A stretch of DNA of 64,000 nucleotides from Parahoeflea halophila (GTDB lineage: Bacteria; Pseudomonadota; Alphaproteobacteria; Rhizobiales; Rhizobiaceae), in assembly GCF_900220985.1 (NCBI RefSeq), contig NZ_OCPC01000001.1:124001-188000 (forward strand), read 5' to 3'. Made by a program: the position numbers and the translations under genes. Shown here in pieces: positions 1 through 64,000 of this stretch. Under the pieces are notes generated by a model. That model searched no databases, was not told the origin of the DNA, and saw nothing but the letters and a program-made list of their open reading frames with translations. Within the stretch, counting starts at the first letter, position 1, and each line of letters begins with the position of its first letter.

Positions 1-469
1 CCAGCACCGCGCGCGACAGCCCCTCGTCCATGGTGAAGCGTTCACGCGACCAGTCGCAGGAAGCACCAAGCCGCTTGAGCTGGTTGAATATCATGCCGCC
101 GGATTCGTCTTTCCACTCCCAGATCTTGTCGACGAATGCCTCGCGACCGATCTCCCGGCGATGGATCTGGCGTTCGGCAAGCTGCCGCTCGACCACCATC
201 TGGGTGGCAATGCCGGCATGGTCCATGCCCGGCTGCCACAGAACGTTCTGCCCGAGCATCCGGTGATAGCGCACCAGAATATCCTGCAATGTGTTGTTGA
301 GCGCGTGGCCCATATGCAGCGAACCGGTGACGTTCGGCGGTGGGATCACGATGCAGAACGCGTCCTGTTCCGGCTGTGCGCCAGCACCGGCGGCAAAGGC
401 ATTCGCCTCGGCCCAGCGTGTCACGATTTTGGGCTCTACAGCCACTGCGTCATAGGTTTTTTCGAGCAT
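1..469 (-). CDS. valS: Valyl-tRNA synthetase, N-terminal part (cut by window edge)
   Basis: Cytoplasmic class I aminoacyl-tRNA synthetase that charges tRNA-Val. Only the first 156 codons are in the window; the gene continues past base 1. The start at 469 gives [14 protein letters not shown], and the HIGH-type ATP-binding signature appears as [15 protein letters not shown], followed by the usual [13 protein letters not shown] stretch. It lies downstream of the PopZ-like gene on the same strand, 326 bases away, an order common in rhizobia. The family identity is clear; length and C-terminal domains cannot be judged here. Confidence 0.95.
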
Positions 470-795
470 GATCGGGGGACCGTTTGCATCTGATGTGATG
501 GGACTGTGATAAACCGGAAGCAGTTGCTGGAGTCAACACAAGCTGCGGCGAACCGGCCGCAGCCGGTGGACATGCCGCAGCTAGCCGCAAAACATGGCAT
601 CTTCCCACATCATGTGGCACCGGCGGACAGACCCTGGCGCATTTTTGACCGCGCAGGCGTCAAGCAACGGGATGAGCCCCGCGCCCGCCCCGCGGGCGGC
701 TCAGGGTCACGGTGACATCAATCTACAAAACACAGGTCCGGGCAGTCATGCGGTGAGGCCGAGCTTTAGTGCCCGGTCCGCTATCCCGGCGCAGA
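470..795. other. Intergenic region between popZ-like gene and valS
   Basis: 326 bases with no convincing gene. A GC-rich hairpin at 682-698 has a perfect 7-bp stem (CGCCCGC/GCGGGCG) and a 3-base loop. It may end popZ transcription on the minus strand, but no T-run follows. The valS promoter should lie here, but I cannot point to a convincing -35/-10 pair. Confidence 0.4.
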
Positions 796-1659
796 CTAGC
801 GGCGGTTTCCGCGAGATACGCGCTCGATTTCCTCACGCACAAGCCGTTCGACCAGCGTCGGCAGATTGTCATCCAGCCATTGGGTCAACATCGGCCGCAA
901 CATCTCCTCGGCGATCTCGTCGAAGGAGCGTCGCTGACCCGCAGCAATGGCCGCATCGAGCTCTCCGAAGGCGGCGGCGACTTTCTCGCCGGTCTGCAGG
1001 GAGACCAGCTGCCCGCCGGCATTGCGATCAGCTTCCGGGGCCTGTTCGGGTTCAGGCTGCTGATTTTGCTCGGGCTGCACGGGCTGCCCCGAGCCTGACG
1101 CATGCGTATCAGCGGCAACTGCAGGTTTTTCTTCGGCTGGCGCTGCCTTCGCAGGCTGCGCTTCCACAGATTGCACGTCCTGCGGCGCTTCAGCCACCAC
1201 ACGCGGCGCCGCTGCCTGCACCGGCTCTTCCGATGTCAGCGCCTCACGCAGCCTTTCCGCAGCCGCGTCGATGAAGTCAGGTTCCGGATCGGCCGACTGT
1301 GTTGCTGCATCATTCTGGCTCTGGACGGAAGCCCGGGAATGGCTGACCGGCTGGGGTGACATATCATGCTGCGTATGCGTATGCGCATCCGGCATCGCCC
1401 GTGCGCGCGCCGCAACATCTGCGAGCGAAACGGGCTGCGCAACCGGAGCGTCATTGGCTGCGGATCGTTGGTTTTCCGTGTCCTGGTCGGCATATCCCTC
1501 GTCAAGGGATTCGTCGCCGGCGTCCTGCCGGGAAAATGCTTCGGCACTGCCCGCGACCGGATGCGCGTCAGCCCCAGGTTCGTTGTTTTCAATGATCCTG
1601 CGGATGGAAGCCAGAATTTCTTCCATTGACGGTTCGCGCTGCGCGCCGGCCTGTCCCAT
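796..1659 (-). CDS. popZ: DUF2497 / PopZ-like polar organizing protein
   Basis: 287 residues. The N-terminus carries the conserved helix PSMEEILASIRRIIEN (about residues 11-26). A long acidic Ala/Pro/Glu-rich disordered middle follows, and the C-terminal block LRPMLTQWLDDNLPTLVERL closes the protein. This layout is that of the alphaproteobacterial DUF2497 family, which includes PopZ, a self-assembling cell-pole scaffold that recruits chromosome-segregation and cell-cycle proteins. Position between tolC and valS is the usual rhizobial context. The polar role is inferred from the family; the sequence directly shows only the two conserved ends and the low-complexity linker. Confidence 0.8.
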   Translation of the reverse strand: MGQAGAQREPSMEEILASIRRIIENNEPGADAHPVAGSAEAFSRQDAGDESLDEGYADQDTENQRSAANDAPVAQPVSLADVAARARAMPDAHTHTQHDMSPQPVSHSRASVQSQNDAATQSADPEPDFIDAAAERLREALTSEEPVQAAAPRVVAEAPQDVQSVEAQPAKAAPAEEKPAVAADTHASGSGQPVQPEQNQQPEPEQAPEADRNAGGQLVSLQTGEKVAAAFGELDAAIAAGQRRSFDEIAEEMLRPMLTQWLDDNLPTLVERLVREEIERVSRGNRR

Positions 1660-1828
1660 GATTACGCTCCGTTACTCTCGTCGCCAAGCTGATGCCAACC
1701 GGCGAATCACCTGCCCAGTCTAGGGTATCGGTTTGAATTTGAGAATCAGGCGTTTGCACGCTTCTCCAGTCATGCACAGGAATTCGCGACAGGGCAGAAC
1801 ACCGCCCTTGCGAAGCCGTACCCAGGTT

Positions 1829-3163
1829 TCAGCGGCCGTCGACGGTGCGCAGGCCGAACCAGCGGTCCTTGGTCGCCTCGTAGTGCACTTCCGGCCGGTA
1901 GTTGGCGACATGCAGGCCGAGACGATCGACGGTCAGCTTGCCGGTGGATGCAAGGACCGAAAAGCTTGCAACGATCGCGTTACGCTCCGACTGCGAAATG
2001 GCTTCCTTGGCATTGAGCACCGATTGCTGGGCATTGAGCACGTCAAGCGTGGTCCGCTGCCCGACACGCCGCTCTTCCACAACGCCGTTCAGGGCGAGAT
2101 TAGCGGCGGAAAGCTGGGCCCTGTTAGCCTGGATGGTCGCAATGGCGGCTTCCATCTGGGTCCACGAAGAGACCACCGATTGTTCGATTGAACGGCGCGC
2201 GGAATCCACCAGAATGCGCTGCTGGCCGAGCTGTTCCTTGGCCTGGCGAACGCGGGCCGAAGCAGCGCCGCCCTGGTAGAGAGGAACGGTGACCTTGGCC
2301 TGGATCTGGCTGGTGGTAATCCCGCCATCGGCTTCGGCAACCGAGCCGGAGACCGTGACACCCGGGAGAAAGGAACCTTCCTGTGATTTGACATTGTAGC
2401 TCGCCGCATCAACACCATACAACGCTGCCAGAACCGCAGGGTGCTCCTTGGTGCCCTGCGCAACCGCAAGCGCCAGTGACCCGGGAAGCAGCTTGCGCGG
2501 CAACGGTACAGGCTTGAGGCTCTTCGGAGTGGTGCCCACGATCTGCGCATAGACCGCAGCACTCGATTTGGCCTGTGCAATCGCGGCAGTCAGGCTGGCC
2601 CTTGCGCCGGCGAGCTCGGCTTCGGCAAGGCTCACATCGGTGCGGGTGCTTTCACCTACATCGAAACGTGCGCGCGCTGCAGAAAACTGCTCCTGAAGGA
2701 AGGCGATGTTCTGCTTGCGATAAACGACGATCTGGTTGTCGCGATTGACATTGGCATAGGCCTGGACGGTGGCCAGAAGGATGTCGATCTCGGTGCCGCG
2801 AAGGTTTTCCCGCCCGGCAAAGACCTGCGCTTCGGCGGCCCGCACGTTGTTTCGCGTCTGAAACCCGTCAAACAGCGTCTGTGTGATCGAAACCCCGACG
2901 CTGGCAGACTTGTTTACCCGTCCCTCGGTGTTGACGACCGAAGCTGTAGCTTCTGCTCCAATCTTGGGCCTGTAGCCGGATTTGGCTAGCGCCACCCCTT
3001 CGTCTGTAGCCCGCAAACCCGCCCGTGCCGCGTTCAAATCCGGGTTGTTCTCATAGGCCTTGGCCATGGCCTGGTAGATCGTTTCAGCCGAGGCCGGCTG
3101 CACCGCCGCCGCCATCAGTGAAATGACGGCAATGGAAGCGAGCGATTTCTTGAAAAGGGACAC
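1829..3163 (-). CDS. tolC: TolC-family outer membrane efflux/secretion protein
   Basis: 444 residues from a GTG start at 3163. I prefer this start because GGAG sits 9 bases upstream and it gives a clean signal peptide (SLFKKSLASIAVISLMAAA, cleavage after QPASA). The ATG at 3181 has no Shine-Dalgarno sequence. Two internally repeated outer-membrane-factor halves follow, with typical features such as ITQTLFDGFQTRNNVRAAEA and VPLYQGGAASARVRQA. It forms the outer-membrane/periplasmic channel used by type I secretion and multidrug efflux pumps; no inner-membrane partner is encoded nearby. The pcm gene lies just upstream on the same strand, the usual rhizobial arrangement. Confidence 0.92.
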   Translation of the reverse strand: MSLFKKSLASIAVISLMAAAVQPASAETIYQAMAKAYENNPDLNAARAGLRATDEGVALAKSGYRPKIGAEATASVVNTEGRVNKSASVGVSITQTLFDGFQTRNNVRAAEAQVFAGRENLRGTEIDILLATVQAYANVNRDNQIVVYRKQNIAFLQEQFSAARARFDVGESTRTDVSLAEAELAGARASLTAAIAQAKSSAAVYAQIVGTTPKSLKPVPLPRKLLPGSLALAVAQGTKEHPAVLAALYGVDAASYNVKSQEGSFLPGVTVSGSVAEADGGITTSQIQAKVTVPLYQGGAASARVRQAKEQLGQQRILVDSARRSIEQSVVSSWTQMEAAIATIQANRAQLSAANLALNGVVEERRVGQRTTLDVLNAQQSVLNAKEAISQSERNAIVASFSVLASTGKLTVDRLGLHVANYRPEVHYEATKDRWFGLRTVDGR

Positions 3164-3365
3164 GAGTACATACTCCAGCATGCGCAATCGCGGTGACCGC
3201 GAACAAGAGCAGGACACCATCATGATGTTTGATCAACATATGATGGTTGGAGCACTCCGACGCAATCGCGCGTGGATCACAATTGCGAACTTATCCCCCT
3301 CAAGTTGCCATCAGGCAACAGTGCGACACGCCGCATCAAGGCGGAATTGCTGGGTTTTGCGCGGC

Positions 3366-4040
3366 TCAGAAGACGAACTCTTCGACCTTGCGGAAACCTG
3401 GAAGAGGCTTGACGGCAACGTTGAAAGCCGGACGGCTCGAGACTGCGCCACCGTCCTTGACGAAGAGATGCGCCTGCGCAGCCAGACCAAGGCCAACGGG
3501 TGCGACAAGCCGCCCGCCATCGCGCAACTGATCGAACAAAGCCGCCGGCACAGTTTCAACAGCGCCGTTGAGGAATATGAGGTCATAGGGGCCTTCCGCT
3601 GCGTACCCCTTTTCCAGCTCGCCCGTGACCACGGCCACATTGTCGTAGCCACCGTCGCTCAGAGTCTGACTGGCGGATTCGACCAACGCCGAATCGCTCT
3701 CCACGGCGACCACCGAGCCCGCAAGCAGGGAAAGCAGCGCCGCGGTGTAACCCGAACCGCAACCGATCTCGAGCACCACATGGTCGCGGGTGATTTGCGC
3801 CAGCTGCAACATTTTGGCCAATGGAGAAGGTTCCATGACATATCGGCCGACGCCGTCTTCACCACCGGTGGAGACCTGGAGATCGGTGTCGATATAGGCC
3901 AGCGGCTTGAGCGGTGTCGGAACGAAATCCTCGCGCGCAACCGTCAGGAACGCCTTCAACACCGAATGCGAATTCACATCCGTGGTCCGGAGCTGGCTGT
4001 CCACCATCTTCTGGCGCGCTGCTTGGTAGTCGGTGCCCAT
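3366..4040 (-). CDS. pcm: Protein-L-isoaspartate O-methyltransferase family protein
   Basis: 224 residues. It uses S-adenosylmethionine to methylate isoaspartyl residues in damaged proteins, in the cytoplasm. The SAM-binding motif is VVLEIGCGSGYTAALLSLLAG, preceded by the family-typical REDFVP and SPLAKMLQLAQI segments. The ATG at 4040 is chosen because GGAGAG lies 6 bases upstream; a longer reading frame to 4076 lacks such a site. The neighbour tolC is downstream on the same strand, about 200 bases away. Some rhizobial relatives are annotated only as Pcm-like methyltransferases, so the exact substrate is inferred. Confidence 0.88.
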   Translation of the reverse strand: MGTDYQAARQKMVDSQLRTTDVNSHSVLKAFLTVAREDFVPTPLKPLAYIDTDLQVSTGGEDGVGRYVMEPSPLAKMLQLAQITRDHVVLEIGCGSGYTAALLSLLAGSVVAVESDSALVESASQTLSDGGYDNVAVVTGELEKGYAAEGPYDLIFLNGAVETVPAALFDQLRDGGRLVAPVGLGLAAQAHLFVKDGGAVSSRPAFNVAVKPLPGFRKVEEFVF

Positions 4041-4242
4041 TAGGTCTCTCCGATGCATCTGTTCTTCCGCTTCCAATAAAGCGCTGCACCGCGAGATTCA
4101 AGCAGCACCACGTCCCGCGCGGTCGAATTCCGGCTTTTCAACCGGCAACTTGGCCAGAAAGCTGCCCCGGCGATCAAGATGCCCCTTGCGCCGCTTCGAT
4201 TCTCCGTCTATTTGCCAGCCGTCCGGTCATTGATCGGCGCGA

Positions 4243-4316
4243 GGCCTCGTGGCGGAGTGGTTACGCAGAGGACTGCAAATCCTTGCACCCCGGTTCGATT
4301 CCGGGCGAGGCCTCCA
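4243..4316 (+). tRNA. tRNA-Cys (GCA)
   Basis: 74-nt cloverleaf with a perfect 7-bp acceptor stem (GGCCTCG/CGAGGCC), discriminator T, and encoded CCA at 4314-4316. The anticodon loop reads CTGCAAA, anticodon GCA. The T-arm GGTTCGATTCC is normal. Confidence 0.97.
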
Positions 4317-4339
4317 ATCCATCTTCCTACCGATTTGTC

Positions 4340-4630
4340 TCACTTCATCCTGCCCTTTCGGCCGGGCCTTTCGCCCTTGCGCCGTTCCATCCGCAGCACG
4401 AATGACCGGCGCCAGCGGCGCACGGATGTGAGATCCATGGACAAGACCAGAAGTCCCAGCGGCAGCATCCAGAACCCCAGAATCGGCAGAAAACCCAGCG
4501 CCCCACCCGCAATCAGGCCAAGGCCAAGCGCGATTCGCAGAGATGGGCTCTGCGGCAGCCGGAACAAGCGCGATCCGATCCGGATCTCGCCACGGCCGGC
4601 GTGAAAGCTGAATAAACGGTTTCGGGACAT
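4340..4630 (-). CDS. Small membrane protein, uncharacterised
   Basis: 96 residues. A basic N-terminus is followed by two closely spaced hydrophobic segments at about residues 32-48 and 50-64 (LRIALGLGLIAGGALGFLP, FWMLPLGLLVLSMDL), then a strongly basic tail (VRRWRRSF...RRKGERPGRKGRMK). This resembles small PGPGW-type transmembrane proteins often annotated in rhizobia, but no function is known to me. It lies between two tRNA genes and is transcribed against them. The start at 4630 is the only reasonable ATG. Confidence 0.65.
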   Translation of the reverse strand: MSRNRLFSFHAGRGEIRIGSRLFRLPQSPSLRIALGLGLIAGGALGFLPILGFWMLPLGLLVLSMDLTSVRRWRRSFVLRMERRKGERPGRKGRMK

Positions 4631-4744
4631 GGTCGGCGGCTTGCCTTTGGCGGTTGCGGGGGCCGGTTTGCCCCTTCGTAGGTTCCCGAGAGATGGGGTT
4701 TACGAAGCTTCTTGGCAAGATCGACACATTTTCTTCAAAAACAG

Positions 4745-4774
4745 CTTGGCAAATGAGAGAGGCATTTGTTATAG
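4745..4774 (+). promoter_or_regulatory. Candidate housekeeping promoter for tRNA-Asn
   Basis: CTTGGC (4745-4750) and TTATAG (4769-4774) are separated by 18 bases and lie about 27 bases before the tRNA. They resemble the CTTGAC/CTATAT consensus of rhizobial sigma-70 promoters. Confidence 0.5.
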
Positions 4775-4800
4775 GCCCCCCACGCTGCTTAACGCGGTGA

Positions 4801-4875
4801 TCCCCGGTAGCTCAGTGGTAGAGCAATCGACTGTTAATCGATCGGTCGCTGGTTCGAATCCGGCCCGGGGAGCCA
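4801..4875 (+). tRNA. tRNA-Asn (GTT)
   Basis: 75-nt tRNA with acceptor stem TCCCCGG/CCGGGGA, discriminator G and encoded CCA at 4873-4875. The anticodon loop is CTGTTAA, anticodon GTT. A strong intrinsic terminator follows directly. Confidence 0.97.
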
Positions 4876-4881
4876 AATTTC

Positions 4882-4918
4882 AAAAGACCGCATCCCGACA
4901 GGGATCGCGGTCTTTTTT
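4882..4918 (+). terminator. Intrinsic terminator after tRNA-Asn
   Basis: Long hairpin AAAAGACCGC-ATCCC / GGGAT-(C)-GCGGTCTTTT with loop GACA and one bulged base. Six T residues end the stem. It lies 6 bases after the tRNA CCA. Confidence 0.85.
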
Positions 4919-4976
4919 GTTGCCTGGCGAGTTTTCCGCAACTCCGTGCAGCAACAGCATTTTTTCGTGAAACTTT

Positions 4977-5005
4977 TGATCCGTCCCTTACGTAGTTCCG
5001 TAAGA
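4977..5005 (+). promoter_or_regulatory. RpoE/ChrR-type (ECF) promoter for the photolyase operon
   Basis: TGATCC at 4977-4982 and TAAGA at 5001-5005 with exactly 18 bases between. This matches the promoter pattern described for sigma-E (RpoE) of Rhodobacter sphaeroides. The predicted start of transcription is about 40-45 bases before the photolyase ATG. The same pattern with the same spacing occurs before the ChrR-like gene at 13132-13161. Recognition by a sigma-E homologue is inferred. Confidence 0.72.
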
Positions 5006-5055
5006 GACATTCAAAAGCCTCGGCGACTTTCGCCAATACGGAAAAAATACATCGC

Positions 5056-6516
5056 ATGGAACACCACACCTCCCTTTTTCAGGCTCCGGCCATTGTCTGG
5101 TTCCGCAACGATTTGCGGACCGCGGACAATGAGGCTCTGGTCGCCGCCTGTCAGCACAGCGCGGTTGTGCCGGTCTATATCCGGCAAACCGGGGGCAAGG
5201 CACGTGCTCTCGGCGGTGCCCGGAACTGGTGGCTGCACAAGTCCTTGGCCAGCCTTTCGAATGATCTGGGACGGCTTGGTGCGCCACTGATCCTGCTTAG
5301 CGGTGACCCCACCGATCTGATCCCCGAGCTGGTCAAGTCCACCGGCGCATCCGCAGTCTACTGGAACAGGCGCTACGATCCTCAGCACCTCGAGGCTGAT
5401 TCGAATCTCAAGACCGCTCTTCAGGCCCAAGGCCTTATTGTGGAAAGTTTCGCCGGACAGCTGTTGCACGAGCCAAAGAAACTGCGCGCCGGATCCGGCA
5501 GTTACTACAAGGTCTACAGCCCATTCTGGCGGGCGCTCGAACCCGACATTGAAAACCGCCCGCCGCTTGATGCGCCCGAGCAGTTGATTTTTCTGGATTG
5601 CGCTTCAGACCTCACGACGGAATCGCTCGACGATTGGGACCTGCTCCCCACAACGCCTGACTGGTCTGGGGGGCTGAACGATACATGGACACCCGGTGAA
5701 ACCGGCGCCCACGAGCGCCTTGCCGACTTTCTCGAAGAACGTATGCAGGGCTATGCCGACCGCCGCGACATTCCGGGCGTTGATGCCACCTCCGGCCTGT
5801 CCCCGCATCTTGCCAGCGGCGAGATCACCCCGGCGCAGATCCTCGAGGCACTCAAGACCACGGAAAATGATGCGGCCCCTGATGACCGCAGCAAGTTCCG
5901 CAAGGAAGTCGGCTGGCGTGAATTCGCCTGGCATCTTCTGTGCAACGAGCCCTCGCTCGCTGAAAAGAATCACAATCCGAAGTTTGATGCGTTCCCATGG
6001 CGCGATAATTCAAAAGCTCTGACAGCTTGGCAAAAAGGCCTGACCGGCTACCCGATTGTCGATGCGGGCATGCGCCAGCTCTGGCAGACTGGCTGGCTGC
6101 ATAATCGTGTCCGCATGATTGTGGCTTCCTTTCTCACCAAGCATCTGCTGATCGACTGGCGCACTGGCGAGGACTGGTTCTGGGACACGCTCGTTGACGC
6201 AGACCCGGCGTCCAATGCCGCAAGCTGGCAGTGGGTTGCCGGCTCAGGCGCCGACGCCGCGCCCTACTTCAGGATCTTCAACCCGGTGCTTCAGGGCCTG
6301 AAATTCGATTCCGACGGCGACTATGTTCGCCGCTTCGTGCCCGAGCTGGCCGGGATCCCGAACAAGTACATACACAAGCCGTGGGACGCTCCCGGCAAGG
6401 TGCTTGACGCTGCAGGTGTGCGCCTGGGCGACACCTACCCTCACCCGATTGTCGACCATCAGCTGGCGCGCGACCGCGCTCTGGCTGCCTATCAAGAGAT
6501 CAAGGAAGCCGCATGA
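5056..6516 (+). CDS. phr: Deoxyribodipyrimidine photo-lyase / cryptochrome family
   Basis: 486 residues. Light-driven repair of cyclobutane pyrimidine dimers, using FADH and an antenna chromophore. The N-terminal alpha/beta domain opens with IVWFRNDLRTADNEAL (residues 13-28). The C-terminal FAD domain has WREFAWHLLCNEP (about 286) and GYPIVDAGMRQLWQTGWLHN (about 330). The dimer-binding strip WQWVAGSGADAAPYFRIFNP is near residue 392. These conserved Trp-bearing stretches favour a true class I photolyase. It is the first gene of a tightly packed operon; its stop overlaps the next ATG by 4 bases (ATGA). It sits behind a sigma-E-like promoter, consistent with a photo-oxidative stress role. Confidence 0.93.
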   Translation: MEHHTSLFQAPAIVWFRNDLRTADNEALVAACQHSAVVPVYIRQTGGKARALGGARNWWLHKSLASLSNDLGRLGAPLILLSGDPTDLIPELVKSTGASAVYWNRRYDPQHLEADSNLKTALQAQGLIVESFAGQLLHEPKKLRAGSGSYYKVYSPFWRALEPDIENRPPLDAPEQLIFLDCASDLTTESLDDWDLLPTTPDWSGGLNDTWTPGETGAHERLADFLEERMQGYADRRDIPGVDATSGLSPHLASGEITPAQILEALKTTENDAAPDDRSKFRKEVGWREFAWHLLCNEPSLAEKNHNPKFDAFPWRDNSKALTAWQKGLTGYPIVDAGMRQLWQTGWLHNRVRMIVASFLTKHLLIDWRTGEDWFWDTLVDADPASNAASWQWVAGSGADAAPYFRIFNPVLQGLKFDSDGDYVRRFVPELAGIPNKYIHKPWDAPGKVLDAAGVRLGDTYPHPIVDHQLARDRALAAYQEIKEAA

Positions 6517-7853
6517 ACGTCCATCTGAAGGCCTTTCCAGTCAAGCCCGGGCCACACCGTCTGAAAGTGGCTGTCATCGGTTCCGGCATTTCCGGTGCCT
6601 CGGCCGCCTGGGCCTTGCGTGATCTGCACGACGTCACGCTCTACGAGGCGGAGAAACGGGCCGGCGGCCACACCGCCACGGTCGACATCGACTATGACGG
6701 CACGCCTCTGTCCGTCGACACCGGATTCATCGTCTACAACGAGCTGAACTATCCGAATCTGACGGCGTTGTTCGCCCATCTCGGCGTGCAGACCCATGAC
6801 AGCGACATGAGCTTTGCCCTGTCGCTTGACCACGGCAAGATGGAATGGAGCGGCGACAATCTCTGGACACTGTTTGCCCAGAAACGCAATCTGCTGCGTC
6901 CGTCCTTCCTGCTGATGCTGCGCGAGATCCTGCGCTTCAACAAGCTCTGCCTGCAGGACCGCGCCCGGGGCCACCTGGCTGCCCGATCGATCGGCGACTA
7001 TCTCAACTGGCGCGGATTCTCACCGGGCTTCATGAACAACTACCTGGTGCCGATGGCCGCTGCCATCTGGTCGACGCCGGCCAAGAAGATGATGGAGTTC
7101 CCGGCGACCTACTTTGTCAATTTCTTCGAAAATCATCGCCTCATCCATCACGAGCGGCCGACCTGGCGCACCGTGACCGGTGGCAGCCGCAACTACCACA
7201 GGAAGCTGCTCGAGCCGTTGGGCGACCGGGTGAGGCTCGATGCCGGTGTGGTCTCTGTCCGCCGCAGCGCCGATGGTGTTGACATCCTCGACACCACCGG
7301 AACCACCGAAACCTATGACCGGGTCATCATCGCCTGCCACACCGATCAGGCGCTACGCATGCTCGACCGGCCGACCGACGAGGAACAGTCGATCCTTCGT
7401 GCAATTCCCTACAGTCCCAACCGCGTCGTTCTACATCGCGACAAAAGACTGATGCCGACGCGCAGGAAGGTCTGGGCATCGTGGAACTACCTGCGGTCGT
7501 CCAGCCAGAGCAGCGACGCCAATGTCGCGGTCTCCTACTGGATGAACCGGCTGCAGGGCATCGACCCTGCCAAGCCGCTGTTTGTCACCCTGAACCCGGA
7601 CCGCGAACCGGATCCGAAACTGGTCTTTGGCGAATACAGCTACGACCACCCGCAATTCGGCACCGATGCGATGGAGGTCCAGGCGCAGCTACGGCGGATC
7701 CAGGGTCACAACAACACCTATTTCGCCGGTGCATGGACCGGCTACGGCTTCCACGAGGATGGCCTGACCTCGGGCATCCTCGCCGCCGAAGCCCTAGGCG
7801 CGGTTCTGCCGTGGCGCACCGGCACGGCCCAAATCACGGAAGTGGCCGCATGA
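6513..7853 (+). CDS. FAD/NAD(P)-dependent oxidoreductase (amine-oxidase/desaturase fold)
   Basis: 446 residues. The Rossmann dinucleotide motif VAVIGSGISGASAAWAL (residues 19-35) is followed by LYEAEKRAGGHTATVDIDYD, typical of the flavin amine-oxidase/phytoene-desaturase-like superfamily. A C-terminal FAD-closing segment is TYFAGAWTGYGFHEDGLTSG. The start overlaps the photolyase stop (ATGA), and its own stop overlaps the DUF1365 start the same way, so translation of the three is probably coupled. In R. sphaeroides a similar enzyme in the sigma-E regulon takes part in making furan fatty acids, so modification of membrane acyl chains is a reasonable inference here. Substrate is not shown by sequence. 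Confidence 0.85.
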   Translation: MNVHLKAFPVKPGPHRLKVAVIGSGISGASAAWALRDLHDVTLYEAEKRAGGHTATVDIDYDGTPLSVDTGFIVYNELNYPNLTALFAHLGVQTHDSDMSFALSLDHGKMEWSGDNLWTLFAQKRNLLRPSFLLMLREILRFNKLCLQDRARGHLAARSIGDYLNWRGFSPGFMNNYLVPMAAAIWSTPAKKMMEFPATYFVNFFENHRLIHHERPTWRTVTGGSRNYHRKLLEPLGDRVRLDAGVVSVRRSADGVDILDTTGTTETYDRVIIACHTDQALRMLDRPTDEEQSILRAIPYSPNRVVLHRDKRLMPTRRKVWASWNYLRSSSQSSDANVAVSYWMNRLQGIDPAKPLFVTLNPDREPDPKLVFGEYSYDHPQFGTDAMEVQAQLRRIQGHNNTYFAGAWTGYGFHEDGLTSGILAAEALGAVLPWRTGTAQITEVAA

Positions 7854-8707
7854 CCACGGAAGTGTCCCACGATGACCCGGCAATGGACCACGCAGCTACG
7901 CCCCCACCGGCCTGCCTTTACGTAGGTGATGTCATGCATCAGCGCATGAAACCGGTCGGTCACAGGTTCCGCTACCGGGTCTACTCCATGCTGATCGATC
8001 TCGACCGCCTCGACGAGGCCGACCGGCTGTCACCGCTGTTTTCGGTCAATGGCCGCAATGTGATGTCGTTTCACGAAGCCGATCATCTGCGCGGTGCATC
8101 GCAGCCGTCGCTGCGCGCGCATATTGACACCTTGCTGGAGCAAGCGGGGCTTGACCTGCCCGCCGCGCGTATCGAACTTGCCTGTTATCCGCGCATCTTC
8201 GGCCGCGTCTTCAACCCGCTCTCGGTCTACTACGCCTATGACGACGCTGGCGAGCCGCTGGCGCTCGTCTACGAGGTGCGCAACACCTTTGGCGAAAACC
8301 ACACCTACGTCTGCAGGGTCGAAGAGGGTGACGTCACGCCGGCCGGCATCCGCCAGAGCCGCTCCAAGATATTCTACGTCTCGCCCTTCGTCAAAATGCA
8401 GGCCCGCTACAATTTCCGGATGAACCTTCCCGGAGAAAACCTGAAATGGCGTATCCTCGAAACCGACCCGACGGGCCCGCTGCTGGCAGCGACGTATAAT
8501 GGCAACAGGCGAGCCCTGACGACCGCGACAGTGTTGAGCTTGCTCTTGCAGATTCCGCTGCTGACGTGGAAGATTGTCGGCGGCATCCACTACGAGGCGC
8601 TGAAATTGTGGCTCAAGGGGATGCGATACGTGCCGCGCCCGGCGCCGCCTCCCAGTGCGAGTTTTCGCGATCAGGGAGAGTTCGAACGTCAGGTGGCGAG
8701 ACCGTGA
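7850..8707 (+). CDS. DUF1365 family protein
   Basis: 285 residues from the ATG overlapping the previous stop. Family-typical segments include PACLYVGDVMHQRMKP near the N-terminus, HRFRYRVYSMLIDLDRL, YPRIFGRVFNPLSVYY and ENHTYVC. DUF1365 has no settled biochemical role. It is very often found between an FAD oxidoreductase and a cyclopropane-fatty-acyl-phospholipid synthase homologue, as here, so a part in membrane lipid modification is likely by context only. No signal peptide is seen. Confidence 0.88.
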   Translation: MTTEVSHDDPAMDHAATPPPACLYVGDVMHQRMKPVGHRFRYRVYSMLIDLDRLDEADRLSPLFSVNGRNVMSFHEADHLRGASQPSLRAHIDTLLEQAGLDLPAARIELACYPRIFGRVFNPLSVYYAYDDAGEPLALVYEVRNTFGENHTYVCRVEEGDVTPAGIRQSRSKIFYVSPFVKMQARYNFRMNLPGENLKWRILETDPTGPLLAATYNGNRRALTTATVLSLLLQIPLLTWKIVGGIHYEALKLWLKGMRYVPRPAPPPSASFRDQGEFERQVARP

Positions 8708-8744
8708 CGGATGAGTTGTTGGCGAGTCGGAGGAGGCTGCGTTC

Positions 8745-9995
8745 ATGAAGTCTGAAGCCACCTGGAACGAACATCAATCCATAGAAAAATTGTCGACGGA
8801 CAACCTCTCGACCTATCTGCGCGGGCTCCCGGCCAAGGCCAAGATGGCATTGCGCGGGCTTCTGCACATGGGGCATGGCCGGCTGTCGATTCGCATGCCC
8901 GACGGCCGCACCGTGATGATCGAAGGACGTGCCGAGGGGCCCGATGCCTGCCTGATCCTGCACAACTGGAACCTGGCACATCGTGCGCTGACCGGCGGAA
9001 CCATCGGCGTGGCCGAATCCTACATCGATGGCGATTGGGAGAGCCCGGATGTGACGGCCTTTCTCGAGTTGTTCCTGGTCAATGTCGAGGTCGGCGACAC
9101 GCTGGCCGGCGGCGCACGCGGCATCGCCCGGCTTGTCGAATTGGTGCGCCACTGGCTGCGGTCCAATTCACGCAGCCAGGCCAAAAAGAACATCTCGGCC
9201 CATTACGATCTTGGCAACACGTTCTACTCGAAATGGCTTGATGAGACGATGACCTATTCGGCGGCGCTCTATGCCGACGGCGCCAATGACCTAACCAGCG
9301 CGCAGACCGCCAAGTACCGCGCTTTGGCGCAGGCCGCCGGCCTGAAGGCGGGCGACCGCGTTCTGGAGATCGGTTGCGGCTGGGGCGGCTTTGCCGAGTT
9401 CGCCGCACGCGAGATCGGCTGCCACGTCACAGGGCTGACCATTTCCCGCGAACAGCTGGCCTTTGCCCGCCAGCGCATTGAAAAGGCAGGTCTGTCGGAC
9501 AACGTGGAACTGCGTTTCCAGGATTACCGTGACGAAACCGGCCAGTATGACGGAATTGTCTCGATCGAGATGTTCGAGGCTGTGGGCGAGAAATACTGGC
9601 CGATCTATTTCTCCAAGGTTCGCCAGTGCCTCAAACCCGGTGGCAGGGCCGGGCTGCAGATCATCACCATCAAGCCGGACGCCTACGAGGCCTACCGTGC
9701 CAATCCGGATTTCATCCAGCGCTACGTGTTCCCCGGCGGCATGCTGCCGACCGAAAACCATCTCAAGACGCTGGGCGAAACGGCAGGCCTCGACATGCTC
9801 GGACACCGAGCCTTTGGCCCCGATTACGCCCGCACGCTGGCCGAATGGCGGCAGCGCTTCTGGGACGCCTGGGAGGAGATCCAGCCAATGGGCTTCGACC
9901 AGCGCTTCAAGCGGCTGTGGGAATTCTACATGCATTACTGCGAAGCCGGGTTCCGCTCCGGACACATCAATGTCCGCCAAGTGGTCTACGGCTGA
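8745..9995 (+). CDS. Cyclopropane-fatty-acyl-phospholipid synthase-like methyltransferase
   Basis: 416 residues. SAM-dependent methyltransferase that adds a one-carbon unit to unsaturated acyl chains of phospholipids at the membrane. The start at 8745 has a strong GGAGGA 9 bases upstream. The family landmarks are AKKNISAHYDLGNTFYSKWL (about residue 145), the SAM site VLEIGCGWGGFAEFA (about 206) and the active-site region SIEMFEAVGEKYWP (about 270). It could be a true Cfa or a UfaM-like methylase of the furan fatty acid pathway; sequence reading cannot separate them. It is the fourth gene of the photolyase operon. Confidence 0.9.
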   Translation: MKSEATWNEHQSIEKLSTDNLSTYLRGLPAKAKMALRGLLHMGHGRLSIRMPDGRTVMIEGRAEGPDACLILHNWNLAHRALTGGTIGVAESYIDGDWESPDVTAFLELFLVNVEVGDTLAGGARGIARLVELVRHWLRSNSRSQAKKNISAHYDLGNTFYSKWLDETMTYSAALYADGANDLTSAQTAKYRALAQAAGLKAGDRVLEIGCGWGGFAEFAAREIGCHVTGLTISREQLAFARQRIEKAGLSDNVELRFQDYRDETGQYDGIVSIEMFEAVGEKYWPIYFSKVRQCLKPGGRAGLQIITIKPDAYEAYRANPDFIQRYVFPGGMLPTENHLKTLGETAGLDMLGHRAFGPDYARTLAEWRQRFWDAWEEIQPMGFDQRFKRLWEFYMHYCEAGFRSGHINVRQVVYG

Positions 9996-10112
9996 TCAGC
10001 CGGTTTTGTGAGCTCATCCCGCTGAAGCTGGCTCCGGCGGGGTGAACCAAATGCAGCCTCTACGCGTAGTCAGGACTGCAGCTGAACCCGTAACCATGCC
10101 GGTGCCGGGGTT

Positions 10113-11510
10113 TTGGCCAACCACCGGGTTTACGTTTTGGCGACAGCTTCTGACCTCACCCCCGATCTTGCGTCTGAAGAGCGCGAGCGCCCGAAAGCCT
10201 CGCCCCTCGCCCTTTTGCGCATTGCTGCCTATGCTTTGCCGGCCATTCCCCTGGCTGCGCTCACACTGCCGCTTTATGTGCTGGTGCCGACCTTCTACAC
10301 CGAGACCCTGGGGCTCTCGCTCGCCTCGGTCGGTTTCGCCCTTTTGTTGGTGCGGATCTTCGACGCGGTCAACGATCCGCTGATCGGTTGGGCCGCCGAC
10401 CGGTTCCGTCCCCGCTTCGGCCGCCGCCGCACGCTGTTTGCCATCAGTCTGCCGTCGACGGCAATCTCAGCCTTCATGCTGTTCTGGCCGCCAGTCAACG
10501 CCGGCGTGCCGTGGCTGGCGGGCTGGGGCCTGTTGCTGTCGCTCGGCTACACCGCCGCGCTGATTCCGTTTTCAGCCTGGGGCGCCGAGTTGGCCACCGA
10601 TTACCACGGCCGCTCCCGCATCACCGCCTGGCGCGAGGGCCTGACCCTGGTGGGAACCCTGGTTGCCATCGCCCTGCCCTTTGCCATCGGCTTCGAGCAG
10701 GCAAGCGGCCTGCATGGTCTGGCGGTGTTGGGGCTGGCCATCCTCATTGCACTTCCGCTGTTCGGTGCAACAGCCACTCTCGCGACGCCTGAGCCGGTCG
10801 AGCATTCGCGCATGCGTGTCGACCTGAAGGCCGGTTTGAAGCATCTGGTCGGCAACCGGCCCTTCGTCCGCCTCATCGTGGCGTTTTTTCTCAACGGGCT
10901 GGCCAACGGCATACCGGCCACCCTGTTTCTCTATTTCGTCTCGGCACGGCTCGGTTTGCCCGAGGCGCGGGGACCGCTTCTGTTTCTCTATTTCCTCTGT
11001 GCCATCGCCGGTGTGCCGCTTGCCGCATGGGCGGCCCGGCGCGTCGGCAAGCACCGCGCCTGGTGCTATGCCATGCTGGCTGCTTGCGTCGCCTTTGCGC
11101 CGGCACCGCTCTTGCCCGAGGGAGCGTTTGTGGCTTTTGCAGCAATCTGCGCCCTGACCGGCCTGCTTCTCGGCTTCGATCTCTCGCTGCCGCCGGCAAT
11201 CCAGGCGGACGTCATCGATGTTGATACTGCCTCCTCCGGCGAGCAGCGTTCGGGCACCTATTTCGCCGTCTGGAGCCTCGCAACCAAGCTCTCGCTTGCC
11301 GGCGGCGTCGGGATCGTGTTCCCGGCCCTCGCCATGTTCGGCTTCGATCCCGGCACTGAATCAGGCTCGACGCAGGGATTGACGGCCCTGGCCATTGCCT
11401 ATGCCTGGGTGCCGATTGCCGCAAAGCTGATCAGCATTGCCATCATGTGGAATTTCCCGCTTGACGAAGCCGCGCAGAAGTCGCTGCGCAGCCGGATTGA
11501 AACAGCGTGA
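10113..11510 (+). CDS. MFS transporter, GPH-like (MFS_2) family
   Basis: 465 residues from a TTG start (GGGG just upstream); a later TTG at 10137 is possible. About 12 membrane helices are visible, starting at LLRIAAYALPAIPLAALTLP. The cytoplasmic loop RIFDAVNDPLIGWAADRFRPRFGRRR is the sugar-cation symporter (GPH) signature. The substrate is unknown. It lies 117 bases after the methyltransferase with no clear terminator between, so it probably belongs to the same operon; a similar MFS gene occurs in sigma-E-linked clusters of other alphaproteobacteria. Its stop is 9 bases from the stop of the convergent SDR gene. Confidence 0.83.
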   Translation: MANHRVYVLATASDLTPDLASEERERPKASPLALLRIAAYALPAIPLAALTLPLYVLVPTFYTETLGLSLASVGFALLLVRIFDAVNDPLIGWAADRFRPRFGRRRTLFAISLPSTAISAFMLFWPPVNAGVPWLAGWGLLLSLGYTAALIPFSAWGAELATDYHGRSRITAWREGLTLVGTLVAIALPFAIGFEQASGLHGLAVLGLAILIALPLFGATATLATPEPVEHSRMRVDLKAGLKHLVGNRPFVRLIVAFFLNGLANGIPATLFLYFVSARLGLPEARGPLLFLYFLCAIAGVPLAAWAARRVGKHRAWCYAMLAACVAFAPAPLLPEGAFVAFAAICALTGLLLGFDLSLPPAIQADVIDVDTASSGEQRSGTYFAVWSLATKLSLAGGVGIVFPALAMFGFDPGTESGSTQGLTALAIAYAWVPIAAKLISIAIMWNFPLDEAAQKSLRSRIETA

Positions 11511-11519
11511 GCCGACAGG

Positions 11520-12323
11520 TCAGCCGGTCTCCAGTGGCCGTTTCTTCCAACCGGTAGCCGCATTCATCAGCCAGAAGTAGGCGGGATAGGGCAGAAACTG
11601 CAGCGCCTTGAGGACATAGGTGAAGCGGCGCGGAAACGTGATCTCGAATGCACCTGACTTGAGCCCCTTGGCGATGCGATCGGCCGCCTGCTCGGGCTGC
11701 TGCAGCGCCGGCATCTCGAACGCATTGTCTTCCGTGGCCGGCGTATCGACAAAGCCCGGATTGATCACCTGGATGCGCACGCCGAACTTGTCGAGATCGA
11801 ATTTCAGGCTTTCGGCCATATTGATCAGCGCCGCCTTGGTGGCGCCATAGGCCGCACTTGTCGGCAAACCGCCATAGCCGGTGACCGAGGAAACGATGGC
11901 GATCTGGCCGCGGCCGCGGGATTTCATTCGCTCGATCGCCGGCACCAACCCATTGACCACGCCGGACAGATTGACTGCGAAAGTCTTGTCGAAATCTGCA
12001 ACCTTGAGCGTTTCGCCGTGAACCGGCAGATACACCCCGGCATTGAACACCGCCAGTGCCAGGCCATTGCCTTCGGCATCAACGCGCCCCGCGATCTCGG
12101 CCATCGTCTTAGTGTTGGTCACATCGCCGGGTGCCGCAACAATCCGGCCCTTGAGATCGGCAGACCGGTCCGCGAGCTCGGACAACGCATCTTCGCTGCG
12201 CGCCGTGACAAAGACCGTGTATCCCTCGCGCGCCAGATCCAGCGCCAACGCCTTTCCGATGCCGCTTGAGGCGCCGGTTACCCAGGCTGCTCCGTCTGCG
12301 GGTTTGGCGGTAAAACTGGTCAT
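11520..12323 (-). CDS. Short-chain dehydrogenase/reductase (SDR)
   Basis: 267 residues. NAD(P)-dependent oxidoreductase of unknown substrate. The cofactor motif is VTGASSGIGKALALDLAREG (TGxxxGxG, about residues 16-35), FNAGV corresponds to NNAG, and the catalytic Ser/Tyr/Lys are in IVSSVTGYGGLPTSAAYGATKA. The C-terminal hydrophobic stretch FLPYPAYFWLMNAATGW may touch the membrane. The ATG at 12323 is chosen for its GGAG 6 bases upstream. The gene follows the ChrR-like gene on the same strand, but a strong terminator hairpin sits directly in front of its ribosome binding site. Confidence 0.88.
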   Translation of the reverse strand: MTSFTAKPADGAAWVTGASSGIGKALALDLAREGYTVFVTARSEDALSELADRSADLKGRIVAAPGDVTNTKTMAEIAGRVDAEGNGLALAVFNAGVYLPVHGETLKVADFDKTFAVNLSGVVNGLVPAIERMKSRGRGQIAIVSSVTGYGGLPTSAAYGATKAALINMAESLKFDLDKFGVRIQVINPGFVDTPATEDNAFEMPALQQPEQAADRIAKGLKSGAFEITFPRRFTYVLKALQFLPYPAYFWLMNAATGWKKRPLETG

Positions 12324-12337
12324 GCGTATCTCCAATC

Positions 12338-12376
12338 AAAAAGGCCGTCTGGAACATGATACGTTCCAGACGGCCT
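12338..12376 (-). terminator. Intrinsic terminator between ChrR-like gene and SDR gene
   Basis: Perfect 14-bp inverted repeat (AGGCCGTCTGGAAC / GTTCCAGACGGCCT, 12342-12376) with a 7-base loop, read on the minus strand and followed by a run of five T. It ends only 14 bases before the SDR start codon, leaving no space for a separate promoter. Confidence 0.85.
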
Positions 12377-12405
12377 ATTGGTTCAAATTCAGAAGTGTCA
12401 GCGGC

Positions 12406-13050
12406 TCAGCCGATGAGGTCGCCGATCAGCTGCCGGAACGACCCGGTCAGTTTCAAGGGCGCATCCATCACCGCGAAGCCGATGCACGGACGGCCGCTGT
12501 CGGCGCTCGGGCGGTGGTCGACCGAATCATCGGCCACCGAGATATCGCCGCGGCCGTAATGCCCGCGCCCATCGCTGAACGCGCCGTCCAATACCAGCGA
12601 CAACTCGCAGCCTTCGTGGGTATGGGCAGGTACCGTCCGGCCGGGCTTGATCCAGAACAGGTTGACATGGCAGCCTTCGATGTCGCCAAGCTCATATTCC
12701 TTGAACCCTGGCATCTTGGTACGCCACGGCACATCATCCGCATCAAAGCCGACGAAATCATAAAGCGCCTTGGGGAAGATCCGCTCTTCGCCGCCGCGCA
12801 TCCCGGTAACGGGCGCCGGTGCAGGGGAGCCAAGCACTGCAGCCAGCATCGCATCGCGATTGTCGAGCGCAGCTGGCTCGACGTCCATCAGCTCAAGTCC
12901 GGCCATGGCTTCCAGATTCGCAATCTTGCGCCGGTTGTCCGCCTTCAATTCCAGATGTGCTTCTACGAGGACCCGCGCCGGGGTCGGAAGAGTCCCGGCG
13001 ACATACCGGGCAAGAAGCGAGTCGATTGTATCGATGTGTTCACGCACCAT
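12406..13050 (-). CDS. ChrR-like cupin protein with degenerate anti-sigma zinc site
   Basis: 214 residues from ATG 13050, close to the 213 of R. sphaeroides ChrR; an ATG at 13092 would add 14 residues with no counterpart. The N-terminal half follows the ChrR anti-sigma domain (SLLARYVAGTLPTPARVLVE, then HLELKADNRR). His5 and His32 are kept, but the two zinc cysteines are Lys36 and Asn39. The C-terminal cupin keeps its likely metal ligands HTHEGCE and DHRP. ChrR normally restrains RpoE until singlet oxygen appears. No sigma gene lies next to it. It may be a ChrR paralogue that senses or competes rather than a working anti-sigma factor; that role is inference. Confidence 0.82.
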   Translation of the reverse strand: MVREHIDTIDSLLARYVAGTLPTPARVLVEAHLELKADNRRKIANLEAMAGLELMDVEPAALDNRDAMLAAVLGSPAPAPVTGMRGGEERIFPKALYDFVGFDADDVPWRTKMPGFKEYELGDIEGCHVNLFWIKPGRTVPAHTHEGCELSLVLDGAFSDGRGHYGRGDISVADDSVDHRPSADSGRPCIGFAVMDAPLKLTGSFRQLIGDLIG

Positions 13051-13131
13051 GCGTATCAAGCTTTCCACAATTTCAACGACCGCCTCACCCATGAAGGTGA
13101 AACCATCGCGTAGACATGTTCCAATTGTGTC

Positions 13132-13161
13132 TCCTTACGCCCGGCGGCGCAATACGGATCA
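13132..13161 (-). promoter_or_regulatory. RpoE/ChrR-type (ECF) promoter for the ChrR-like gene
   Basis: On the minus strand TGATCC (13156-13161), an 18-base spacer, then TAAGGA (13132-13137). It differs by one base from the element before the photolyase operon and has the same spacing. The start of transcription would be about 75 bases before the preferred ATG at 13050. Confidence 0.7.
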
Positions 13162-13322
13162 CCGGAACATGCCATTTCCCATTTTTGCCCTTAGAAGGCA
13201 AATTTTCCCTAATATTCCGCCCGCGAAAGAGGCGATTTCTTGCCACCGCCCCCTTGAGAAGCCACAACTGGCTGCCTAGTCTCAGCCAGCCCGTGCACCC
13301 GCAGACATTAACAGGAAAAACC

Positions 13323-14360
13323 ATGCCAGCCATCAGCTCTGTTCTCGACGCCATCGGCAACACGCCACTCATTCGCCTCAATGCCGCGTCGGAAGCCACG
13401 GGCTGCACCATTCTGGGCAAGGCGGAGTTTCTCAATCCCGGCCAGTCGGTCAAGGATCGGGCTGCGCTCGAGATCATCCGCGACGCTGAAGCCAAGGGTT
13501 TGCTGCGTCCGGGCGGAACAATCGTCGAAGGAACGGCAGGCAACACCGGCATCGGCCTCGCCATGGTGGCGCGCGCGCTTGGCTACAAGACCGTCATCGT
13601 GATCCCGGAAACCCAGAGCCAGGAAAAGAAGGACGCCCTGCGCCTGCTCGGCGCCGAACTGGTCGAGGTTCCGGCCGCCCCGTACCGCAATCCCAACAAT
13701 TATGTCCGGCTGTCCGGGCGTCTTGCCGAGCAGATTGCCAAGACCGATCCACGAGGCGCCATCTGGGCCAACCAGTTCGACAATGTCGCCAACCGCCAGG
13801 CCCATGTGAAGACCACGGCGCCGGAAATCTGGCACGACACTGACGGCAAGGTCGATGGCTTCATCTGCGCCGTGGGTTCGGGCGGAACGCTTGCCGGCGT
13901 CGCAGAAGGCCTGCGCGGCCGGACCAAGTCGGTCAAGATCGGTCTCGCCGATCCCGATGGTGCAGCACTTCACAATTTCTACACCAATGGCGAGATGAAA
14001 TCGTCAGGTGGATCGATCACCGAAGGCATCGGCCAGGGCCGTATCACCGCCAACCTCGAAGGCTTCACGCCCGACATGTCGTTCAACATCCCCGATTCGG
14101 AAGCCATCCCGCTGGTGTTTGAGCTTCTCGAAAACGAAGGCCTTTGCCTTGGCGGTTCCTCCGGCATCAATGTCGCCGGCGCCATCCGCATGGCCCGGGA
14201 GATGGGGCCCGGCCACACCATCGTGACCATCCTGTGCGATTACGGCAACCGCTACCAGTCCAAGCTGTTCAACCCCGAATTCTTGCGGTCGAAGGATCTG
14301 CCGGTACCCGAATGGCTGAATCGCACCAGCGACCTTTCTGTCCCCTTTACCAATGAATGA
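13323..14360 (+). CDS. cysK: Cysteine synthase A (O-acetylserine sulfhydrylase)
   Basis: 345 residues. PLP enzyme that makes cysteine from O-acetylserine and sulfide in the cytoplasm. The PLP lysine is Lys44 in NPGQSVKDRAA; the asparagine loop EGTAGNTGIGLAM and phosphate loop CAVGSGGTLAG follow, and GGSSGINVAGA is near the C-terminus. ATG 13323 has AGGA just upstream; the frame is open further upstream, but that part has no homology to the family. Its stop overlaps the AlaX start (ATGA), suggesting coupled translation. Confidence 0.93.
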   Translation: MPAISSVLDAIGNTPLIRLNAASEATGCTILGKAEFLNPGQSVKDRAALEIIRDAEAKGLLRPGGTIVEGTAGNTGIGLAMVARALGYKTVIVIPETQSQEKKDALRLLGAELVEVPAAPYRNPNNYVRLSGRLAEQIAKTDPRGAIWANQFDNVANRQAHVKTTAPEIWHDTDGKVDGFICAVGSGGTLAGVAEGLRGRTKSVKIGLADPDGAALHNFYTNGEMKSSGGSITEGIGQGRITANLEGFTPDMSFNIPDSEAIPLVFELLENEGLCLGGSSGINVAGAIRMAREMGPGHTIVTILCDYGNRYQSKLFNPEFLRSKDLPVPEWLNRTSDLSVPFTNE

Positions 14361-15091
14361 GTTCCATGACTGCTCTCTTCCTCGAAGACGCTTATCTCTC
14401 CACCGCTGAGGCCCATGTCACCGGAGTGCGGGAGGATGGCGGCATTCTGCTTGACCAGACCTGCTTCTATGCAACCTCCGGCGGCCAGCCCGGTGACACC
14501 GGCTTCCTCGAGCGCGAGAATGGTGACAGGATCCAGATCGCCGGCACCGTCACTGGCGAGACCAAGGCCGAGATCATCCTTGTCCCTGCACCCGGCCAGG
14601 CTGTCCCTGCCGTCGGTGAGAAACTGGTTCAGCACATCGACTGGGACCGGCGCTACCGGCTGATGCGCATGCACACTGCCTGCCATCTGCTTTCCGTCGT
14701 CTGTCCTTACCCGATCACCGGTGCCGCGGTCAGCGAGACCGACAGCCGCATCGATTTCGACATGACCGACACTATCGACAAGGCCGAGATCACCGCGAAG
14801 CTGATGGAACTGGTCAATGCCAACCATCCGGTGCACAGGAAATGGATCTCGGAGGAGGATCTCAACGCCAACCCCGAACTGGTAAAGTCCAAGAACGTGC
14901 GGCCGCCGCGTGGCCAGGGTCAGATCCGACTGGTCTGCATCGGTGAAGACTCGTCCGTCGACAGCCAGCCCTGTGGCGGCACCCATGTCGGCGAGACCGC
15001 CGAAGTCGGCGAGATCCACATCGGCAAGATCGAGAAGAAGGGCAAGGAAAACCGCCGCTTCCGCATTCGCTTCGGCCCGCTTCCGGCCTGA
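14357..15091 (+). CDS. Alanyl-tRNA editing protein (AlaX family)
   Basis: 244 residues. Stand-alone editing domain related to the AlaRS editing module, which removes wrongly attached serine (or glycine) from tRNA-Ala. The zinc-binding motifs are HTACH (His106 and His110) and CGGTHVGET (about 207-215). GGQPGDTG near the N-terminus is also typical. The start overlaps the cysK stop; a second ATG lies 9 bases later. Pairing with cysteine synthase suggests it is made when serine-derived metabolism is active, but that link is inferred. Confidence 0.9.
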   Translation: MSSMTALFLEDAYLSTAEAHVTGVREDGGILLDQTCFYATSGGQPGDTGFLERENGDRIQIAGTVTGETKAEIILVPAPGQAVPAVGEKLVQHIDWDRRYRLMRMHTACHLLSVVCPYPITGAAVSETDSRIDFDMTDTIDKAEITAKLMELVNANHPVHRKWISEEDLNANPELVKSKNVRPPRGQGQIRLVCIGEDSSVDSQPCGGTHVGETAEVGEIHIGKIEKKGKENRRFRIRFGPLPA

Positions 15092-15317
15092 TCTCGGTCT
15101 CTCCAGACATCACCGCACACCGTCGTCGCGCTTCCCTGCCCGGTGCAGCGCTCCAATCGGTGGCAATGCCTACAGTTTTAACGGTGCATTTGAGACCTCG
15201 TTAAATCGATCAGCGTAAAACACGTGATAACTCGCGGGCATGCTAGAGCCGCGGGCACAGAGCAACGCCGTGATCGAAGTCTTTCGGGCTTCTCACCGAA
15301 CATCGAAAAGCGACACC

Positions 15318-15728
15318 ATGAATTCCATTCAAGCAAGATCCTATCCGATCTCTGCAATGGTTCCGAGCCTGATGCCTGCGCAGCCTGCTGGCGGCAGCAC
15401 CAAAACACCTTCGCCGAAGACCGACACGGTCGTCCCCACTGACGCTGCACCACAGCTGTCTGCACGGGTCAGCACCTTTCTGACAAGCGATGCAACGATG
15501 GAAACCAGCGGCCGCCGCCCGAAAGGCACACCACCCGAGGGTGGAACGGCTTCGGCTGGTGAAGCTCCACGGCAGAACGAAACATCCAGCGAAAGCACAT
15601 CTGCCTTGCTGCAGCTGAAAACCGACAACGACGCTGGCAGCAATAACAGTGCCGGGGAATCCGGGCCGCAACACGCTCCGATTGTGTTCGACGACGCCAG
15701 GACCTACTATCCGACATCGATGTACTGA
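15318..15728 (+). CDS. Hypothetical low-complexity protein
   Basis: 136 residues rich in Ser, Thr, Pro, Ala and Gly, with a short C-terminal tyrosine cluster (YYPTSMY). No domain, signal peptide or membrane segment is seen. The evidence for a real gene is its ATG 15318 in the correct strand and an intrinsic terminator 22 bases after its stop. The opposite strand is also open here, so coding is uncertain. Confidence 0.45.
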   Translation: MNSIQARSYPISAMVPSLMPAQPAGGSTKTPSPKTDTVVPTDAAPQLSARVSTFLTSDATMETSGRRPKGTPPEGGTASAGEAPRQNETSSESTSALLQLKTDNDAGSNNSAGESGPQHAPIVFDDARTYYPTSMY

Positions 15729-15749
15729 CGCGCCGCACACTGAAACCCA

Positions 15750-15777
15750 ACGGGCCGGTCATCGGCCCGTTTTTATT
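15750..15777 (+). terminator. Intrinsic terminator
   Basis: 8-bp stem ACGGGCCG/CGGCCCGT with loop GTCAT, followed by TTTTATTT. It closes the preceding hypothetical gene before sseA. Confidence 0.85.
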
Positions 15778-15902
15778 TGCCCGATATAGTTTTGTATGAC
15801 CCGGCCACCGCATTGCCGCAGCTGACGGCAATCGCATAACATGCGCCCGGAACACTCGCGCCACGACACTACGACCCGTGCCCTTCATTTGAGGATAATT
15901 TC

Positions 15903-16766
15903 ATGACCGCTGCGCCAGAGCAAAGCCCATTCGTCGTCTCGTTTGACTGGCTCAAGAGCCGGATCGGTGAGCCGGGTCTCAAGATCGTCGACGCATCATG
16001 GTATCTCCCGGCACAAAACCGAGACGCTGCGGCCGAGTTTGCCGCCGCGCGGATTCCGGGTGCCGTCTTCTTCGATCAGGACAGCATCGTCGACAAGACT
16101 TCGAATTTGCCGCACACAATTCCCAATCCGTCTGATTTCGCCCGGGCTGCCGGCGCGCTCGGTCTGTCTGAAACCGACACCATCGTCGTCTATGACGGCC
16201 CAGGCATGTTTACCGCGCCCCGGGTCTGGTGGCTGCTGCGCCTGTTCGGTGCCGGCAACACCTTTGTCCTCGATGGCGGCTTTGACAGCTGGAAACAGCA
16301 GGGCCTGCCGGTGGAGACAACCGAACCGGCAGAGCCGCATCAGGCTCAGTTCACCGCCGCAAGCAACCCGAGCGCAGTCACCAGCTTTGCGCAGATGCGC
16401 TCGATCGTCGACACCGGCTCTTCGCAGATTGCCGACGCGCGTGGCCCGGGCCGCTTTACAGGCGCCGAGGCCGAACCCCGCGCCGGCATGCGTTCGGGCC
16501 ACATGCCCGGTGCACGCAATGTCCCTTTCCCCATCCTGTCGGACGGCGGCAAGCTCAAACCGATCCCGGAATTGCGTGAGGCACTCGAATCCTCCGGTCT
16601 CGACCTCGACAAACCGGTGGTGACAACCTGTGGTTCGGGCGTGACCGCAGCGGTGATCACGCTTGCGCTGCAGTCGGTCGGGCACTGCGACAACACGCTT
16701 TACGATGGGTCATGGTCGGAATGGGGCGGCCGCGAGGACACGCCCGTCGCCACCGGAGAGCCATGA
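15903..16766 (+). CDS. sseA: 3-mercaptopyruvate sulfurtransferase (two-rhodanese)
   Basis: 287 residues. Transfers sulfur from 3-mercaptopyruvate to a thiol acceptor. There are two rhodanese domains: an inactive N-terminal one (LKIVDASWYLP ... IVVYDG) and a catalytic C-terminal one with active-site loop CGSGVTA, Cys243. The CGSG(V/T) loop distinguishes mercaptopyruvate from thiosulfate enzymes. It fits the sulfur theme of the nearby cysK. The GNAT gene starts one base after its stop. Confidence 0.9.
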   Translation: MTAAPEQSPFVVSFDWLKSRIGEPGLKIVDASWYLPAQNRDAAAEFAAARIPGAVFFDQDSIVDKTSNLPHTIPNPSDFARAAGALGLSETDTIVVYDGPGMFTAPRVWWLLRLFGAGNTFVLDGGFDSWKQQGLPVETTEPAEPHQAQFTAASNPSAVTSFAQMRSIVDTGSSQIADARGPGRFTGAEAEPRAGMRSGHMPGARNVPFPILSDGGKLKPIPELREALESSGLDLDKPVVTTCGSGVTAAVITLALQSVGHCDNTLYDGSWSEWGGREDTPVATGEP

Positions 16767-16767
16767 G

Positions 16768-17349
16768 ATGACAAAGGCTGCAAAACCGAAGTCACTCAAG
16801 GCCACGGTCACACATCTGGAAATGAAGCGGCGGCCGCGCGCCACCACACCGCTGCCGGTCAATCTGCACGCGACGCTGATGAAAGCGACCGGCATACCGC
16901 TGCACTTCTATCGCTACCTGCAATGGCAGGTCGGCCGCGAATGGCACTGGGTCGCGCGGTTGCGTCTGACCGACGAAAAACTCTCCGAGATCGTCCACGC
17001 CAAGAGCACACGCATTTACGTTCTCAGCGTCGAGGGCGCACCGGCCGGCTTTTTCGAACTCAGCGATCGTGAAGACGGAACAGTAGAACTCGTCTATTTC
17101 GGCCTGATGAAACATGTGCGCAGACGCGGGCTGGGCGAATGGATGCTGGGCCAGGCGCTGAGCACAGCCTGGTCGAGCACGCCGGGCCGCGTCATTGTTT
17201 CGACCAATACGCTGGACCACCCCGCAGCCTTGCCGCTTTACCAGAAGATGGGATTCGAGCCGATGAGCCAGAACGGAGCGATAATCCGACCGCTGGCGGA
17301 TGAGGAAATCCTCGCCATGGTGAAATCGGAAAATCAAAGCAGCGGCTGA
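16768..17349 (+). CDS. GNAT family N-acetyltransferase
   Basis: 193 residues from ATG 16768, with GGAGAG upstream inside the sseA end. The acetyl-CoA binding region is VYFGLMKHVRRRGLGEWMLG (R/QxxGxG/A, about residues 110-130), followed by STNTLDHPAALPLYQKMGFE, typical GNAT motifs A and B. The substrate is unknown. It is directly behind sseA, so probably one transcript. Confidence 0.85.
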   Translation: MTKAAKPKSLKATVTHLEMKRRPRATTPLPVNLHATLMKATGIPLHFYRYLQWQVGREWHWVARLRLTDEKLSEIVHAKSTRIYVLSVEGAPAGFFELSDREDGTVELVYFGLMKHVRRRGLGEWMLGQALSTAWSSTPGRVIVSTNTLDHPAALPLYQKMGFEPMSQNGAIIRPLADEEILAMVKSENQSSG

Positions 17350-17418
17350 AATCGGGTGGCGCCCGGTACATGGCCGCGGCAAGACCTCGTGTGATACCAG
17401 CTACCATGCGAGGAACCG

Positions 17419-17898
17419 ATGACTTTCATATTCGAACCGATGGATGAAGCCACGGCTGAGCGGCTGCGAACCGGCGGCGGCGACTGCTATGGCAATCCGC
17501 CCGAACACCGGATTTCCGATGGAGCCGGCCTGCCCTGCCGCCGCTGCATGTGCATGATCGGCAAGGACGAGCCCTATCTGGTCGCCGCCTGGCGCCCGTT
17601 CCGCCGGTTGCACGCCTATACCGAAACCGGCCCGGTGTTCCTCCATGCAGAGATTTGCAGCCCAGCCCAAGCCGGCAACGGCGCCTTGCCGGAGTTTCTC
17701 GCAAGCCCGGATTACATCCTGCGCGGCTATGACGGCGACGAACGCATCGTCTACGGGACCGGCGGCGTCACTGCCCGTGACGCGATCCCCGCTCGCATCG
17801 GCGAACTGCTCGCCCGACCCGATGTCCAGGCCGTGCATATCCGCTCGTCGCGCAACAATTGCTACCATTGCAGAGTTGTCCGCTCCGGGGAAAACTGA
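17419..17898 (+). CDS. DUF1203 family protein
   Basis: 159 residues. Cysteine-containing motifs PCRRCMCMIG, FLHAEIC and NNCYHCRV are arranged as in the DUF1203 family, whose function is unknown. Several Cys/His pairs suggest metal binding, which is inference. The start ATG has GAGGAACCG about 5 bases upstream. Confidence 0.82.
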   Translation: MTFIFEPMDEATAERLRTGGGDCYGNPPEHRISDGAGLPCRRCMCMIGKDEPYLVAAWRPFRRLHAYTETGPVFLHAEICSPAQAGNGALPEFLASPDYILRGYDGDERIVYGTGGVTARDAIPARIGELLARPDVQAVHIRSSRNNCYHCRVVRSGEN

Positions 17899-17910
17899 GC
17901 TCTTGCGGCC

Positions 17911-17948
17911 AACAGAAAGCCCGCCCGCAGGATGAAATGCGGACGGGC
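17911..17948 (-). terminator. Probable terminator between DUF1203 gene and ald
   Basis: Hairpin GCCCG-C-CCGCA / TGCGG-A-CGGGC (17919-17948, one mismatch, 8-base loop). Read on the minus strand it is followed by TTTCTGTTG, so it fits the end of ald; it may also stop the plus-strand gene. Confidence 0.6.
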
Positions 17949-17994
17949 CGGAGACGTGGAGGAGCCCACGACACGCAGTTTCGTCGAGCGCTGA

Positions 17995-19113
17995 TCAGGC
18001 GACCTTGAGCACCTGATCCAGATCGGCCAGCTCATAACCCAGCGCGTCGGCGACCGGGCGGTTGGTAATGCGGCCCTTGTGGACATTGAGGCCTGCACGC
18101 AGGTGGCGGTCTTCGGCAATCGCCTTGAGCCCCTTGTCGGCCAGCATCAGCCCGTAATGGAGGGTCGCGTTGTTGAGCGCGTGGGCCGAGGTGATCGGCA
18201 CGGCGCCGGGCATGTTGGCAACGCAATAATGGATCACACCATCGACTTCATAGGTAGGCTCGGCATGGGTTGTGGCGTGGCTGGTTTCGAAGCAGCCGCC
18301 CTGGTCGATGGCGACATCTACAATCACAGAGTTCTTCTTCATGCCCGAGAGCATGTCGCGGGTGACCAGCTTCGGCGCGGCAGCACCCGGGATCAGCACG
18401 GCGCCGACCACGACATCGGCGGAGAAGACTTCCTCTTCCAGCGCCTCGATGGTTGAGTAACGGGTGTGCACCCTGCCGTTGAAGATATCATCGAGCTGGC
18501 GCAGACGTGGCAGCGATCGGTCGAGAATGGTCACGTCAGCTCCCAGACCCACGGCCATTTTGGCCGAGTTGAGTCCGACAACGCCGCCGCCGATCACGGT
18601 AACCTTGGCCGGCAGCACGCCGGGAACGCCGCCGAGCAGGATGCCGCGGCCGCCATTGGCCTTCTGCAGCGAGGTGGCGCCGGCCTGGATCGCCAGGCGG
18701 CCGGCCACTTCCGACATCGGCGCCAGCAACGGCAGGCCGCCGCGGTCATCAGTCACAGTCTCGTAGGCGACGGCAGTGCAGCCCGATGCCAGCAGGCCCT
18801 TGGTCTGCTCCGGGTCCGGAGCCAGGTGCAGATAGGTGTAGAGCAACTGGCCATCGCGCAACTGCGCCCACTCCGACGGCTGCGGCTCCTTGACCTTGAC
18901 CACCATGTCCGACCGCTCGAAGACTTCCTTGGCACTGCCGACGACAGTGGCCCCGGCGGCCTGGTAGGCTGCATCGTCTTCGCCGATGCCCATGCCAGCC
19001 TTGGTTTCGACGATGACCTCGTGGCCATGTGCCACATATTCACGCACGGCGCCTGGTGTCAGTCCGACGCGGTACTCATGGTTCTTGATTTCCTTGGGGC
19101 AGCCTACGCGCAT
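17995..19113 (-). CDS. ald: Alanine dehydrogenase
   Basis: 372 residues. NAD-dependent oxidative deamination of L-alanine to pyruvate and ammonia, reversible. The start [20 protein letters not shown] is the family N-terminus, with GGAGGAG 7 bases upstream. Further motifs are [10 protein letters not shown] and [11 protein letters not shown] (substrate side) and the NAD fold [17 protein letters not shown] (about residue 170). [17 protein letters not shown] is near the C-terminus. It is divergent from an Lrp/AsnC regulator 166 bases away, which probably controls it. Confidence 0.95.
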
Positions 19114-19233
19114 AGATGTCTCCTCCGAGCCTGGGCTGACGCTGCAAGCGTCAAATCCGGTTTCAATGCGGCCCATTGAAACATTGGCGCCATGAAATGT
19201 CCTTGCAATCTAACCTTGTTCGGATCACAGCTT

Positions 19234-19268
19234 TCGAATAAAATTGCGCAACTTCACTCGCTATTCGG
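19234..19268. promoter_or_regulatory. Candidate operator between ald and its Lrp-type regulator
   Basis: Inverted arms TCGAATA (19234-19240) and TATTCGG (19262-19268), centred 28 bases apart, in the divergent control region and close to the regulator start. They could be Lrp-type binding half sites; no experimental motif is known to me for this regulator. Confidence 0.35.
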
Positions 19269-19279
19269 ATATTCTTGCT

Positions 19280-19744
19280 ATGGCTGAGCTAGATACACTT
19301 GATATCGCCATTTTGAAGACGCTTCAAAACGAGGGGCGAATCTCCAACGCAGCCCTGGCGGAACGCGTCGGCCTGTCCGCGTCCGCCTGTTCACGACGGC
19401 TCGATATTCTCGAAAAATCCGATGTCATCAAGGGCTACCACGCCCGGCTGTCGCACAAGGCGCTGGATTACCGGATGATCGCCATTGTTCACATTTCTCT
19501 GTCGGGCCAGTTCGCCAAAACCCTCTCCGAATTCGAGACTGCGGTCAAACTCTGCCCCAATGTCCTGGTCTGCTATCTGATGAGTGGCGAGTACGACTAT
19601 ATCCTGCGCGTTGCCGCGCGCGATCTGGAGGACTATGAACGCATTCACCGGGACTGGCTGTCGGCCCTGCCTCATGTGGTCAAGATCAACTCGAGCTTTG
19701 CGCTACGCGAGATCATCGACCGGCCCAATGTCGGCCTCGATTGA
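19280..19744 (+). CDS. Lrp/AsnC family transcriptional regulator (AldR-like)
   Basis: 154 residues. N-terminal helix-turn-helix (LDIAILKTLQNEGRISNAAL through SASACSRRLDILEKSDVI) and a C-terminal RAM/effector domain (MIAIVHISLSG, CYLMSGEYDYILRV). These proteins bind amino acids and activate or repress neighbouring metabolic genes. The ATG at 19280 begins the usual MAELDTLDIAIL; the frame continues a few codons upstream without a ribosome site. Divergent placement from ald suggests an alanine-responsive activator. Confidence 0.9.
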   Translation: MAELDTLDIAILKTLQNEGRISNAALAERVGLSASACSRRLDILEKSDVIKGYHARLSHKALDYRMIAIVHISLSGQFAKTLSEFETAVKLCPNVLVCYLMSGEYDYILRVAARDLEDYERIHRDWLSALPHVVKINSSFALREIIDRPNVGLD

Positions 19745-20149
19745 TACCTGCTGGTCGCAGACATGACCGCGCTGCCTGCGCTCTCGGGCAATCATGAACT
19801 GATGCCGCAAACGGCGCGCGGGACAGCCGTCATCGAGGTCATGGACGAAGCCGACATTCAGGATCTGCAAAAGCCGCCGCAGCTCAAGATCGATTGGGTG
19901 GTCAATTCACAGCCCGGACACAACAGCGATCCATTGGTCGAAAGGGTCAGGAGCCTGCACTGGCAAGTTGGAAATCCACCAGTCTGGGCGGCATGCGAGT
20001 TTTCAAGCATGCGCAAAATTCGCAACTATTTCCGCGGCGAGCGCGGGCTCGACCGCGCCAACCTAAATATTTCCAGCTACTGGAAGGTTGTCAGCAATGA
20101 AGAAAACCACAAGATCGCCAAGCGCGACGATGCCACCGCCGCGGCATGA
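19745..20149 (+). pseudogene. Truncated siderophore-interacting protein (C-terminal domain only)
   Basis: The first codons after the Lrp stop read YLLVADMTALPAL in frame, equal to the conserved LLxGDETALPA of siderophore-interacting (SIP) flavoproteins. The frame then runs through VWAACEFSSMRKIRNYF, ERGLDRANLNISSYWKV and NEENHKIAKR to a stop at 20149. The whole N-terminal FAD domain, roughly half of the normal protein, is missing, and GDE is changed to ADM. An ATG at 19763 could allow a 128-residue product, but no ribosome site precedes it. I read it as a relic of a ferric-siderophore reductase. Confidence 0.8.
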
Positions 20150-20194
20150 CACTGCTCTGCAGACGAGCATCACCAAATTGACCACAACGAAACC

Positions 20195-20224
20195 GGCCGC
20201 CGGCGACTGCGGCGGCCGTATTTG
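20195..20224 (+). terminator. Weak terminator-like hairpin
   Basis: GGCCGCCG / CGGCGGCC stem (20195-20217) with a 7-base loop, followed by GTATTTGTGG. It lies after the SIP remnant. The T-tract is poor. Confidence 0.4.
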
Positions 20225-20265
20225 TGGTCATGACGCTAGCCAGTCGATGCCAGCAGGCCAGACGG

Positions 20266-20628
20266 TCAACGCCAGTAGGGAGGCTGGCCATAATGTGCAT
20301 AAAGGTCTTCCTGCGTCCTCGGAGACCAGTCGTAATCGTTGCCGCGCTGGTACTTGGGCGCGCCCTCCACCTGTTCCTTGGTGATATCGGCCTGGTAGCC
20401 GCCTAGGCCTTCGTCATATTTAAGCTTCTCCCAGGGCAGCGGATAATGGTCGTCGCCGATCCCGAAGAAGCCGCCGAAACTCAGAACAGCGTAGGACACC
20501 TTGCCGCCACGCTTTTCGATCATCACTTTTTCGATGGAACCGATATGGTTGCCGTTGCGGTCATAGACTTCGGTGCCGGCAACCTTGTCACTGCCAATCA
20601 GCGCAGCGCTCTCCTTTGTCATGCTCAT
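20266..20628 (-). CDS. PRC-barrel domain protein
   Basis: 120 residues. The N-terminal PRC-barrel reads SDKVAGTEVYDRNGNHIGSI ... VMIEKRGGKVSYAVLSFGG ... YPLPWEKLKYD; the C-terminus is polar and Tyr-rich. PRC-barrel proteins in rhizobia are often general-stress genes, function unclear. GAGGAG lies 6 bases before the ATG at 20628. I looked for an EcfG-type promoter (GGAAC-N16/17-GTT) upstream and did not find a good one. Confidence 0.85.
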   Translation of the reverse strand: MSMTKESAALIGSDKVAGTEVYDRNGNHIGSIEKVMIEKRGGKVSYAVLSFGGFFGIGDDHYPLPWEKLKYDEGLGGYQADITKEQVEGAPKYQRGNDYDWSPRTQEDLYAHYGQPPYWR

Positions 20629-20908
20629 TTCGTTCTCCTCAACAAGTTGGACAATTCAAGCATTCAGCCGGGGAATCTCCCGGGTCAGCCGTTCCTGCGG
20701 GGGTGAAAAGGAACGACTGCGAGATCAACGTTTTGGCTGAAAAGCGGTTCCGGACAGATATGGGGTGATTTCACGACAATCATGCCGCAATTCCGCTGCA
20801 TTCGGACTGCCCGCCCCGCTCCGCCGCCTTGCGAGGCTCTCGCTGACTGGTGCCCTCGGGCGATAAGTGTCATCATCGGGATGACCGTCAAATTGGAGGG
20901 GAAAGGTC

Positions 20909-21274
20909 ATGAAGGCAATATCATTCGGATCCGCAGCAGCCCTGTTCCTGCTGCTCACCAGCGGTGCGCTGGCCGGTACTGGCGCTGACGGCGTCTTCAC
21001 CATTTACAACGACACCGAGAACAACGTTGTGTCCGGATTCTATACAAGTGAGGACAATGGCGACAGCTGGAGCGCCAACTGGCTTTCCATTCAGGTGCGC
21101 CCCGGCGAAGCCGCTGAGGCCCGTTTCCACGCCAATACGGGCCCCTGCGAACAGGTGCTGCAGGTCGGTTGGGTCGGCGAAGACGGAAGCGAAGTGCTCG
21201 ACGAGCCGATCAGTATCGACATCTGCGAAGCCAGCAATGTCTATCTCGAGGACAACGACATCAGCTACGACTGA
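20909..21274 (+). CDS. Small secreted protein, uncharacterised
   Basis: 121 residues. A signal peptide is clear (MKAISFGSAAALFLLLTSGALA, cleavage near residue 22). The mature part is acidic, probably beta-rich (VFTIYNDTENNVVSGFYTSE), and has two cysteines (GPCEQ and DICEA) that could form a disulfide. GGAGGGG precedes the ATG. I do not recognise the family; periplasmic location is inferred. Confidence 0.75.
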   Translation: MKAISFGSAAALFLLLTSGALAGTGADGVFTIYNDTENNVVSGFYTSEDNGDSWSANWLSIQVRPGEAAEARFHANTGPCEQVLQVGWVGEDGSEVLDEPISIDICEASNVYLEDNDISYD

Positions 21275-21379
21275 GGCCGGGCTGCTCAAAAAGCCGAAAC
21301 ATGCGGGACCACCGGTTTCGCCGCGTTCCTGCCGCGGCATGACCGCAAGACCCTGCTGGCCCGCTACTGGCGGGAAGTT

Positions 21380-21676
21380 CTACTTGAACAAGGCGTCGCC
21401 CTGCTCTTCGATGATCTGGCGCGCCTTGCGCAAGGCCATGGTTTCGACTTCCTCTCTGTTTGCGGAAATGTCGGCGCGGATGAACTTGTGCTCCCTGGCA
21501 GCGTCCCCCTCACCCTTGACGATACGTCCGGCCAGGCGCCATTGCCCGCCCTCGGCAATCGGCTCGGCGTAGATCAGGTAATCCTTGTAGCGGTCGGGCG
21601 CATTGGCCGCCTGCGGTGGCCTGGATCCGGAACCGCCGCCGAACAAATTGCGAATGCTGTCCATAATGCCTGCCAT
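21380..21676 (-). CDS. HlyU family protein
   Basis: 98 residues. The start at 21676 has AAGGAG 6 bases upstream; the frame is open for eight more codons. The segment APDRYKDYLIYAEPIAEGGQ, then WRLAGRIVKGEG and HKFIRADISANREEVETMAL, is typical of small rhizobial proteins annotated as HlyU-like transcriptional regulators. The N-terminus is Gly-rich. Whether it binds DNA is not clear; it lacks an obvious helix-turn-helix. Confidence 0.78.
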   Translation of the reverse strand: MAGIMDSIRNLFGGGSGSRPPQAANAPDRYKDYLIYAEPIAEGGQWRLAGRIVKGEGDAAREHKFIRADISANREEVETMALRKARQIIEEQGDALFK

Positions 21677-21894
21677 TCCATGCTCCTTGCTGCCGCACAC
21701 AATCGGTTTTTGCCGTTCGCCCGTCTTTCAAATTCCCGCCGCGGGTGCCGCTGAATTCTGTTGCACAAGTGTCATGCCGGGATCACACTCGTAATTTAGG
21801 GCTTGCCGCCGGGCGTGACGGAAAGCCCGGATGCAGATGCGTGCCGATGCACCCGCCATGCATCCTTTCTAGGTCAACTGCAGGGAGAAAGTCC

Positions 21895-23886
21895 ATGAAA
21901 GACCAACGCATTTCCGACATGCTTCATCCGATCTCGCGGCGTTCCTTGCTGGGTGGGCTCGCAGCCACCAGCGCGCTCGTCATGGTCCATCCCTTCACCG
22001 CCAGGGCCAATGCCAACCAGGCGCATTTGCGGATCATGGAAACCACCGACCTGCATGTGCACGTCTTTGCCTATGACTATTACGGCGACAAGCCCAACGA
22101 TACCATGGGACTGGCACGCACAGCCTCAATCATTGACCAGATCCGTTCCGAAGCGCAGAATTCCATTCTGCTCGACAATGGTGATTTCCTTCAGGGCAAC
22201 CCGATGGGTGACTACATCGCCTATGAGCGCGGCATGAAGGAAGGCGACATGCATCCGATCATCTCGGCAATGAACGTGCTCGGCTATGATGGCGGAACCC
22301 TGGGCAATCACGAGTTCAACTACGGCCTCGACTTCCTGTTCAAGGTCATTTCCGGCGCCAACTTCCCGATGGTTTGCGCCAATCTCGCCAAGGGATCCCT
22401 CGCCGAGAACCCGCGCGATGATGATCTCTTTCTCGAGCCCTACATGATCCTCGACCGGACCATCAAGGATGGCGCCGGCCAGGAACACCAGATCAGGATC
22501 GGCCTGATCGGCTTCGTCCCGCCGCAGATCATGACCTGGGACGCCCGTCACCTGACCGGAAATGCCGCCACGCGCGACATCGTCAAGGCCGCCGAAGCCT
22601 GGGTGCCGCAGATGCGCGAAGAAGGCGCCGACATCGTCATTGCGCTTTCGCACTCCGGCATCGGCCAGGAGCAATGGGCCGAAAACCTCGAGAATGCCTC
22701 GGTGCCGCTTGCCGCCGTTCCCGGCATCGACGCCATCGTCACCGGCCACAGTCATCTCGATTTTCCCGGACCCAGGTTCGACGGCGTTGCCGGCGTCGAC
22801 AACGCCAAGGGTACCATCTCCGGCAAGCCCGGCGTCATGGGCGGTTTCTGGGGCTCCCATCTCGGCCTGATCGACCTGATGCTCGAGCGCGATGGCAGCA
22901 GCTGGAAGATCGTCGGTCACAGCTCCGAAGCCCGGCCGATCTACGAACGCGTCGACAGAAAGGTCAATGCGCTTGTTGCCGATACCCCGGAAGTGCTCGC
23001 AGCAGCCCAGGCGGATCATGAGGCAACGCTCGCCTATGTCCGCACAGCCGTCGGCAAGACCTCGGCGCCACTGCATTCCTATTTCGCGCTCGTCGCCGAT
23101 GATCCCTCGGTTCAGATCGTGAGCAAGGCCCAGACCTGGTACGTCACCGAGATGCTCAAGGACACGGAGTGGAAGGACCTGCCGGTGCTCTCGGCAGCCG
23201 CCCCATTCAAGGCCGGAGGACGCGGAGGCGCGGATTATTACACCGATGTTCCCGCCGGCGACATCGCCATCAAGAACGTCGCCGATCTCTATCTCTACCC
23301 CAATACCGTCCAGGCAGTGGTGATCAACGGCGCCCAGGTCAAGGAGTGGCTGGAAATGTCTGCCGGGATCTTCAACCAGATCGAACCCGGCGCCACCGAT
23401 GCCGAATTGATCAATGGCGAATTTCCGTCCTACAATTTTGATGTCATCGACGGCGTAACCTACGAGGTCGACCTCACCCAACCGGCCAGATATACACCCA
23501 AAGGGGAACTGCAGAACCCCGATTCCAGCCGCATTCAGAACCTCAGCTTCAGCGGCCAACCTGTTGATCCCGAGAAGAAATTTGTGGTCGCAACCAACAA
23601 TTACCGTGGCGGCGGCGGCGGCAATTTCCCCGACATCGGACCCGACAAGGTGGTCTTCCAGGCCCCCGACACCAACCGCGATGTCATCGTCCGCTACATC
23701 ATCGATCAGGGCACCATCAATCCTTCTGCCGACGGCAACTGGCGCTTTGCAGCCATGGACGGCGCGACCGTGTTGTTCTCCACCGGACCCAAGGCCACGG
23801 CCTTTGTTGACGACGTCAAGGGCGTCTCGATCGAAACAGCCGGCGAAGGCGCGGATGGTTTCGCGCTCTATCGCATCACGCTGTAG
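21895..23886 (+). CDS. cpdB: 2',3'-cyclic-nucleotide 2'-phosphodiesterase/3'-nucleotidase, Tat-exported
   Basis: 663 residues. Periplasmic enzyme of the 5'-nucleotidase family that salvages nucleotides. The N-terminus holds a twin-arginine signal (HPISRRSLLGGLAATSALVM) ending near ARANA. The metallophosphatase domain has METTDLHVHVFAYDYYG, LLDNGDFLQGNP, LGNHEFNYG and VTGHSHLDFPG. The C-terminal nucleotidase domain has VAVTNNY-type residues VATNNYRGGGGGNFP. The ATG at 21895 has AGGGAG upstream. The Tat signal is unusual for CpdB of enterics but fits alphaproteobacteria. Confidence 0.92.
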   Translation: MKDQRISDMLHPISRRSLLGGLAATSALVMVHPFTARANANQAHLRIMETTDLHVHVFAYDYYGDKPNDTMGLARTASIIDQIRSEAQNSILLDNGDFLQGNPMGDYIAYERGMKEGDMHPIISAMNVLGYDGGTLGNHEFNYGLDFLFKVISGANFPMVCANLAKGSLAENPRDDDLFLEPYMILDRTIKDGAGQEHQIRIGLIGFVPPQIMTWDARHLTGNAATRDIVKAAEAWVPQMREEGADIVIALSHSGIGQEQWAENLENASVPLAAVPGIDAIVTGHSHLDFPGPRFDGVAGVDNAKGTISGKPGVMGGFWGSHLGLIDLMLERDGSSWKIVGHSSEARPIYERVDRKVNALVADTPEVLAAAQADHEATLAYVRTAVGKTSAPLHSYFALVADDPSVQIVSKAQTWYVTEMLKDTEWKDLPVLSAAAPFKAGGRGGADYYTDVPAGDIAIKNVADLYLYPNTVQAVVINGAQVKEWLEMSAGIFNQIEPGATDAELINGEFPSYNFDVIDGVTYEVDLTQPARYTPKGELQNPDSSRIQNLSFSGQPVDPEKKFVVATNNYRGGGGGNFPDIGPDKVVFQAPDTNRDVIVRYIIDQGTINPSADGNWRFAAMDGATVLFSTGPKATAFVDDVKGVSIETAGEGADGFALYRITL

Positions 23887-23902
23887 CATTGCGGCGCGCT
23901 CT

Positions 23903-23933
23903 CATGCTCCCCGACGCACGCGCGGGGAGCATG
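23903..23933 (+). terminator. Hairpin after cpdB
   Basis: Perfect 11-bp stem CATGCTCCCCG / CGGGGAGCATG with a 9-base loop, 16 bases after the cpdB stop. No T-run follows, so it could act as a 3'-end stabiliser or factor-dependent stop. Confidence 0.6.
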
Positions 23934-24051
23934 AAGATAACGGCCTTGCAATATCCAGCAACGTGAGGCCATGCCGCTATCATTCGACCTTAGCAATTTG
24001 ATTACCGCTGAATGCGAGACTGCACGGCAGCAAGCCAGGGGAGTAATCGCG

Positions 24052-24369
24052 ATGACGGGATCGACCAGCCGCGCCATCAAGCGGGACAGGACCAGAGTAA
24101 GGGCAAAGATTGACTGCATGGGGCAGAAGACCACCGGAGCGGTGGTTGACCTGTCGCAGCAGGGAATCTGCCTCCAGATCGATGGCCGCATCCCGATGGC
24201 GCGCGGCGACAAGATCCATGTCGAGACCGAAGAGATGGGTCTGCTGATCGGCACCATTCGCTGGATGCGGGGTAGCCGCATCGGGGCGGCACTGGTGCTT
24301 ACCTCCAACAACCGCGCCAAGGTCGAGAGCTACTACAAGATGTTTCTCGACAACCGCCAGCCAGCATAG
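24052..24369 (+). CDS. PilZ domain protein, first of three tandem copies
   Basis: 105 residues from ATG 24052 (GGGAG 8 bases upstream); the frame is open to 23971, but the extra residues have no match in the two paralogues. A single PilZ domain shows an RxxxR stretch (RDRTRVRA) and DLSQQG as the DxSxxG motif, so c-di-GMP binding is likely. The C-terminus RAKVESYYKMFLD is shared with the other copies. Single-domain PilZ proteins usually act as c-di-GMP adaptors in motility or polysaccharide control. Confidence 0.85.
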   Translation: MTGSTSRAIKRDRTRVRAKIDCMGQKTTGAVVDLSQQGICLQIDGRIPMARGDKIHVETEEMGLLIGTIRWMRGSRIGAALVLTSNNRAKVESYYKMFLDNRQPA

Positions 24370-24626
24370 ATCCGGTTTCCGGTCAGGTTGCCGTTACCCC
24401 TCGATGCAGGTCGAGTGCACCTGGTCGCCGCGGCTTCTGCTCGACCTGGCTCAGGCGATCTCAAGTACATGCGAACCGGTAGAGGGCTCGACCTGGACCG
24501 GCAGGCGTCCCGGTGAAAAGCCGATCGTCCCTTGCCCCTGCCTCAAACCACGGGAAAGGAATTAAACCTTGCACACGGATAGCTGGCACCGTCGCATGAC
24601 CAAAAAAACAGACTGGGCGAACGGAC

Positions 24627-24943
24627 ATGAAGAATTTCACCGGGCGGGCACACCCAGGGGATAAAACCCGGATGCGGGCCAGGATCGACTGCAAGGGCCA
24701 CAAGACACCCGATACGTTCTCGATCTTTCAAAGCTCGGCGCTGACCTTTACTTATCGCACGTCATTCCGGTTGCCTACGGAGACGAAATTCACTGCACCA
24801 CCGAAGAAATGGGTCATCTCACCGGCACCGTCCGCTGGAGCAAAAGCCCGCGGGTCGGCGTGTCTCTGCTGCTGTCTTCCAACACCGTGGCCAAGGTCGC
24901 GAGCTGTTACAAGACGCTCGCGGATTTCAAGTCACCGGGCTGA
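24627..24943 (+). pseudogene. PilZ domain gene with one-base deletion, second copy
   Basis: The ATG at 24627 opens MKNFTGRAHPGDKTRMRARIDC and KGHKTP, then the reading frame is lost. In the next frame the protein continues as RYVLDLSKLGADLYLSHVIP, GDEIHCTTEEMGHLTGTVRW and ends KTLADFKSPG with a stop at 24943. The two intact neighbours are each 318 bases; this copy is 317, so one base has been lost, most simply a C in the run at 24708-24710. With that base restored the product would be exactly 105 residues. It is either a recent inactivation or a sequencing error. Confidence 0.85.
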
Positions 24944-25312
24944 CGACCCGGCTCGCCTGATGGGTTCCGGACGCCTGACAGCCACCGTGTGGCGCGCCGC
25001 CTTCCCCAACGCGCTGCGTCAGGAGTTACCTTTTCCCTGACGCGATCCCTGGCCGCCACTCACGACGGCCTGTAGCCGATGGCGGCGCCCAACAAAGACC
25101 ATCCGAGTTGCCGCCCGCTGTTGCGAAAGCCACGCAAAGACTGGCGTCTTCCCCTGCGTGCATACCGGAACGAATCCGCACCTCCTCACTATCTTCCGCG
25201 TACCGCTTGGAGCGAGCTTACCCGGCCGGACACAGCCACGCCATGCTGCATTATCAAATTGATAACCCGGCCATGATAGATTTCACCTGCCATATTTTGG
25301 GGGCTTCACATC
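24944..25312. other. Intergenic region between second and third PilZ copies
   Basis: 369 bases without a recognisable gene. It holds one hairpin, GCGTCAGG / CCTGACGC (25016-25043, 12-base loop), without a T-run. The last 60 bases are AT-richer and probably contain the promoter of the third copy. Confidence 0.4.
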
Positions 25313-25630
25313 ATGAGTGACAGACCAACACGAATGGACCCGCGCGACGCAACCGAATTGCGGGCGGTCATCACCTGCATGGGCCGAAAAACCCATGCGA
25401 CGATCATCGATATTTCGATGGGCGGCATGTGTATCTATCTAAACTCCCACATACCCATTTCTCCGGAAGAAGAGATCGAGATCAAGACTGAAGAAATGGG
25501 GTACCTTACTGGCACGGTGCGCTGGTTCCGGAGGCCGCGGCTTGGTGTACAGCTTGACATGTCATCAAACACCGCAGCGAAGGTGCAGAGCTATTACAAG
25601 AAATACATCAAGCACTACCTGATGGCTTGA
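25313..25630 (+). CDS. PilZ domain protein, third of three tandem copies
   Basis: 105 residues. It aligns over its full length with the copy at 24052 (TEEMGYLTGTVRWFRRPRLG, then SSNTAAKVQSYYKKYI). DxSxxG is kept as DISMGG, but the position that corresponds to the first Arg of RxxxR is Ala (RDATELRAVITC), so c-di-GMP binding may be weakened. This is a position-by-position inference from the two paralogues. Confidence 0.85.
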   Translation: MSDRPTRMDPRDATELRAVITCMGRKTHATIIDISMGGMCIYLNSHIPISPEEEIEIKTEEMGYLTGTVRWFRRPRLGVQLDMSSNTAAKVQSYYKKYIKHYLMA

Positions 25631-25755
25631 AGCCCGGTTGTGCGGCTGCCCGACCCCGCGGCAGACCGAAAGCCATTGCACGTCCAGTCTCTCTGCTCCA
25701 CTGTTGGCCCGGTCGGTGACCGGCCGCAACCGACAGCCATGCGAGAGGAACGCGA

Positions 25756-26745
25756 ATGATGGTGAAATCCGCTCTGGGAGCACGAATGGCCTTGTACGTG
25801 ACAGGATTCCTGGTTTTGGCCGGCCTTGTTGCATTTCTGCTTGGTCCACGTCCCGCTTCCGATGTGACGGTAAACTACGACGAACGCTTCCTGCCCGATG
25901 ATCTCGACGCGTACCTCGCGCAATCCGAAGCCGCCTTCGGCGATCTCCGCCCCGCCAATCAACGCCAGATCGTCTGGGCCTACCCCGCATCCCGCGCCCG
26001 CACACCCCTTGCCATCATCTATGTGCACGGTTTCTCCGCCGGACCCGGCGAGCTGCGCCCCCTGCCAGATCTCGTCGCTCGAAAGCTCGGCGCCAATATC
26101 TACTACGCCCGCCTCAGGGGCCACGGACGCAGCGGCGATGCCATGCGCGACGGTTCGGTTCATGCCTGGGTCAATGATTTTGCAGAAGCCGTTGCCATTG
26201 GCCGCCGGTTGGGCGAGCGCGTCATCGTCATGGCAACTTCGACGGGCGCATCGCTCGCCACCTGGGCCGCCACCCAACCGGAGCTGATGCGCAATGTGGC
26301 AGGCCTGGTGCAGTTTTCACCCAATTACGGCCTTCAGGCCACAGGCTCCTTCTTGCTGTCCATGCCATGGGCGAAACAGATGGTGCAGCTGGTCATCGGC
26401 GAGCGGCGTTCATTCGAACCGGCAAACGACTTGCACGCACAACACTGGACATCAGAGTATCCAAGCCTCGCTCTTCTGCCGATGGCGTCCATGGTCAAGC
26501 TTGCTGACGCCGCCGACGCACGGAAAATCGAGATCCCGTCACTGTTTGTCTATTCTCCCCTCGACCGGGTTATTCGCCCGGATCTGGTCAAGGCGAAAGC
26601 CGCCGCCTGGGGCGCCCCGGCCAGGATCATCGAAGTCCTTGATGCGGACGATCCCAACCACCATGTCATCGCCGGCGAAGCGCTTTCGCCCTCCACCACC
26701 GAGAGGCTGGCGGCGGAAACCGCTGACTGGATCGCCGCTCTGTAA
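25756..26745 (+). CDS. Alpha/beta hydrolase, membrane-anchored
   Basis: 329 residues. One N-terminal membrane segment (ALYVTGFLVLAGLVAFLLG, about residues 12-30) precedes an alpha/beta hydrolase fold: oxyanion strand IIYVHGFSAGPGE, nucleophile elbow MATSTGASLA (Ser of A-x-S-x-G), acid SPLDRV and histidine PNHHVIAG. The first Gly of GxSxG is Ala here. It resembles serine carboxylesterase/lipase-type hydrolases; the substrate is unknown. The start has GAGAGGAACG upstream. Confidence 0.85.
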   Translation: MMVKSALGARMALYVTGFLVLAGLVAFLLGPRPASDVTVNYDERFLPDDLDAYLAQSEAAFGDLRPANQRQIVWAYPASRARTPLAIIYVHGFSAGPGELRPLPDLVARKLGANIYYARLRGHGRSGDAMRDGSVHAWVNDFAEAVAIGRRLGERVIVMATSTGASLATWAATQPELMRNVAGLVQFSPNYGLQATGSFLLSMPWAKQMVQLVIGERRSFEPANDLHAQHWTSEYPSLALLPMASMVKLADAADARKIEIPSLFVYSPLDRVIRPDLVKAKAAAWGAPARIIEVLDADDPNHHVIAGEALSPSTTERLAAETADWIAAL

Positions 26746-26768
26746 CGGAAACATCTCAAACCGGTAAC

Positions 26769-28043
26769 TCAAATGATCAGGTTGGCGATGATCTCGTTGT
26801 CGGTGATGTCTTCATAACTCAGCCCCGCCAGGTCGAAGGCTTCGATCAACCGGACAAAATTCTCCGGTGAGCTGGTCTCGATCCCGATCAGGATGGAACC
26901 GAAGTTCCGTGCGGATTTCTTCAGGTATTCAAACCTGGCAATGTCGTCTTCGGGGCCGAGCAGGTTGAGCAGATCCTTCAGCGCGCCCGGCCGCTGCGGC
27001 AGGCGCAGGATGAAATATTTCTTGGTCCCGGCATAGCGCATCGCCCGTTCCTTGACGTCAGGCAAGCGCTCGAAATCGAAATTTCCGCCTGAGACGACGG
27101 CGACCACCGTCTTGTCCCTTATGTCGTCTGCAGTGAGCCTTTCCAGCGCCGAGATCGACAACGCACCGGCGGGCTCAAGCACGATGCCTTCGGTGTTGAG
27201 GATCCGAGTCATGGTCAGGCAGATGGCGTTCTCGGGCACCGTCATCACCTGACCGGCCCGGAACCGGCGCAGGATCTCGAAATTGCGTGCACCGATTTCA
27301 GCCACCGCCGCACCGTCGACGAAATTGTCGATCTTCGGGAGTTTCACCCGGTGACCCGCTTCAAGGCTCGCCTTGAGGCTCGGCGCACCCGCAGGCTCCA
27401 CCATTAGAAACCGGCCGGGGTCGATTTGACCTTCGAAATAGCGCGTCGTTCCTGCTGACAGCCCGCCGCCGCCGACCGGCAGCACCACCAGTTCAGGCGT
27501 CTCACCTTCCGGCAGTTGTGCGGCGATCTCCGCGCCGACACTCGCCTGTCCCTCGATGATATCGTCATGGTCGAACGGCGGCGCCATCAGTGCGCCTTCG
27601 GCGGCGGCGAACGCGCGCGCCGCATCATAGCAGGCGTCGAAAAAATCCCCTGTGAGCCGGATTTCGATGAACTCGCCGCCAAACACCCGGGTCTTGTCGA
27701 TCTTTTGCTGCGGCGTCGTCACCGGCATGAAGACAACACCCTTGCGGCCGAAATGCCGGCAGACATAGGCAAATCCCTGGGCGTGGTTCCCCGCGGACGC
27801 ACAGACAAACAGGTTCTGTTGCGGATTTGCCTGCAAGGCCTTGCGGATGAAATTGAACGCGCCACGGATCTTGTAGGACCGCACCGGCGACAGATCCTCG
27901 CGCTTGAGCCAGATCCGCGCTCCGAACCGCGCCGACAGGTGATCATTAAGCTGCAACGGCGTTGCCGGGAACAACGCGCGCATCTCCTCCAGTGAACGGT
28001 CGACAGAACTGCGGAAATCAGCCGGAGATTGTTTTTCGGTCAT
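26769..28043 (-). CDS. ilvA: Threonine dehydratase (threonine ammonia-lyase)
   Basis: 424 residues. PLP enzyme converting threonine to 2-oxobutanoate, the first step of isoleucine synthesis. The PLP lysine is Lys58 in SPVRSYKIRGAF; CASAGNHAQGFAY and LPVGGGGLSAG follow. One C-terminal ACT-like domain (about 330-424, ILRLPQRPGALKDLL) suggests the shorter, single-ACT form. The start at 28043 matches the family length, but its ribosome site is weak. It is divergent from trkH with only 64 bases between start codons. Confidence 0.92.
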   Translation of the reverse strand: MTEKQSPADFRSSVDRSLEEMRALFPATPLQLNDHLSARFGARIWLKREDLSPVRSYKIRGAFNFIRKALQANPQQNLFVCASAGNHAQGFAYVCRHFGRKGVVFMPVTTPQQKIDKTRVFGGEFIEIRLTGDFFDACYDAARAFAAAEGALMAPPFDHDDIIEGQASVGAEIAAQLPEGETPELVVLPVGGGGLSAGTTRYFEGQIDPGRFLMVEPAGAPSLKASLEAGHRVKLPKIDNFVDGAAVAEIGARNFEILRRFRAGQVMTVPENAICLTMTRILNTEGIVLEPAGALSISALERLTADDIRDKTVVAVVSGGNFDFERLPDVKERAMRYAGTKKYFILRLPQRPGALKDLLNLLGPEDDIARFEYLKKSARNFGSILIGIETSSPENFVRLIEAFDLAGLSYEDITDNEIIANLII

Positions 28044-28107
28044 CTCGGGTATATGCCACGCGTAGCTGCCGGTTGCCAACCAGATCCGGCTTTCAAGAGG
28101 ACTTGGC

Positions 28108-29562
28108 GTGCACGGCCACACGATTCGATCTGCGGTGTTCATCGCCTCGGTTGCCGGCCTATACATTGCGGTCGCCATGCTCGCGCCTGCGGCCCTCGAC
28201 TACTATTACGGCAATCCGGACTGGCAGGTGTTTGCCGTGTCCTCTTTTGTGGTCGGCACCGTCTGCCTCGCCGCGGCAGCTGCCAATCGTGGCATCAACG
28301 CGCCGTTCTCCAGGCGCCTGGGCTTCCTGGTCGTCAACCTGCTGTGGATCACGCTATCTGTCACAGGCGCCATTCCGTTCTACTTGGCATCGCTCGGGCT
28401 CGACATGGCCGACGCACTGTTTGAATCCGTGTCCGCGGTCACCACGACCGGCGCAACGGTCATTGCCGGTCTCGATTCGGCGCCGCCCGGCTTGTTGCTG
28501 TGGCGCTCGCTGCTGCAATGGATTGGCGGCATCGGCATCGTTGCTCTGGGACTGTTGGTGCTTCCCTACCTCAAGGTCGGCGGTTTTACCGTGTTCAAGA
28601 TGGAATCCTCAGACACGTCGGAGAAACCGTTCGAACGCTTCGCAGTCTTCGTGCGCGCCTTCTTCGCCATCTATATAGGGCTGACCATTATCTGCGCCAT
28701 TTTCTACCGCGTGTTCGGGATGACCGATTTCGATGCGCTGAACCACGCCATGACTACCATGGCGACAGGGGGCTTCTCCACCCATGACGCCTCCTTCGGT
28801 GCATTCCAATCGCCTGCCCTGATCTGGACAGCAACGATTTTCATGTCGATTGCCGGCCTGCCCTTCTCGGTGCTGATCCTGTTCGTCGTACGGGGACGCT
28901 GGGATGCATTGCGCGATCCGCAGATCTATGCCTATGGCAGCATTCTTTTGGTGCTTTCCGTGTTGATCGCGCTCAGCCTGCGCCTGACCCAGGGCGAAGT
29001 CTTCGGCGTCGCCCTCACCCATGCCACCTTCAACGTCGTCTCCGTGGTCACCACCACCGGATATGCCAGTACTGACTACACGCTGTGGGGGCCGCTGGCC
29101 GTTGCCGTTCTGTTCATGGCCACATTCCTCGGCGGCTGTTCCGGTTCGACCTCTGGCGGTATCAAGACCTACCGACTGGTCATCATCGCCAGTTCGGTCC
29201 GTACCGGCTTGATGCGGCTGATCTACCCCAACAGCGTCCGCCCGGTTCGCTACGGTTCGATCGCCGTCGAACCGGACATGCAGCGAACGGTGTTTCTTTT
29301 CGTCTGCGCCTATGTCGGAATCTGGGTTCTGGGTACGGTCGCGCTGGCAGCTACCGGACTCGACATCGAGACGGCGATTTCTGGCTCGATTACCGCGCTC
29401 GCAAATGTCGGTCCCGGTATCGGACCGATTATCGGACCGGCAGGCAACTTCAGTTCGCTCGGCGATCCGGCCAAGATAATACTTGTATCTCTGATGTTGC
29501 TTGGGCGGCTCGAAATATTGGCGGTTCTGGTCTTGCTGCTGCCCGCGTTCTGGCGCGACTGA
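28108..29562 (+). CDS. trkH: Potassium uptake protein TrkH
   Basis: 484 residues from a GTG start with AGAGGA upstream. Integral membrane K+ channel-like subunit of the Trk system. The four pore loops with their filter glycines can be seen: SVSAVTTTGATVIAG, TTMATGGFSTHDASF, VSVVTTTGYASTDY and ITALANVGPGIGPI. About ten to twelve hydrophobic segments. The regulatory partner TrkA is not in this window. Confidence 0.93.
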   Translation: MHGHTIRSAVFIASVAGLYIAVAMLAPAALDYYYGNPDWQVFAVSSFVVGTVCLAAAAANRGINAPFSRRLGFLVVNLLWITLSVTGAIPFYLASLGLDMADALFESVSAVTTTGATVIAGLDSAPPGLLLWRSLLQWIGGIGIVALGLLVLPYLKVGGFTVFKMESSDTSEKPFERFAVFVRAFFAIYIGLTIICAIFYRVFGMTDFDALNHAMTTMATGGFSTHDASFGAFQSPALIWTATIFMSIAGLPFSVLILFVVRGRWDALRDPQIYAYGSILLVLSVLIALSLRLTQGEVFGVALTHATFNVVSVVTTTGYASTDYTLWGPLAVAVLFMATFLGGCSGSTSGGIKTYRLVIIASSVRTGLMRLIYPNSVRPVRYGSIAVEPDMQRTVFLFVCAYVGIWVLGTVALAATGLDIETAISGSITALANVGPGIGPIIGPAGNFSSLGDPAKIILVSLMLLGRLEILAVLVLLLPAFWRD

Positions 29563-29648
29563 TCCCGCCCGCAGTTTCGAACATTGCTAAATTATACATC
29601 GGTTAACCAAACCCTGCTTTTCTTCCCTGAACCGGAGGGTACAAACGA

Positions 29649-31151
29649 ATGCACGCTTTGCAGGTAACTTTCGCAGAGGAAAAGGAACTCAGATCGATAA
29701 TCGGGTCGGGTCCTCTGACCGAAACATCATCTCCCGGCGAAGACGACGCGCGCCTCATCCATGCCATGACCGTGATCGGCTCCCAGGTCGGTGAGCTCTC
29801 CGTCAACATTGCCGACACCAGCGGCATGGTCAGCGACGTCTCCGGCTCGATGTCACGGCAGGCCGACGAGTTTCACGCACTCACCCGCGACATCTCTATG
29901 ATTGCCCGCTCGAACCAGACCGTGGCGGAAGCCTCGCGCGGCGCAATCGAATCGGCCAAGGCCACCAAGACGGGCCTCGACTCGACCACCCATAGCGTCA
30001 ACTGCATTCTTGGCAACGCTGTCTCCGACATACAGTCTATGGCCGCCAATGCCACCGAGATCAGCGGTGTTCTCAATTCCGTTTCCGGGCAAATCAAGGA
30101 GATCCACTCGTTCTCCGAATCCATTCAGGGGATTGCCACCCAGACCCAGCTGCTGGCTGTCAATGCGGGCATCATGGCGGCCCATGCCGGGGAAGCCGGC
30201 CGTGGCTTTGCGGTCGTTGCCGACGCCGTCAAGCAGCTGGCCGACAAGACCGGTACGGTCTCGCGCGACATCGTCTCCCGGCTGGAGGCCCTGCGCACAA
30301 TCGTCGACAAGCTGCAAAAACAGAATGCCGACAACGAAATGGTGGCAACCGCCGCGCATCAGCGCTCGACCGAGATCGATGTCGAGTTGCAGAAGTTCAC
30401 CGGCTTCAGCCAGACCGTGGCCGGCATGATCAGCGAGATAGAGCGGATCAGCGATCCGGTCGAGGAAACCACAAGAGCCTGTTCAACGGTTCTCGCCAAG
30501 GTGTCCGACCTTGACAAACAGGTCCACTCCAGTGCCGACATGTTGATTTCCGCCAGCGCAAAGATCGACCGGCTGGTGTCCTTCTCGGAAAACGTCATCG
30601 GTGAAGTGGCCCAGAGCGGCGTCGAGACCGAGGACACTCCGATCATCCGCCACTGCATCGCCGGGGCCAAGAAAGTCAGCGCGCTCTTCGAGGAGGCAGT
30701 CAATTCCGGCGCCGTCTCGCTCAGTGACCTGTTTGACGAAAACTACACGCCCATCGCCGGAACCGATCCGCTTCAGCACATGACTCGGTTCACAAGGCAC
30801 ACAGACCGCCTGCTGCCGCCAATCCAGGAAGCCATGCTCGATGTCGATCCGCGGGTGACATTCTGTGCCGCAATTGATCGCAACGGCTATCTGCCGACCC
30901 ACAACAAGATCTACTCGCAGCCACAGAGCTCCGATCCGGTCTGGAATGCCGGAAATTGCCGCAATCGCCGCATCTTCAATGACCGCACCGGTCTCGCCGC
31001 CGGCCGCAATACCAAGCCGTTCCTGCTGCAGACCTACCGGCGTGACATGGGCGGCGGCAATTTCACCCTGATGAAGGACCTCTCGGCCCCGATCGTCGTC
31101 AACGGGCGCCACTGGGGCGGCCTGCGCATCGGCTTCAAGATCAACCCCTGA
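29649..31151 (+). CDS. Soluble methyl-accepting chemotaxis protein with C-terminal sensor region
   Basis: 500 residues, no membrane segments, so cytoplasmic. The signalling hairpin is near residues 150-200: GIATQTQLLAVNAGIMAAHA then GEAGRGFAVVADAVKQLAD. It differs from the common EIAFQTNLLALNAGVEAARA. Long coiled coils flank it. The C-terminal 150 residues form a sensor-like region (RVTFCAAIDRNGYLPTHNKI ... NRRIFNDRTGLAAGRNTKPF ... LSAPIVVNGRHWGGLRIGF) resembling the Cache/PAS-type modules of rhizobial receptors. Domain order is signal part first, sensor last. No recognised ligand. Confidence 0.85.
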   Translation: MHALQVTFAEEKELRSIIGSGPLTETSSPGEDDARLIHAMTVIGSQVGELSVNIADTSGMVSDVSGSMSRQADEFHALTRDISMIARSNQTVAEASRGAIESAKATKTGLDSTTHSVNCILGNAVSDIQSMAANATEISGVLNSVSGQIKEIHSFSESIQGIATQTQLLAVNAGIMAAHAGEAGRGFAVVADAVKQLADKTGTVSRDIVSRLEALRTIVDKLQKQNADNEMVATAAHQRSTEIDVELQKFTGFSQTVAGMISEIERISDPVEETTRACSTVLAKVSDLDKQVHSSADMLISASAKIDRLVSFSENVIGEVAQSGVETEDTPIIRHCIAGAKKVSALFEEAVNSGAVSLSDLFDENYTPIAGTDPLQHMTRFTRHTDRLLPPIQEAMLDVDPRVTFCAAIDRNGYLPTHNKIYSQPQSSDPVWNAGNCRNRRIFNDRTGLAAGRNTKPFLLQTYRRDMGGGNFTLMKDLSAPIVVNGRHWGGLRIGFKINP

Positions 31152-31196
31152 GACCCGCGCTGCATCATCACGCAGGCGATTTCAGCTTGAAGACGG

Positions 31197-31283
31197 TGGT
31201 GCGGACGACGGGAATCGAACCCGTACAGCCTCGCGGCCGAGGGATTTTAAGTCCCTTGCGTCTACCAGTTTCGCCACGTCCGC
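31197..31283 (-). tRNA. tRNA-Leu (TAA)
   Basis: 87-nt class II tRNA on the minus strand. The acceptor stem is GCGGACG/CGTCCGC, discriminator A, encoded CCA (31197-31199 on the plus strand as TGG). The anticodon loop CTTAAAA has anticodon TAA, and a variable arm CTCGGCCGCGAG is present. Confidence 0.95.
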
Positions 31284-31340
31284 ACGTGGCCTAGTCGGTA
31301 CAAGACGATCAGGTTGCAGGCAAGAGTTGTCATGTAGATT

Positions 31341-31381
31341 GGCAAAAACAAACCGCGTCCGGCAGTAGGAGCCAGACGCGG
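31341..31381 (-). terminator. Intrinsic terminator of wrbA
   Basis: Read on the minus strand, CCGCGTCTGGC / GCCGGACGCGG (one U-G pair) with a 7-base loop, followed by TTTGTTTTTG. It lies 31 bases after the wrbA stop. Confidence 0.88.
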
Positions 31382-31411
31382 CTGATATGCTTGCAAGATA
31401 GCCGGTGATCG

Positions 31412-32011
31412 TCAGGCAGCAATCTTGGCGGCGATTTCCGCCACCCGCTTGCCCTGGAACTCGGCACCTTCGAGTTCCTGCTCCGACGGCATCCGCGAGC
31501 CGTCGCCATTGCTGGTGGTGGTCATGCCGTAGGGCGAACCGCCGCGCACGACATCATTGCCCATCTGGTCCTGGTAGGCGTAGGACAATGGCACGATGAT
31601 CATGCCGTGATGCTGCAGCGCCACCTGCGTGTTGATGATTGCCATCTCCGCGCCGCCATGCTGCGTGGCAGTCGAGACCATCACCGAGCCTACCTTGTTG
31701 ATCAGCTTACCTTCCGCCCACAGCGGCCCGGTCTGGTCGAGGAAATTCTTCAACTGCGACGCCATCATGCCGTAGCGGGTCGAAACGCCGAAGATGATCG
31801 CGTCGTAATCCGCCAGTTCCAGCGGCTCGGCAATGGCGGCCTCCTGGTCAAGCTTGTAATGGGCGGCTTTCGCAACTTCTTCCGGCACCAGCTCGGGCAC
31901 CCGTTTGATGGTCACATCGGCTCCCGCCGCAGCAGCCCCCCTGGCCGCAGCCTGCACCATCGCTTCCATATGGCCCCAACTCGAATAATAGAGCACAAGT
32001 ACTTTCGCCAT
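31412..32011 (-). CDS. wrbA: NAD(P)H:quinone oxidoreductase, WrbA type
   Basis: 199 residues. FMN-dependent two-electron quinone reductase that limits redox cycling. Flavodoxin-like fold: [15 protein letters not shown] at the N-terminus for the FMN phosphate, [20 protein letters not shown] and [11 protein letters not shown] as WrbA signatures, and [15 protein letters not shown] near the end. ATG 32011 is chosen because AAAGG lies 8 bases upstream; a closer ATG two codons earlier is too near that site. Confidence 0.93.
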
Positions 32012-32200
32012 CGTCATATCCTTTTCCGTGTTCGCCACCTCGGCGGTTTCGGCACCACAGATAGACATTTTATCGTTCACAATAAGCGGGCAAAATAAGC
32101 ACGGATTGTTCACAAATCTGGCATTGTCAGCGGGTGCTTCTCCCTTGCACGCAAGCCCGCGGAAGGTCTATGCAGAACCGCTTGGCAAAGGAGAGTGAGC

Positions 32201-32962
32201 ATGAGCGAAAGCCGCACAGTAACCGCTGCAGCGCTTGCCATCGGCGATGAATTGCTTTCGGGCCGCACCCGGGACAGGAACATCGGCCATCTCGCCGAGT
32301 TGTTGACCGCAGCCGGCATCGATCTCGAGGAAGTGCGCATTGTCCCAGATGATCAGGAGCGTATCGTCGAGGCGCTGAATGCGCTCAGGGCGCGCTATGA
32401 TTACGTGTTCACTTCCGGCGGTATCGGCCCCACCCATGACGACATCACCGCAGATGCGGTCGCAGCAGCTTTTGGCGTGGCCTGCTCCCATGATGCTGAC
32501 GCGCTTGCCCTGCTCGACGCGCATTACGCCGAACGCGGCATGGAATTTACCGAGGCGCGGCGCCGCATGGCGCGCATGCCGGTGGGCAGCCGCCACATCG
32601 ACAACCCTGTCAGCAAGGCGCCGGGTTTCGTGATCGGCAATGTCCATGTCATGGCCGGCGTTCCATCGGTGTTTCAGGCCATGCTCGACAACGTCCTGCC
32701 GACATTGAACACCGGCGTGAAGATGCACTCGGAGAAAGTCAGCTGCCCTTATGGCGAAGGCGACATCGGCGATCCGCTGAGCGCCATTGCGGAGGCCCAT
32801 CCCACGGTCAATATCGGCTCCTACCCGCGTTTTTCAGGCGACAGGTTTTCCACCGAGATCGTCATCCGTGGCCGCGACCAGGCCGCCATCGCCGCGGCCA
32901 GGCGCGATGTCGAGGCGATGCTCTCAAGCACCGGATCGAGGCTCGCCCCCAAGGCTGTTTGA
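32201..32962 (+). CDS. Molybdopterin-binding (CinA N-terminal/MoaB-like) protein
   Basis: 253 residues. The MoaB/MogA-like fold is clear from AAALAIGDELLSGRTRDRNI, VFTSGGIGPTHDDITADAVA and a C-terminal HVMAGVPSVFQAMLDNVLP. It corresponds to the N-terminal domain of CinA, without the NMN amidohydrolase domain, so it is probably a stand-alone competence/damage-inducible family protein of uncertain role. The ATG at 32201 has GGAG 7 bases upstream; GTG 32195 is less likely. Confidence 0.87.
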   Translation: MSESRTVTAAALAIGDELLSGRTRDRNIGHLAELLTAAGIDLEEVRIVPDDQERIVEALNALRARYDYVFTSGGIGPTHDDITADAVAAAFGVACSHDADALALLDAHYAERGMEFTEARRRMARMPVGSRHIDNPVSKAPGFVIGNVHVMAGVPSVFQAMLDNVLPTLNTGVKMHSEKVSCPYGEGDIGDPLSAIAEAHPTVNIGSYPRFSGDRFSTEIVIRGRDQAAIAAARRDVEAMLSSTGSRLAPKAV

Positions 32963-33045
32963 TACGGATCAAGGCGGTCACGCCGCGCGTTGTGCATGGT
33001 AGGATCCAGACATTCGCCCCTGCGCCCCGCAAAGGAGACCATCCC

Positions 33046-33888
33046 ATGACATACCACACGATCCTCGCTGTCTATGCAACGCTGGCCGACGTGGCGCCGG
33101 TGACATCGGCCATTGCCGGGTTTGCCGCGGGCAAGGAGGTGCACCTCATCGGCTGCCATGGCGAACCTTCGCAATTTGTCGTGCTTTCCGCCCCCATCGA
33201 TGTGCCTGACGCGACCACAATCGCGGCTCTCTACGAACAGGCCGACCTGCGCATGCGCGAAGTCGGTGATGCCTTCAACAAGGCCTGTGAGGCCGAGGGC
33301 CTGTCGCATGAATGGCGGCCGGTCCGCTCTCCCGGCGGCGACAGCGCCGTGTCTGCCCTTGCCAGTGCGCGCTCGGCCGATCTTGTCGTGGTCCGCCAGC
33401 CCGACCGCACCGCCAACGAAGATATGGCGACCAACATCGAGGCGCTGCTGTTTGAAGGCGGCCGTCCAGTGCTGTTTCTTCCCTCCGACGGCAAGCTGGC
33501 CACGCCGGTCAGGCGGATCCTCATAGCCTGGGACGGCTCGCGCGAAGCGGCCCGCGCCACCCATGATGCGCTGCCACTGCTCAAGGCGGCGGAAGCGGTT
33601 GAAGTTGTCGTGGTCGATCCCGACAAGCTGCCCGACATCGACGCGCCGCTTGCCGGCACCGATATCGCCAGTTGCCTGTCGCGCCACGGCGTTCATGCCA
33701 ATGTCACAACCGTGTCCAGAGGCGATGGCACGACGGCCGAAGCGATATCCGCGCAGGTCACGGCCAGCAATGCCGACCTCGTCGTCATGGGTGCCTACAC
33801 ACACCAGCGACTGAGGGAATGGCTCTTCGGCGGCGTCACCCGCGCCTTTGTCGAGAGCTCTCCGGTACCAGTGCTGATGTCACGCTGA
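33046..33888 (+). CDS. Universal stress protein, tandem-domain
   Basis: 280 residues, the length of two UspA-like domains. The second half has ILIAWDGSREAARATHDALP (about 160) and MGAYTHQRLREWLFGGVTRA near the end. These match the UspA ATP/phosphate-binding pattern. The first half is degenerate and lacks that loop. AAAGGAG precedes ATG 33046. Cytoplasmic, role in stress survival inferred from family. Confidence 0.85.
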   Translation: MTYHTILAVYATLADVAPVTSAIAGFAAGKEVHLIGCHGEPSQFVVLSAPIDVPDATTIAALYEQADLRMREVGDAFNKACEAEGLSHEWRPVRSPGGDSAVSALASARSADLVVVRQPDRTANEDMATNIEALLFEGGRPVLFLPSDGKLATPVRRILIAWDGSREAARATHDALPLLKAAEAVEVVVVDPDKLPDIDAPLAGTDIASCLSRHGVHANVTTVSRGDGTTAEAISAQVTASNADLVVMGAYTHQRLREWLFGGVTRAFVESSPVPVLMSR

Positions 33889-34144
33889 CGCCGGCGGCTG
33901 TTATTGCGGTTGATCTGCATGAACATTCCCGCCATTGCATCGCGCCCGGCGGTCGCCTCACCCGACGTCTGCACATTCATGCAGGTGGCGCGCCGGGTGG
34001 ACGGGATCGGCGGCGAAGAATGCAGGCAGCGGCGATACGGACTTGACCGGTGGCTTGCGTTCCGCCACCGATTCCGGCTATTTGCGGCGCTTACCCTGCA
34101 AACAGCGGCCATCGGGGCTGCCTGCACATTCAAGGAAACCAGCC

Positions 34145-34642
34145 ATGTCCCTTCCAGACAAAGCCTTTCCGGTCTCGTGGGACCAGTTTCACCGTGATGC
34201 GCGAGCGCTTGCCTGGAGATTGAGCGGCAGCGGACAGGTCTGGAACTCGATTGTCTGCATCACCCGTGGCGGACTGGTTCCTGCCGCCATTATCTCGCGT
34301 GAGCTCGGCATCCGTCGCATCGACACCGTTTCGGTCGCCTCCTACCATGACTATTCCAATCAGGGCGAGATGAAGGTTCTCAAGGAAATCAACTCCGAGA
34401 TCCTGGAGACGGAAGGCGAAGGCGTGCTTATCGTCGATGATCTGACCGACACCGGCAAGACAGCGGCCATTGTCCGCGCCATGCTGCCAAAGGCTCATTT
34501 TGCCACCGTATATGCCAAGCCGAAGGGCCGGCCTCTGGTCGATACTTTTGTCACCGAAGTGAGCCAGGATACCTGGATCTATTTCCCCTGGGATATGGGC
34601 TTCGCCTATGTCGAACCGATCGCCAAGGATACCAAGGGCTGA
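34145..34642 (+). CDS. gpt: Xanthine-guanine phosphoribosyltransferase
   Basis: 165 residues. Purine salvage: converts guanine or xanthine plus PRPP to GMP or XMP. The PRPP-binding loop is [20 protein letters not shown] (about 95-115); N-terminal [17 protein letters not shown] and [19 protein letters not shown] are typical for Gpt. AAGGAAACC precedes ATG 34145. The 256 bases upstream contain no convincing gene. Confidence 0.92.
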
Positions 34643-34947
34643 GCCAAAAACGGTGTGATTTGGGGTCGTCCGCCGGCGATCGGCCGGCAGACGGGCGGCA
34701 TTTGCAACACTGCCCGGCTTTCCCCAAAAAACTGCCATCCGAGGCTTGCCCTGCCCCGAACAGGCGCAAGGACCTGGACACGCGAACTCAAGTCCTTGCT
34801 CTCGATCTCAGCACGCCGTTAACTCTCTTTATATACATTTGTTGGATTATGCCGGGTCAGAATTGATGATCCGGCTGGAATGATTTCAGCCTTTAAGAGC
34901 CTTCTCAAAGGCATGCATCGCGGCCCAAGGGCGTATCATCCACCATC
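34643..34947. other. Intergenic region between gpt and the small membrane protein
   Basis: 305 bases. A GC-rich palindromic stretch lies near 34670-34690 (GCCGG ... CCGGC) without a T-run. An AT-rich patch around 34815-34855 (GTTAACTCTCTTTATATAC) is the likely promoter region for the downstream chemoreceptor pair. No gene is seen. Confidence 0.4.
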
Positions 34948-35283
34948 ATGCAGCCATCGACGCCGCCACCTGGAAAGTTGTTCAGGCAATGCCGCATAGT
35001 CGGCATCAACCTTGCCGTGATCGGCCTCGTGTTGTCGGCAGCGGCCATTACGCCCCGAAACGGCCAGGCTCTGGTGATCGTGCCACCATGGAGCGAGCCG
35101 TCACGGGTGGTCGATGTCATTTCCCAGGCAGGCGGATCCGTCATCAACGGCACTGACGCGCCCTATGCGGCCATCGCTCATTCCGACGAACCCGGTTTTG
35201 CTTTCCGCCTGTTCAGTTCCGGCGCCATGCTGGTTCTCGATGGCAGTCTCGCTTTCTTTTGCAGGAGTACACCTACGCCATGA
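34948..35283 (+). CDS. Small membrane or secreted protein coupled to a chemoreceptor
   Basis: 111 residues. An N-terminal hydrophobic segment (VGINLAVIGLVLSAAAITP, about 18-36) is followed by about 75 residues likely outside the membrane (ALVIVPPWSEPSRVVDVISQ, GAMLVLDGSLAFFC). I do not recognise a named family. Its stop overlaps the chemoreceptor start (ATGA at 35280-35283), which suggests coupled translation. A periplasmic accessory of that receptor is possible but speculative. Confidence 0.65.
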   Translation: MQPSTPPPGKLFRQCRIVGINLAVIGLVLSAAAITPRNGQALVIVPPWSEPSRVVDVISQAGGSVINGTDAPYAAIAHSDEPGFAFRLFSSGAMLVLDGSLAFFCRSTPTP

Positions 35284-36983
35284 ATTACATGATTTCGCTC
35301 CGCACCCGCGCAGCCATCGCAATCATCTCGCTGCTGTGGATCAACGTCGGCATGATGGCCCTGAGGTTCTTGTGGGGCATGGAGGCGGATCCCATCATCG
35401 TTCTGGGTGGCGGCACCGCCATCGCCGGCGCTGCGACGCTGACCTGGTGGAACGACCGCACCGGCACGGCAACGCAGATCTCCACGGCCTTGGCCCATGC
35501 GGCAAGCGTCGCGCTTCTGGTCTATTCGTTTTCCGGTTCTCCCTATCAAATCGATATGCATATGTACTTCTTCGCCAGTCTGGCGATCTGCGCGGCCTGG
35601 GTGAACTGGCAACCGATTCTGGCATTCGCCGGCCTCACGGCCGTGCATCACCTGGTGTTGTTCTTCCTGATTCCCGCAGCGGTGTTTCCAGGTACTTCCG
35701 ATTTTGGCCGGGTTGTGCTGCATGCGGTCATCCTTATCCTCGAAGCCGGTGCGCTCGTGGCTTTGGGCCATTCGCTGGCCAGAGCCTTTGCCCAGAACGA
35801 TGAAGCGATGATTGAGACCCGTGCGGCCAATGAGCAGGCGAGCGAAATGTCTCGCAAGGCCGAGGAGGCCCGGCAACAAAACATCGAAGACGCGAAGCGC
35901 CGCGAAGCCGAGCGCGCTGCCGATACGGCGCGTCTGCAATTCGCCATGGAATCGCTTGGCAGCGGCCTTCGCAAGCTTGCGGAAGGAGATCTACGCGTTC
36001 GACTGACCGACGAGTTCGACGAGACGTTGGAAGTTCTCAGGGGTGATTTCAACACATCAATGGAATCACTTGAGCAACTGGTTGCCGAACTTGGCGGCTC
36101 TGCGCGTCAGATGTGCGAAGCTTCAAACACCGTATGCACAGATGCCGAGCGGATTTCAAAACGAACCGAGCAGCAGGCCGTCTCGCTGGAAGAAACCGCA
36201 GCCGCCATCGGCCGGATCACAGAAAACGTCCAGACCGCCTCAAAGCGGGCTGGCGAAGCAGGACGTCTGGTCGACGAAGCGACAAAAAACGCCTCAATCT
36301 CGGCCTCCATCGTCTCCAATGCAGTCAACGCCATGACCGAGATTGAAGCGTCATCGCGTCAGATCGGCCAGATCATCACCGTGATCGACGAAATCGCGTT
36401 CCAGACCAACCTTCTGGCGCTTAACGCCGGTGTTGAAGCCGCCCGCGCTGGCGAAGCCGGCAAGGGCTTTGCGGTTGTAGCCCAGGAGGTGCGCGAACTG
36501 GCCCAACGCTCGGCCAGCGCAGCCAAGGAAATCAATGCGCTGATCGACACCTCGTCGACCCAGGTGAGCAGCGGCGTGGCACTGGTCAACCAGACCGGCG
36601 AAGCGCTCCGCTCCATCGGCGAGCAGGTCCGGGAAATCAACGATTATATCGCCAAGATCGTCGAAACCGCCCGCGAGCAGGCCACAGACATTTCCGAAAT
36701 CAATTCCGCCGTGGTCAACATGGACCAGACGACCCAGCAAAACACCGCGCTGATGACCGACACGACCAGATCGATCCGCGGCCTTGCCGAGGAAGCGGAT
36801 GGGCTTGTTGCCAAGCTGGCGGTCTTCAACGTCAGCGAACGCGCCGCGTCGCGCCCTGCCCCGGCCGCTCGGGCCAGGCCGGCGGCCGCAGCACCGGCAC
36901 CCGCGCCCCAGCCTCAGCGCCCGGCACGTCACGCAGGCGGAGGAGCAGCGGTCGCCGTCGCACAGGGGTGGGACGAGTTCTGA
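35280..36983 (+). CDS. Methyl-accepting chemotaxis protein with multi-helix membrane sensor
   Basis: 567 residues. The first 180 contain about six hydrophobic segments instead of a periplasmic ligand domain. A charged coiled coil follows, then a HAMP-like region (LRKLAEGDLRVRLTDEFDET) and a canonical signalling tip IDEIAFQTNLLALNAGVEAA, then EAGKGFAVVAQEVRELAQRS. The tail is an Ala/Pro linker ending in GWDEF, which resembles a CheR/CheB-binding pentapeptide. ATG 35280 overlaps the previous gene; ATG 35289 is an alternative. Ligand unknown; sensing may be within the membrane. Confidence 0.9.
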   Translation: MNYMISLRTRAAIAIISLLWINVGMMALRFLWGMEADPIIVLGGGTAIAGAATLTWWNDRTGTATQISTALAHAASVALLVYSFSGSPYQIDMHMYFFASLAICAAWVNWQPILAFAGLTAVHHLVLFFLIPAAVFPGTSDFGRVVLHAVILILEAGALVALGHSLARAFAQNDEAMIETRAANEQASEMSRKAEEARQQNIEDAKRREAERAADTARLQFAMESLGSGLRKLAEGDLRVRLTDEFDETLEVLRGDFNTSMESLEQLVAELGGSARQMCEASNTVCTDAERISKRTEQQAVSLEETAAAIGRITENVQTASKRAGEAGRLVDEATKNASISASIVSNAVNAMTEIEASSRQIGQIITVIDEIAFQTNLLALNAGVEAARAGEAGKGFAVVAQEVRELAQRSASAAKEINALIDTSSTQVSSGVALVNQTGEALRSIGEQVREINDYIAKIVETAREQATDISEINSAVVNMDQTTQQNTALMTDTTRSIRGLAEEADGLVAKLAVFNVSERAASRPAPAARARPAAAAPAPAPQPQRPARHAGGGAAVAVAQGWDEF

Positions 36984-37225
36984 TCTCTCCGGGCCGGTTT
37001 GCGGCCAATGGTTTCGGTCAGTCTTGGTTTGCACATTTGTTGCACTATGTTGGGGACCCGGCCCGCGCCGTGTCCCCATTTGCTCACCGGCGCCGCACGC
37101 CCCTGCCCGACATGGCCAAAGCAGGTGCCGCAGCCGGGTGTTCCACAGGCTGTCGTATCCTGCAGTGCCGGGAACGGCCTTGCATCCGCGGTTTGGAAGA
37201 AAATCGGCCACAATCGGGTAACAAG

Positions 37226-37750
37226 ATGAGAACAGGTGAATCAGCAGACATGACAGCATTTGACAGGCTCAAGGCGATCCTGGACCTGTTTAGGCAGACC
37301 GGCGAGCCGCACCGAAAACTCAAGAAAAAATCCAAGCGGCAATCCGCAGCGGCAATTTTCCGAGGTACAGGCGAAGATTGCGAATTGTTGCTCATCACCA
37401 GCCGGGATACCGGTCGCTGGATCGTGCCCAAGGGCTGGATCGAAGATGATGAGGACGGCGCCGCGGCCGCAATCCGCGAGACCTGGGAAGAAGCCGGCTT
37501 GATCGGCGAAGCCCTGCCAGGCGGCCCGATCGGGCACTACCGCTACATCAAGCACAGGGCACGCCGCCGCGATGCCTTGTGTGATGTCGATGTCTATCTT
37601 CTCCGGCTGCTCGAAGAATGCGACCGCTGGCCCGAGTGCGATGAACGGCGGCGCAAATGGTTCCCGGTCGCCACTGCAATTGGCCTTGTCGACGAAGAAG
37701 GATTGAAGGACGTCATCCGCGAGGCCTTCCTCTACGTCAAGGCTGCCTGA
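37226..37750 (+). CDS. NUDIX hydrolase
   Basis: 174 residues. The NUDIX box GWIEDDEDGAAAAIRETWEE followed by AGL fits GX5EX7REUXEEXGU (about residues 70-92). An N-terminal basic stretch LKKKSKRQSAAAIF precedes it. It hydrolyses a nucleoside diphosphate linked to some moiety, and in rhizobia it is often similar to diphosphoinositol-polyphosphate-type hydrolases. The start is uncertain: ATG 37226 or 37250 (AGGTGA upstream of the latter). Confidence 0.87.
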   Translation: MRTGESADMTAFDRLKAILDLFRQTGEPHRKLKKKSKRQSAAAIFRGTGEDCELLLITSRDTGRWIVPKGWIEDDEDGAAAAIRETWEEAGLIGEALPGGPIGHYRYIKHRARRRDALCDVDVYLLRLLEECDRWPECDERRRKWFPVATAIGLVDEEGLKDVIREAFLYVKAA

Positions 37751-38045
37751 GTTTCTACCTCGGCAAGCAACACCGCGTTCTCTCCTTTTCGCCAAGAGCT
37801 CCGATGAAGCAAATATCGGAGCACAACCATCGCGGCTGGCGCAGGTCGATAGCGATACTTGACCTCTAGGCATGTATCTGCTCCCTCCAGTCATTTTCCT
37901 AAAGCTCTGATTATGCGTTGCTCCTGTCAGGATTGAGTCGGCGCTTCGTCCGAAGCAGTTTGTCCGCGACGATTGCTTGGCGTTTCTACGAACAACGACG
38001 CGAGCTGACAAATAAGCGATTGTCCTCGTTTTCCACAGTGCTTTT

Positions 38046-38061
38046 CCACTAGATATGGTGT
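38046..38061. promoter_or_regulatory. Second, weaker NrdR-box-like site
   Basis: CCACTAGATATGGTGT matches 13 of 16 positions of the NrdR consensus ACACWATATATWGTGT. It lies 246 bases from the better box, farther than the usual paired spacing of about 30 bases, so it may be a chance match. Confidence 0.35.
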
Positions 38062-38291
38062 GCAAGAATCTGCCACCGACAACCCCTTGACGCATCCACA
38101 CGAGTCGCTGCTTATAGGACAGACGTTGCGGCGGCGGCGCGACTGGGGTGTTCAGAGGCCAGTCAAATCTCGACATTTTGCGTTTCACAGCATCTTTCCC
38201 CGTGGAAAACACGGTGGTTTGAGGGGCTTGCCTTGATGCGGAAAAATGACGGCGATCTGCCATATTGGGGACTGGCGTAAATTTCTTGTTA

Positions 38292-38307
38292 ACACTATAT
38301 TTAGTGT
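38292..38307. promoter_or_regulatory. NrdR box upstream of nrdJ
   Basis: ACACTATATTTAGTGT agrees with the NrdR consensus at 15 of 16 positions and contains a -10-like CTATAT at 38295-38300. Binding of the ATP/dATP-sensing repressor NrdR here would block transcription of the ribonucleotide reductase gene. Confidence 0.75.
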
Positions 38308-38469
38308 TTGCAGCCAACCTGACCACAAGATAGAGCATTCCCTGCGACGGGAATCTCACTGAGTGACCGAGTAGATACACTGGCTGCGCAATGAGTGCGC
38401 CGCCTGCGGGGCAGCTGTTGCCGGGACGCAAGGGATGCGGTCGGCGCCGAATTCACAAAGAGGACTAAA

Positions 38470-41400
38470 ATGCGCATTGAACGTCGGTTCACCAAAGAGG
38501 GCCAGTCAGCCTATGCAGACATCGAATTCCGCAAGGCGACCAGCGAGATCAAGAACCCTGATGGTTCGGTGGTCTTCCGCCTCGCCGACATCGACGTGCC
38601 GGTTCAGTTCAGCCAGGTCGCAGCCGACATTCTGGCGCAGAAATATTTCCGCAAGGCCGGCGTTCCTGCGCGCCTGAAGAAGGTTGAGGAAAACTCAGTC
38701 CCGTCATGGCTGTGGCGCTCGGTGGCCGATGAGGAAGCCCTCGCAAAGCTGCCCGAAGACGAGCGCTACGGCTCGGAAACCGACGCCCGTCAGGTCTTTG
38801 ACCGACTCGCCGGCACCTGGACCTACTGGGGCTGGAAGGGTGGCTACTTCTCCTCCGAAGACGACGCCCGCGCCTTCATGGACGAGCAGGCCTATATGCT
38901 CGCCACCCAGCGCGTTGCCCCCAACTCGCCGCAATGGTTCAACACCGGCCTGCACTGGGCCTATGGCATCGACGGCCCCGGCCAGGGCCATTTCTATGTT
39001 GACCCGTTCACCGGCAAGCTGACCAAATCGAAATCCTCCTACGAGCATCCTCAGCCGCACGCCTGCTTCATCCAGTCGGTCGAGGACGATCTCGTCAATG
39101 AAAACGGCATCATGGACCTCTGGGTCCGCGAGGCGCGCCTGTTCAAATACGGATCCGGCACCGGCTCCAACTTCTCGCACCTGCGCGGCGAAGGTGAAAA
39201 GCTCTCGGGCGGCGGCAAGTCGTCGGGCCTGATGAGCTTCCTCAAGATCGGCGACCGCGCGGCCGGCGCGATCAAGTCTGGCGGCACCACCCGCCGCGCG
39301 GCCAAGATGGTCGTTGTCGATATCGATCACCCCGATATCGAGGACTACATCAACTGGAAGGTCAAGGAAGAGCAGAAGGTTGCCGCCCTCGTCACCGGTT
39401 CCAAGATCGTGGCAACGCACCTCAAGGCCATCATGAAGGCCTGCATGAACTGCGAGGCCGACAACGACGCCTGCTTCGACCCCAAGCAGAACCCTGTTCT
39501 CAAGCGCGAGATCAAGGCTGCCAAGAAGGATCAGGTGCCGGAAAACTACGTCAAGCGCGTCATCCAGTTTGCACGTCAGGGTTACACCGACATCGAATTC
39601 AAGACCTACGACACCGACTGGGATTCAGAAGCCTATCTGACGGTTTCGGGTCAGAACTCCAACAACTCGGTTTCGATCAAGGACGACTTCCTGCAGGCGG
39701 TTGAAGCCGACGGCGACTGGAACCTGACCGCCCGCAAGGACGGCAAGGTGATGAAGACCATCAAGGCCCGTGACCTTTGGGAATCCATCGGCCATGCGGC
39801 ATGGGCATCAGCCGACCCGGGCCTGCATTACAACACCACGATGAACGACTGGCACACCTGCCCGGCGGCCGGCCCGATCCGCGCCTCCAACCCGTGCTCG
39901 GAATACATGTTCCTCGACGACACGGCCTGCAACCTTGCCTCGCTCAACCTGCTGCGTTTCAAGGACAAGGATTCCAAGCGCATCAACATCGCTGATTACG
40001 AGCATGCCGTCCGTCTCTGGACCGTCGTGCTCGAGGTTTCGGTGATGATGGCGCAGTTCCCCTCGCAGCAGATTGCCGAACTCTCCTACAAGTACCGCAC
40101 CCTGGGCCTGGGCTTCGCCAATATCGGCGGCCTGCTGATGACCTCCGGCATTCCCTATGACTCCAAGGAAGGCCGCGCCATCTGCGGCGCGCTGACCGCG
40201 ATCATGACCGGCGTGGCCTATGCCACCTCGGCCGAGATGGCCGGCGAAATCGGGCCCTTTGCCGGTTACAAGGAAAACAAGAAGAACATGCTGCGGGTAA
40301 TCCGCAACCATCGCCGCGCTGCTCACGGTGAGGTCACCGGCTATGAGGACCTGTCGGTCAACCCGGTCGCGCTGATCCATGAGGATTGCCCCGACCAGGA
40401 CCTGATCACCCACGCGACCGCTGCCTGGGACAAGGCGCTGGAGCTTGGCGAAAAGCACGGCTACCGCAATGCGCAGGCCACCGTGATCGCGCCCACCGGC
40501 ACCATCGGCCTGGTGATGGATTGCGACACCACCGGCATCGAGCCCGATTTCGCGCTGGTCAAGTTCAAGAAGCTCGCCGGCGGCGGCTACTTCAAGATCA
40601 TCAACAACGCGGTGCCCGAGGCGCTGCGAACACTCGGCTATTCCGAGGCCCAGCTGGCCGAGATCGAGGCCTATGCGGTCGGTCACGGCAACATCAACCA
40701 GGCGCCCGGCATCAACCCCGGCTCGCTCAAGGCCAAGGGCTTCACCGACGCCCAGATCGAAGCCGTCAACGGCGCCACCAAGGCCGCCTTCGACATCAAG
40801 TTCGTCTTCAACAAGTGGACCCTGGGCGAAGAGTTCTGCAAGGACGTGCTCGGCTTCACCGACGAGCAGATGAACGATTTCTCCTTCGACATGCTCTCAG
40901 CCATGGGCTTTTCGAAGAAGGATATCGAGGCTGCCAACATTCATGTCTGCGGCGCGATGACGCTCGAAGGCGCTCCGCACCTGAAGACCGAGCACTATCC
41001 GGTCTTCGACTGCGCCAATCCGTGCGGCAAGGTCGGCAAGCGCTACCTTTCGGTGGAAAGCCACATCCGCATGATGGCGGCCGCCCAGCCGTTCATCTCC
41101 GGCGCAATCTCCAAGACCATCAACATGCCCAACGAGGCCACTGTCGAGGACTGCAAGAGCGCCTACATGCTGTCCTGGAAGCTGGCACTGAAGGCCAACG
41201 CGCTCTACCGCGACGGCTCCAAGCTCAGCCAGCCGCTCAACGCCTCGCTGATCGAGGACGAAGAGGACGAGGATGACGCCATCGAGGCGCTGGTGGCCCA
41301 GCCGGCTTCAGCCCAGGCCGTCACCGTGACCGAGAAGATCGTCGAGCGCGTGGTCGAGCGTCTCTACCGCGACCGCGAGAAGCTGCCCAACCGCCGCAAG

Positions 41401-42300
41401 GGCTACACCCAGAAAGCCGTCATCGGCGGCCACAAGGTCTATCTGCGCACCGGCGAGTTCGACGATGGCCGTCTCGGCGAGATCTTCATCGACATGCACA
41501 AGGAAGGCGCCGCCTTCCGGGCGATGATGAACAATTTCGCCATCGCCATCTCGCTCGGCCTGCAATACGGCGTGCCGCTGGACGAATATGTGGAGGCCTT
41601 CACCTTCACCAAGTTCGAGCCGGCCGGCATGGTGCAGGGCAACGACGCCATCAAGAACGCCACCTCGATCCTGGATTACATCTTCCGCGAGCTGGCCGTC
41701 TCCTACCTGGCGCGTCATGACCTGGCCCATGTCGACACCTCCGACTTCACCAACACCGCACTCGGCAAGGGGATCTCGGAAGGCAAGGCGCAGCCCTTCT
41801 CCAAGGGCTTGACCCGCGGCGCATCGCTCAAGGTCGTCACCGGCGCGGGTGCCAGCGGCAGCGCTGAGCCCAAGGGCCAGGCAGCAGCTCCCGCCAAGGG
41901 CGCTCCCGCCTCCGGCTCCTCCGTGATCACCGCCTCGTTCGCGTCAAAGGCGGCGTCGGGCAAGGCTTCCGGCAATCTGGCGGTCAAGTCCGATCAGGCC
42001 GAAGCGCTGGCCACCGACGGTGCCGTCGCCTTCAAGCGCGACTACGAGGAACGCGCCGAGGAACTGGCAGCCGAGATCGAGATGGACGAAATGTTCTCCG
42101 ACGACGCGGCCGAGGACGCAGCCCACGCCAAGGCCGATGCTGCAACCGAGGCCAAGAAACTCGAAGCCGACCGCCGCGCCAAGTCGATCATGCAGGGCTA
42201 CACCGGCAACATGTGCACCGAATGCCAGAACTTCACCATGGTGAGGAATGGCACCTGCGAAAAGTGCGACACCTGTGGGTCGACGAGCGGCTGCAGCTGA
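38470..42300 (+). CDS. nrdJ: Vitamin B12-dependent ribonucleotide reductase (class II)
   Basis: 1276 residues, normal for the alphaproteobacterial NrdJ. Reduces ribonucleotides using adenosylcobalamin. The N-terminal [18 protein letters not shown] opens the family. The active site [20 protein letters not shown] has Asn, Cys476 (thiyl radical) and Glu in the N-x-C-x-E arrangement. The C-terminus holds an Ala/Lys-rich linker and a zinc-ribbon-like end [20 protein letters not shown], then CGSTSGCS, the likely redox-shuttle cysteines. AGAGGAC precedes ATG 38470. An NrdR box lies upstream. Confidence 0.96.
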
Positions 42301-42308
42301 GCTCAGAA

Positions 42309-43012
42309 TTGAGCATATTCGACGAAAATGAAGTTGTGGCGGGCCATGAAAGGCTCGCCACATTTGTTTTGAATGAACTCGGAGCCTTGGGCGCTTGCAC
42401 CAATCTCATTCGGGAAGGTGTGCAAAAATCCCGAGGACTTAAACTTAAAAACAATCTTGCTCGAGAAAGCTGGCTGAAGCATCCCATCTAGTGTTGCGGA
42501 TTTGCAATGACGCCGGCGCATCAAGTGTCTTGATTGATCGCGGATACTTCCTTCAAGCCGCCGCTCCATTGCGGAGTATTGCAGAGACTGCGCAGCTGCT
42601 ACTGATATTTTCCGAAGATCCAAGCCACATCGAAAGCTGGCGAGTGTTGCGCGGGAAAGACCGGTATAATCGTTATGGCCACAGCAAACTGAAAAGCAAA
42701 TTAAGCACTCCGGATTTGAGAGCCAAGTTTGATTGGTTCGAGGCACGTTTCAATACGTTTTCAGAATATGGCGGACATCCATCGGCGGTCTCCATCATGG
42801 CTCATCGAGACGGTAAAGACCTTCACATCGGACCCCATGTCAATGAGTTCCTATAAACCTCGACGTACAAGGATTTAGCCTCTTTGGTCTGGCATGCGAC
42901 TGATGTATGTGGGCTTCTGTGGGAGGCTTCCATAGAGGTCCCATTCGAAAATTTGTTATCAGAAGAACGCAAGCTCTTCCTCGACGCATGGCCAGCGATT
43001 GCACCGCCCTGA
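42309..43012 (+). pseudogene. Decayed gene of unknown function directly after nrdJ
   Basis: Three pieces form one broken frame. From 42309 one frame reads LSIFDENEVVAGHERLATFV through ARESWLKHPI and hits a TAG ending at 42491. In another frame the protein-like sequence continues from 42491 (LRICNDAGASSVLIDRGYFL, then PLRSIAETAQLLLIFSEDP). It stops at TAA 42854-42856 and then goes on in the same frame (LASLVWHATDVCGLLWEASI, FLDAWPAIAPP) to TGA 43012. So one frameshift and one nonsense codon are present. Base composition is visibly AT-richer than nrdJ. I cannot name the family. It starts only 8 bases after nrdJ, suggesting insertion there. Confidence 0.7.
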
Positions 43013-43091
43013 AACTCAAGTTCCGAAGCGAGTGAGACGTGGCAAATCCCCGTTATCCCTGACTCGATCCCGCATACAGCCACCCCGTATC

Positions 43092-43127
43092 CACACAATA
43101 ACAAACACACAAACAGACACACATCAC
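43092..43127 (+). repeat. CA-rich simple sequence tract
   Basis: About 36 bases made almost only of A and C with many ACA units (CACACAATAACAAACACAC). It runs directly into palindromic repeat A. Confidence 0.6.
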
Positions 43128-43165
43128 GGAATGGATCCTCGGCTCGGGGGCCGAGGATGACGATG
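43122..43165 (+). repeat. Palindromic intergenic repeat, copy A
   Basis: Begins CATCACGGAATGGATC and ends GATGACGATGG around an 8-bp stem TCCTCGGC/GCCGAGGA with a 6-base loop (43136-43157). Shares its ends and layout with copies B and C. Such REP-like elements are widespread between alphaproteobacterial genes. Confidence 0.8.
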
Positions 43166-43219
43166 GATAGGGTTGAGCCAAGAAGATAGTCAGCTGGTGC
43201 CGAGACGCCCACACCCCTT

Positions 43220-43259
43220 CGTCATCCCAGGGCCCCGACCCTGGGATCCATTCCGTGAT
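43220..43259 (-). repeat. Palindromic intergenic repeat, copy B (inverted)
   Basis: Same element in opposite orientation: CGTCATCC ... GGATCCATTCCGTGAT. The stem is TCCCAGGG/CCCTGGGA (43225-43246), so the arms differ from copy A but are compensated. That points to selection on the hairpin. Confidence 0.8.
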
Positions 43260-43335
43260 CCCACAGCACCGCAAACCCTATCGCAGGGCAGGACCCCACT
43301 CCACCGCGCGAAACAAACGCTCGGTCCGCTCCCCA

Positions 43336-43623
43336 TCACCACCCGGTGCCACGAAACAGTTCGAACCACTCCGGATTGGTCTTCTCGATCAAGTCGATTT
43401 TCCACTGCCGCGGCCACCGCTTGAGCGACTTCTCACGCTGGATCGCATCGCCGATGTCGAAATGCTCCTCATACCAGACCAGCCGCCGCACTCCGTAGCG
43501 TCTGGTAAATCCAGAGCCAGTGCCAGCTGTATGCTCGGGGATCCGCCGCGCCAGATCATTGGTCACCCCGATGTAAATGGTTCCGCCCTTGCGGCTGGCC
43601 AGCATATAAACATAACCAGTCAT
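43336..43623 (-). CDS. GIY-YIG nuclease family protein (URI/UPF0213-like)
   Basis: 95 residues, a single GIY-YIG domain: GYVYMLASRKGGTIYIGVTN (the YxY and YIG strands), DLARRIPEH with the catalytic Arg, EEHFDIGDAIQREKSLKRWP, and a C-terminal NPEWFELF. No other domain. It lies between inverted copies of a palindromic repeat, 26 bases after its start to copy C and 76 bases after its stop to copy B. No good ribosome site is seen. Such stand-alone genes are common in alphaproteobacteria; their role is not established. Confidence 0.88.
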   Translation of the reverse strand: MTGYVYMLASRKGGTIYIGVTNDLARRIPEHTAGTGSGFTRRYGVRRLVWYEEHFDIGDAIQREKSLKRWPRQWKIDLIEKTNPEWFELFRGTGW

Positions 43624-43648
43624 CGCGAGATGATACCGCAGGTTGCAG

Positions 43649-43693
43649 CATCACGGAATGGATCTGCGGCTCGGGGGCCGAGGATGACGACGG
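43649..43693 (+). repeat. Palindromic intergenic repeat, copy C
   Basis: CATCACGGAATGGATCTGCG then GCTCGGGGGCCGAGGATGACGACGG. Nearly identical to copy A; two stem bases differ (TCTGCGGC against GCCGAGGA), so its hairpin is weakened. A short remnant (CATCACGGAATGA) recurs at 43950-43962. Confidence 0.78.
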
Positions 43694-44072
43694 AGAGGGT
43701 GTGCACGACAGCGGCACGATTACTCTCCTGCAGTTTTCTGCATTTGGCCTCAGGCTAAGATGCTGAAATTGCGCCCTCTCCCAAAAGGGGCGAGGAGAAG
43801 ACCGAGACCCCCGACGCGCCAACCTCTCTCTTGGTGGGAGAGGACACAAAATCGAGGGCTTAGCCACAGGCTAAAGCTCAGACTTTGTTGGCGAGGGGGT
43901 CCGGCAGTGTCTGCACCCCGGCTGTCGAACGGACGCGGGCTAAACTCCGCATCACGGAATGAAAGGCTAAAGCGGTACCGCCCTCATCCGCAATACCCGG
44001 CACCGGTCACCTGAAATCAGTCACCCCATCCCACCCCTTCCCAAGCGCCTGCCTGCGCGTTAGTTTTTCGCC
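43694..44072. other. Repeat-rich intergenic region before the phosphatase gene
   Basis: 379 bases without a gene. It holds the remnant of the palindromic repeat at 43950 and several short recurrences of GGCTAA (near 43755, 43859, 43872, 43937, 43966). A hairpin-forming stretch CCTCTCTCTTGGTGGGAGAGG lies around 43825. The look is that of eroded intergenic repeats. Confidence 0.45.
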
Positions 44073-44822
44073 ATGTCCCTCACCTATGCCATCGGCGATG
44101 TTCACGGCAGGCGTGACCTGCTCGAATGCCTGCTTGCGGCCATCAGGGCCGACATGGGCGGCCGCGATGGTCGGATCGTTTTCCTCGGCGACATCATCGA
44201 TCGCGGGCCGGAAAGCCGGCAGGCGATGGATCTGGTGATCGAGACGCTCGGCGAGGTCGACGGTTCCCGCCTGATCCTCGGCAATCACGAGGAGTTCATG
44301 CTGGCCTTTCTCGACGCCCCAACGCGGGAAGACCGGGAGGCCGCGGCGCGCCGCTGGCTGCCCAATGGCGGCACCGAGACGCTTCGATCCTACGGATTTG
44401 CCGATGACGATCCGCTCGACCGGACCGCAAGCGGGCTTCGCGCGAGATTTCCGGCCCATATCACCGCGCTGCGCGATGCGGACTGGATGCTCGAGACCAC
44501 CACCCACGCCTTCGTCCATGCCGGCGTCGACCCTGACCTGCCGCTTGCCCGGCAGGACCCGGAAACCACGCGCTGGATCCGCGAGCGGTTCCTCTCGTTC
44601 CGTGGCCCGCTTGAAAAGATCGTCGTCCACGGCCACACCATGACCGCGTCGTCGCTGCCGGAATTGCACCGCAACCGCATCGCGCTCGACACCGGCGCGG
44701 TCCGTTCCGGCCATCTGACCTGCATCGTACTGGACGGCGATGCACCGCCGCGTTTTCTTGCCACCGACGATCATGGCCCGGCGGTGGAAGTTGGCGAGAT
44801 CCGCCCGCTCGACTGCCGCTGA
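44073..44822 (+). CDS. PPP-family metallophosphatase (serine/threonine phosphatase-like)
   Basis: 249 residues. Bimetal phosphoesterase with all four signature blocks: YAIGDVHGRRDLL at the N-terminus, VFLGDIIDRGPES, LILGNHEEF and VVHGHT. The layout is that of bacterial PrpA/ApaH-like PPP enzymes; protein phosphatase or Ap4A hydrolase activity cannot be separated by reading. The start has no strong ribosome site. It converges on glpQ. Confidence 0.88.
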   Translation: MSLTYAIGDVHGRRDLLECLLAAIRADMGGRDGRIVFLGDIIDRGPESRQAMDLVIETLGEVDGSRLILGNHEEFMLAFLDAPTREDREAAARRWLPNGGTETLRSYGFADDDPLDRTASGLRARFPAHITALRDADWMLETTTHAFVHAGVDPDLPLARQDPETTRWIRERFLSFRGPLEKIVVHGHTMTASSLPELHRNRIALDTGAVRSGHLTCIVLDGDAPPRFLATDDHGPAVEVGEIRPLDCR

Positions 44823-44885
44823 CACCAGCCGAACCCGGCTCCCGGTCCTTCGGCAACCGCCGCAATCCGCCTCAGTGAAAAAGCG

Positions 44886-44914
44886 AAGGCCAAGCCAGGT
44901 TACGGCGTGGCCTT
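44886..44914 (-). terminator. Hairpin between the phosphatase gene and glpQ
   Basis: AAGGCCA / TGGCCTT (7 bp) in the 122-base convergent gap. There is no clear T-run, so a weak bidirectional terminator at best. Confidence 0.35.
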
Positions 44915-44944
44915 GGCGTCATGTCGGGATCTTAGCAGTCCGTC

Positions 44945-46162
44945 CTATTTCAGACCCATGCAGCTTGCGTAATAGCTCACCGTTGCCGGCCAGTCGGAAA
45001 ACAGGCCGACGATGCCGACATCCCGCGCCAGAACATCAAGCACCTCGTACATCTGCCCGTCGCCCGCAAGCACGTCCTTGACCGACTGGTAATACCAGCC
45101 GCCGCCATTGACGAGTGAGCCGGACCGCTCGAACGACCAGGCGATGATCTCGAGACCGGCCTGCTTCGCTTCCAGCGCATAGGGCGACGGAACCATCTTG
45201 CCGTCATCAACCGTCAGCAGCATCCAGATCGGCGGCGCGATGTAGTTGACGCCCTGATCCGCCAGCTCCTGCATCGACGGCTCAAACGTTTCCGGCTTGA
45301 GAGGATCAAATCCCTCACGGCTGTAGCGGCCATCGAGATAGACCGCCTGGGTGCCGAATTCCGGTTCGTTCTCGATCCAGTAGAGCACATCCTCGAGATT
45401 GAAGGATTGCGGCCAGACATCGGAGGCGGGAATGCCCGCCTGCTTGTACTCGTCGATCATCTTCTGCGCGTAGTCGGCCTGGCTGAACCCCTCGAACGGC
45501 ATTTCCACCGATGGCGATTTCAGCTCCGGCGTGAACTTGCCGCCGAGCGAGGCAATCAGCGCGATCGATTCGGCATGGGTCATCACGGTGCCGCCGGCAT
45601 TGGCGTAGAGATCGGTGCGCCAGCCGGCGGTGCCGTTCATGTAGTCCTCGACCGTTTCCGCCTTGCTGTTGGCCGCGTCCATCTTGCCGTTCAGCGCCTT
45701 GAACTCGGCCAGGGTGATGTCGGAGGTTCGGCATTCCGCCGATGCCTTGCCGCCCCGCGCCGGCGTGAACCTCCTGGTGCATTTGTCTGCCAGTTCGGTT
45801 CCCAGAATATTGGTCGTCGTGTGCAGATCATTCTGGGCGTGGCGGCATACCAGTTCCTTGTCCTTGGTAAAGGTCACGTCGCATTCGATGATGCCGGCGC
45901 CCATTTTCGCAGCCGCCATGTAGGATTCGCGCGTGTGCTCGGGAAACTGCAGCGGCGCGCCGCGGTGGCCGATGGAAAACAGCGTCCTTGACACAGGCTT
46001 GCCGGCGCAGGCGCGCAGCGTGTCCTTCAGCGCACCGTCAGCCATCTTGTCGATCAGAAAACCCGGCCGCGGCCCCACCTCGATCTCCGAGGCGACGGCG
46101 CCGGAGGCAATGCCGACGGACAGGGCAAGGACGAGACAACTTGCTCTTGCAATATTGGTCAT
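44945..46162 (-). CDS. glpQ: Glycerophosphodiester phosphodiesterase, periplasmic
   Basis: 405 residues. Hydrolyses glycerophosphodiesters to glycerol-3-phosphate and an alcohol. A signal peptide opens it ([20 protein letters not shown], cleavage near AVASE). The GDPD catalytic pattern [19 protein letters not shown] (HRG ... PEHT) and [19 protein letters not shown] are present. A Cys pair (RRFT...[16 protein letters not shown]) may form disulfides. GGAG lies 7 bases before ATG 46162. Longer than cytoplasmic GDPDs, like periplasmic GlpQ forms. Confidence 0.9.
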
Positions 46163-46291
46163 GAGAAAACTCCGTATCAGACAACCCACCCTGGTCGTTT
46201 AACACGACAGCCTGATATAAGCCCGCCGAGAAAATCCTGCGGGCATTTCCTCTCCGCCTCAAGCGCAACACCTTGGCTCCGGGCCGTGGGC

Positions 46292-47503
46292 TCACTGCGA
46301 GCGCTTGCCGATCCATCGCGCCAGTGGCGTCGAGCTGAGCCCGTGCACCAGGATCGACAGCGCTACTGTCATCGACACGCAGGCCAGCAACTCGGCTTCG
46401 TTGGGGAACTCGAACTCGTCGATGATCACCAGCGTGAACAGGATCGAGGCGAGCCCGCGCGGTCCGAACCAGCCTAAAAACAGTTTCTCGCTGGCATTCA
46501 GCCCTGCCCCGGTCAGCGACAGCCAGATCGCGCCCACCCGGACCACGGTAAGGAACATCACCGCAATCACCACCGTCTTGAGGGAGGCATGCGCCAACCC
46601 GTCGGGCAGCAGCAACGCGCCGAACACCAGGAATGACGCCATGGTCAAGAGCATCCCGGCGCCTTCCATGAATTCACGCACGAAGCGGATATTGTGCCTG
46701 TAAGTGTTGCCGAAGATCATGCCGGAGACGAAAGCCGCGATAAAGCCGTTGCCGCCGATCACTTCCGCCAGCACATAGGCTGCAAAACTCGCCGCCAGAA
46801 ACACCACGCCTTCCGCTGATTCCGAAATGAAGCGCCGCGCCTGCGCCACATCCATCAGCCGCGCCACCACCCAGCCGGTGACAATCCCTGCCACGGGGCC
46901 AAGCACGATCTGGACAAGGGCGGACAGCGCCAGCCCCTCCGTGCTGGTTCCTGCCATTCCGGCAGAGGCAAGGATCGCGCCCAAAAGCACGAAGGGCAGC
47001 ACCAGCCCGTCATTGAGCCCGCTTTCCACATTGATGGTCTCGCTGAGCTTCTCGGGCACATTGGCGCTGGTGACCACCCCCTGCCCCAGGGCTGCGTCAG
47101 TCGGCGTCAGCACCGCGGCGGTCAGCAGCGCCATGGCAACCCCGCCCTCAGGGCTGATCAGAACAGTAACCAGCGTGCCGAGCCCGATCGACAGCGGCAG
47201 GCCGATGATCAGCATCCGGGCAGGCAGTTTCCAGCTCTGCCTGAGTTGCTTGAATTGCACATGCGACGCGTCGGAAAACAGCACCAGCACCAGCGTGATT
47301 TCCGCCAGCAGCCTCTTTCCTTCATCGAGAACCTCGGGCGGCGCCGCATTGCGCAACGGCTCCGCCAGCGCATAGCCCAGGCACATGAAGATGATCGGCA
47401 GGGTCAGCACCGAACGGTCGACAACGCGGGTGAGCAGCGAATAGAGAATGAAGGCCCCGAGGATGCCGAGGATCACCAGATCGAAATGCATGTCCTGGTT
47501 CAT
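46292..47503 (-). CDS. CPA1-family cation:proton antiporter
   Basis: 403 residues with about 12 hydrophobic segments. Key features are LTPTDAALGQGVV in the antiporter core, the ESGLNDGLVLPFVLLGA stretch containing the ion-binding Asn-Asp pair, and WFGPRGLASILF near the end, all typical of NhaP-type Na+(K+)/H+ antiporters. The ion is not determined. ATG 47503 is used; a GTG one codon before is also possible. Confidence 0.9.
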   Translation of the reverse strand: MNQDMHFDLVILGILGAFILYSLLTRVVDRSVLTLPIIFMCLGYALAEPLRNAAPPEVLDEGKRLLAEITLVLVLFSDASHVQFKQLRQSWKLPARMLIIGLPLSIGLGTLVTVLISPEGGVAMALLTAAVLTPTDAALGQGVVTSANVPEKLSETINVESGLNDGLVLPFVLLGAILASAGMAGTSTEGLALSALVQIVLGPVAGIVTGWVVARLMDVAQARRFISESAEGVVFLAASFAAYVLAEVIGGNGFIAAFVSGMIFGNTYRHNIRFVREFMEGAGMLLTMASFLVFGALLLPDGLAHASLKTVVIAVMFLTVVRVGAIWLSLTGAGLNASEKLFLGWFGPRGLASILFTLVIIDEFEFPNEAELLACVSMTVALSILVHGLSSTPLARWIGKRSQ

Positions 47504-47589
47504 CACACCCGTCCAGCCACGTTTCCGCTGGCACCACTATGCCTCGCTGCGCAGGGTTTTGCCATCGGAGATGCACGGGCGCCTTGCCC

Positions 47590-49068
47590 TCAGGTGCCGC
47601 AATAGGTGGTGTAGGGGCCGAAATCCGACGGCGCACCAAGCGCAAACACCTCGAGGCCAGGCCGTTCCGTGTAGGGGTCCTCAAGAACCGTGAGCAGCCG
47701 CTCGAAGGGCCCCAGATCGCCCTTGGTTGCAGACGCGAGAGCGGCTTCGACCATGTGGTTTCGCGGCACATAGACCGGGTTGAGCCGGTTCATGGCCAGC
47801 GCCCGCGCCTCGGCGGTGCCCTGGTCACGTTCCAGCCGCGCCCGCCACAGCGGCAGCCAGACATCAAACCCTGCGGGATTGTCGAACAGCGCCCGTGTCG
47901 ACGCCGCATCCCCAGACTGGGCAGAGGACAGGCTGCGGAAGAACCGGGTGAAATCGGCATTCTGGGTTTCGAGCACCGAGAGCAGCCCAGTGGCAAGCTC
48001 CAGGTCGCCGTCTTCCTCCCTTGTCAGCCCAAGCTTTGCCCGCATGCCCGACAGCCAGGCGCGCTCATAGGCGAGCGGAAATTCGTTGATCACATCGCTC
48101 GCCTGGCGCACCGCGTCGTCGCTGTCATCGGGATTGATCAGGTCGAGCAGCGTTTCGGCCAGCCGCGCCAGGTTCCACTGCGCAATCTTTGGCTGGTTGC
48201 CATAGGCATAGCGGCCATGCTGGTCGATGGAGCTGAACACGGTCGCCGGGTCATAGCCATCAATGAAGGCGCATGGCCCGTAATCAATCGTCTCGCCGGA
48301 AATCGTCATGTTGTCGGTGTTCATCACCCCATGCACGAAACCGACCTGCATCCACTGCGCAATCAGCGCCGCCTGACGGTCCCGCACGGCCTCAAGCAGG
48401 CCGAGATAGCGGTCCGGCTCGTCCATAAGTTCCGGGTAATGCCGGGCAATGGCATAGTCCGCGAGTTGCCGCAGCCGTTCTGTTTCACCGCGGGCGGCAA
48501 AGAACTGGAAGGTGCCGACCCGCAGATGGCTTGCGGCCACACGGGCCAGTACCGCGCCCGGCTCCGGACCGTCCTGCCGCATCACCTGCTCACCGGTCGT
48601 CACCGCAGCCAGTGCCCGCGTTGTCGGCACGCCAAGCGCATGCATCGCCTCGCCGATCACATATTCGCGCAGCACCGGCCCGAGCACCGCCTTGCCGTCG
48701 CCGCCGCGCGAAAACGGGGTCCGGCCGGAGCCCTTGAGATGGATGTCGCGGCGCTTTCCATTCGTGTCGATGATTTCGCCCAGCAACAGCGCCCGGCCAT
48801 CGCCAAGCTGCGGCGAAAATCCGCCGAACTGGTGCCCCGCATAGGCCATCGCAAGCTGTGCCGCTCCCTCGGGAGCAGTGTGTCCGGCAAAGATCGCGGC
48901 GCCCGCATCGCTGTCCAACGCCTCGGCATCCAGTCCCAGCTCAAGCGCAAGCGGCCGGTTGAAGCGGATCATCCGCGGCGCGGGAACTTCTGCCCCCTTC
49001 CAAGGCACGTAGAAGCCTTCGAGCTCGCGAGCATAGGTGTTGTCAAACCGGAATCCTGCGGTGCTCAT
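47590..49068 (-). CDS. selO: Protein adenylyltransferase SelO (YdiU/UPF0061)
   Basis: 492 residues. Pseudokinase-fold enzyme that transfers AMP from ATP to Ser/Thr/Tyr residues of proteins involved in redox balance. Conserved blocks are AYAGHQFGGFSPQLGDGRAL, DIHLKGSGRTPFSRGGDGKA, LREYVIGEAMHALGVPTTRA and HGVMNTDNMTISGETIDYGP with the metal-binding Asn and Asp. The C-terminus TTYCGT has the Cys where some eukaryotic SelO carry selenocysteine. It lies beside the msrA/msrB pair. Confidence 0.93.
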   Translation of the reverse strand: MSTAGFRFDNTYARELEGFYVPWKGAEVPAPRMIRFNRPLALELGLDAEALDSDAGAAIFAGHTAPEGAAQLAMAYAGHQFGGFSPQLGDGRALLLGEIIDTNGKRRDIHLKGSGRTPFSRGGDGKAVLGPVLREYVIGEAMHALGVPTTRALAAVTTGEQVMRQDGPEPGAVLARVAASHLRVGTFQFFAARGETERLRQLADYAIARHYPELMDEPDRYLGLLEAVRDRQAALIAQWMQVGFVHGVMNTDNMTISGETIDYGPCAFIDGYDPATVFSSIDQHGRYAYGNQPKIAQWNLARLAETLLDLINPDDSDDAVRQASDVINEFPLAYERAWLSGMRAKLGLTREEDGDLELATGLLSVLETQNADFTRFFRSLSSAQSGDAASTRALFDNPAGFDVWLPLWRARLERDQGTAEARALAMNRLNPVYVPRNHMVEAALASATKGDLGPFERLLTVLEDPYTERPGLEVFALGAPSDFGPYTTYCGT

Positions 49069-49103
49069 GGTTGACCCTCGTCAAAACGCCGTGCCTGGAT
49101 GCA

Positions 49104-49127
49104 AGCGACCGGCAACTGCCGGTCGCT
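49104..49127 (-). terminator. Hairpin after msrA
   Basis: Perfect 10-bp stem AGCGACCGGC / GCCGGTCGCT with loop AACT between msrA and selO. No T-run, so its strength as a terminator is uncertain. Confidence 0.55.
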
Positions 49128-49153
49128 CTGAAATCCGGGCCCTTTGGACCTGC

Positions 49154-49660
49154 CTACTCGGCCGCGTCGCGCTTGGGCAGCACCCAGTCAGGGCGCGGGA
49201 AATGGCAGGTATAGCCATTCGGAATGCGCTCGAGATAATCCTGGTGCTCCGGTTCGGCTTCCCAGAAATCACCCACCGGCTCGACTTCGGTCACGACCTT
49301 GCCCGGCCACAGCCCGGAGGCATCGACATCGGCAATGGTGTCGAGCGCGGTCTGCCGCTGCTGGTCGTCGGTGTAATAGATCGCCGAACGGTAGGACATG
49401 CCTACGTCATTGCCCTGCCGGTTGGGCGTCGACGGATCATGAATCTGGAAAAAGAACTCCAGCAGCTCGCGGTAGCTGATCCGGTTCGGATCGAAAATTA
49501 TCTCGATGCCTTCGGCATGGGTGCCGTGATTGCGATAGGTGGCGTTCTTCACGTCGCCGCCGGTGTAACCGACGCGGGTGTCTTCAACCCCGGGCATCTT
49601 GCGGATGAGGTCCTGCATTCCCCAGAAGCATCCGCCGGCAAGTACTGCACGTTCACTCAT
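49154..49660 (-). CDS. msrA: Peptide methionine (S)-S-oxide reductase
   Basis: 168 residues. Repairs the S epimer of methionine sulfoxide. The catalytic motif is GGCFWG (Cys11), followed by [13 protein letters not shown], and [11 protein letters not shown], typical for MsrA. It starts on the base immediately before the msrB stop codon (0-base gap), so it is translated as the second gene of an msrB-msrA unit. Confidence 0.95.
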
Positions 49661-50110
49661 CTAGATATCCTCCACCTGGTCAAGATAGTCACCATAGCCC
49701 TCATCCATCATGTCGGCCTTGGCAATGAACCGCAATGACGCGGAATTGATGCAATAGCGCAAGCCCCCACGGTCTTGTGGACCGTCCGGGAACACGTGGC
49801 CCAGATGGCTGTCGCCGTCCCGGGAGCGCACTTCGGTTCTGATCATGCCGTGCGAGGTATCACGAAGCTCGGTCACATGCGCCGGCTCGATCGGCTTGGT
49901 GAAGCTCGGCCAGCCGCAACCGCTTTCGAACTTGTCAGACGAGGCAAACAGCGGCTCACCCGAGACGATGTCAACATAGATTCCGGCTGCCTTGTTGTCA
50001 TTGTACTCGCCGGTGAACGGACGCTCGGTACCATTCTGCTGGGTGACGCGAAACTGTTCGGGCGTCAGCTTTGCAATTGCATCCTCGGACTTGGAATAGG
50101 TCTTGGTCAT
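49661..50110 (-). CDS. msrB: Peptide methionine (R)-S-oxide reductase, zinc-less form
   Basis: 149 residues. Repairs the R epimer of methionine sulfoxide. The catalytic Cys120 is in [12 protein letters not shown] and the likely resolving Cys65 in SGCGWPSF. The four zinc cysteines of the E. coli-type enzyme are replaced: Asp47 and Ser50 in [13 protein letters not shown], Ser96 and Gly99 in [11 protein letters not shown]. It therefore belongs to the form without structural zinc. First gene of the msrB-msrA unit; a repeat element lies upstream. Confidence 0.94.
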
Positions 50111-50249
50111 GCCGGAACTCCTGGCTGGAAGGCTGGACTCGTCTTGGGTCAGAGATGGGTCATCCCGACCCGCTTTTCAATTGCCTCTTCCACCGCGGCA
50201 CCCGTCGGACAGGGATCCACGGGTCAATTAGGCGTGAGCCGAACCGCTC

Positions 50250-50352
50250 TACAGCGCCGCGCATCCAATCGGATGCGCAAAGGTCGCTGTAACACCTTGA
50301 AATGATGCATGTACGTTATCGTTCAAATGAATCCACTTAAACGCGACATGCA
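50250..50352 (+). repeat. RIME-like two-palindrome repeat element
   Basis: 103 bases with two nested palindromes. The first has outer arms TACAGCG (50250-50256) / CGCTGTA (50285-50291) around an 8-bp stem GCGCATCC/GGATGCGC with loop AATC. The second has arms TGCATGT (50306-50312) / ACATGCA (50346-50352). This order and size resemble the rhizobial intergenic mosaic element (RIME) class. It ends on the base next to the tamB stop codon, so it may serve as its 3' end. Confidence 0.65.
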
Positions 50353-53300
50353 TTAGTATTCACGCTCGAAAAAAATGCCGCCCTTGGTTTCTCCGCCCGA
50401 ACTGGCTTCGCCGCGCAGCTTGATGCCACTGCCGATATCGAGGTCGATGCGGGCCTTGCCGGAACCTGCAGAGGATCCGCTCTCGATCCCGAAATAGGTC
50501 CGGTCATTGAGATATTTGCCGACACCCAGCGAGGTATCACCGGTCTCTTCGTCGGTGCGCAGGTCAATGTCGTCGACGCCGGTCGCACGGCGCAACTGTT
50601 CGACAAGCCCACCGCCCTTGACGGCTCCGGTCAGCTGCCCGGCGGCTTCAGCCAGCTGCGCAATCTGCAAGGGAGAGAGGCTGCTCAAGGAGCGGCCGAA
50701 CACCAGCTGCGCCAGCACTTCGTCTTCCGGCAGTTCCGGGCTCGAGGTGAAACTGAATTCCGGCGCGTTTGCAGGCCCGGTGATCAGCACCGTCACCGTG
50801 GTGCTGCCCGACTGGCTTGATGCTGCCAGATCGAGGATCGGCACCACCGAACCGGCAAAGCCAAGCCGGCCACGGGTAAAATCAAGCCGCTGGCCCAACA
50901 CGCTCAACCGCCCGCGCACCAGGTCGAAACCGCCAGCCGCCACCGGCGCACCGGTGCTGCCCGTCAGGCGCAGCGAACCGCCCAGTTCCACATCCATGCC
51001 CCGGCCACGGATGAAGATGCGGCTAGCCTGGACGCGGACATCAAGCGCGATACCGGTCGATGCCCCGCTGCCCTCGTCGCCTGAAAGCCGCGCGGCCTGG
51101 GACTGAATATCAGCGGGCGCGTTCCGGTGCGTCACATCGAGCCGGGAAATCGAGCTCGGCAGCGTGTCGGGAACCGTGATTGTGGTCTCGTCGAGCATGA
51201 CCGTGCCGCCCAGCTTGGGCAACTGGGTCAGCGGGCCCGTCAAAGTCAGGTCGGCATCAAAGCGGGTCGCCACCATCTGTCCGTCGGCATAACGTCCACG
51301 CGAGACCTTGAGCGCAAGATCTGCCGGGTAATTGGCACCGGCATCAAGCCCCACTGTGCCCGATCCGCTGATCGTTCCGCCGGACGACAACTCGCCAGAC
51401 AGCGAGCGGATCGACGCCTGGTCCGGCGCAAGTCCGATTTCGGCCGACAGATTGTCGATCGCGATCCCGGTGCGTCCGTCCACCAGGCGGCTGTCCGACG
51501 TGGTGATTGTTCCCGAAATTTGCGGCGCGCCGACACTTCCGTCGATTGCGATATCTGCCTGCGCCGCACCCGTCAGCGCCACGCCCTGCTTGGCGATGGC
51601 ACCCGACAGCAGCGAGAACGGAATGCTGCCACTGATCCGCGCGGAGATGGCCTGCGTGCCGGTGGTGTCCAATCCGCCACTCGCGGTAAACGACAACCCG
51701 CTGCCACTGCCCCTGGCATCAAATGTGACCCTGTCGGATTGAAATTCGCCACTTGCGTTGATCGCAAGGGGCACATCGGCCACGGCAGACGCCGCAGCCG
51801 CACGCACGTCGCTGGCATCAAGATTGTAACGCACCACCGGTGCCGATGCCGTCCCCGCGACGCTCACCGTACCCGACAGAGCACCCGACAGCCCTGCGCC
51901 CGGCGCCACGGCATTGACCGATGTCAGCGGCAGGCCCGCAAGCGCGATATCGAGGTCCAGCGCCTGTCCGGCCGTCCCGGTGATCGACACCCGGCCACCG
52001 CCCGGCGAGATCACCAGCCGTTCGATCTCGGCAGTTCCTTCACGGACAACGACACGCGCCGGTTCGCTCAGATTGATGGCAAGGCCTTTCCAGACTGTGT
52101 TTGCGGTCTCGATTTCCAGCTCGGTCTCCGTCTCACCGGGTCGCACCCGGGCCGCGAGGGAAATCGGCAAGTCTGCCGCCTGGGCCTTGGCCTCGACAGT
52201 GGTCCAGCCTCCATCCTGGGAAAAACCGGCCACAAGGTTGGAAACATCGGTTCCGCCGGCACTGACTTCCCTCACCTCCAATGTACCGGTAGGTTTCGGC
52301 GTGCCCATCACATCTTCGACGGTGCCGGCTAACCGGGCGTTACGAAGGATGAAGGCTTCTCCTGAAAGCTCGGGAACACCCAGCTGGATATCGGCGACCG
52401 ATTCGCTGCCGCGCACTTTGAAACTGATGCTTCCGCCGGCACTGCCCTTGATATCCTGAAGCGCCAGTGCCGACAGCGAGCCGATATCTTTCAGGTCGAG
52501 TTCGATTTTTCCGGTCGGCCGGTAGCCGTCATCGAGCACCAGCGCACCGGAGATCAGGTTGTCCGCGACCTGCAGCCGCAGCGGATCGATCCGCACCACG
52601 CCGCCGGTTTGGGATACCAGCAGGCTGCCATTGACCGGGCGGCCTTCCAGAGCTCCGGAAAGCGTGATGTCCGCCTGCGGAGCGGCAGGATCGGCTACAC
52701 CCTTGGCAGCAAGCACCAGATCGGAGAGGTCGCGGCCCTGGAGTTTGAGTTGGCGGCCAGTCAGGCTCGCCTCGAAGGCCGGTGCCGAAACTGTGCCTGA
52801 CACACTTGCCGTCAGCGATAGACCACCGGACACATCCGCGCCGGCGCCGGCGAGCCGTGACAACTCGGCTGCAACATCGCCTTCTATCTCGCCGTCCGCC
52901 CCGAGCGCCACTCCGCCCGATGCCTCGGCGAACTCCGAGGCAAGCTCGAAATTCTGCACCGTCAGCGCACCGCCCTCATCCCGCGCAACATCTGCCGTAA
53001 AACGCGTCTCCGGCCCCAATATCCCGGCTGCCTGCTCCGAAAGCACCAGATTGCGCATCTGTCCCGACAGGCTGGCGGCAAGCGCCCCCGACATGTTCAC
53101 CGACAAGGCCTCCGCCTCCACCGACGCCACACCGGATTCAATCCCGATGCGATCGCTGGTAATCACCTCTCCCTGATCAACCGCAACGCCACCATTCACG
53201 GAGACGCCGCCAGCCATGGCGCGGGCGACAATGTCATTGCTCGAGCCAATGGCATTTGCGCGGACAGCGATGGTCCCGGTGCCACTGCGGTCCGCCAGCG

Positions 53301-54543
53301 AAAACCGGTCGAAATCCAGCACCGCCGACAGGGCATCCGCGCTGAATTCGGCGCCATAGACCTCTGGTGTGGAAGCCTCTAGCCGAATTGCCGCCTCATC
53401 CGCATTTCCAGTCACCCGGACAGTGACTGCAGGCACGGCAACCCGGGTGGGCGATGCGCCGGTGCCAAATTCGAGCATTCCCGCATTTGGCTGCGGCGTA
53501 ACGGAAGCAGTCAGATCCACATTTCCTTCGCGCGCGACCCGGCCGCGGCCCTCTGCCGTCAACTCAGACGATGACAAGGTGAAAACATCGATGACCGCCC
53601 CGTTTTGCTCTGGTTCGATCAGGCCTTCGAGCACGATATCGCTCCGCCCCGCCACAAGCTGCCCGATTGAAGGCGGCAGGAACCGGTCAAACATGCCGTT
53701 CGCCTGGAGCGACACCGCATTCCCCGCCTCGCCGGCCACCATTTGCAGGCTTGCTTCGGCGATGATCTCGCCATTGATCGTGCCAGCCGCATTCAGGCGC
53801 CAGTCGGCCAGGGACCCCTGTGACGTTGCCGACAGGCTGATCGCATCTTCCGGCGGGAGGTTGAGCAGATGCGCCATGACCCCGCCTGCAGGCTCCGACA
53901 GCTTTGCGGACACATTGAACCGGTCCTCGGCTTCAAGGTAATCCGCGTCCACTACCAACTCGCCGCCGACACCGTCGGTCCGCTTGACCACCAGATCCGC
54001 AAGCGCCGTCGACATGGTCCCGTCCACCTGCGCACTGCCCCTGGCTTCAAACCTGGCCAGTCGTCCGGCCACCGGTTCTCCAAGCAGAATATCGGGTGCG
54101 GTAAAACGCTTGATGTCGAAGGCCACCGGCAGCTGGAACGGAGTGCTTTCTTCTTCGCTCTCCTCACCTTCGGGCAGTTTCGCCAGTTCCACCGTCTCGA
54201 TGGTCAGATCGTCGATCGCCAGCCCGGACCTGAGCAGGGTCAGCGGTGTCCAGTCGATCCGGATCCCCTTCAGCAGCAGCCACGGCTCGCCTTCGGCGTC
54301 GCTGAGCATGATGTGTCCGATCCGTGTGGAGCCTGACAACAGGCCGTCGATGCGGTCGATATCGACGCTCTGCGCCGGGCCGGAGCCGAGCCGGTTCAGC
54401 GTCAGCGCGATCAGCCAGCCGCCCGGAGTGGTGGTGAATACCAGCACGATACCGGCCAGAAACACCAGCAGCCCAATGGCCAGCCAGCGCGCCGCACGCC
54501 AGAGCGCACCCGGACGGGGTTTTGAACTTTGCCTGTCTGTCAT
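50353..54543 (-). CDS. tamB: Translocation and assembly module subunit TamB
   Basis: 1396 residues. Inner-membrane-anchored, periplasm-spanning protein that works with TamA in outer membrane protein insertion and lipid transport. One N-terminal membrane anchor (WLAIGLLVFLAGIVLVFTTT, about 20-39), then a very long beta-rich repetitive region, and the conserved DUF490 C-terminus (PELPEDEVLAQLVFGRSLSS, ... GIFFEREY). It starts one base after the tamA stop, so the two genes are an operon. Confidence 0.95.
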   Translation of the reverse strand: MTDRQSSKPRPGALWRAARWLAIGLLVFLAGIVLVFTTTPGGWLIALTLNRLGSGPAQSVDIDRIDGLLSGSTRIGHIMLSDAEGEPWLLLKGIRIDWTPLTLLRSGLAIDDLTIETVELAKLPEGEESEEESTPFQLPVAFDIKRFTAPDILLGEPVAGRLARFEARGSAQVDGTMSTALADLVVKRTDGVGGELVVDADYLEAEDRFNVSAKLSEPAGGVMAHLLNLPPEDAISLSATSQGSLADWRLNAAGTINGEIIAEASLQMVAGEAGNAVSLQANGMFDRFLPPSIGQLVAGRSDIVLEGLIEPEQNGAVIDVFTLSSSELTAEGRGRVAREGNVDLTASVTPQPNAGMLEFGTGASPTRVAVPAVTVRVTGNADEAAIRLEASTPEVYGAEFSADALSAVLDFDRFSLADRSGTGTIAVRANAIGSSNDIVARAMAGGVSVNGGVAVDQGEVITSDRIGIESGVASVEAEALSVNMSGALAASLSGQMRNLVLSEQAAGILGPETRFTADVARDEGGALTVQNFELASEFAEASGGVALGADGEIEGDVAAELSRLAGAGADVSGGLSLTASVSGTVSAPAFEASLTGRQLKLQGRDLSDLVLAAKGVADPAAPQADITLSGALEGRPVNGSLLVSQTGGVVRIDPLRLQVADNLISGALVLDDGYRPTGKIELDLKDIGSLSALALQDIKGSAGGSISFKVRGSESVADIQLGVPELSGEAFILRNARLAGTVEDVMGTPKPTGTLEVREVSAGGTDVSNLVAGFSQDGGWTTVEAKAQAADLPISLAARVRPGETETELEIETANTVWKGLAINLSEPARVVVREGTAEIERLVISPGGGRVSITGTAGQALDLDIALAGLPLTSVNAVAPGAGLSGALSGTVSVAGTASAPVVRYNLDASDVRAAAASAVADVPLAINASGEFQSDRVTFDARGSGSGLSFTASGGLDTTGTQAISARISGSIPFSLLSGAIAKQGVALTGAAQADIAIDGSVGAPQISGTITTSDSRLVDGRTGIAIDNLSAEIGLAPDQASIRSLSGELSSGGTISGSGTVGLDAGANYPADLALKVSRGRYADGQMVATRFDADLTLTGPLTQLPKLGGTVMLDETTITVPDTLPSSISRLDVTHRNAPADIQSQAARLSGDEGSGASTGIALDVRVQASRIFIRGRGMDVELGGSLRLTGSTGAPVAAGGFDLVRGRLSVLGQRLDFTRGRLGFAGSVVPILDLAASSQSGSTTVTVLITGPANAPEFSFTSSPELPEDEVLAQLVFGRSLSSLSPLQIAQLAEAAGQLTGAVKGGGLVEQLRRATGVDDIDLRTDEETGDTSLGVGKYLNDRTYFGIESGSSAGSGKARIDLDIGSGIKLRGEASSGGETKGGIFFEREY

Positions 54544-54544
54544 G

Positions 54545-56482
54545 TCAGAATGCCTGACCTATCCCGGCATAGATTCCATAATCGGGATCGAGCGGCCCCT
54601 TGTTCAGCGGCACCGCGACATCGATGCGAAGTGGGCCGAAAGGGGTGCCATAACGCAGGCCGACACCTGTGCCGAGCTTGAACTGGCTGCCGGAAAAGCT
54701 CTGGCTGGCACTCACCAGACCCGCATCGACGAATGGAACGATGCCGACGTTCTCGGTCACCTGAACGCGGACTTCGCCTGACGCTTCCAGCAACGAAAGT
54801 CCGCCTGTCGGCTGCCCTGCCGCATTGACAGGACCGATGTCCTGATAACCGTAACCGCGGACGGACCCGCCGCCACCCGCATAGAAGCGGCGGTTTGCCG
54901 GGATCGACGCCAGATCGGCGCCAAAGATCGAGCCGGCGGCAACCCGGCCTGCGACAACAAAGCGCTTGTCCGCATCTAGCGCCCTGTAGGCGGAGGCCTC
55001 GGCGCGCAACTTGACGAAAGTGGCCCCGGCATTGATTTCGTGGGTCGGCTCGACCAGCAATGCCAGACGGGTTCCGCTGGTCGGATTAAGCTTGCTGTCG
55101 CGGGTATCGCGGACATATTCGAGCGGCAGCGCCACGGTAATGGTTTTTAGATCGACGTTGAAACTGTCGGTCAGCTTCGCATACTCGACATTGACGCCGG
55201 CAGAAACTGTCTGCTCCGGCGTCAGTTCATAGGACACTCCGGCTGCGCCCTCGACCGAGAAGCGGCGATAGGCGTCCGGGTTCTCCTGCTCGATCTCGAG
55301 CTTCGACGTGAATTTCGAGGCCGGACCAAGCACGCCCGGCTTTTCAAACAGCATGGCTCCGCGCCAGGTCATGTCCTTGGCTTGTCCGGTGGTGCCGAGT
55401 CTGCTGACAGATCCCTCAATGCGGAGTTTTTCAGCCCGGCCGAAAAGGTTGCGATGTCCCCAGTAGGCCTCCAGTCCGCCGCCATCGGTGGAGGAATAGG
55501 TTGCGCCTGCTCCGAGATAGCGATGCTTGCGTTCGGCAACTGTGACCTGAACCGGAACCGTGCCATCTGCGGCCAGCCTCTCACCGCCACGTACCGTCAC
55601 GCTCGAGAACACTTCAAGCGAGCGCAGGCGTTTCGCGGCCGCGGCCAGTTCCTCGGGGGTATATTGCTCGCCCTGCCTGACGCCGGCCATCCGCGCGATG
55701 AAGGCGGAGTTGACGCTTTCAGCGCCTTCGACCGCTGTCTGGCCAAAGGACGCGACCGGCCCGGCTTCAAGGGTCAGCGCAACGTCGAGCACCCCGCGGG
55801 CATGATCGGCGACCACGTCGCGGCCTGCCACCTGGGCAAACGGGTGACCATCCTTCTCAAGCTCGAGAACCAGAGCCTGCTCGGCGTCGAGAATGATGGT
55901 TGACTTGGCCAGCTGGCCGCTGATCAGCCCCTGTTCTGCTGCCGCATAAGTCTGGCCATTCACATCGCGAATGCTGACATCGCCGAAGCGGAACTGTTTT
56001 CCGGGCTCCACCAGGATACGGACCGGCACGGGGCCATCGCGGCGCAGGTCGGCATCGGGCGGCAGATCCGCAAGTCGTCGCCCGTCGAGCAGAATGCGAA
56101 CTTCGCCGGCATAGCGGGCGTTTTCGTAAAGTGCTCCGACCAGCTGTTCGAAATCGCCGTTGGCGCGCTGGATCAGGCCGATAGAGCCTGCGACCGGACT
56201 GTCCGCGCTCTGAACCAGCTGCGAGGCGGCTTCAAGCTCCCCGCGCAATTCGCCATCGGGGTCCGCGCCTGCAACTTCGAGCGTAACCAAGTAGGACAAG
56301 GGATCGGCAACGACGACAGGGTCGGTTTCTTCGCTTTCAAACAGCTTGAACCCGAAAATCTCGATTGCGCCTGCCGGCCCCGTGATCGCCACGGAGGCCA
56401 CTCCCAGGCACAGCGCAGCCGAAAGGCTTCGCAGCCAAGTGTGGCCGCGCGCTTCGGAGTGTATGTCCCGCACGTGTGTCAT
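54545..56482 (-). CDS. tamA: Translocation and assembly module subunit TamA (Omp85 family)
   Basis: 645 residues. Outer membrane Omp85 beta-barrel. A signal sequence (LSAALCLGVASVAITGPAGA) opens it, POTRA domains cover about residues 60-300 (FRFGDVSIRDVNGQTYAAAE), and the C-terminal barrel has YAGGGGSVRGYGYQDIG, the lid-lock VRGY motif, ending YGIYAGIGQAF. It sits directly before tamB. A divergent FAD/GcvT gene lies 218 bases upstream; that gap contains GGGTTGT/ACAACCC arms (56557-56598) of unknown meaning. Confidence 0.93.
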   Translation of the reverse strand: MTHVRDIHSEARGHTWLRSLSAALCLGVASVAITGPAGAIEIFGFKLFESEETDPVVVADPLSYLVTLEVAGADPDGELRGELEAASQLVQSADSPVAGSIGLIQRANGDFEQLVGALYENARYAGEVRILLDGRRLADLPPDADLRRDGPVPVRILVEPGKQFRFGDVSIRDVNGQTYAAAEQGLISGQLAKSTIILDAEQALVLELEKDGHPFAQVAGRDVVADHARGVLDVALTLEAGPVASFGQTAVEGAESVNSAFIARMAGVRQGEQYTPEELAAAAKRLRSLEVFSSVTVRGGERLAADGTVPVQVTVAERKHRYLGAGATYSSTDGGGLEAYWGHRNLFGRAEKLRIEGSVSRLGTTGQAKDMTWRGAMLFEKPGVLGPASKFTSKLEIEQENPDAYRRFSVEGAAGVSYELTPEQTVSAGVNVEYAKLTDSFNVDLKTITVALPLEYVRDTRDSKLNPTSGTRLALLVEPTHEINAGATFVKLRAEASAYRALDADKRFVVAGRVAAGSIFGADLASIPANRRFYAGGGGSVRGYGYQDIGPVNAAGQPTGGLSLLEASGEVRVQVTENVGIVPFVDAGLVSASQSFSGSQFKLGTGVGLRYGTPFGPLRIDVAVPLNKGPLDPDYGIYAGIGQAF

Positions 56483-56683
56483 CTCATCCCAGTCTACAGG
56501 CGATTGGTGAATGCGCCCTGAACGTTACTACCCCATAAACCGGTTCGAGAATAAGGGGGTTGTTGAAAAACTATGGTCTGATTGCATATCGACAACCCGG
56601 CCTCCCCTGCTTTCTCGCGTGGGGCCGCAATTACTGCTTGTGTGACAAGGACCGATTTCGCAATCTGCCGCCATGATCGAGCT

Positions 56684-56693
56684 GGGGGGGGGG
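56684..56693 (+). repeat. Homopolymer run of ten G before a start codon
   Basis: Ten consecutive G lead straight into the GGGAG Shine-Dalgarno sequence of the downstream gene, whose ATG is at 56701. Runs of this length are prone to slippage. Confidence 0.9.
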
Positions 56694-56700
56694 AGTGCAG

Positions 56701-59256
56701 ATGAGATCACATGTCAGGGCCGTGGTTATTGGCGGCGGTGTTGTCGGCTGCTCCGTCCTTTACCACCTGGCGAAGGCGGGATGGACCGATGTCATGCTGA
56801 TCGAGCGATCGGAACTGACTTCGGGGTCGTCCTGGCATGCGGCCGGCGGCTTCCACACGCTCAACGGCGACCCCAACGTCGCCAAGCTGCAAGCCTACAC
56901 AGTCAGCCTCTATGACGAACTGGAGAAACTCTCCGGCCAGTCCTGCAGCCTGCACCTGACCGGCGGCGTGATGATGGCAGACACACCCGAGCGGATGGAT
57001 TTTCTGCGCCTGGTCCATGCCAAGGGCCGTTATCTCGGCATGGAAACCGAGCTGATCACCCCGTCCGAAGCCAAGGCCATGTTTCCGCTGATGGACGAGA
57101 GCAATTTCGTCGGCGCGCTGTGGGATCCGGTCGAAGGCCATCTCGATCCGTCGGGCACCACCCACGCCTATGCCAAGGCGGCGAAGAAACTCGGGGCCGA
57201 GATCGTTCTGCGCAACCGCGTCATCGAACTGACCCAGGAGGCCGACGGCACCTGGAACGTCGTCACCGAGCAAGGCACTGTGAAGGCAGACCACGTCGTC
57301 AATGCCGGCGGTCTCTGGGCACGCGAAGTCGGCCGCATGGTCGGCCTCGAACTGCCGCTTCTTGCCATGGAGCACATGTATCTTCTGACCGAGGAAATGC
57401 CAGAGGTACTCGAGTTCAACGCCAGGACCGGCCGCGAACTCATTGGCGTCATTGACTTCAAGGGCGAGATCTACACCCGTCAGGAGCGCTCGGGCATCCT
57501 GCTCGGCACCTATGAGAAGGCCTGCAAGCCCTGGTCGCCGGTCAATACGCCGTGGGATTTCGGCCATGAACTGCTCGCGCCCGATCTCGACCGCATTGCG
57601 CCCTCGCTGGAAGTCGGCTTCCGGCATTTCCCGGCGATGGAAAATGCCGGCATCAAGCAGGTCATCAACGGCCCCTTCACCTTTGCACCGGATGGCAATC
57701 CGCTGGTGGGCCCGGTGCCGGGCCTGACCAATTACTGGACCGCCTGTGCGGTGATGGCCGGCTTTTCTCAAGGCGGCGGCGTCGGCCTGGCGCTGTCGAA
57801 CTGGATGGTTCACGGCGATCCCGGCGCCGACATCTGGGGTATGGACGTAGCACGCTTTGGCGAATGGGCGACGCTGCGCTACACCAACGCCAAGGTGCGC
57901 GAGAACTATTCCCGCCGCTTCTCGATCCGCTTTCCCAATGAGGAACTGCCCGCCGCCCGGCCGCAGCAGACCACACCGCTCTACCATGTGATGCTGCGCG
58001 ACAACCACGCGGTGATGGGCGACAGCTGGGGACTGGAGACGCCGCTCTGGTTTGCACCCTCAGCGGACGAGGCGCATGACGTGCTGTCCTTCCATCGCTC
58101 CAACGATTTCGAACATGTCGGCAACGAAGTCCGTGCGGTGCGCGAGCGCGTCGGCGTCACCGAGATCGCCAATTTCGCCAAGTACCGGGTCAGCGGCACC
58201 GGCGCCGAGGTCTGGCTGTCGCAACTGATGACCAACACCATGCCCAAGACCGGGCGCATCGTGCTGACCCCGATGCTCAACGAGTTCGGCAAGCTGATCG
58301 GCGATTTCACCATCGCCAAGGTGGCCGACGAAGACTTCATGGTCTGGGGCTCGTCGGCAGCGCAGCGCTACCACATGCGCTGGTTCGAAAAGCACCTGCC
58401 CAAAGGCAGCCCGATCCGTGTCCACCGGTACGATCTGACCCTTGTAGGCCTGTCGATCGCCGGACCCCGCGCCCGCGACGTGCTGCAAAAGCTCACCGAC
58501 GACGACGTCTCCAATGCGGCTTTCCGCTTCATGGATTTCCGCCAGATGGATGTCGGTGGCGCGCCCTGCATGGTCAACCGCGTCACCTATACCGGTGACC
58601 TCGGCTACGAGATCTGGATGGAGCCCTGCTATGAGCTGGCGGTCTATCGCGCCATCAAGGCGGCGGGCGAAGAGTTTGGCATCGCCGATTTCGGCATGCG
58701 CGCCCTGCTCTCGATGCGGCTCGAGAAGAATTTTCCGACCTGGTTCCGCGAACTCAGGCCCATCTACGGCCCGTTCGAGGGCGGCATGGATCGCTTCATC
58801 AAACTTTCGAAGAATGATTTCATCGGCCGCGAGGCGGCAGCGAAAGAACACGCCGAGGGTCCGAAACTGATGCGGGCCTCGTTCCTGGTCGATGCGCTCG
58901 ACGCCGACGTGATGGGCGACGAGCCGGTCTGGGCCAGGGTCGGTGACAGCGACTACGGCACGGTCGAAGCGCCGCACGGCTACGGCGCGCCGCGTTTCGA
59001 TGCCGACGGCAAGGAAATCCCAAAGCCCGAGGGCGGCACTCTGCGCGATGGCGACTGGCGCGTCGTCGGCTGGATCACCTCCGGCGGCTACGCCCATACG
59101 ATCGGCAATTCGATGGCCCAGGGCTATATCCCCGCAGCGCTGGCGACCATTGGTGAAGAAGGCATGTTCGAGATTGAAATCCTCGGGATCCGCCGTCCGG
59201 CAAGGATCGCGCTGGAAGCGCCCTTCGATCCGATGGGCGAGAAGATGAGGAGCTGA
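56701..59256 (+). CDS. FAD-dependent oxidoreductase / aminomethyltransferase (GcvT) fusion
   Basis: 851 residues. The N-terminal DAO-type FAD domain has [20 protein letters not shown] (about residues 7-26) and LTSGSSWHAAGGFHT, where the His is the flavin-linked residue of dimethylglycine/sarcosine dehydrogenases. The C-terminal half is GcvT-like (LTLVGLSIAGPRARDVLQKL, GDLGYEIWMEPCYELAVYRA, and KNDFIGREAAA). Such enzymes demethylate N-methyl amines and pass the methyl group to tetrahydrofolate. Exact substrate unknown. ATG 56701 has GGAG 5 bases upstream; GTG 56695 is weaker. Confidence 0.9.
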   Translation: MRSHVRAVVIGGGVVGCSVLYHLAKAGWTDVMLIERSELTSGSSWHAAGGFHTLNGDPNVAKLQAYTVSLYDELEKLSGQSCSLHLTGGVMMADTPERMDFLRLVHAKGRYLGMETELITPSEAKAMFPLMDESNFVGALWDPVEGHLDPSGTTHAYAKAAKKLGAEIVLRNRVIELTQEADGTWNVVTEQGTVKADHVVNAGGLWAREVGRMVGLELPLLAMEHMYLLTEEMPEVLEFNARTGRELIGVIDFKGEIYTRQERSGILLGTYEKACKPWSPVNTPWDFGHELLAPDLDRIAPSLEVGFRHFPAMENAGIKQVINGPFTFAPDGNPLVGPVPGLTNYWTACAVMAGFSQGGGVGLALSNWMVHGDPGADIWGMDVARFGEWATLRYTNAKVRENYSRRFSIRFPNEELPAARPQQTTPLYHVMLRDNHAVMGDSWGLETPLWFAPSADEAHDVLSFHRSNDFEHVGNEVRAVRERVGVTEIANFAKYRVSGTGAEVWLSQLMTNTMPKTGRIVLTPMLNEFGKLIGDFTIAKVADEDFMVWGSSAAQRYHMRWFEKHLPKGSPIRVHRYDLTLVGLSIAGPRARDVLQKLTDDDVSNAAFRFMDFRQMDVGGAPCMVNRVTYTGDLGYEIWMEPCYELAVYRAIKAAGEEFGIADFGMRALLSMRLEKNFPTWFRELRPIYGPFEGGMDRFIKLSKNDFIGREAAAKEHAEGPKLMRASFLVDALDADVMGDEPVWARVGDSDYGTVEAPHGYGAPRFDADGKEIPKPEGGTLRDGDWRVVGWITSGGYAHTIGNSMAQGYIPAALATIGEEGMFEIEILGIRRPARIALEAPFDPMGEKMRS

Positions 59257-59260
59257 ACCG

Positions 59261-60073
59261 ATGTCCGACCTCACTGAAGAAAGTCGCGCTCTGGAAATCC
59301 TGAACGCTCGTCGCGACCGGCGGCAGATCGCCCGTGGCAATTCGGGAGACCTGACGATGGATGCGGCCTACAGGATCAACCGTCGGATCAGGGATCTGCG
59401 CACGAAAGCCGGCGAGCGCGTTATCGGGCGCAAGATCGGTTTCACCAATCGCACCATCTGGGACGAATACAACGTGCATGCCCCGATCTGGGGATACATG
59501 TATGACACAACCTTTCGGGACGTGGCGCCGAAAGAAACCTGCTTCTCTCTTGCGCCGTTTTGCGAGCCGCGGATCGAACCGGAAATTGCCTTCTGTTTTG
59601 CGCGACCCCCCTTGGCCGGAACAAGCGAGGAAGACCTGCTCGCCTCGATTGCCTGGTACGCGCACGGCTTCGAGATCGTCGATTCGCTCTACAAGGACTG
59701 GAAATTCGAAGCAGCCGACACGGTGGCAGCCTTTGGCCTGCATGGCGCCTATCTGTGCGGACCCCGCCGATACCTGAAGGACGAAGACCCCACGCGGCTG
59801 CTGGAAGCATTGCAGAGCTTCCAGATCGAGCTCGCGCGCGATGGCGAGACCATCGACATCGGCCAAAGTAGCAATGTTCTTGGCAGCCCCTTGACGGCTC
59901 TGCGGCACGCCATCGAGGTAATCGCGAAAGACCCCGATGCGGACCCCGTCGGCGCCGGCGAAATCATCACTACCGGTACCGTGACACGGGCATTCCCGAT
60001 CAAACCGGGCGAGACATGGTCGACGCGTGTCACCGGCCTGGCACTCGACAATATGCGAGCCACGTTCACCTAG
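59261..60073 (+). CDS. Fumarylacetoacetate hydrolase-fold protein (2-keto-4-pentenoate hydratase-like)
   Basis: 270 residues. Start 4 bases after the previous stop, so one transcript. The MhpD/HpaH-like pattern is GRKIGFTNRTIW, then CEPRIEPEIAFCF (metal-binding acidic residues), HGFEIVDSLYKDWKF and a C-terminal PVGAGEIITTGTVTRAFPIK. These hydratases or decarboxylases act on 2-oxo acids from aromatic breakdown; which substrate applies here is unknown. The pairing with an N-methyl-amine oxidase is not a standard pathway. Confidence 0.85.
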   Translation: MSDLTEESRALEILNARRDRRQIARGNSGDLTMDAAYRINRRIRDLRTKAGERVIGRKIGFTNRTIWDEYNVHAPIWGYMYDTTFRDVAPKETCFSLAPFCEPRIEPEIAFCFARPPLAGTSEEDLLASIAWYAHGFEIVDSLYKDWKFEAADTVAAFGLHGAYLCGPRRYLKDEDPTRLLEALQSFQIELARDGETIDIGQSSNVLGSPLTALRHAIEVIAKDPDADPVGAGEIITTGTVTRAFPIKPGETWSTRVTGLALDNMRATFT

Positions 60074-60114
60074 ACCAGTTGAAACCCGCAACAGGAACCT
60101 GCCCCCAGGCAAAG

Positions 60115-60148
60115 AAATACCCGCAAAGTCAGGGACTTGCGGGTATTT
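60115..60148. terminator. Bidirectional intrinsic terminator
   Basis: Perfect 16-bp stem AAATACCCGCAAAGTC / GACTTGCGGGTATTT with loop AGG, between two convergent genes. A-rich on one side and T-rich on the other, so it can end both the hydratase-like gene and sufA transcription. Confidence 0.9.
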
Positions 60149-60188
60149 CAGGAATCACATTCGCAACAGCTTGAATCAAGTGTTCAAC

Positions 60189-60578
60189 TCAGTCGGTGCG
60201 CACCACTGCGTTGCCTTCTGCAGCCAGCCTTGCCAGATCAGCGGGCTTGAGCTCCACCGATTCTCCACAGCCGCAGGCAGACGTCTGATTCGGGTTGTTG
60301 AACACGAAGCCCGAGCGCAGCTTGGTCACTTCGTAATCCATCTCGGTGCCGAGCAGGTAGAGCACGGCTTCCGGCGCCACGAACACGGTGGCCCCGTCGC
60401 GCTCGATCCGGTCGTCCTTCTCGTTCACTTCGGTCGCCAGATCGATGGCATACTCCATCCCGGCGCAGCCACCCTTCTTGATGCTGACGCGGATGCCCTC
60501 GGCATTGTCCGATGTCTTCAGGATCGCATTGACCCGCTCGGCAGCAGCCGGGGTCAAGGTCATTACGTCAAAGCCCAT
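60189..60578 (-). CDS. sufA: Iron-sulfur assembly A-type carrier (SufA/IscA family)
   Basis: 129 residues from ATG 60578 (AAGGAG 6 bases upstream). A-type Fe-S carrier that receives clusters and passes them to apoproteins. The three conserved cysteines are in KKGGCAGMEY and TSACGCGES, in the C-x(~65)-C-G-C order. Last gene of the suf operon in this window; a strong terminator follows. Confidence 0.93.
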   Translation of the reverse strand: MGFDVMTLTPAAAERVNAILKTSDNAEGIRVSIKKGGCAGMEYAIDLATEVNEKDDRIERDGATVFVAPEAVLYLLGTEMDYEVTKLRSGFVFNNPNQTSACGCGESVELKPADLARLAAEGNAVVRTD

Positions 60579-60686
60579 TTCAGTCTCCTTCGGCAACACG
60601 GATTCAAGGCCCGCTGCTTCATATGCTGAATGTAGTGTGGGTTTATCAGGTTAACAAGTCGGCTGAATTGCCACCCGGGTGGCAAA

Positions 60687-61076
60687 TCAGTACCAGCCGA
60701 CCGCCACCTGCGCCTCTTCGCTCATCCGGTCCGGTGTCCAGGGCGGATCGAATGTCATCGAAACGTCGACCCCGGAGATGCCTTCAACCGTGTTGACAGC
60801 GTTCTCCACCCAGCCCGGCATTTCGCCGGCCACCGGGCAGCCGGGCGCTGTCAGCGTCATCTCGATCTTGACCATGCGGTCATCCTCGATGTCGATCTTG
60901 TAGATCAGCCCGAGCTCGTAGATGTCGGCCGGGATTTCGGGGTCGTAGACGGTCTTCAGCGCCGAGATGATGTCGTCGCTCAGCCGCGCCAGTTCCTCGC
61001 GCGGGATCGCCGATTCGGCCACGGAGGTTTCCGTGCCGGTTTCGGTCACGGTCTTGTTTTCGGATGCGTCGCTCAT
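60687..61076 (-). CDS. sufT: SUF system protein SufT (DUF59/MIP18 family)
   Basis: 129 residues from ATG 61076 (GGAG upstream). MIP18/DUF59 domain: VYDPEIPADIYELGLIYKID, MTLTAPGCPVAGEMPGW and VSMTFDPPWTPDRMSEEAQ. It helps Fe-S maturation, probably as a carrier or adaptor, and is a standard member of the suf operon. The N-terminus is a Thr/Glu-rich stretch of about 25 residues. Confidence 0.92.
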   Translation of the reverse strand: MSDASENKTVTETGTETSVAESAIPREELARLSDDIISALKTVYDPEIPADIYELGLIYKIDIEDDRMVKIEMTLTAPGCPVAGEMPGWVENAVNTVEGISGVDVSMTFDPPWTPDRMSEEAQVAVGWY

Positions 61077-61089
61077 CGGCTTTGCTCCT

Positions 61090-62328
61090 TCAGGAAAAAA
61101 ACGCCCGCGCCTTGTCGAGGGCTTCGACAAGCACATCGATTTCCACACGGGTATTGTAAAGGCCCATTGAGGCACGGCAAGTCGAGGTCGCGCCAAAGCG
61201 CTTGAGCAGCGGTTGCGCACAATGGGTGCCCGCCCGTACCGCCACGCCGGAGCGGTCGATCAGCATCGAGATATCATGCGCATGAACGCCCTCGATCTCG
61301 AAGGCGAAGATCGCCCCCTTGCCGCGGGCCGTGCCAATCAGCCGAAGCGCGTTGACCGCCGAGAGCTTTTCCAGCGCGTAAGCTGTCAGATCCGCCTCGT
61401 GTGCTGCAATCCGGTCACGACCGAGCTTTTCGATGTATTCGAGCGCAGCGCCCAGACCGATGGCCTGGACGATCGGCGGCGTTCCTGCCTCAAACCGGTG
61501 CGGCGGATCGTTGTAGGTGACATCGTCTTCGCTGACATCGACGATCATCTCTCCGCCGCCCATGAAGGGTTGCATCGCCTTGAGCGCGTCCGTCTTGCCG
61601 TAAAGCACGCCGATTCCCGACGGGCCGTAGAGCTTGTGGCCGGTCATAACGTACCAGTCACAATCAATCTCCTGCACATCCACCGGCATGTGCACGGCCG
61701 ATTGGCTGCCATCGATCAGCACCTTGACGCCGCGCTCATGGGCGATGCGGCAGACTTCCTTCACATCGACCACCGTGCCGAGCACATTCGACATGTGGGT
61801 GACGGCAACCAGCTTCGTCCGGTCGGTCAGCGCCTTGCGAAAATCGTCAAGATCGAAATTGCCCTCATCGTCGACGCCGACCCAGACGATCTTCGCGCCT
61901 TGGCGTTCGCGCAGGAAATGCCACGGCACGATATTGGAGTGATGCTCCATGATGGTGATGACGATCTCGTCGCCATCCTCGATACGCGGCATGCCGTAAC
62001 CATAGGCAACCGTGTTGATCGCTTCGGTGGTCGATTTGGTAAACACCACATTGTCGACCGATGGCGCGTTGAGAAACCGCTTCACGATTTCGCGGGCGTT
62101 CTCGTAGGCATCCGTGGCTGCATTGGAGAGGAAATGCAAGCCCCGGTGTACATTGGCGTATTCGTTCGAATAGGCGTGAGTGACCGCGTCGATCACCGCC
62201 TGCGGCTTCTGGGCCGAGGCACCGTTGTCGAGATAGACCAGCGGCTTGCCGTGAACCGTTCGCGACAGGATCGGGAAATCCTTGCGCACGGCGTCAACGT
62301 CATAAGCCTGAATCAGAGTATCAGCCAT
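61090..62328 (-). CDS. sufS: Cysteine desulfurase SufS
   Basis: 412 residues. PLP enzyme that takes sulfur from cysteine for Fe-S cluster building. The PLP lysine is in VMTGHKLYGPSGIGVLYG and the catalytic cysteine in RAGTHCAQPLLKRF. The N-terminus FPILSRTVHGKPLVYLDNGA is the class II SufS start. Its ATG (62328) overlaps the sufD stop by 8 bases, so expression is coupled. Confidence 0.95.
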   Translation of the reverse strand: MADTLIQAYDVDAVRKDFPILSRTVHGKPLVYLDNGASAQKPQAVIDAVTHAYSNEYANVHRGLHFLSNAATDAYENAREIVKRFLNAPSVDNVVFTKSTTEAINTVAYGYGMPRIEDGDEIVITIMEHHSNIVPWHFLRERQGAKIVWVGVDDEGNFDLDDFRKALTDRTKLVAVTHMSNVLGTVVDVKEVCRIAHERGVKVLIDGSQSAVHMPVDVQEIDCDWYVMTGHKLYGPSGIGVLYGKTDALKAMQPFMGGGEMIVDVSEDDVTYNDPPHRFEAGTPPIVQAIGLGAALEYIEKLGRDRIAAHEADLTAYALEKLSAVNALRLIGTARGKGAIFAFEIEGVHAHDISMLIDRSGVAVRAGTHCAQPLLKRFGATSTCRASMGLYNTRVEIDVLVEALDKARAFFS

Positions 62329-63592
62329 GGTCGGCAAGCCACTGTTCGATAAGCGTTTCCAGCGCCTCGACCAGGTCCTCGTTTTCCAGTTCGTCAATCA
62401 GTTCATCGACAAAACCGTTGACCAGAAGTCCGCGTGCCGTCTTCTCGGAGATGCCGCGCGCCATCAGGTAGAACAGGTGATTGTGGTCGATGTCGATCAC
62501 TGTCGCACCATGGGCGCAAATCACGTCATCGGCAAAGATCTCCAGTTCCGGCTTGGCCGAAAACTCGCCGTCATCAGACAAAAGAAGCGTGTTGCAGGCC
62601 ATCTGCGCATCGGTCTTCTGTGCCACCTGCGCCACCCGGATCTGACCCTGGAAGACGCCGCGGGCACGGTTCAGCACCACGTTGCGGACGATCTCCGAAG
62701 ACGTCGTGTTGGGCACGTTGTGGCCCAGCGTCAGCGTCACGTCGGTGTGGCTGTCACCGGCCAGCAGGTTGACGCAGCGCAGATCGAGATGTGCGCCCTC
62801 GCCTGCGGCTTCCACATGCAGTTCCTGCCGCACCAGCTTGCCGCCGGCATTGATGACGAAAAGCTTCAGCTTGGCATCCGCGCCGAGCCGGGCATTGAGC
62901 TGCGCCAGCCGCTGATCAGCCTCTCCGCACCCCTGCAGGATGATCCAGGTCACATCCGCACCATCGGCGAGATCGAGCGTGGTCACCGCGCTCGACAGCC
63001 CGCTCTGACCCTTGTCGCCCAGATGCCGGTCGACGACGGTTGCGGTGGCCTTGGCGCCGAATCCGGCTGCAAAGCGATTGTGAACCTGCCCGCCGGACTG
63101 GGTCGACTGGATCTCGATGATCTCCTCGATCGCCTGGTCGGCAGCAACCGAAAAGCTGTAGCCGTCCATCACGAAGGCACCGTTGAGACGGCCGATCAGA
63201 TCGTCGGCCCCGCGTGCGACCAGACGGCTGGCAGCCTCGCCGGACGCCAGAAGCTCCATATACGAGCTGAGCTCGAGGCCATCTGGCACACTGATATCGG
63301 CGCTCTGGCCCTGCACCAGGGGCAGCACCAGGCTGCCGCGGACAAGCGGATCGACCTGCTGCGCAGCGCCGCTGGCCTGACCGGGCACATCGCGCAGAAG
63401 GTTGCGCAGGTCGGTGTAGTGCCAGCTTTCAAGGCGGCGTGTGGGAAGCCCGTCATTGCTGATCGCACTGACCAGCTTGTCGCGGGCAGCAGTTACCGGC
63501 GCGTCACCGGGCAGTTGCCCCATGACTTCGGCGAAACTGTCCAGTATCGCCTTCTCTGCGGCGGTGTGTGGCGGCTTTGTCTGTATGTTCAT
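62321..63592 (-). CDS. sufD: Fe-S cluster assembly scaffold subunit SufD
   Basis: 423 residues from ATG 63592 (GGAG upstream). Part of the SufBCD scaffold on which Fe-S clusters are built. Beta-helix core (FAADDVICAHGATVIDIDHN, then YLMARGISEKTARGLLVNGF) is typical for SufB/SufD. It is 43 bases behind sufC. SufB must lie beyond the window's right edge. Confidence 0.94.
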   Translation of the reverse strand: MNIQTKPPHTAAEKAILDSFAEVMGQLPGDAPVTAARDKLVSAISNDGLPTRRLESWHYTDLRNLLRDVPGQASGAAQQVDPLVRGSLVLPLVQGQSADISVPDGLELSSYMELLASGEAASRLVARGADDLIGRLNGAFVMDGYSFSVAADQAIEEIIEIQSTQSGGQVHNRFAAGFGAKATATVVDRHLGDKGQSGLSSAVTTLDLADGADVTWIILQGCGEADQRLAQLNARLGADAKLKLFVINAGGKLVRQELHVEAAGEGAHLDLRCVNLLAGDSHTDVTLTLGHNVPNTTSSEIVRNVVLNRARGVFQGQIRVAQVAQKTDAQMACNTLLLSDDGEFSAKPELEIFADDVICAHGATVIDIDHNHLFYLMARGISEKTARGLLVNGFVDELIDELENEDLVEALETLIEQWLADHG

Positions 63593-63635
63593 GCCTGTCT
63601 CTCCTGAGCTTCTCGCCCGTCCGTTCGGCGTCACC

Positions 63636-64000
63636 TCAAGCGGCGGCTTCGATGATTCCGGCGTAACCATTGGCTTCCAGATCGAGCGCCAGGTCCTTGT
63701 CGCCGGACTTGATCACTCGGCCGTTGTAGAGCACGTGCACGGAGTCGGGCACAATGTGCTCGAGCAGGCGCTGGTAGTGGGTAATGACAACCACGGCCCG
63801 ATCGGGCGACCGCAGCGCATTGACGCCATCGGACACGATCTTCAGCGCATCGATGTCGAGGCCGGAGTCGGTCTCGTCAAGCACGCAAAGCTGCGGCCCG
63901 AGCAGCTTCATCTGCAGGATCTCGGCACGCTTCTTCTCGCCGCCCGAGAACCCGACATTGAGCGGGCGCTTGAGCATGTCCGGATTGATCTGCAGTGTGG
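63636..64000 (-). CDS. sufC: Fe-S cluster assembly ATPase SufC, C-terminal part (cut by window edge)
   Basis: At least 121 residues of the C-terminal half of an ABC ATPase. The ABC signature is [14 protein letters not shown], Walker B is [17 protein letters not shown], and the switch His is in [14 protein letters not shown]. The order sufC-sufD-sufS-sufT-sufA on the minus strand is the usual Rhizobiales suf operon. The Walker A part lies outside the window. Confidence 0.95.

Follow-up and report, generated by a model that had tools for sequence, protein, structure and literature searches.

The light-stress island described here is probably controlled, as part of its regulon, by an ECF11-type sigma factor whose gene lies on another contig of the same genome, and the island's ChrR-like protein is the probable anti-sigma factor of that sigma. 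The genes for sigma and anti-sigma factor have long been unlinked, each within its own conserved neighbourhood, and we read the system as an ancient split variant of RpoE-ChrR in which feedback has been rewired and inhibition would be zinc-free. The island lies in a 64-kb window of DNA (the whole stretch analysed) and consists of two units, phr-ufaD-ufaO-ufaM-like-MFS on the plus strand facing chrR-like-SDR on the minus strand:

4977..5002 (+): sigma-E (ECF11)-type promoter, TGATCC-N16-CGTA, 53 nt 5' of the phr start codon; kept in relatives
5056..6516 (+): phr, cryptochrome/photolyase-family protein, 486 aa, first gene of the operon (Pfam FAD_binding_7, DNA_photolyase)
6513..7853 (+): ufaD-like (RSP1091-type) FAD amine-oxidase-family protein (Pfam Amino_oxidase); 4-base overlap with phr
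7850..8707 (+): ufaO-like (RSP1090-type) DUF1365 protein (Pfam DUF1365); 4-base overlap with ufaD
8745..9995 (+): CMAS-family methyltransferase, probably ufaM (Pfam CMAS); ufaD-ufaO-ufaM order as in R. palustris RPA2571-2569
10113..11510 (+): MFS_2 (GPH-type) transporter (Pfam MFS_2); start codon approximate
11520..12323 (-): short-chain dehydrogenase (SDR), 3' of the chrR-like gene (Pfam adh_short)
12406..13050 (-): chrR-like, probable anti-sigma factor gene, 214 aa (TIGR02451, PDB 2z2s_B, zinc-ligand alignment, AlphaFold model)
13136..13161 (-): sigma-E (ECF11)-type promoter, TGATCC-N16-CGTA, 85 nt 5' of the chrR-like start codon
13323..14360 (+): cysteine-synthase-family gene flanking the island, outside the regulon (NCBIfam PRK10717.1)

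These gene calls agree with the preliminary description except for the chrR-like start, which is probably at 13050 (conserved MVREHID start) and not at 13092. The UfaD-, UfaO- and UfaM-like proteins were assigned on two grounds, the expected Pfam families and gene order. RSP1090 is a DUF1365 protein. The CMAS-family gene is probably ufaM by its sequence and position, and could be an ordinary cyclopropane synthase. Photolyase is a target type of the R. sphaeroides sigma-E regulon, and the resemblance to that regulon proposed earlier is supported for the photolyase together with the probable furan-fatty-acid gene set. The ufaD-like name follows family and gene order by comparison with PMC7380195. 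Near split-type (unlinked) chrR genes, the SDR occurs in 29/30 family loci and the cysteine-synthase-family gene in 30/30.

The two promoter-like sites hold up on checking and are conserved. TGATCC-N18-TAAG, the pattern of the preliminary description, is present at 4977-5004 (+) and 13134-13161 (-), and it has no other match in the window with spacers of 16-19 allowed (shuffled windows hold 0.19 matches on average, and 3/100 shuffles reach two). Its TGATCC element stands, and TAAG as the -10 element is rejected, since relatives conserve CGTA two bases upstream. TGATCC-N16-CGTA precedes the chrR-like gene in 12/12 named relatives; before phr, in the named relatives whose locus reaches that gene, CGTA is kept in 11/11 and TGATCC in 10/11 (L028 has TGATCT). 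TAAG is kept in just 5/12 relatives at the chrR-like site and 2/11 at the phr site. Across the genome, the TAAG pattern has modest selectivity (9 matches against 2 in a reversed control) and TGATCC-N15-17-CGTA gives 20 matches against 0, nine of the 20 with a spacer of 16; within the window alone the CGTA pattern is no improvement. ECF11/sigma-E-type promoters upstream of both units are borne out by the conserved TGATCC-N16-CGTA, each unit having a separate copy of the same promoter type rather than the single shared promoter first envisaged.

The genome, which its closest relatives place in Hoeflea, contains an ECF11-type sigma gene on a contig other than that of the island (C3:266601-267173). 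In the PDB, its product matches R. sphaeroides RpoE most closely (2q1z_A, E 1.5e-45), followed by SigK (4.9e-19); the ECF11-type label is assigned by this closest solved relative. It is the sole match of its kind in the genome at E 1e-20, with three further ECF-type sigmas read from the translations, and neither an adjoining chrR nor a TGATCC/CGTA promoter was found at the gene. The suggestion of control in trans is supported by this find, and the description of the island as being without its sigma factor is accurate for the island, not for the genome as a whole. The Hoeflea sigma ends in "MTMH", and the idea that this tail is left over from a former chrR start was set aside; other split-type sigmas end otherwise.

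The split is order-wide and not peculiar to a single chromosome: an unlinked sigma occurs in 50/50 genomes of the order with a ChrR-like gene. Among 199 genomes of the family, a lone sigma occurs in 43, a lone ChrR-like gene in 42 and both in 42, with no genome carrying the ChrR-like gene without the sigma. Four genomes (G282, G306, G272, G205) have a lone sigma and no ChrR-like match at E 1e-35. No ChrR match adjoins the lone sigma in 26/26 cases across the order or lies within 2 kb of the 43 in the family. The promoter lies 5' of the ChrR-like gene at 39/42 family and 26/30 order loci (65/72 together; shuffling predicts ~0.01 loci among the 42), and 5' of the lone sigma in 0/30 (family) and 0/26 (order); as a positive control, linked rpoE-chrR operons have it upstream in 17/19 (family) and 10/13 (order). 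Of the three family and four order ChrR-like loci that lack the promoter, the family ones (G080, G140, G047) are all among the five of 42 split-type genomes without ufaO. The latter gene is also present in genomes in which no ECF11 pair was detected (e.g., G007, G030, G049), so it must be under other controls there. Unlinked and linked rows fall on opposite sides of one branch in both trees (sigma, 64 and 33 rows, SH-aLRT 91; ChrR, 72 and 28 rows, SH-aLRT 97). The split-type sigma tree largely tracks families, so a Fisher p for co-occurrence overstates independence because descent is partly shared. Within-genus swaps are few (G058 split and G146 linked; G177 and G105), and matches in plasmid records (61 and 82 records) are all below 60% identity.

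The ChrR-like protein scores 150.2 bits against TIGR02451 (cut-off 124.5) and matches 2z2s_B in the PDB (E 1.7e-31); ChrR is also the best structural match of its AlphaFold model (E 2.2e-13). Sequence and model both retain the helical N-terminal domain. The cupin metal ligands H141, H143, E147 and H177 are kept in 72/72 split-type ChrRs, whose cupin domain also has one invariant cysteine. Both anti-sigma-domain zinc cysteines are missing in 72/72; in the alignment C35, C38 and H6 are kept in 0/72, and H31 alone remains of the zinc ligands. The motif H-x3-C-x2-C occurs in 0/72 split-type and 25/33 linked rows (5 of the 33 incomplete at extraction), and the zinc-binding anti-sigma (ZAS) pattern H/C-x24/25-H-x3-C-x2-C is absent from the split-type proteins. 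These losses suggest that the anti-sigma domain would act independently of zinc.

Further candidate targets lie elsewhere. The motif marks candidate sites for the C3 sigma upstream of phr, of the ChrR-like gene that co-occurs with this sigma, and of an RNA gene, and DNA comparison of Hoeflea genomes identifies this RNA gene as the third shared site besides phr and the chrR-like gene. The promoter precedes the RNA in 11/11 Hoeflea loci; the RNA structure is conserved with C-rich loops, and it is presumably transcribed. Its terminator and C-rich stretch weakly resemble suhB/mmgR RNA (RF00519), with 23.1 to 26.6 bits in 4/11 loci and every score under the gathering score of 41; as far as tested, the resemblance does not extend to the Hoeflea promoter or the upstream stem. 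Among 30 rpoH2 genes, the element precedes rpoH2 in 4/9 split-type genomes (including the present one, with a TGATCT variant) and in 0/17 without an ECF11 pair, so rpoH2 was rejected as a core target and retained as a partial one. rpoH1 was set aside; its upstream TGATCC-N16-TAAG has no CGTA. This genome and G046 also have one site each, at different places, in a locus where a 324-aa frame, probably diacylglycerol-kinase-like, precedes the gene for a small membrane-like protein.

Homology and co-occurrence point to an anti-sigma function, that is, binding and inhibition of the sigma, for the ChrR-like protein. The sigma would be expressed from a promoter that is not among its own targets, and the ChrR-like protein would hold it, the helical anti-sigma domain of that protein binding the sigma without structural zinc. 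A stress signal (singlet oxygen or peroxides) would be received by the cupin domain through its metal site and invariant cysteine, and the released sigma would transcribe from TGATCC-N16-CGTA. The negative arm would yield more anti-sigma factor and SDR, and the positive arm photolyase, UfaD, UfaO and the UfaM-like enzyme; the UfaD/UfaO arm would be positive because destruction of R. sphaeroides ChrR under singlet oxygen needs ufaD and ufaO (PMC3818230, PMC6852236). We infer both the signal and these signs of feedback. Further outputs may be the small structured RNA in most Hoeflea and rpoH2 in some species.

The most serious alternative, though an unlikely one, is that the ChrR-like protein has lost its anti-sigma function and is now a cupin sensor or enzyme targeted by the ECF11 sigma, with another protein, or transcription only, keeping that sigma in check. 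It draws on the loss of every zinc ligand except H31 and on the reference R. sphaeroides ChrR, for which PMC6852236 states that zinc is required for sigma binding and inhibition; a zinc-free domain might therefore fail to bind sigma at all. Against it are the near-perfect co-occurrence of sigma and ChrR-like gene (42/43), the retained helical domain, the lack of a substitute beside the lone sigma in a search for ChrR-like genes only, and the zinc-free class I anti-sigma domains RseA and RskA, which work according to PMC7406223.

It is far less probable that another sigma, perhaps one of the three further ECF-type proteins, reads these promoters, the C3 sigma having a different regulon and the match to the R. 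sphaeroides motif being inherited sequence under no present control. TGATCC/CGTA is identified as the ECF11 motif of this family because it lies 5' of linked rpoE-chrR operons there, and the distribution of the rpoH2 element also speaks against another sigma. Chance matches unrelated to regulation would fit the genome-wide yield of the TAAG pattern and the many of the 20 CGTA-pattern sites that fall inside long reading frames, but conservation in 12 relatives and at the ChrR-like loci contradicts them, and we give this explanation almost no weight. We therefore retain the split sigma/anti-sigma pair as the preferred reading.

A light-stress island with an anti-sigma factor for a distant sigma would be found in Hoeflea and many related bacteria. 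Singlet-oxygen sensing by the ChrR zinc finger is under debate, as PMC6432622 describes; the 72 split-type ChrRs without zinc cysteines may be an already existing natural experiment on it, and if the proposed reading is true, these cysteines, a proposed singlet-oxygen sensor, are dispensable. A large survey took anti-sigma domains only <=10 genes from the sigma gene, according to PMC7406223, and unlinked pairs would therefore be missed. The system could offer an ECF sigma without positive self-regulation that keeps its regulon, with the small RNA as a further candidate output. We see an even chance that the full picture holds: a Hyphomicrobiales order-wide ECF11 branch with an unlinked pair and inverted wiring (inhibitor and targets induced, sigma not self-induced), a ChrR that inhibits with no zinc site in its anti-sigma domain and whose cupin domain alone detects singlet oxygen, and a Hoeflea regulon that extends to a sigma-E-type small RNA, hitherto unnamed, whose loops are C-rich.

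The closest known system is R. sphaeroides RpoE-ChrR (ECF11) with RSP1091-1087, which shares an ECF11-type sigma, a two-domain ChrR, the TGATCC promoter and the target types photolyase and, probably, ufaD, ufaO and ufaM, with rpoH2 in some species. In R. sphaeroides, an RpoE promoter serves a single rpoE-chrR operon close to RSP1091-1087, whereas here the sigma is unlinked and without that promoter, the chrR-like gene carries a separate copy, and C35, C38 and H6 are gone from the anti-sigma domain. The lone sigmas depart from both ECF11 norms, chrR directly downstream and an autoregulated operon. Unlike RseA and RskA, which are not known to have a ChrR cupin domain, the split-type ChrRs carry a cupin domain with metal ligands. 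What they share with RseA and RskA, as PMC7406223 describes these, is a helical anti-sigma domain that has no zinc site. R. palustris RPA2571-2569, a cluster for furan fatty acid synthesis with an experimentally tested pathway (PMC7380195), has the three enzymes in the same order; here phr leads the operon, which faces the chrR-like-SDR unit. For Rhizobium etli CIAT 652, PMC3818230 mentions a homologue of chrR for which "rpoE was missing", in a sentence that is ambiguous, as printed giving "no" RSP_1091/1090 homologues near that chrR homologue; in the present case the absent sigma has been traced to another contig, and the arrangement is general.

The preliminary description placed sigma-E (RpoE/ChrR-type) promoters of the form TGATCC-N18-TAAG before the first genes of two facing transcription units, and a pattern scan finds both sites in the window, one per unit; a third TGATCC/TAAG site with a spacer of 16-19 was not found in the window. 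The units, here called the island, are as follows.

4977-5004, plus strand: TGATCC-N18-TAAG site
5056-11510, downstream of the plus-strand site: phr-ufaD-ufaO-CMAS-MFS unit
13134-13161, minus strand: TGATCC-N18-TAAG site
downstream of the minus-strand site: chrR-like gene, then SDR gene

Consecutive genes overlap by 4 bases across phr, ufaD and ufaO. A tRNA-Asn gene (4801-4875) ends ~100 bp upstream of the phr promoter, with a tRNA-Cys gene (4243-4316) upstream of it. Twelve named relatives (Rhizobium albus, Pararhizobium haloflavum and ten that carry a Hoeflea label) share the gene order of the island and its cysteine-synthase-family neighbour as far as the fetched loci extend (L023 ends within the SDR gene, and the MFS gene of L021 matches as two overlapping pieces), and the ChrR-like protein is 92% identical to its nearest named relatives, which are Hoeflea, and on this ground we count the source genome as Hoeflea. 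The chrR-like gene is preceded by TGATCC-N16-CGTA in 12/12 relatives; upstream of phr, among the relatives whose locus reaches there, CGTA is kept in 11/11 and TGATCC in 10/11 (L028 has TGATCT). TAAG is kept in only 5/12 (chrR-like gene) and 2/11 (phr). Conservation identifies CGTA, two bases upstream of TAAG, as the true -10 element, and TAAG is rejected in that role.

A domain search of the source genome (G000; 4,185,998 bases, 15 contigs, 99.99% complete) returned seven sigma-70 region 2 matches, one of RpoD length (683 aa frame) and six that were assigned by eye from translations as two RpoH and four ECF-type factors; for RpoH2, the orthologue in G139 matches NCBIfam sigma-32. The best solved relative of the sigma at C3:266601-267173 is R. 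sphaeroides RpoE (E 1.5e-45). No chrR was found beside this gene, nor TGATCC-N15-17-CGTA within 500 bp upstream. Control in trans, proposed earlier from the lack of a nearby rpoE, is therefore borne out to the extent that an RpoE-like sigma lies elsewhere in the genome and has no adjoining chrR.

This separation is widespread. In the NCBI taxonomy Hoeflea belongs to Rhizobiaceae (order Hyphomicrobiales); "family" and "order" here denote genome-search groups for G000. In 199 family genomes (sigma E <= 1e-20, ChrR-like gene E <= 1e-10), 94 of 117 sigma matches were used together with all 91 ChrR-like matches, the 23 excluded sigma matches being weak (29-38% identity, E no better than 7.6e-25), and genes were called linked when their starts lay <=2 kb apart on one contig. 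There are 49 linked pairs, 42 unlinked ChrR-like genes and 45 unlinked sigmas, of which 43 are at least 56% identical to that of Hoeflea; the other two (G079, G159; 36-38% identity) were set aside. Both lone genes occur in 42 genomes, a lone sigma only in one (G053, 88% complete) and a lone ChrR only in none; in five of these pairs the two genes are on one contig, 1.1 to 2.7 Mb from each other, and in the rest on separate contigs of drafts. At order level, 50/249 genomes (3 of the 50 in the family) carry a ChrR-like gene at E <= 1e-35 and 50/50 of these have an unlinked sigma, nine pairs sharing a contig at 1.0 to 5.3 Mb; 54 of 133 sigma matches were typed, namely the most similar and those in genomes with a ChrR-like gene. 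A lone sigma without any ChrR-like match at E <= 1e-35 occurs in four genomes (G282, G306, G272, G205). These counts are not independent events, because the unlinked arrangement follows families in the sigma tree. Split (unlinked) and linked types fall on two sides of one branch, with support of 91 in the sigma tree and 97 in the ChrR tree (quick method); once distant outgroups are included, the sigmas of the split type do not group as one clade. Split and linked pairs also meet within one genus in two cases (G058 vs G146; G177 vs G105), and G103 and G175 each carry both. In the latter two genomes, the linked operon promoter has a spacer of 15 (L131, L132) and the lone chrR promoter one of 16 (L074, L077), which is possibly insulation of two sigmas sharing a motif.

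The neighbourhoods of the lone genes are conserved, with a cysteine-synthase-family gene beside lone chrR in 30/30 loci and an SDR gene in 29/30, and an IalB-family gene (Pfam) within the fetched flanks of the lone sigma in 30/30 family and 23/26 order loci.

L014 (G000 C3:265389-268592), L034-L063, L177-L196, L227-L232: lone-sigma loci compared for the IalB-family neighbour

A perfect TGATCC-N15-17-CGTA lies <=300 bp upstream of the lone ChrR-like gene in 39/42 family loci, where shuffles predict ~0.01 loci, and <=350 bp upstream in 26/30 order loci, a sample of the 47 that lie outside the family. The three family exceptions (G080, G140, G047) all belong to the five split-type genomes that have no ufaO, and G080 also lacks the SDR gene. 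Within 500 bp upstream of the lone sigma, the promoter was found in 0/30 family (30 of 43) and 0/26 order loci, nor was it found before the G053 lone sigma or seven further lone sigmas in a mixed set. As a positive control, linked rpoE-chrR operons have it in 17/19 family (19 of 49 pairs) and 10/13 order loci. In the split type, therefore, the inhibitor and targets, not the sigma, are under a predicted sigma-E-type promoter. Upstream of the lone sigma, sequence blocks free of TGATCC elements are conserved across three Hoeflea genomes.

All three Hoeflea genomes compared (G000, G046, G139) have perfect sites before both phr and the chrR-like gene. The distance from ufaO to lone chrR in 42 genomes is <=6 kb in 25, 6 to 25 kb in 9, and larger still, or spanning different contigs, in 3, with ufaO not found in 5 (54 of 109 ufaO genomes were typed, and the complete list confirmed the five absences); ufaO-like genes also occur in family members without a detected ECF11 pair (e.g., G007, G030, G049). 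G000 and G046 each have a perfect site at one gene pair, a 324-aa frame followed by a small protein; in G000 it precedes the 324-aa frame and in G046 the small-protein gene.

L108 (G000 C2:996053): perfect site at the gene pair
L235 (G046 C1:769443): perfect site at the gene pair

The pair, whose 324-aa frame we take to be diacylglycerol-kinase-like, may be another target, one whose promoter has moved. In R. sphaeroides, sigma-E directly controls rpoH2 (PMC6852236). In 30 rpoH2 loci (L245-L274) out of 61 genomes, TGATC[CT]-N15-17-CGTA lies upstream in 4/9 split-type genomes, 1/4 linked-type genomes and 0/17 with neither; the G000 element is a TGATCT variant 62 bp upstream. A GGAAC-CGTT element precedes rpoH2 in 10/17 genomes without the ECF11 pair, 2/9 split-type and 2/4 linked-type genomes. 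This element is presumably of the EcfG kind, and the pattern suggests that rpoH2 control was handed over between sigmas.

A third perfect site is common to G000 and G139, directly upstream of a ~112-nt stretch. A hairpin and T-run resembling a terminator close this stretch, which is oriented toward the end of a gene read as hisG.

G000 C11:181259: perfect site
G139 C21:163984: perfect site
G000 C11:181259-181400 (L119, L275), relatives L276-L285: putative RNA locus

Among 18 genomes of the genus searched with the stretch, 13 have matches and 11 the locus itself, the short weak matches in G454 and G449 lying outside the 11; G046 and four more gave no match. TGATC[C/T]-N16-CGTA is directly upstream in 11/11 loci (10 perfect; G455 has TGATCT). 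Compared with shuffles, the G000 and G139 stretches give more stable folds (z -3.3 and -4.1), and the alignment of the 11 loci gives a consensus of three stems and 27 pairs, 11 of them compensatory (each side changed at least once), with CCCCGATCTGA and CCCGAT unpaired. No Rfam family matched above its gathering score, suhB/mmgR reaching 23.1-26.6 against 41 (four loci), and a 100-nt probe of 199 family genomes, with few candidates scored per genome, matched only two Hoeflea genomes. We read the stretch as a small RNA belonging to the regulon, probably dependent on sigma-E.

The ChrR-like protein scores above the ChrR family cut-off, and most of its sequence aligns with R. sphaeroides ChrR. 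The structure nearest to its AlphaFold model, which has a mean pLDDT of 71 and draws on a shallow alignment of 13, is ChrR of the SigE-ChrR complex. Of the anti-sigma-domain zinc ligands H6, H31, C35 and C38, the alignment shows H6, C35 and C38 missing in 72/72 split-type proteins and H31 kept in 65/72; the Hoeflea histidine at position 5 is not aligned to H6. Linked-type rows keep C35 in 26/28 and C38 in 25/28 (28 usable, including R. sphaeroides; 5/33 rows, cut short in extraction, omitted). All four metal ligands of the cupin domain are conserved in 72/72 split-type and 28/28 linked-type proteins, and the split-type cupin domain has C187 in 72/72 and C189 in 36/72. In R. sphaeroides, inhibition requires zinc in the anti-sigma domain (PMC6852236), the cysteines of that domain are a proposed singlet-oxygen sensor, and the cupin domain is also required for the response (PMC6432622). 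Loss of the ligands could mean that split-type ChrR is no longer an inhibitor; as a lone sigma accompanies the gene in 42 family genomes and the helical N-terminal domain is retained, we consider this improbable on sequence evidence. Should inhibition and the response both persist in split-type ChrR, neither would need the cysteines. In the proposed working model, feedback of both signs would come from the island: further inhibitor, and UfaD/UfaO, whose R. sphaeroides counterparts are required for ChrR degradation under singlet oxygen (PMC3818230).

Gene set, promoter and regulon are the same as those of the RpoE-ChrR system, as reported in PMC3818230, PMC6852236 and PMC7380195. For R. etli CIAT 652, a sentence in PMC3818230 states that "rpoE was missing" near a chrR homologue and is ambiguous on the ufa genes, and groups that mix zinc-binding with zinc-free anti-sigma domains are known in general (PMC7406223). 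No description of unlinked ECF11 pairs or cysteine-free ChrRs was found in the open papers searched. What appears to be new here, judged from sequence comparison, is the unlinked ECF11 pair with its cysteine-free ChrR, on top of the known RpoE-ChrR system.
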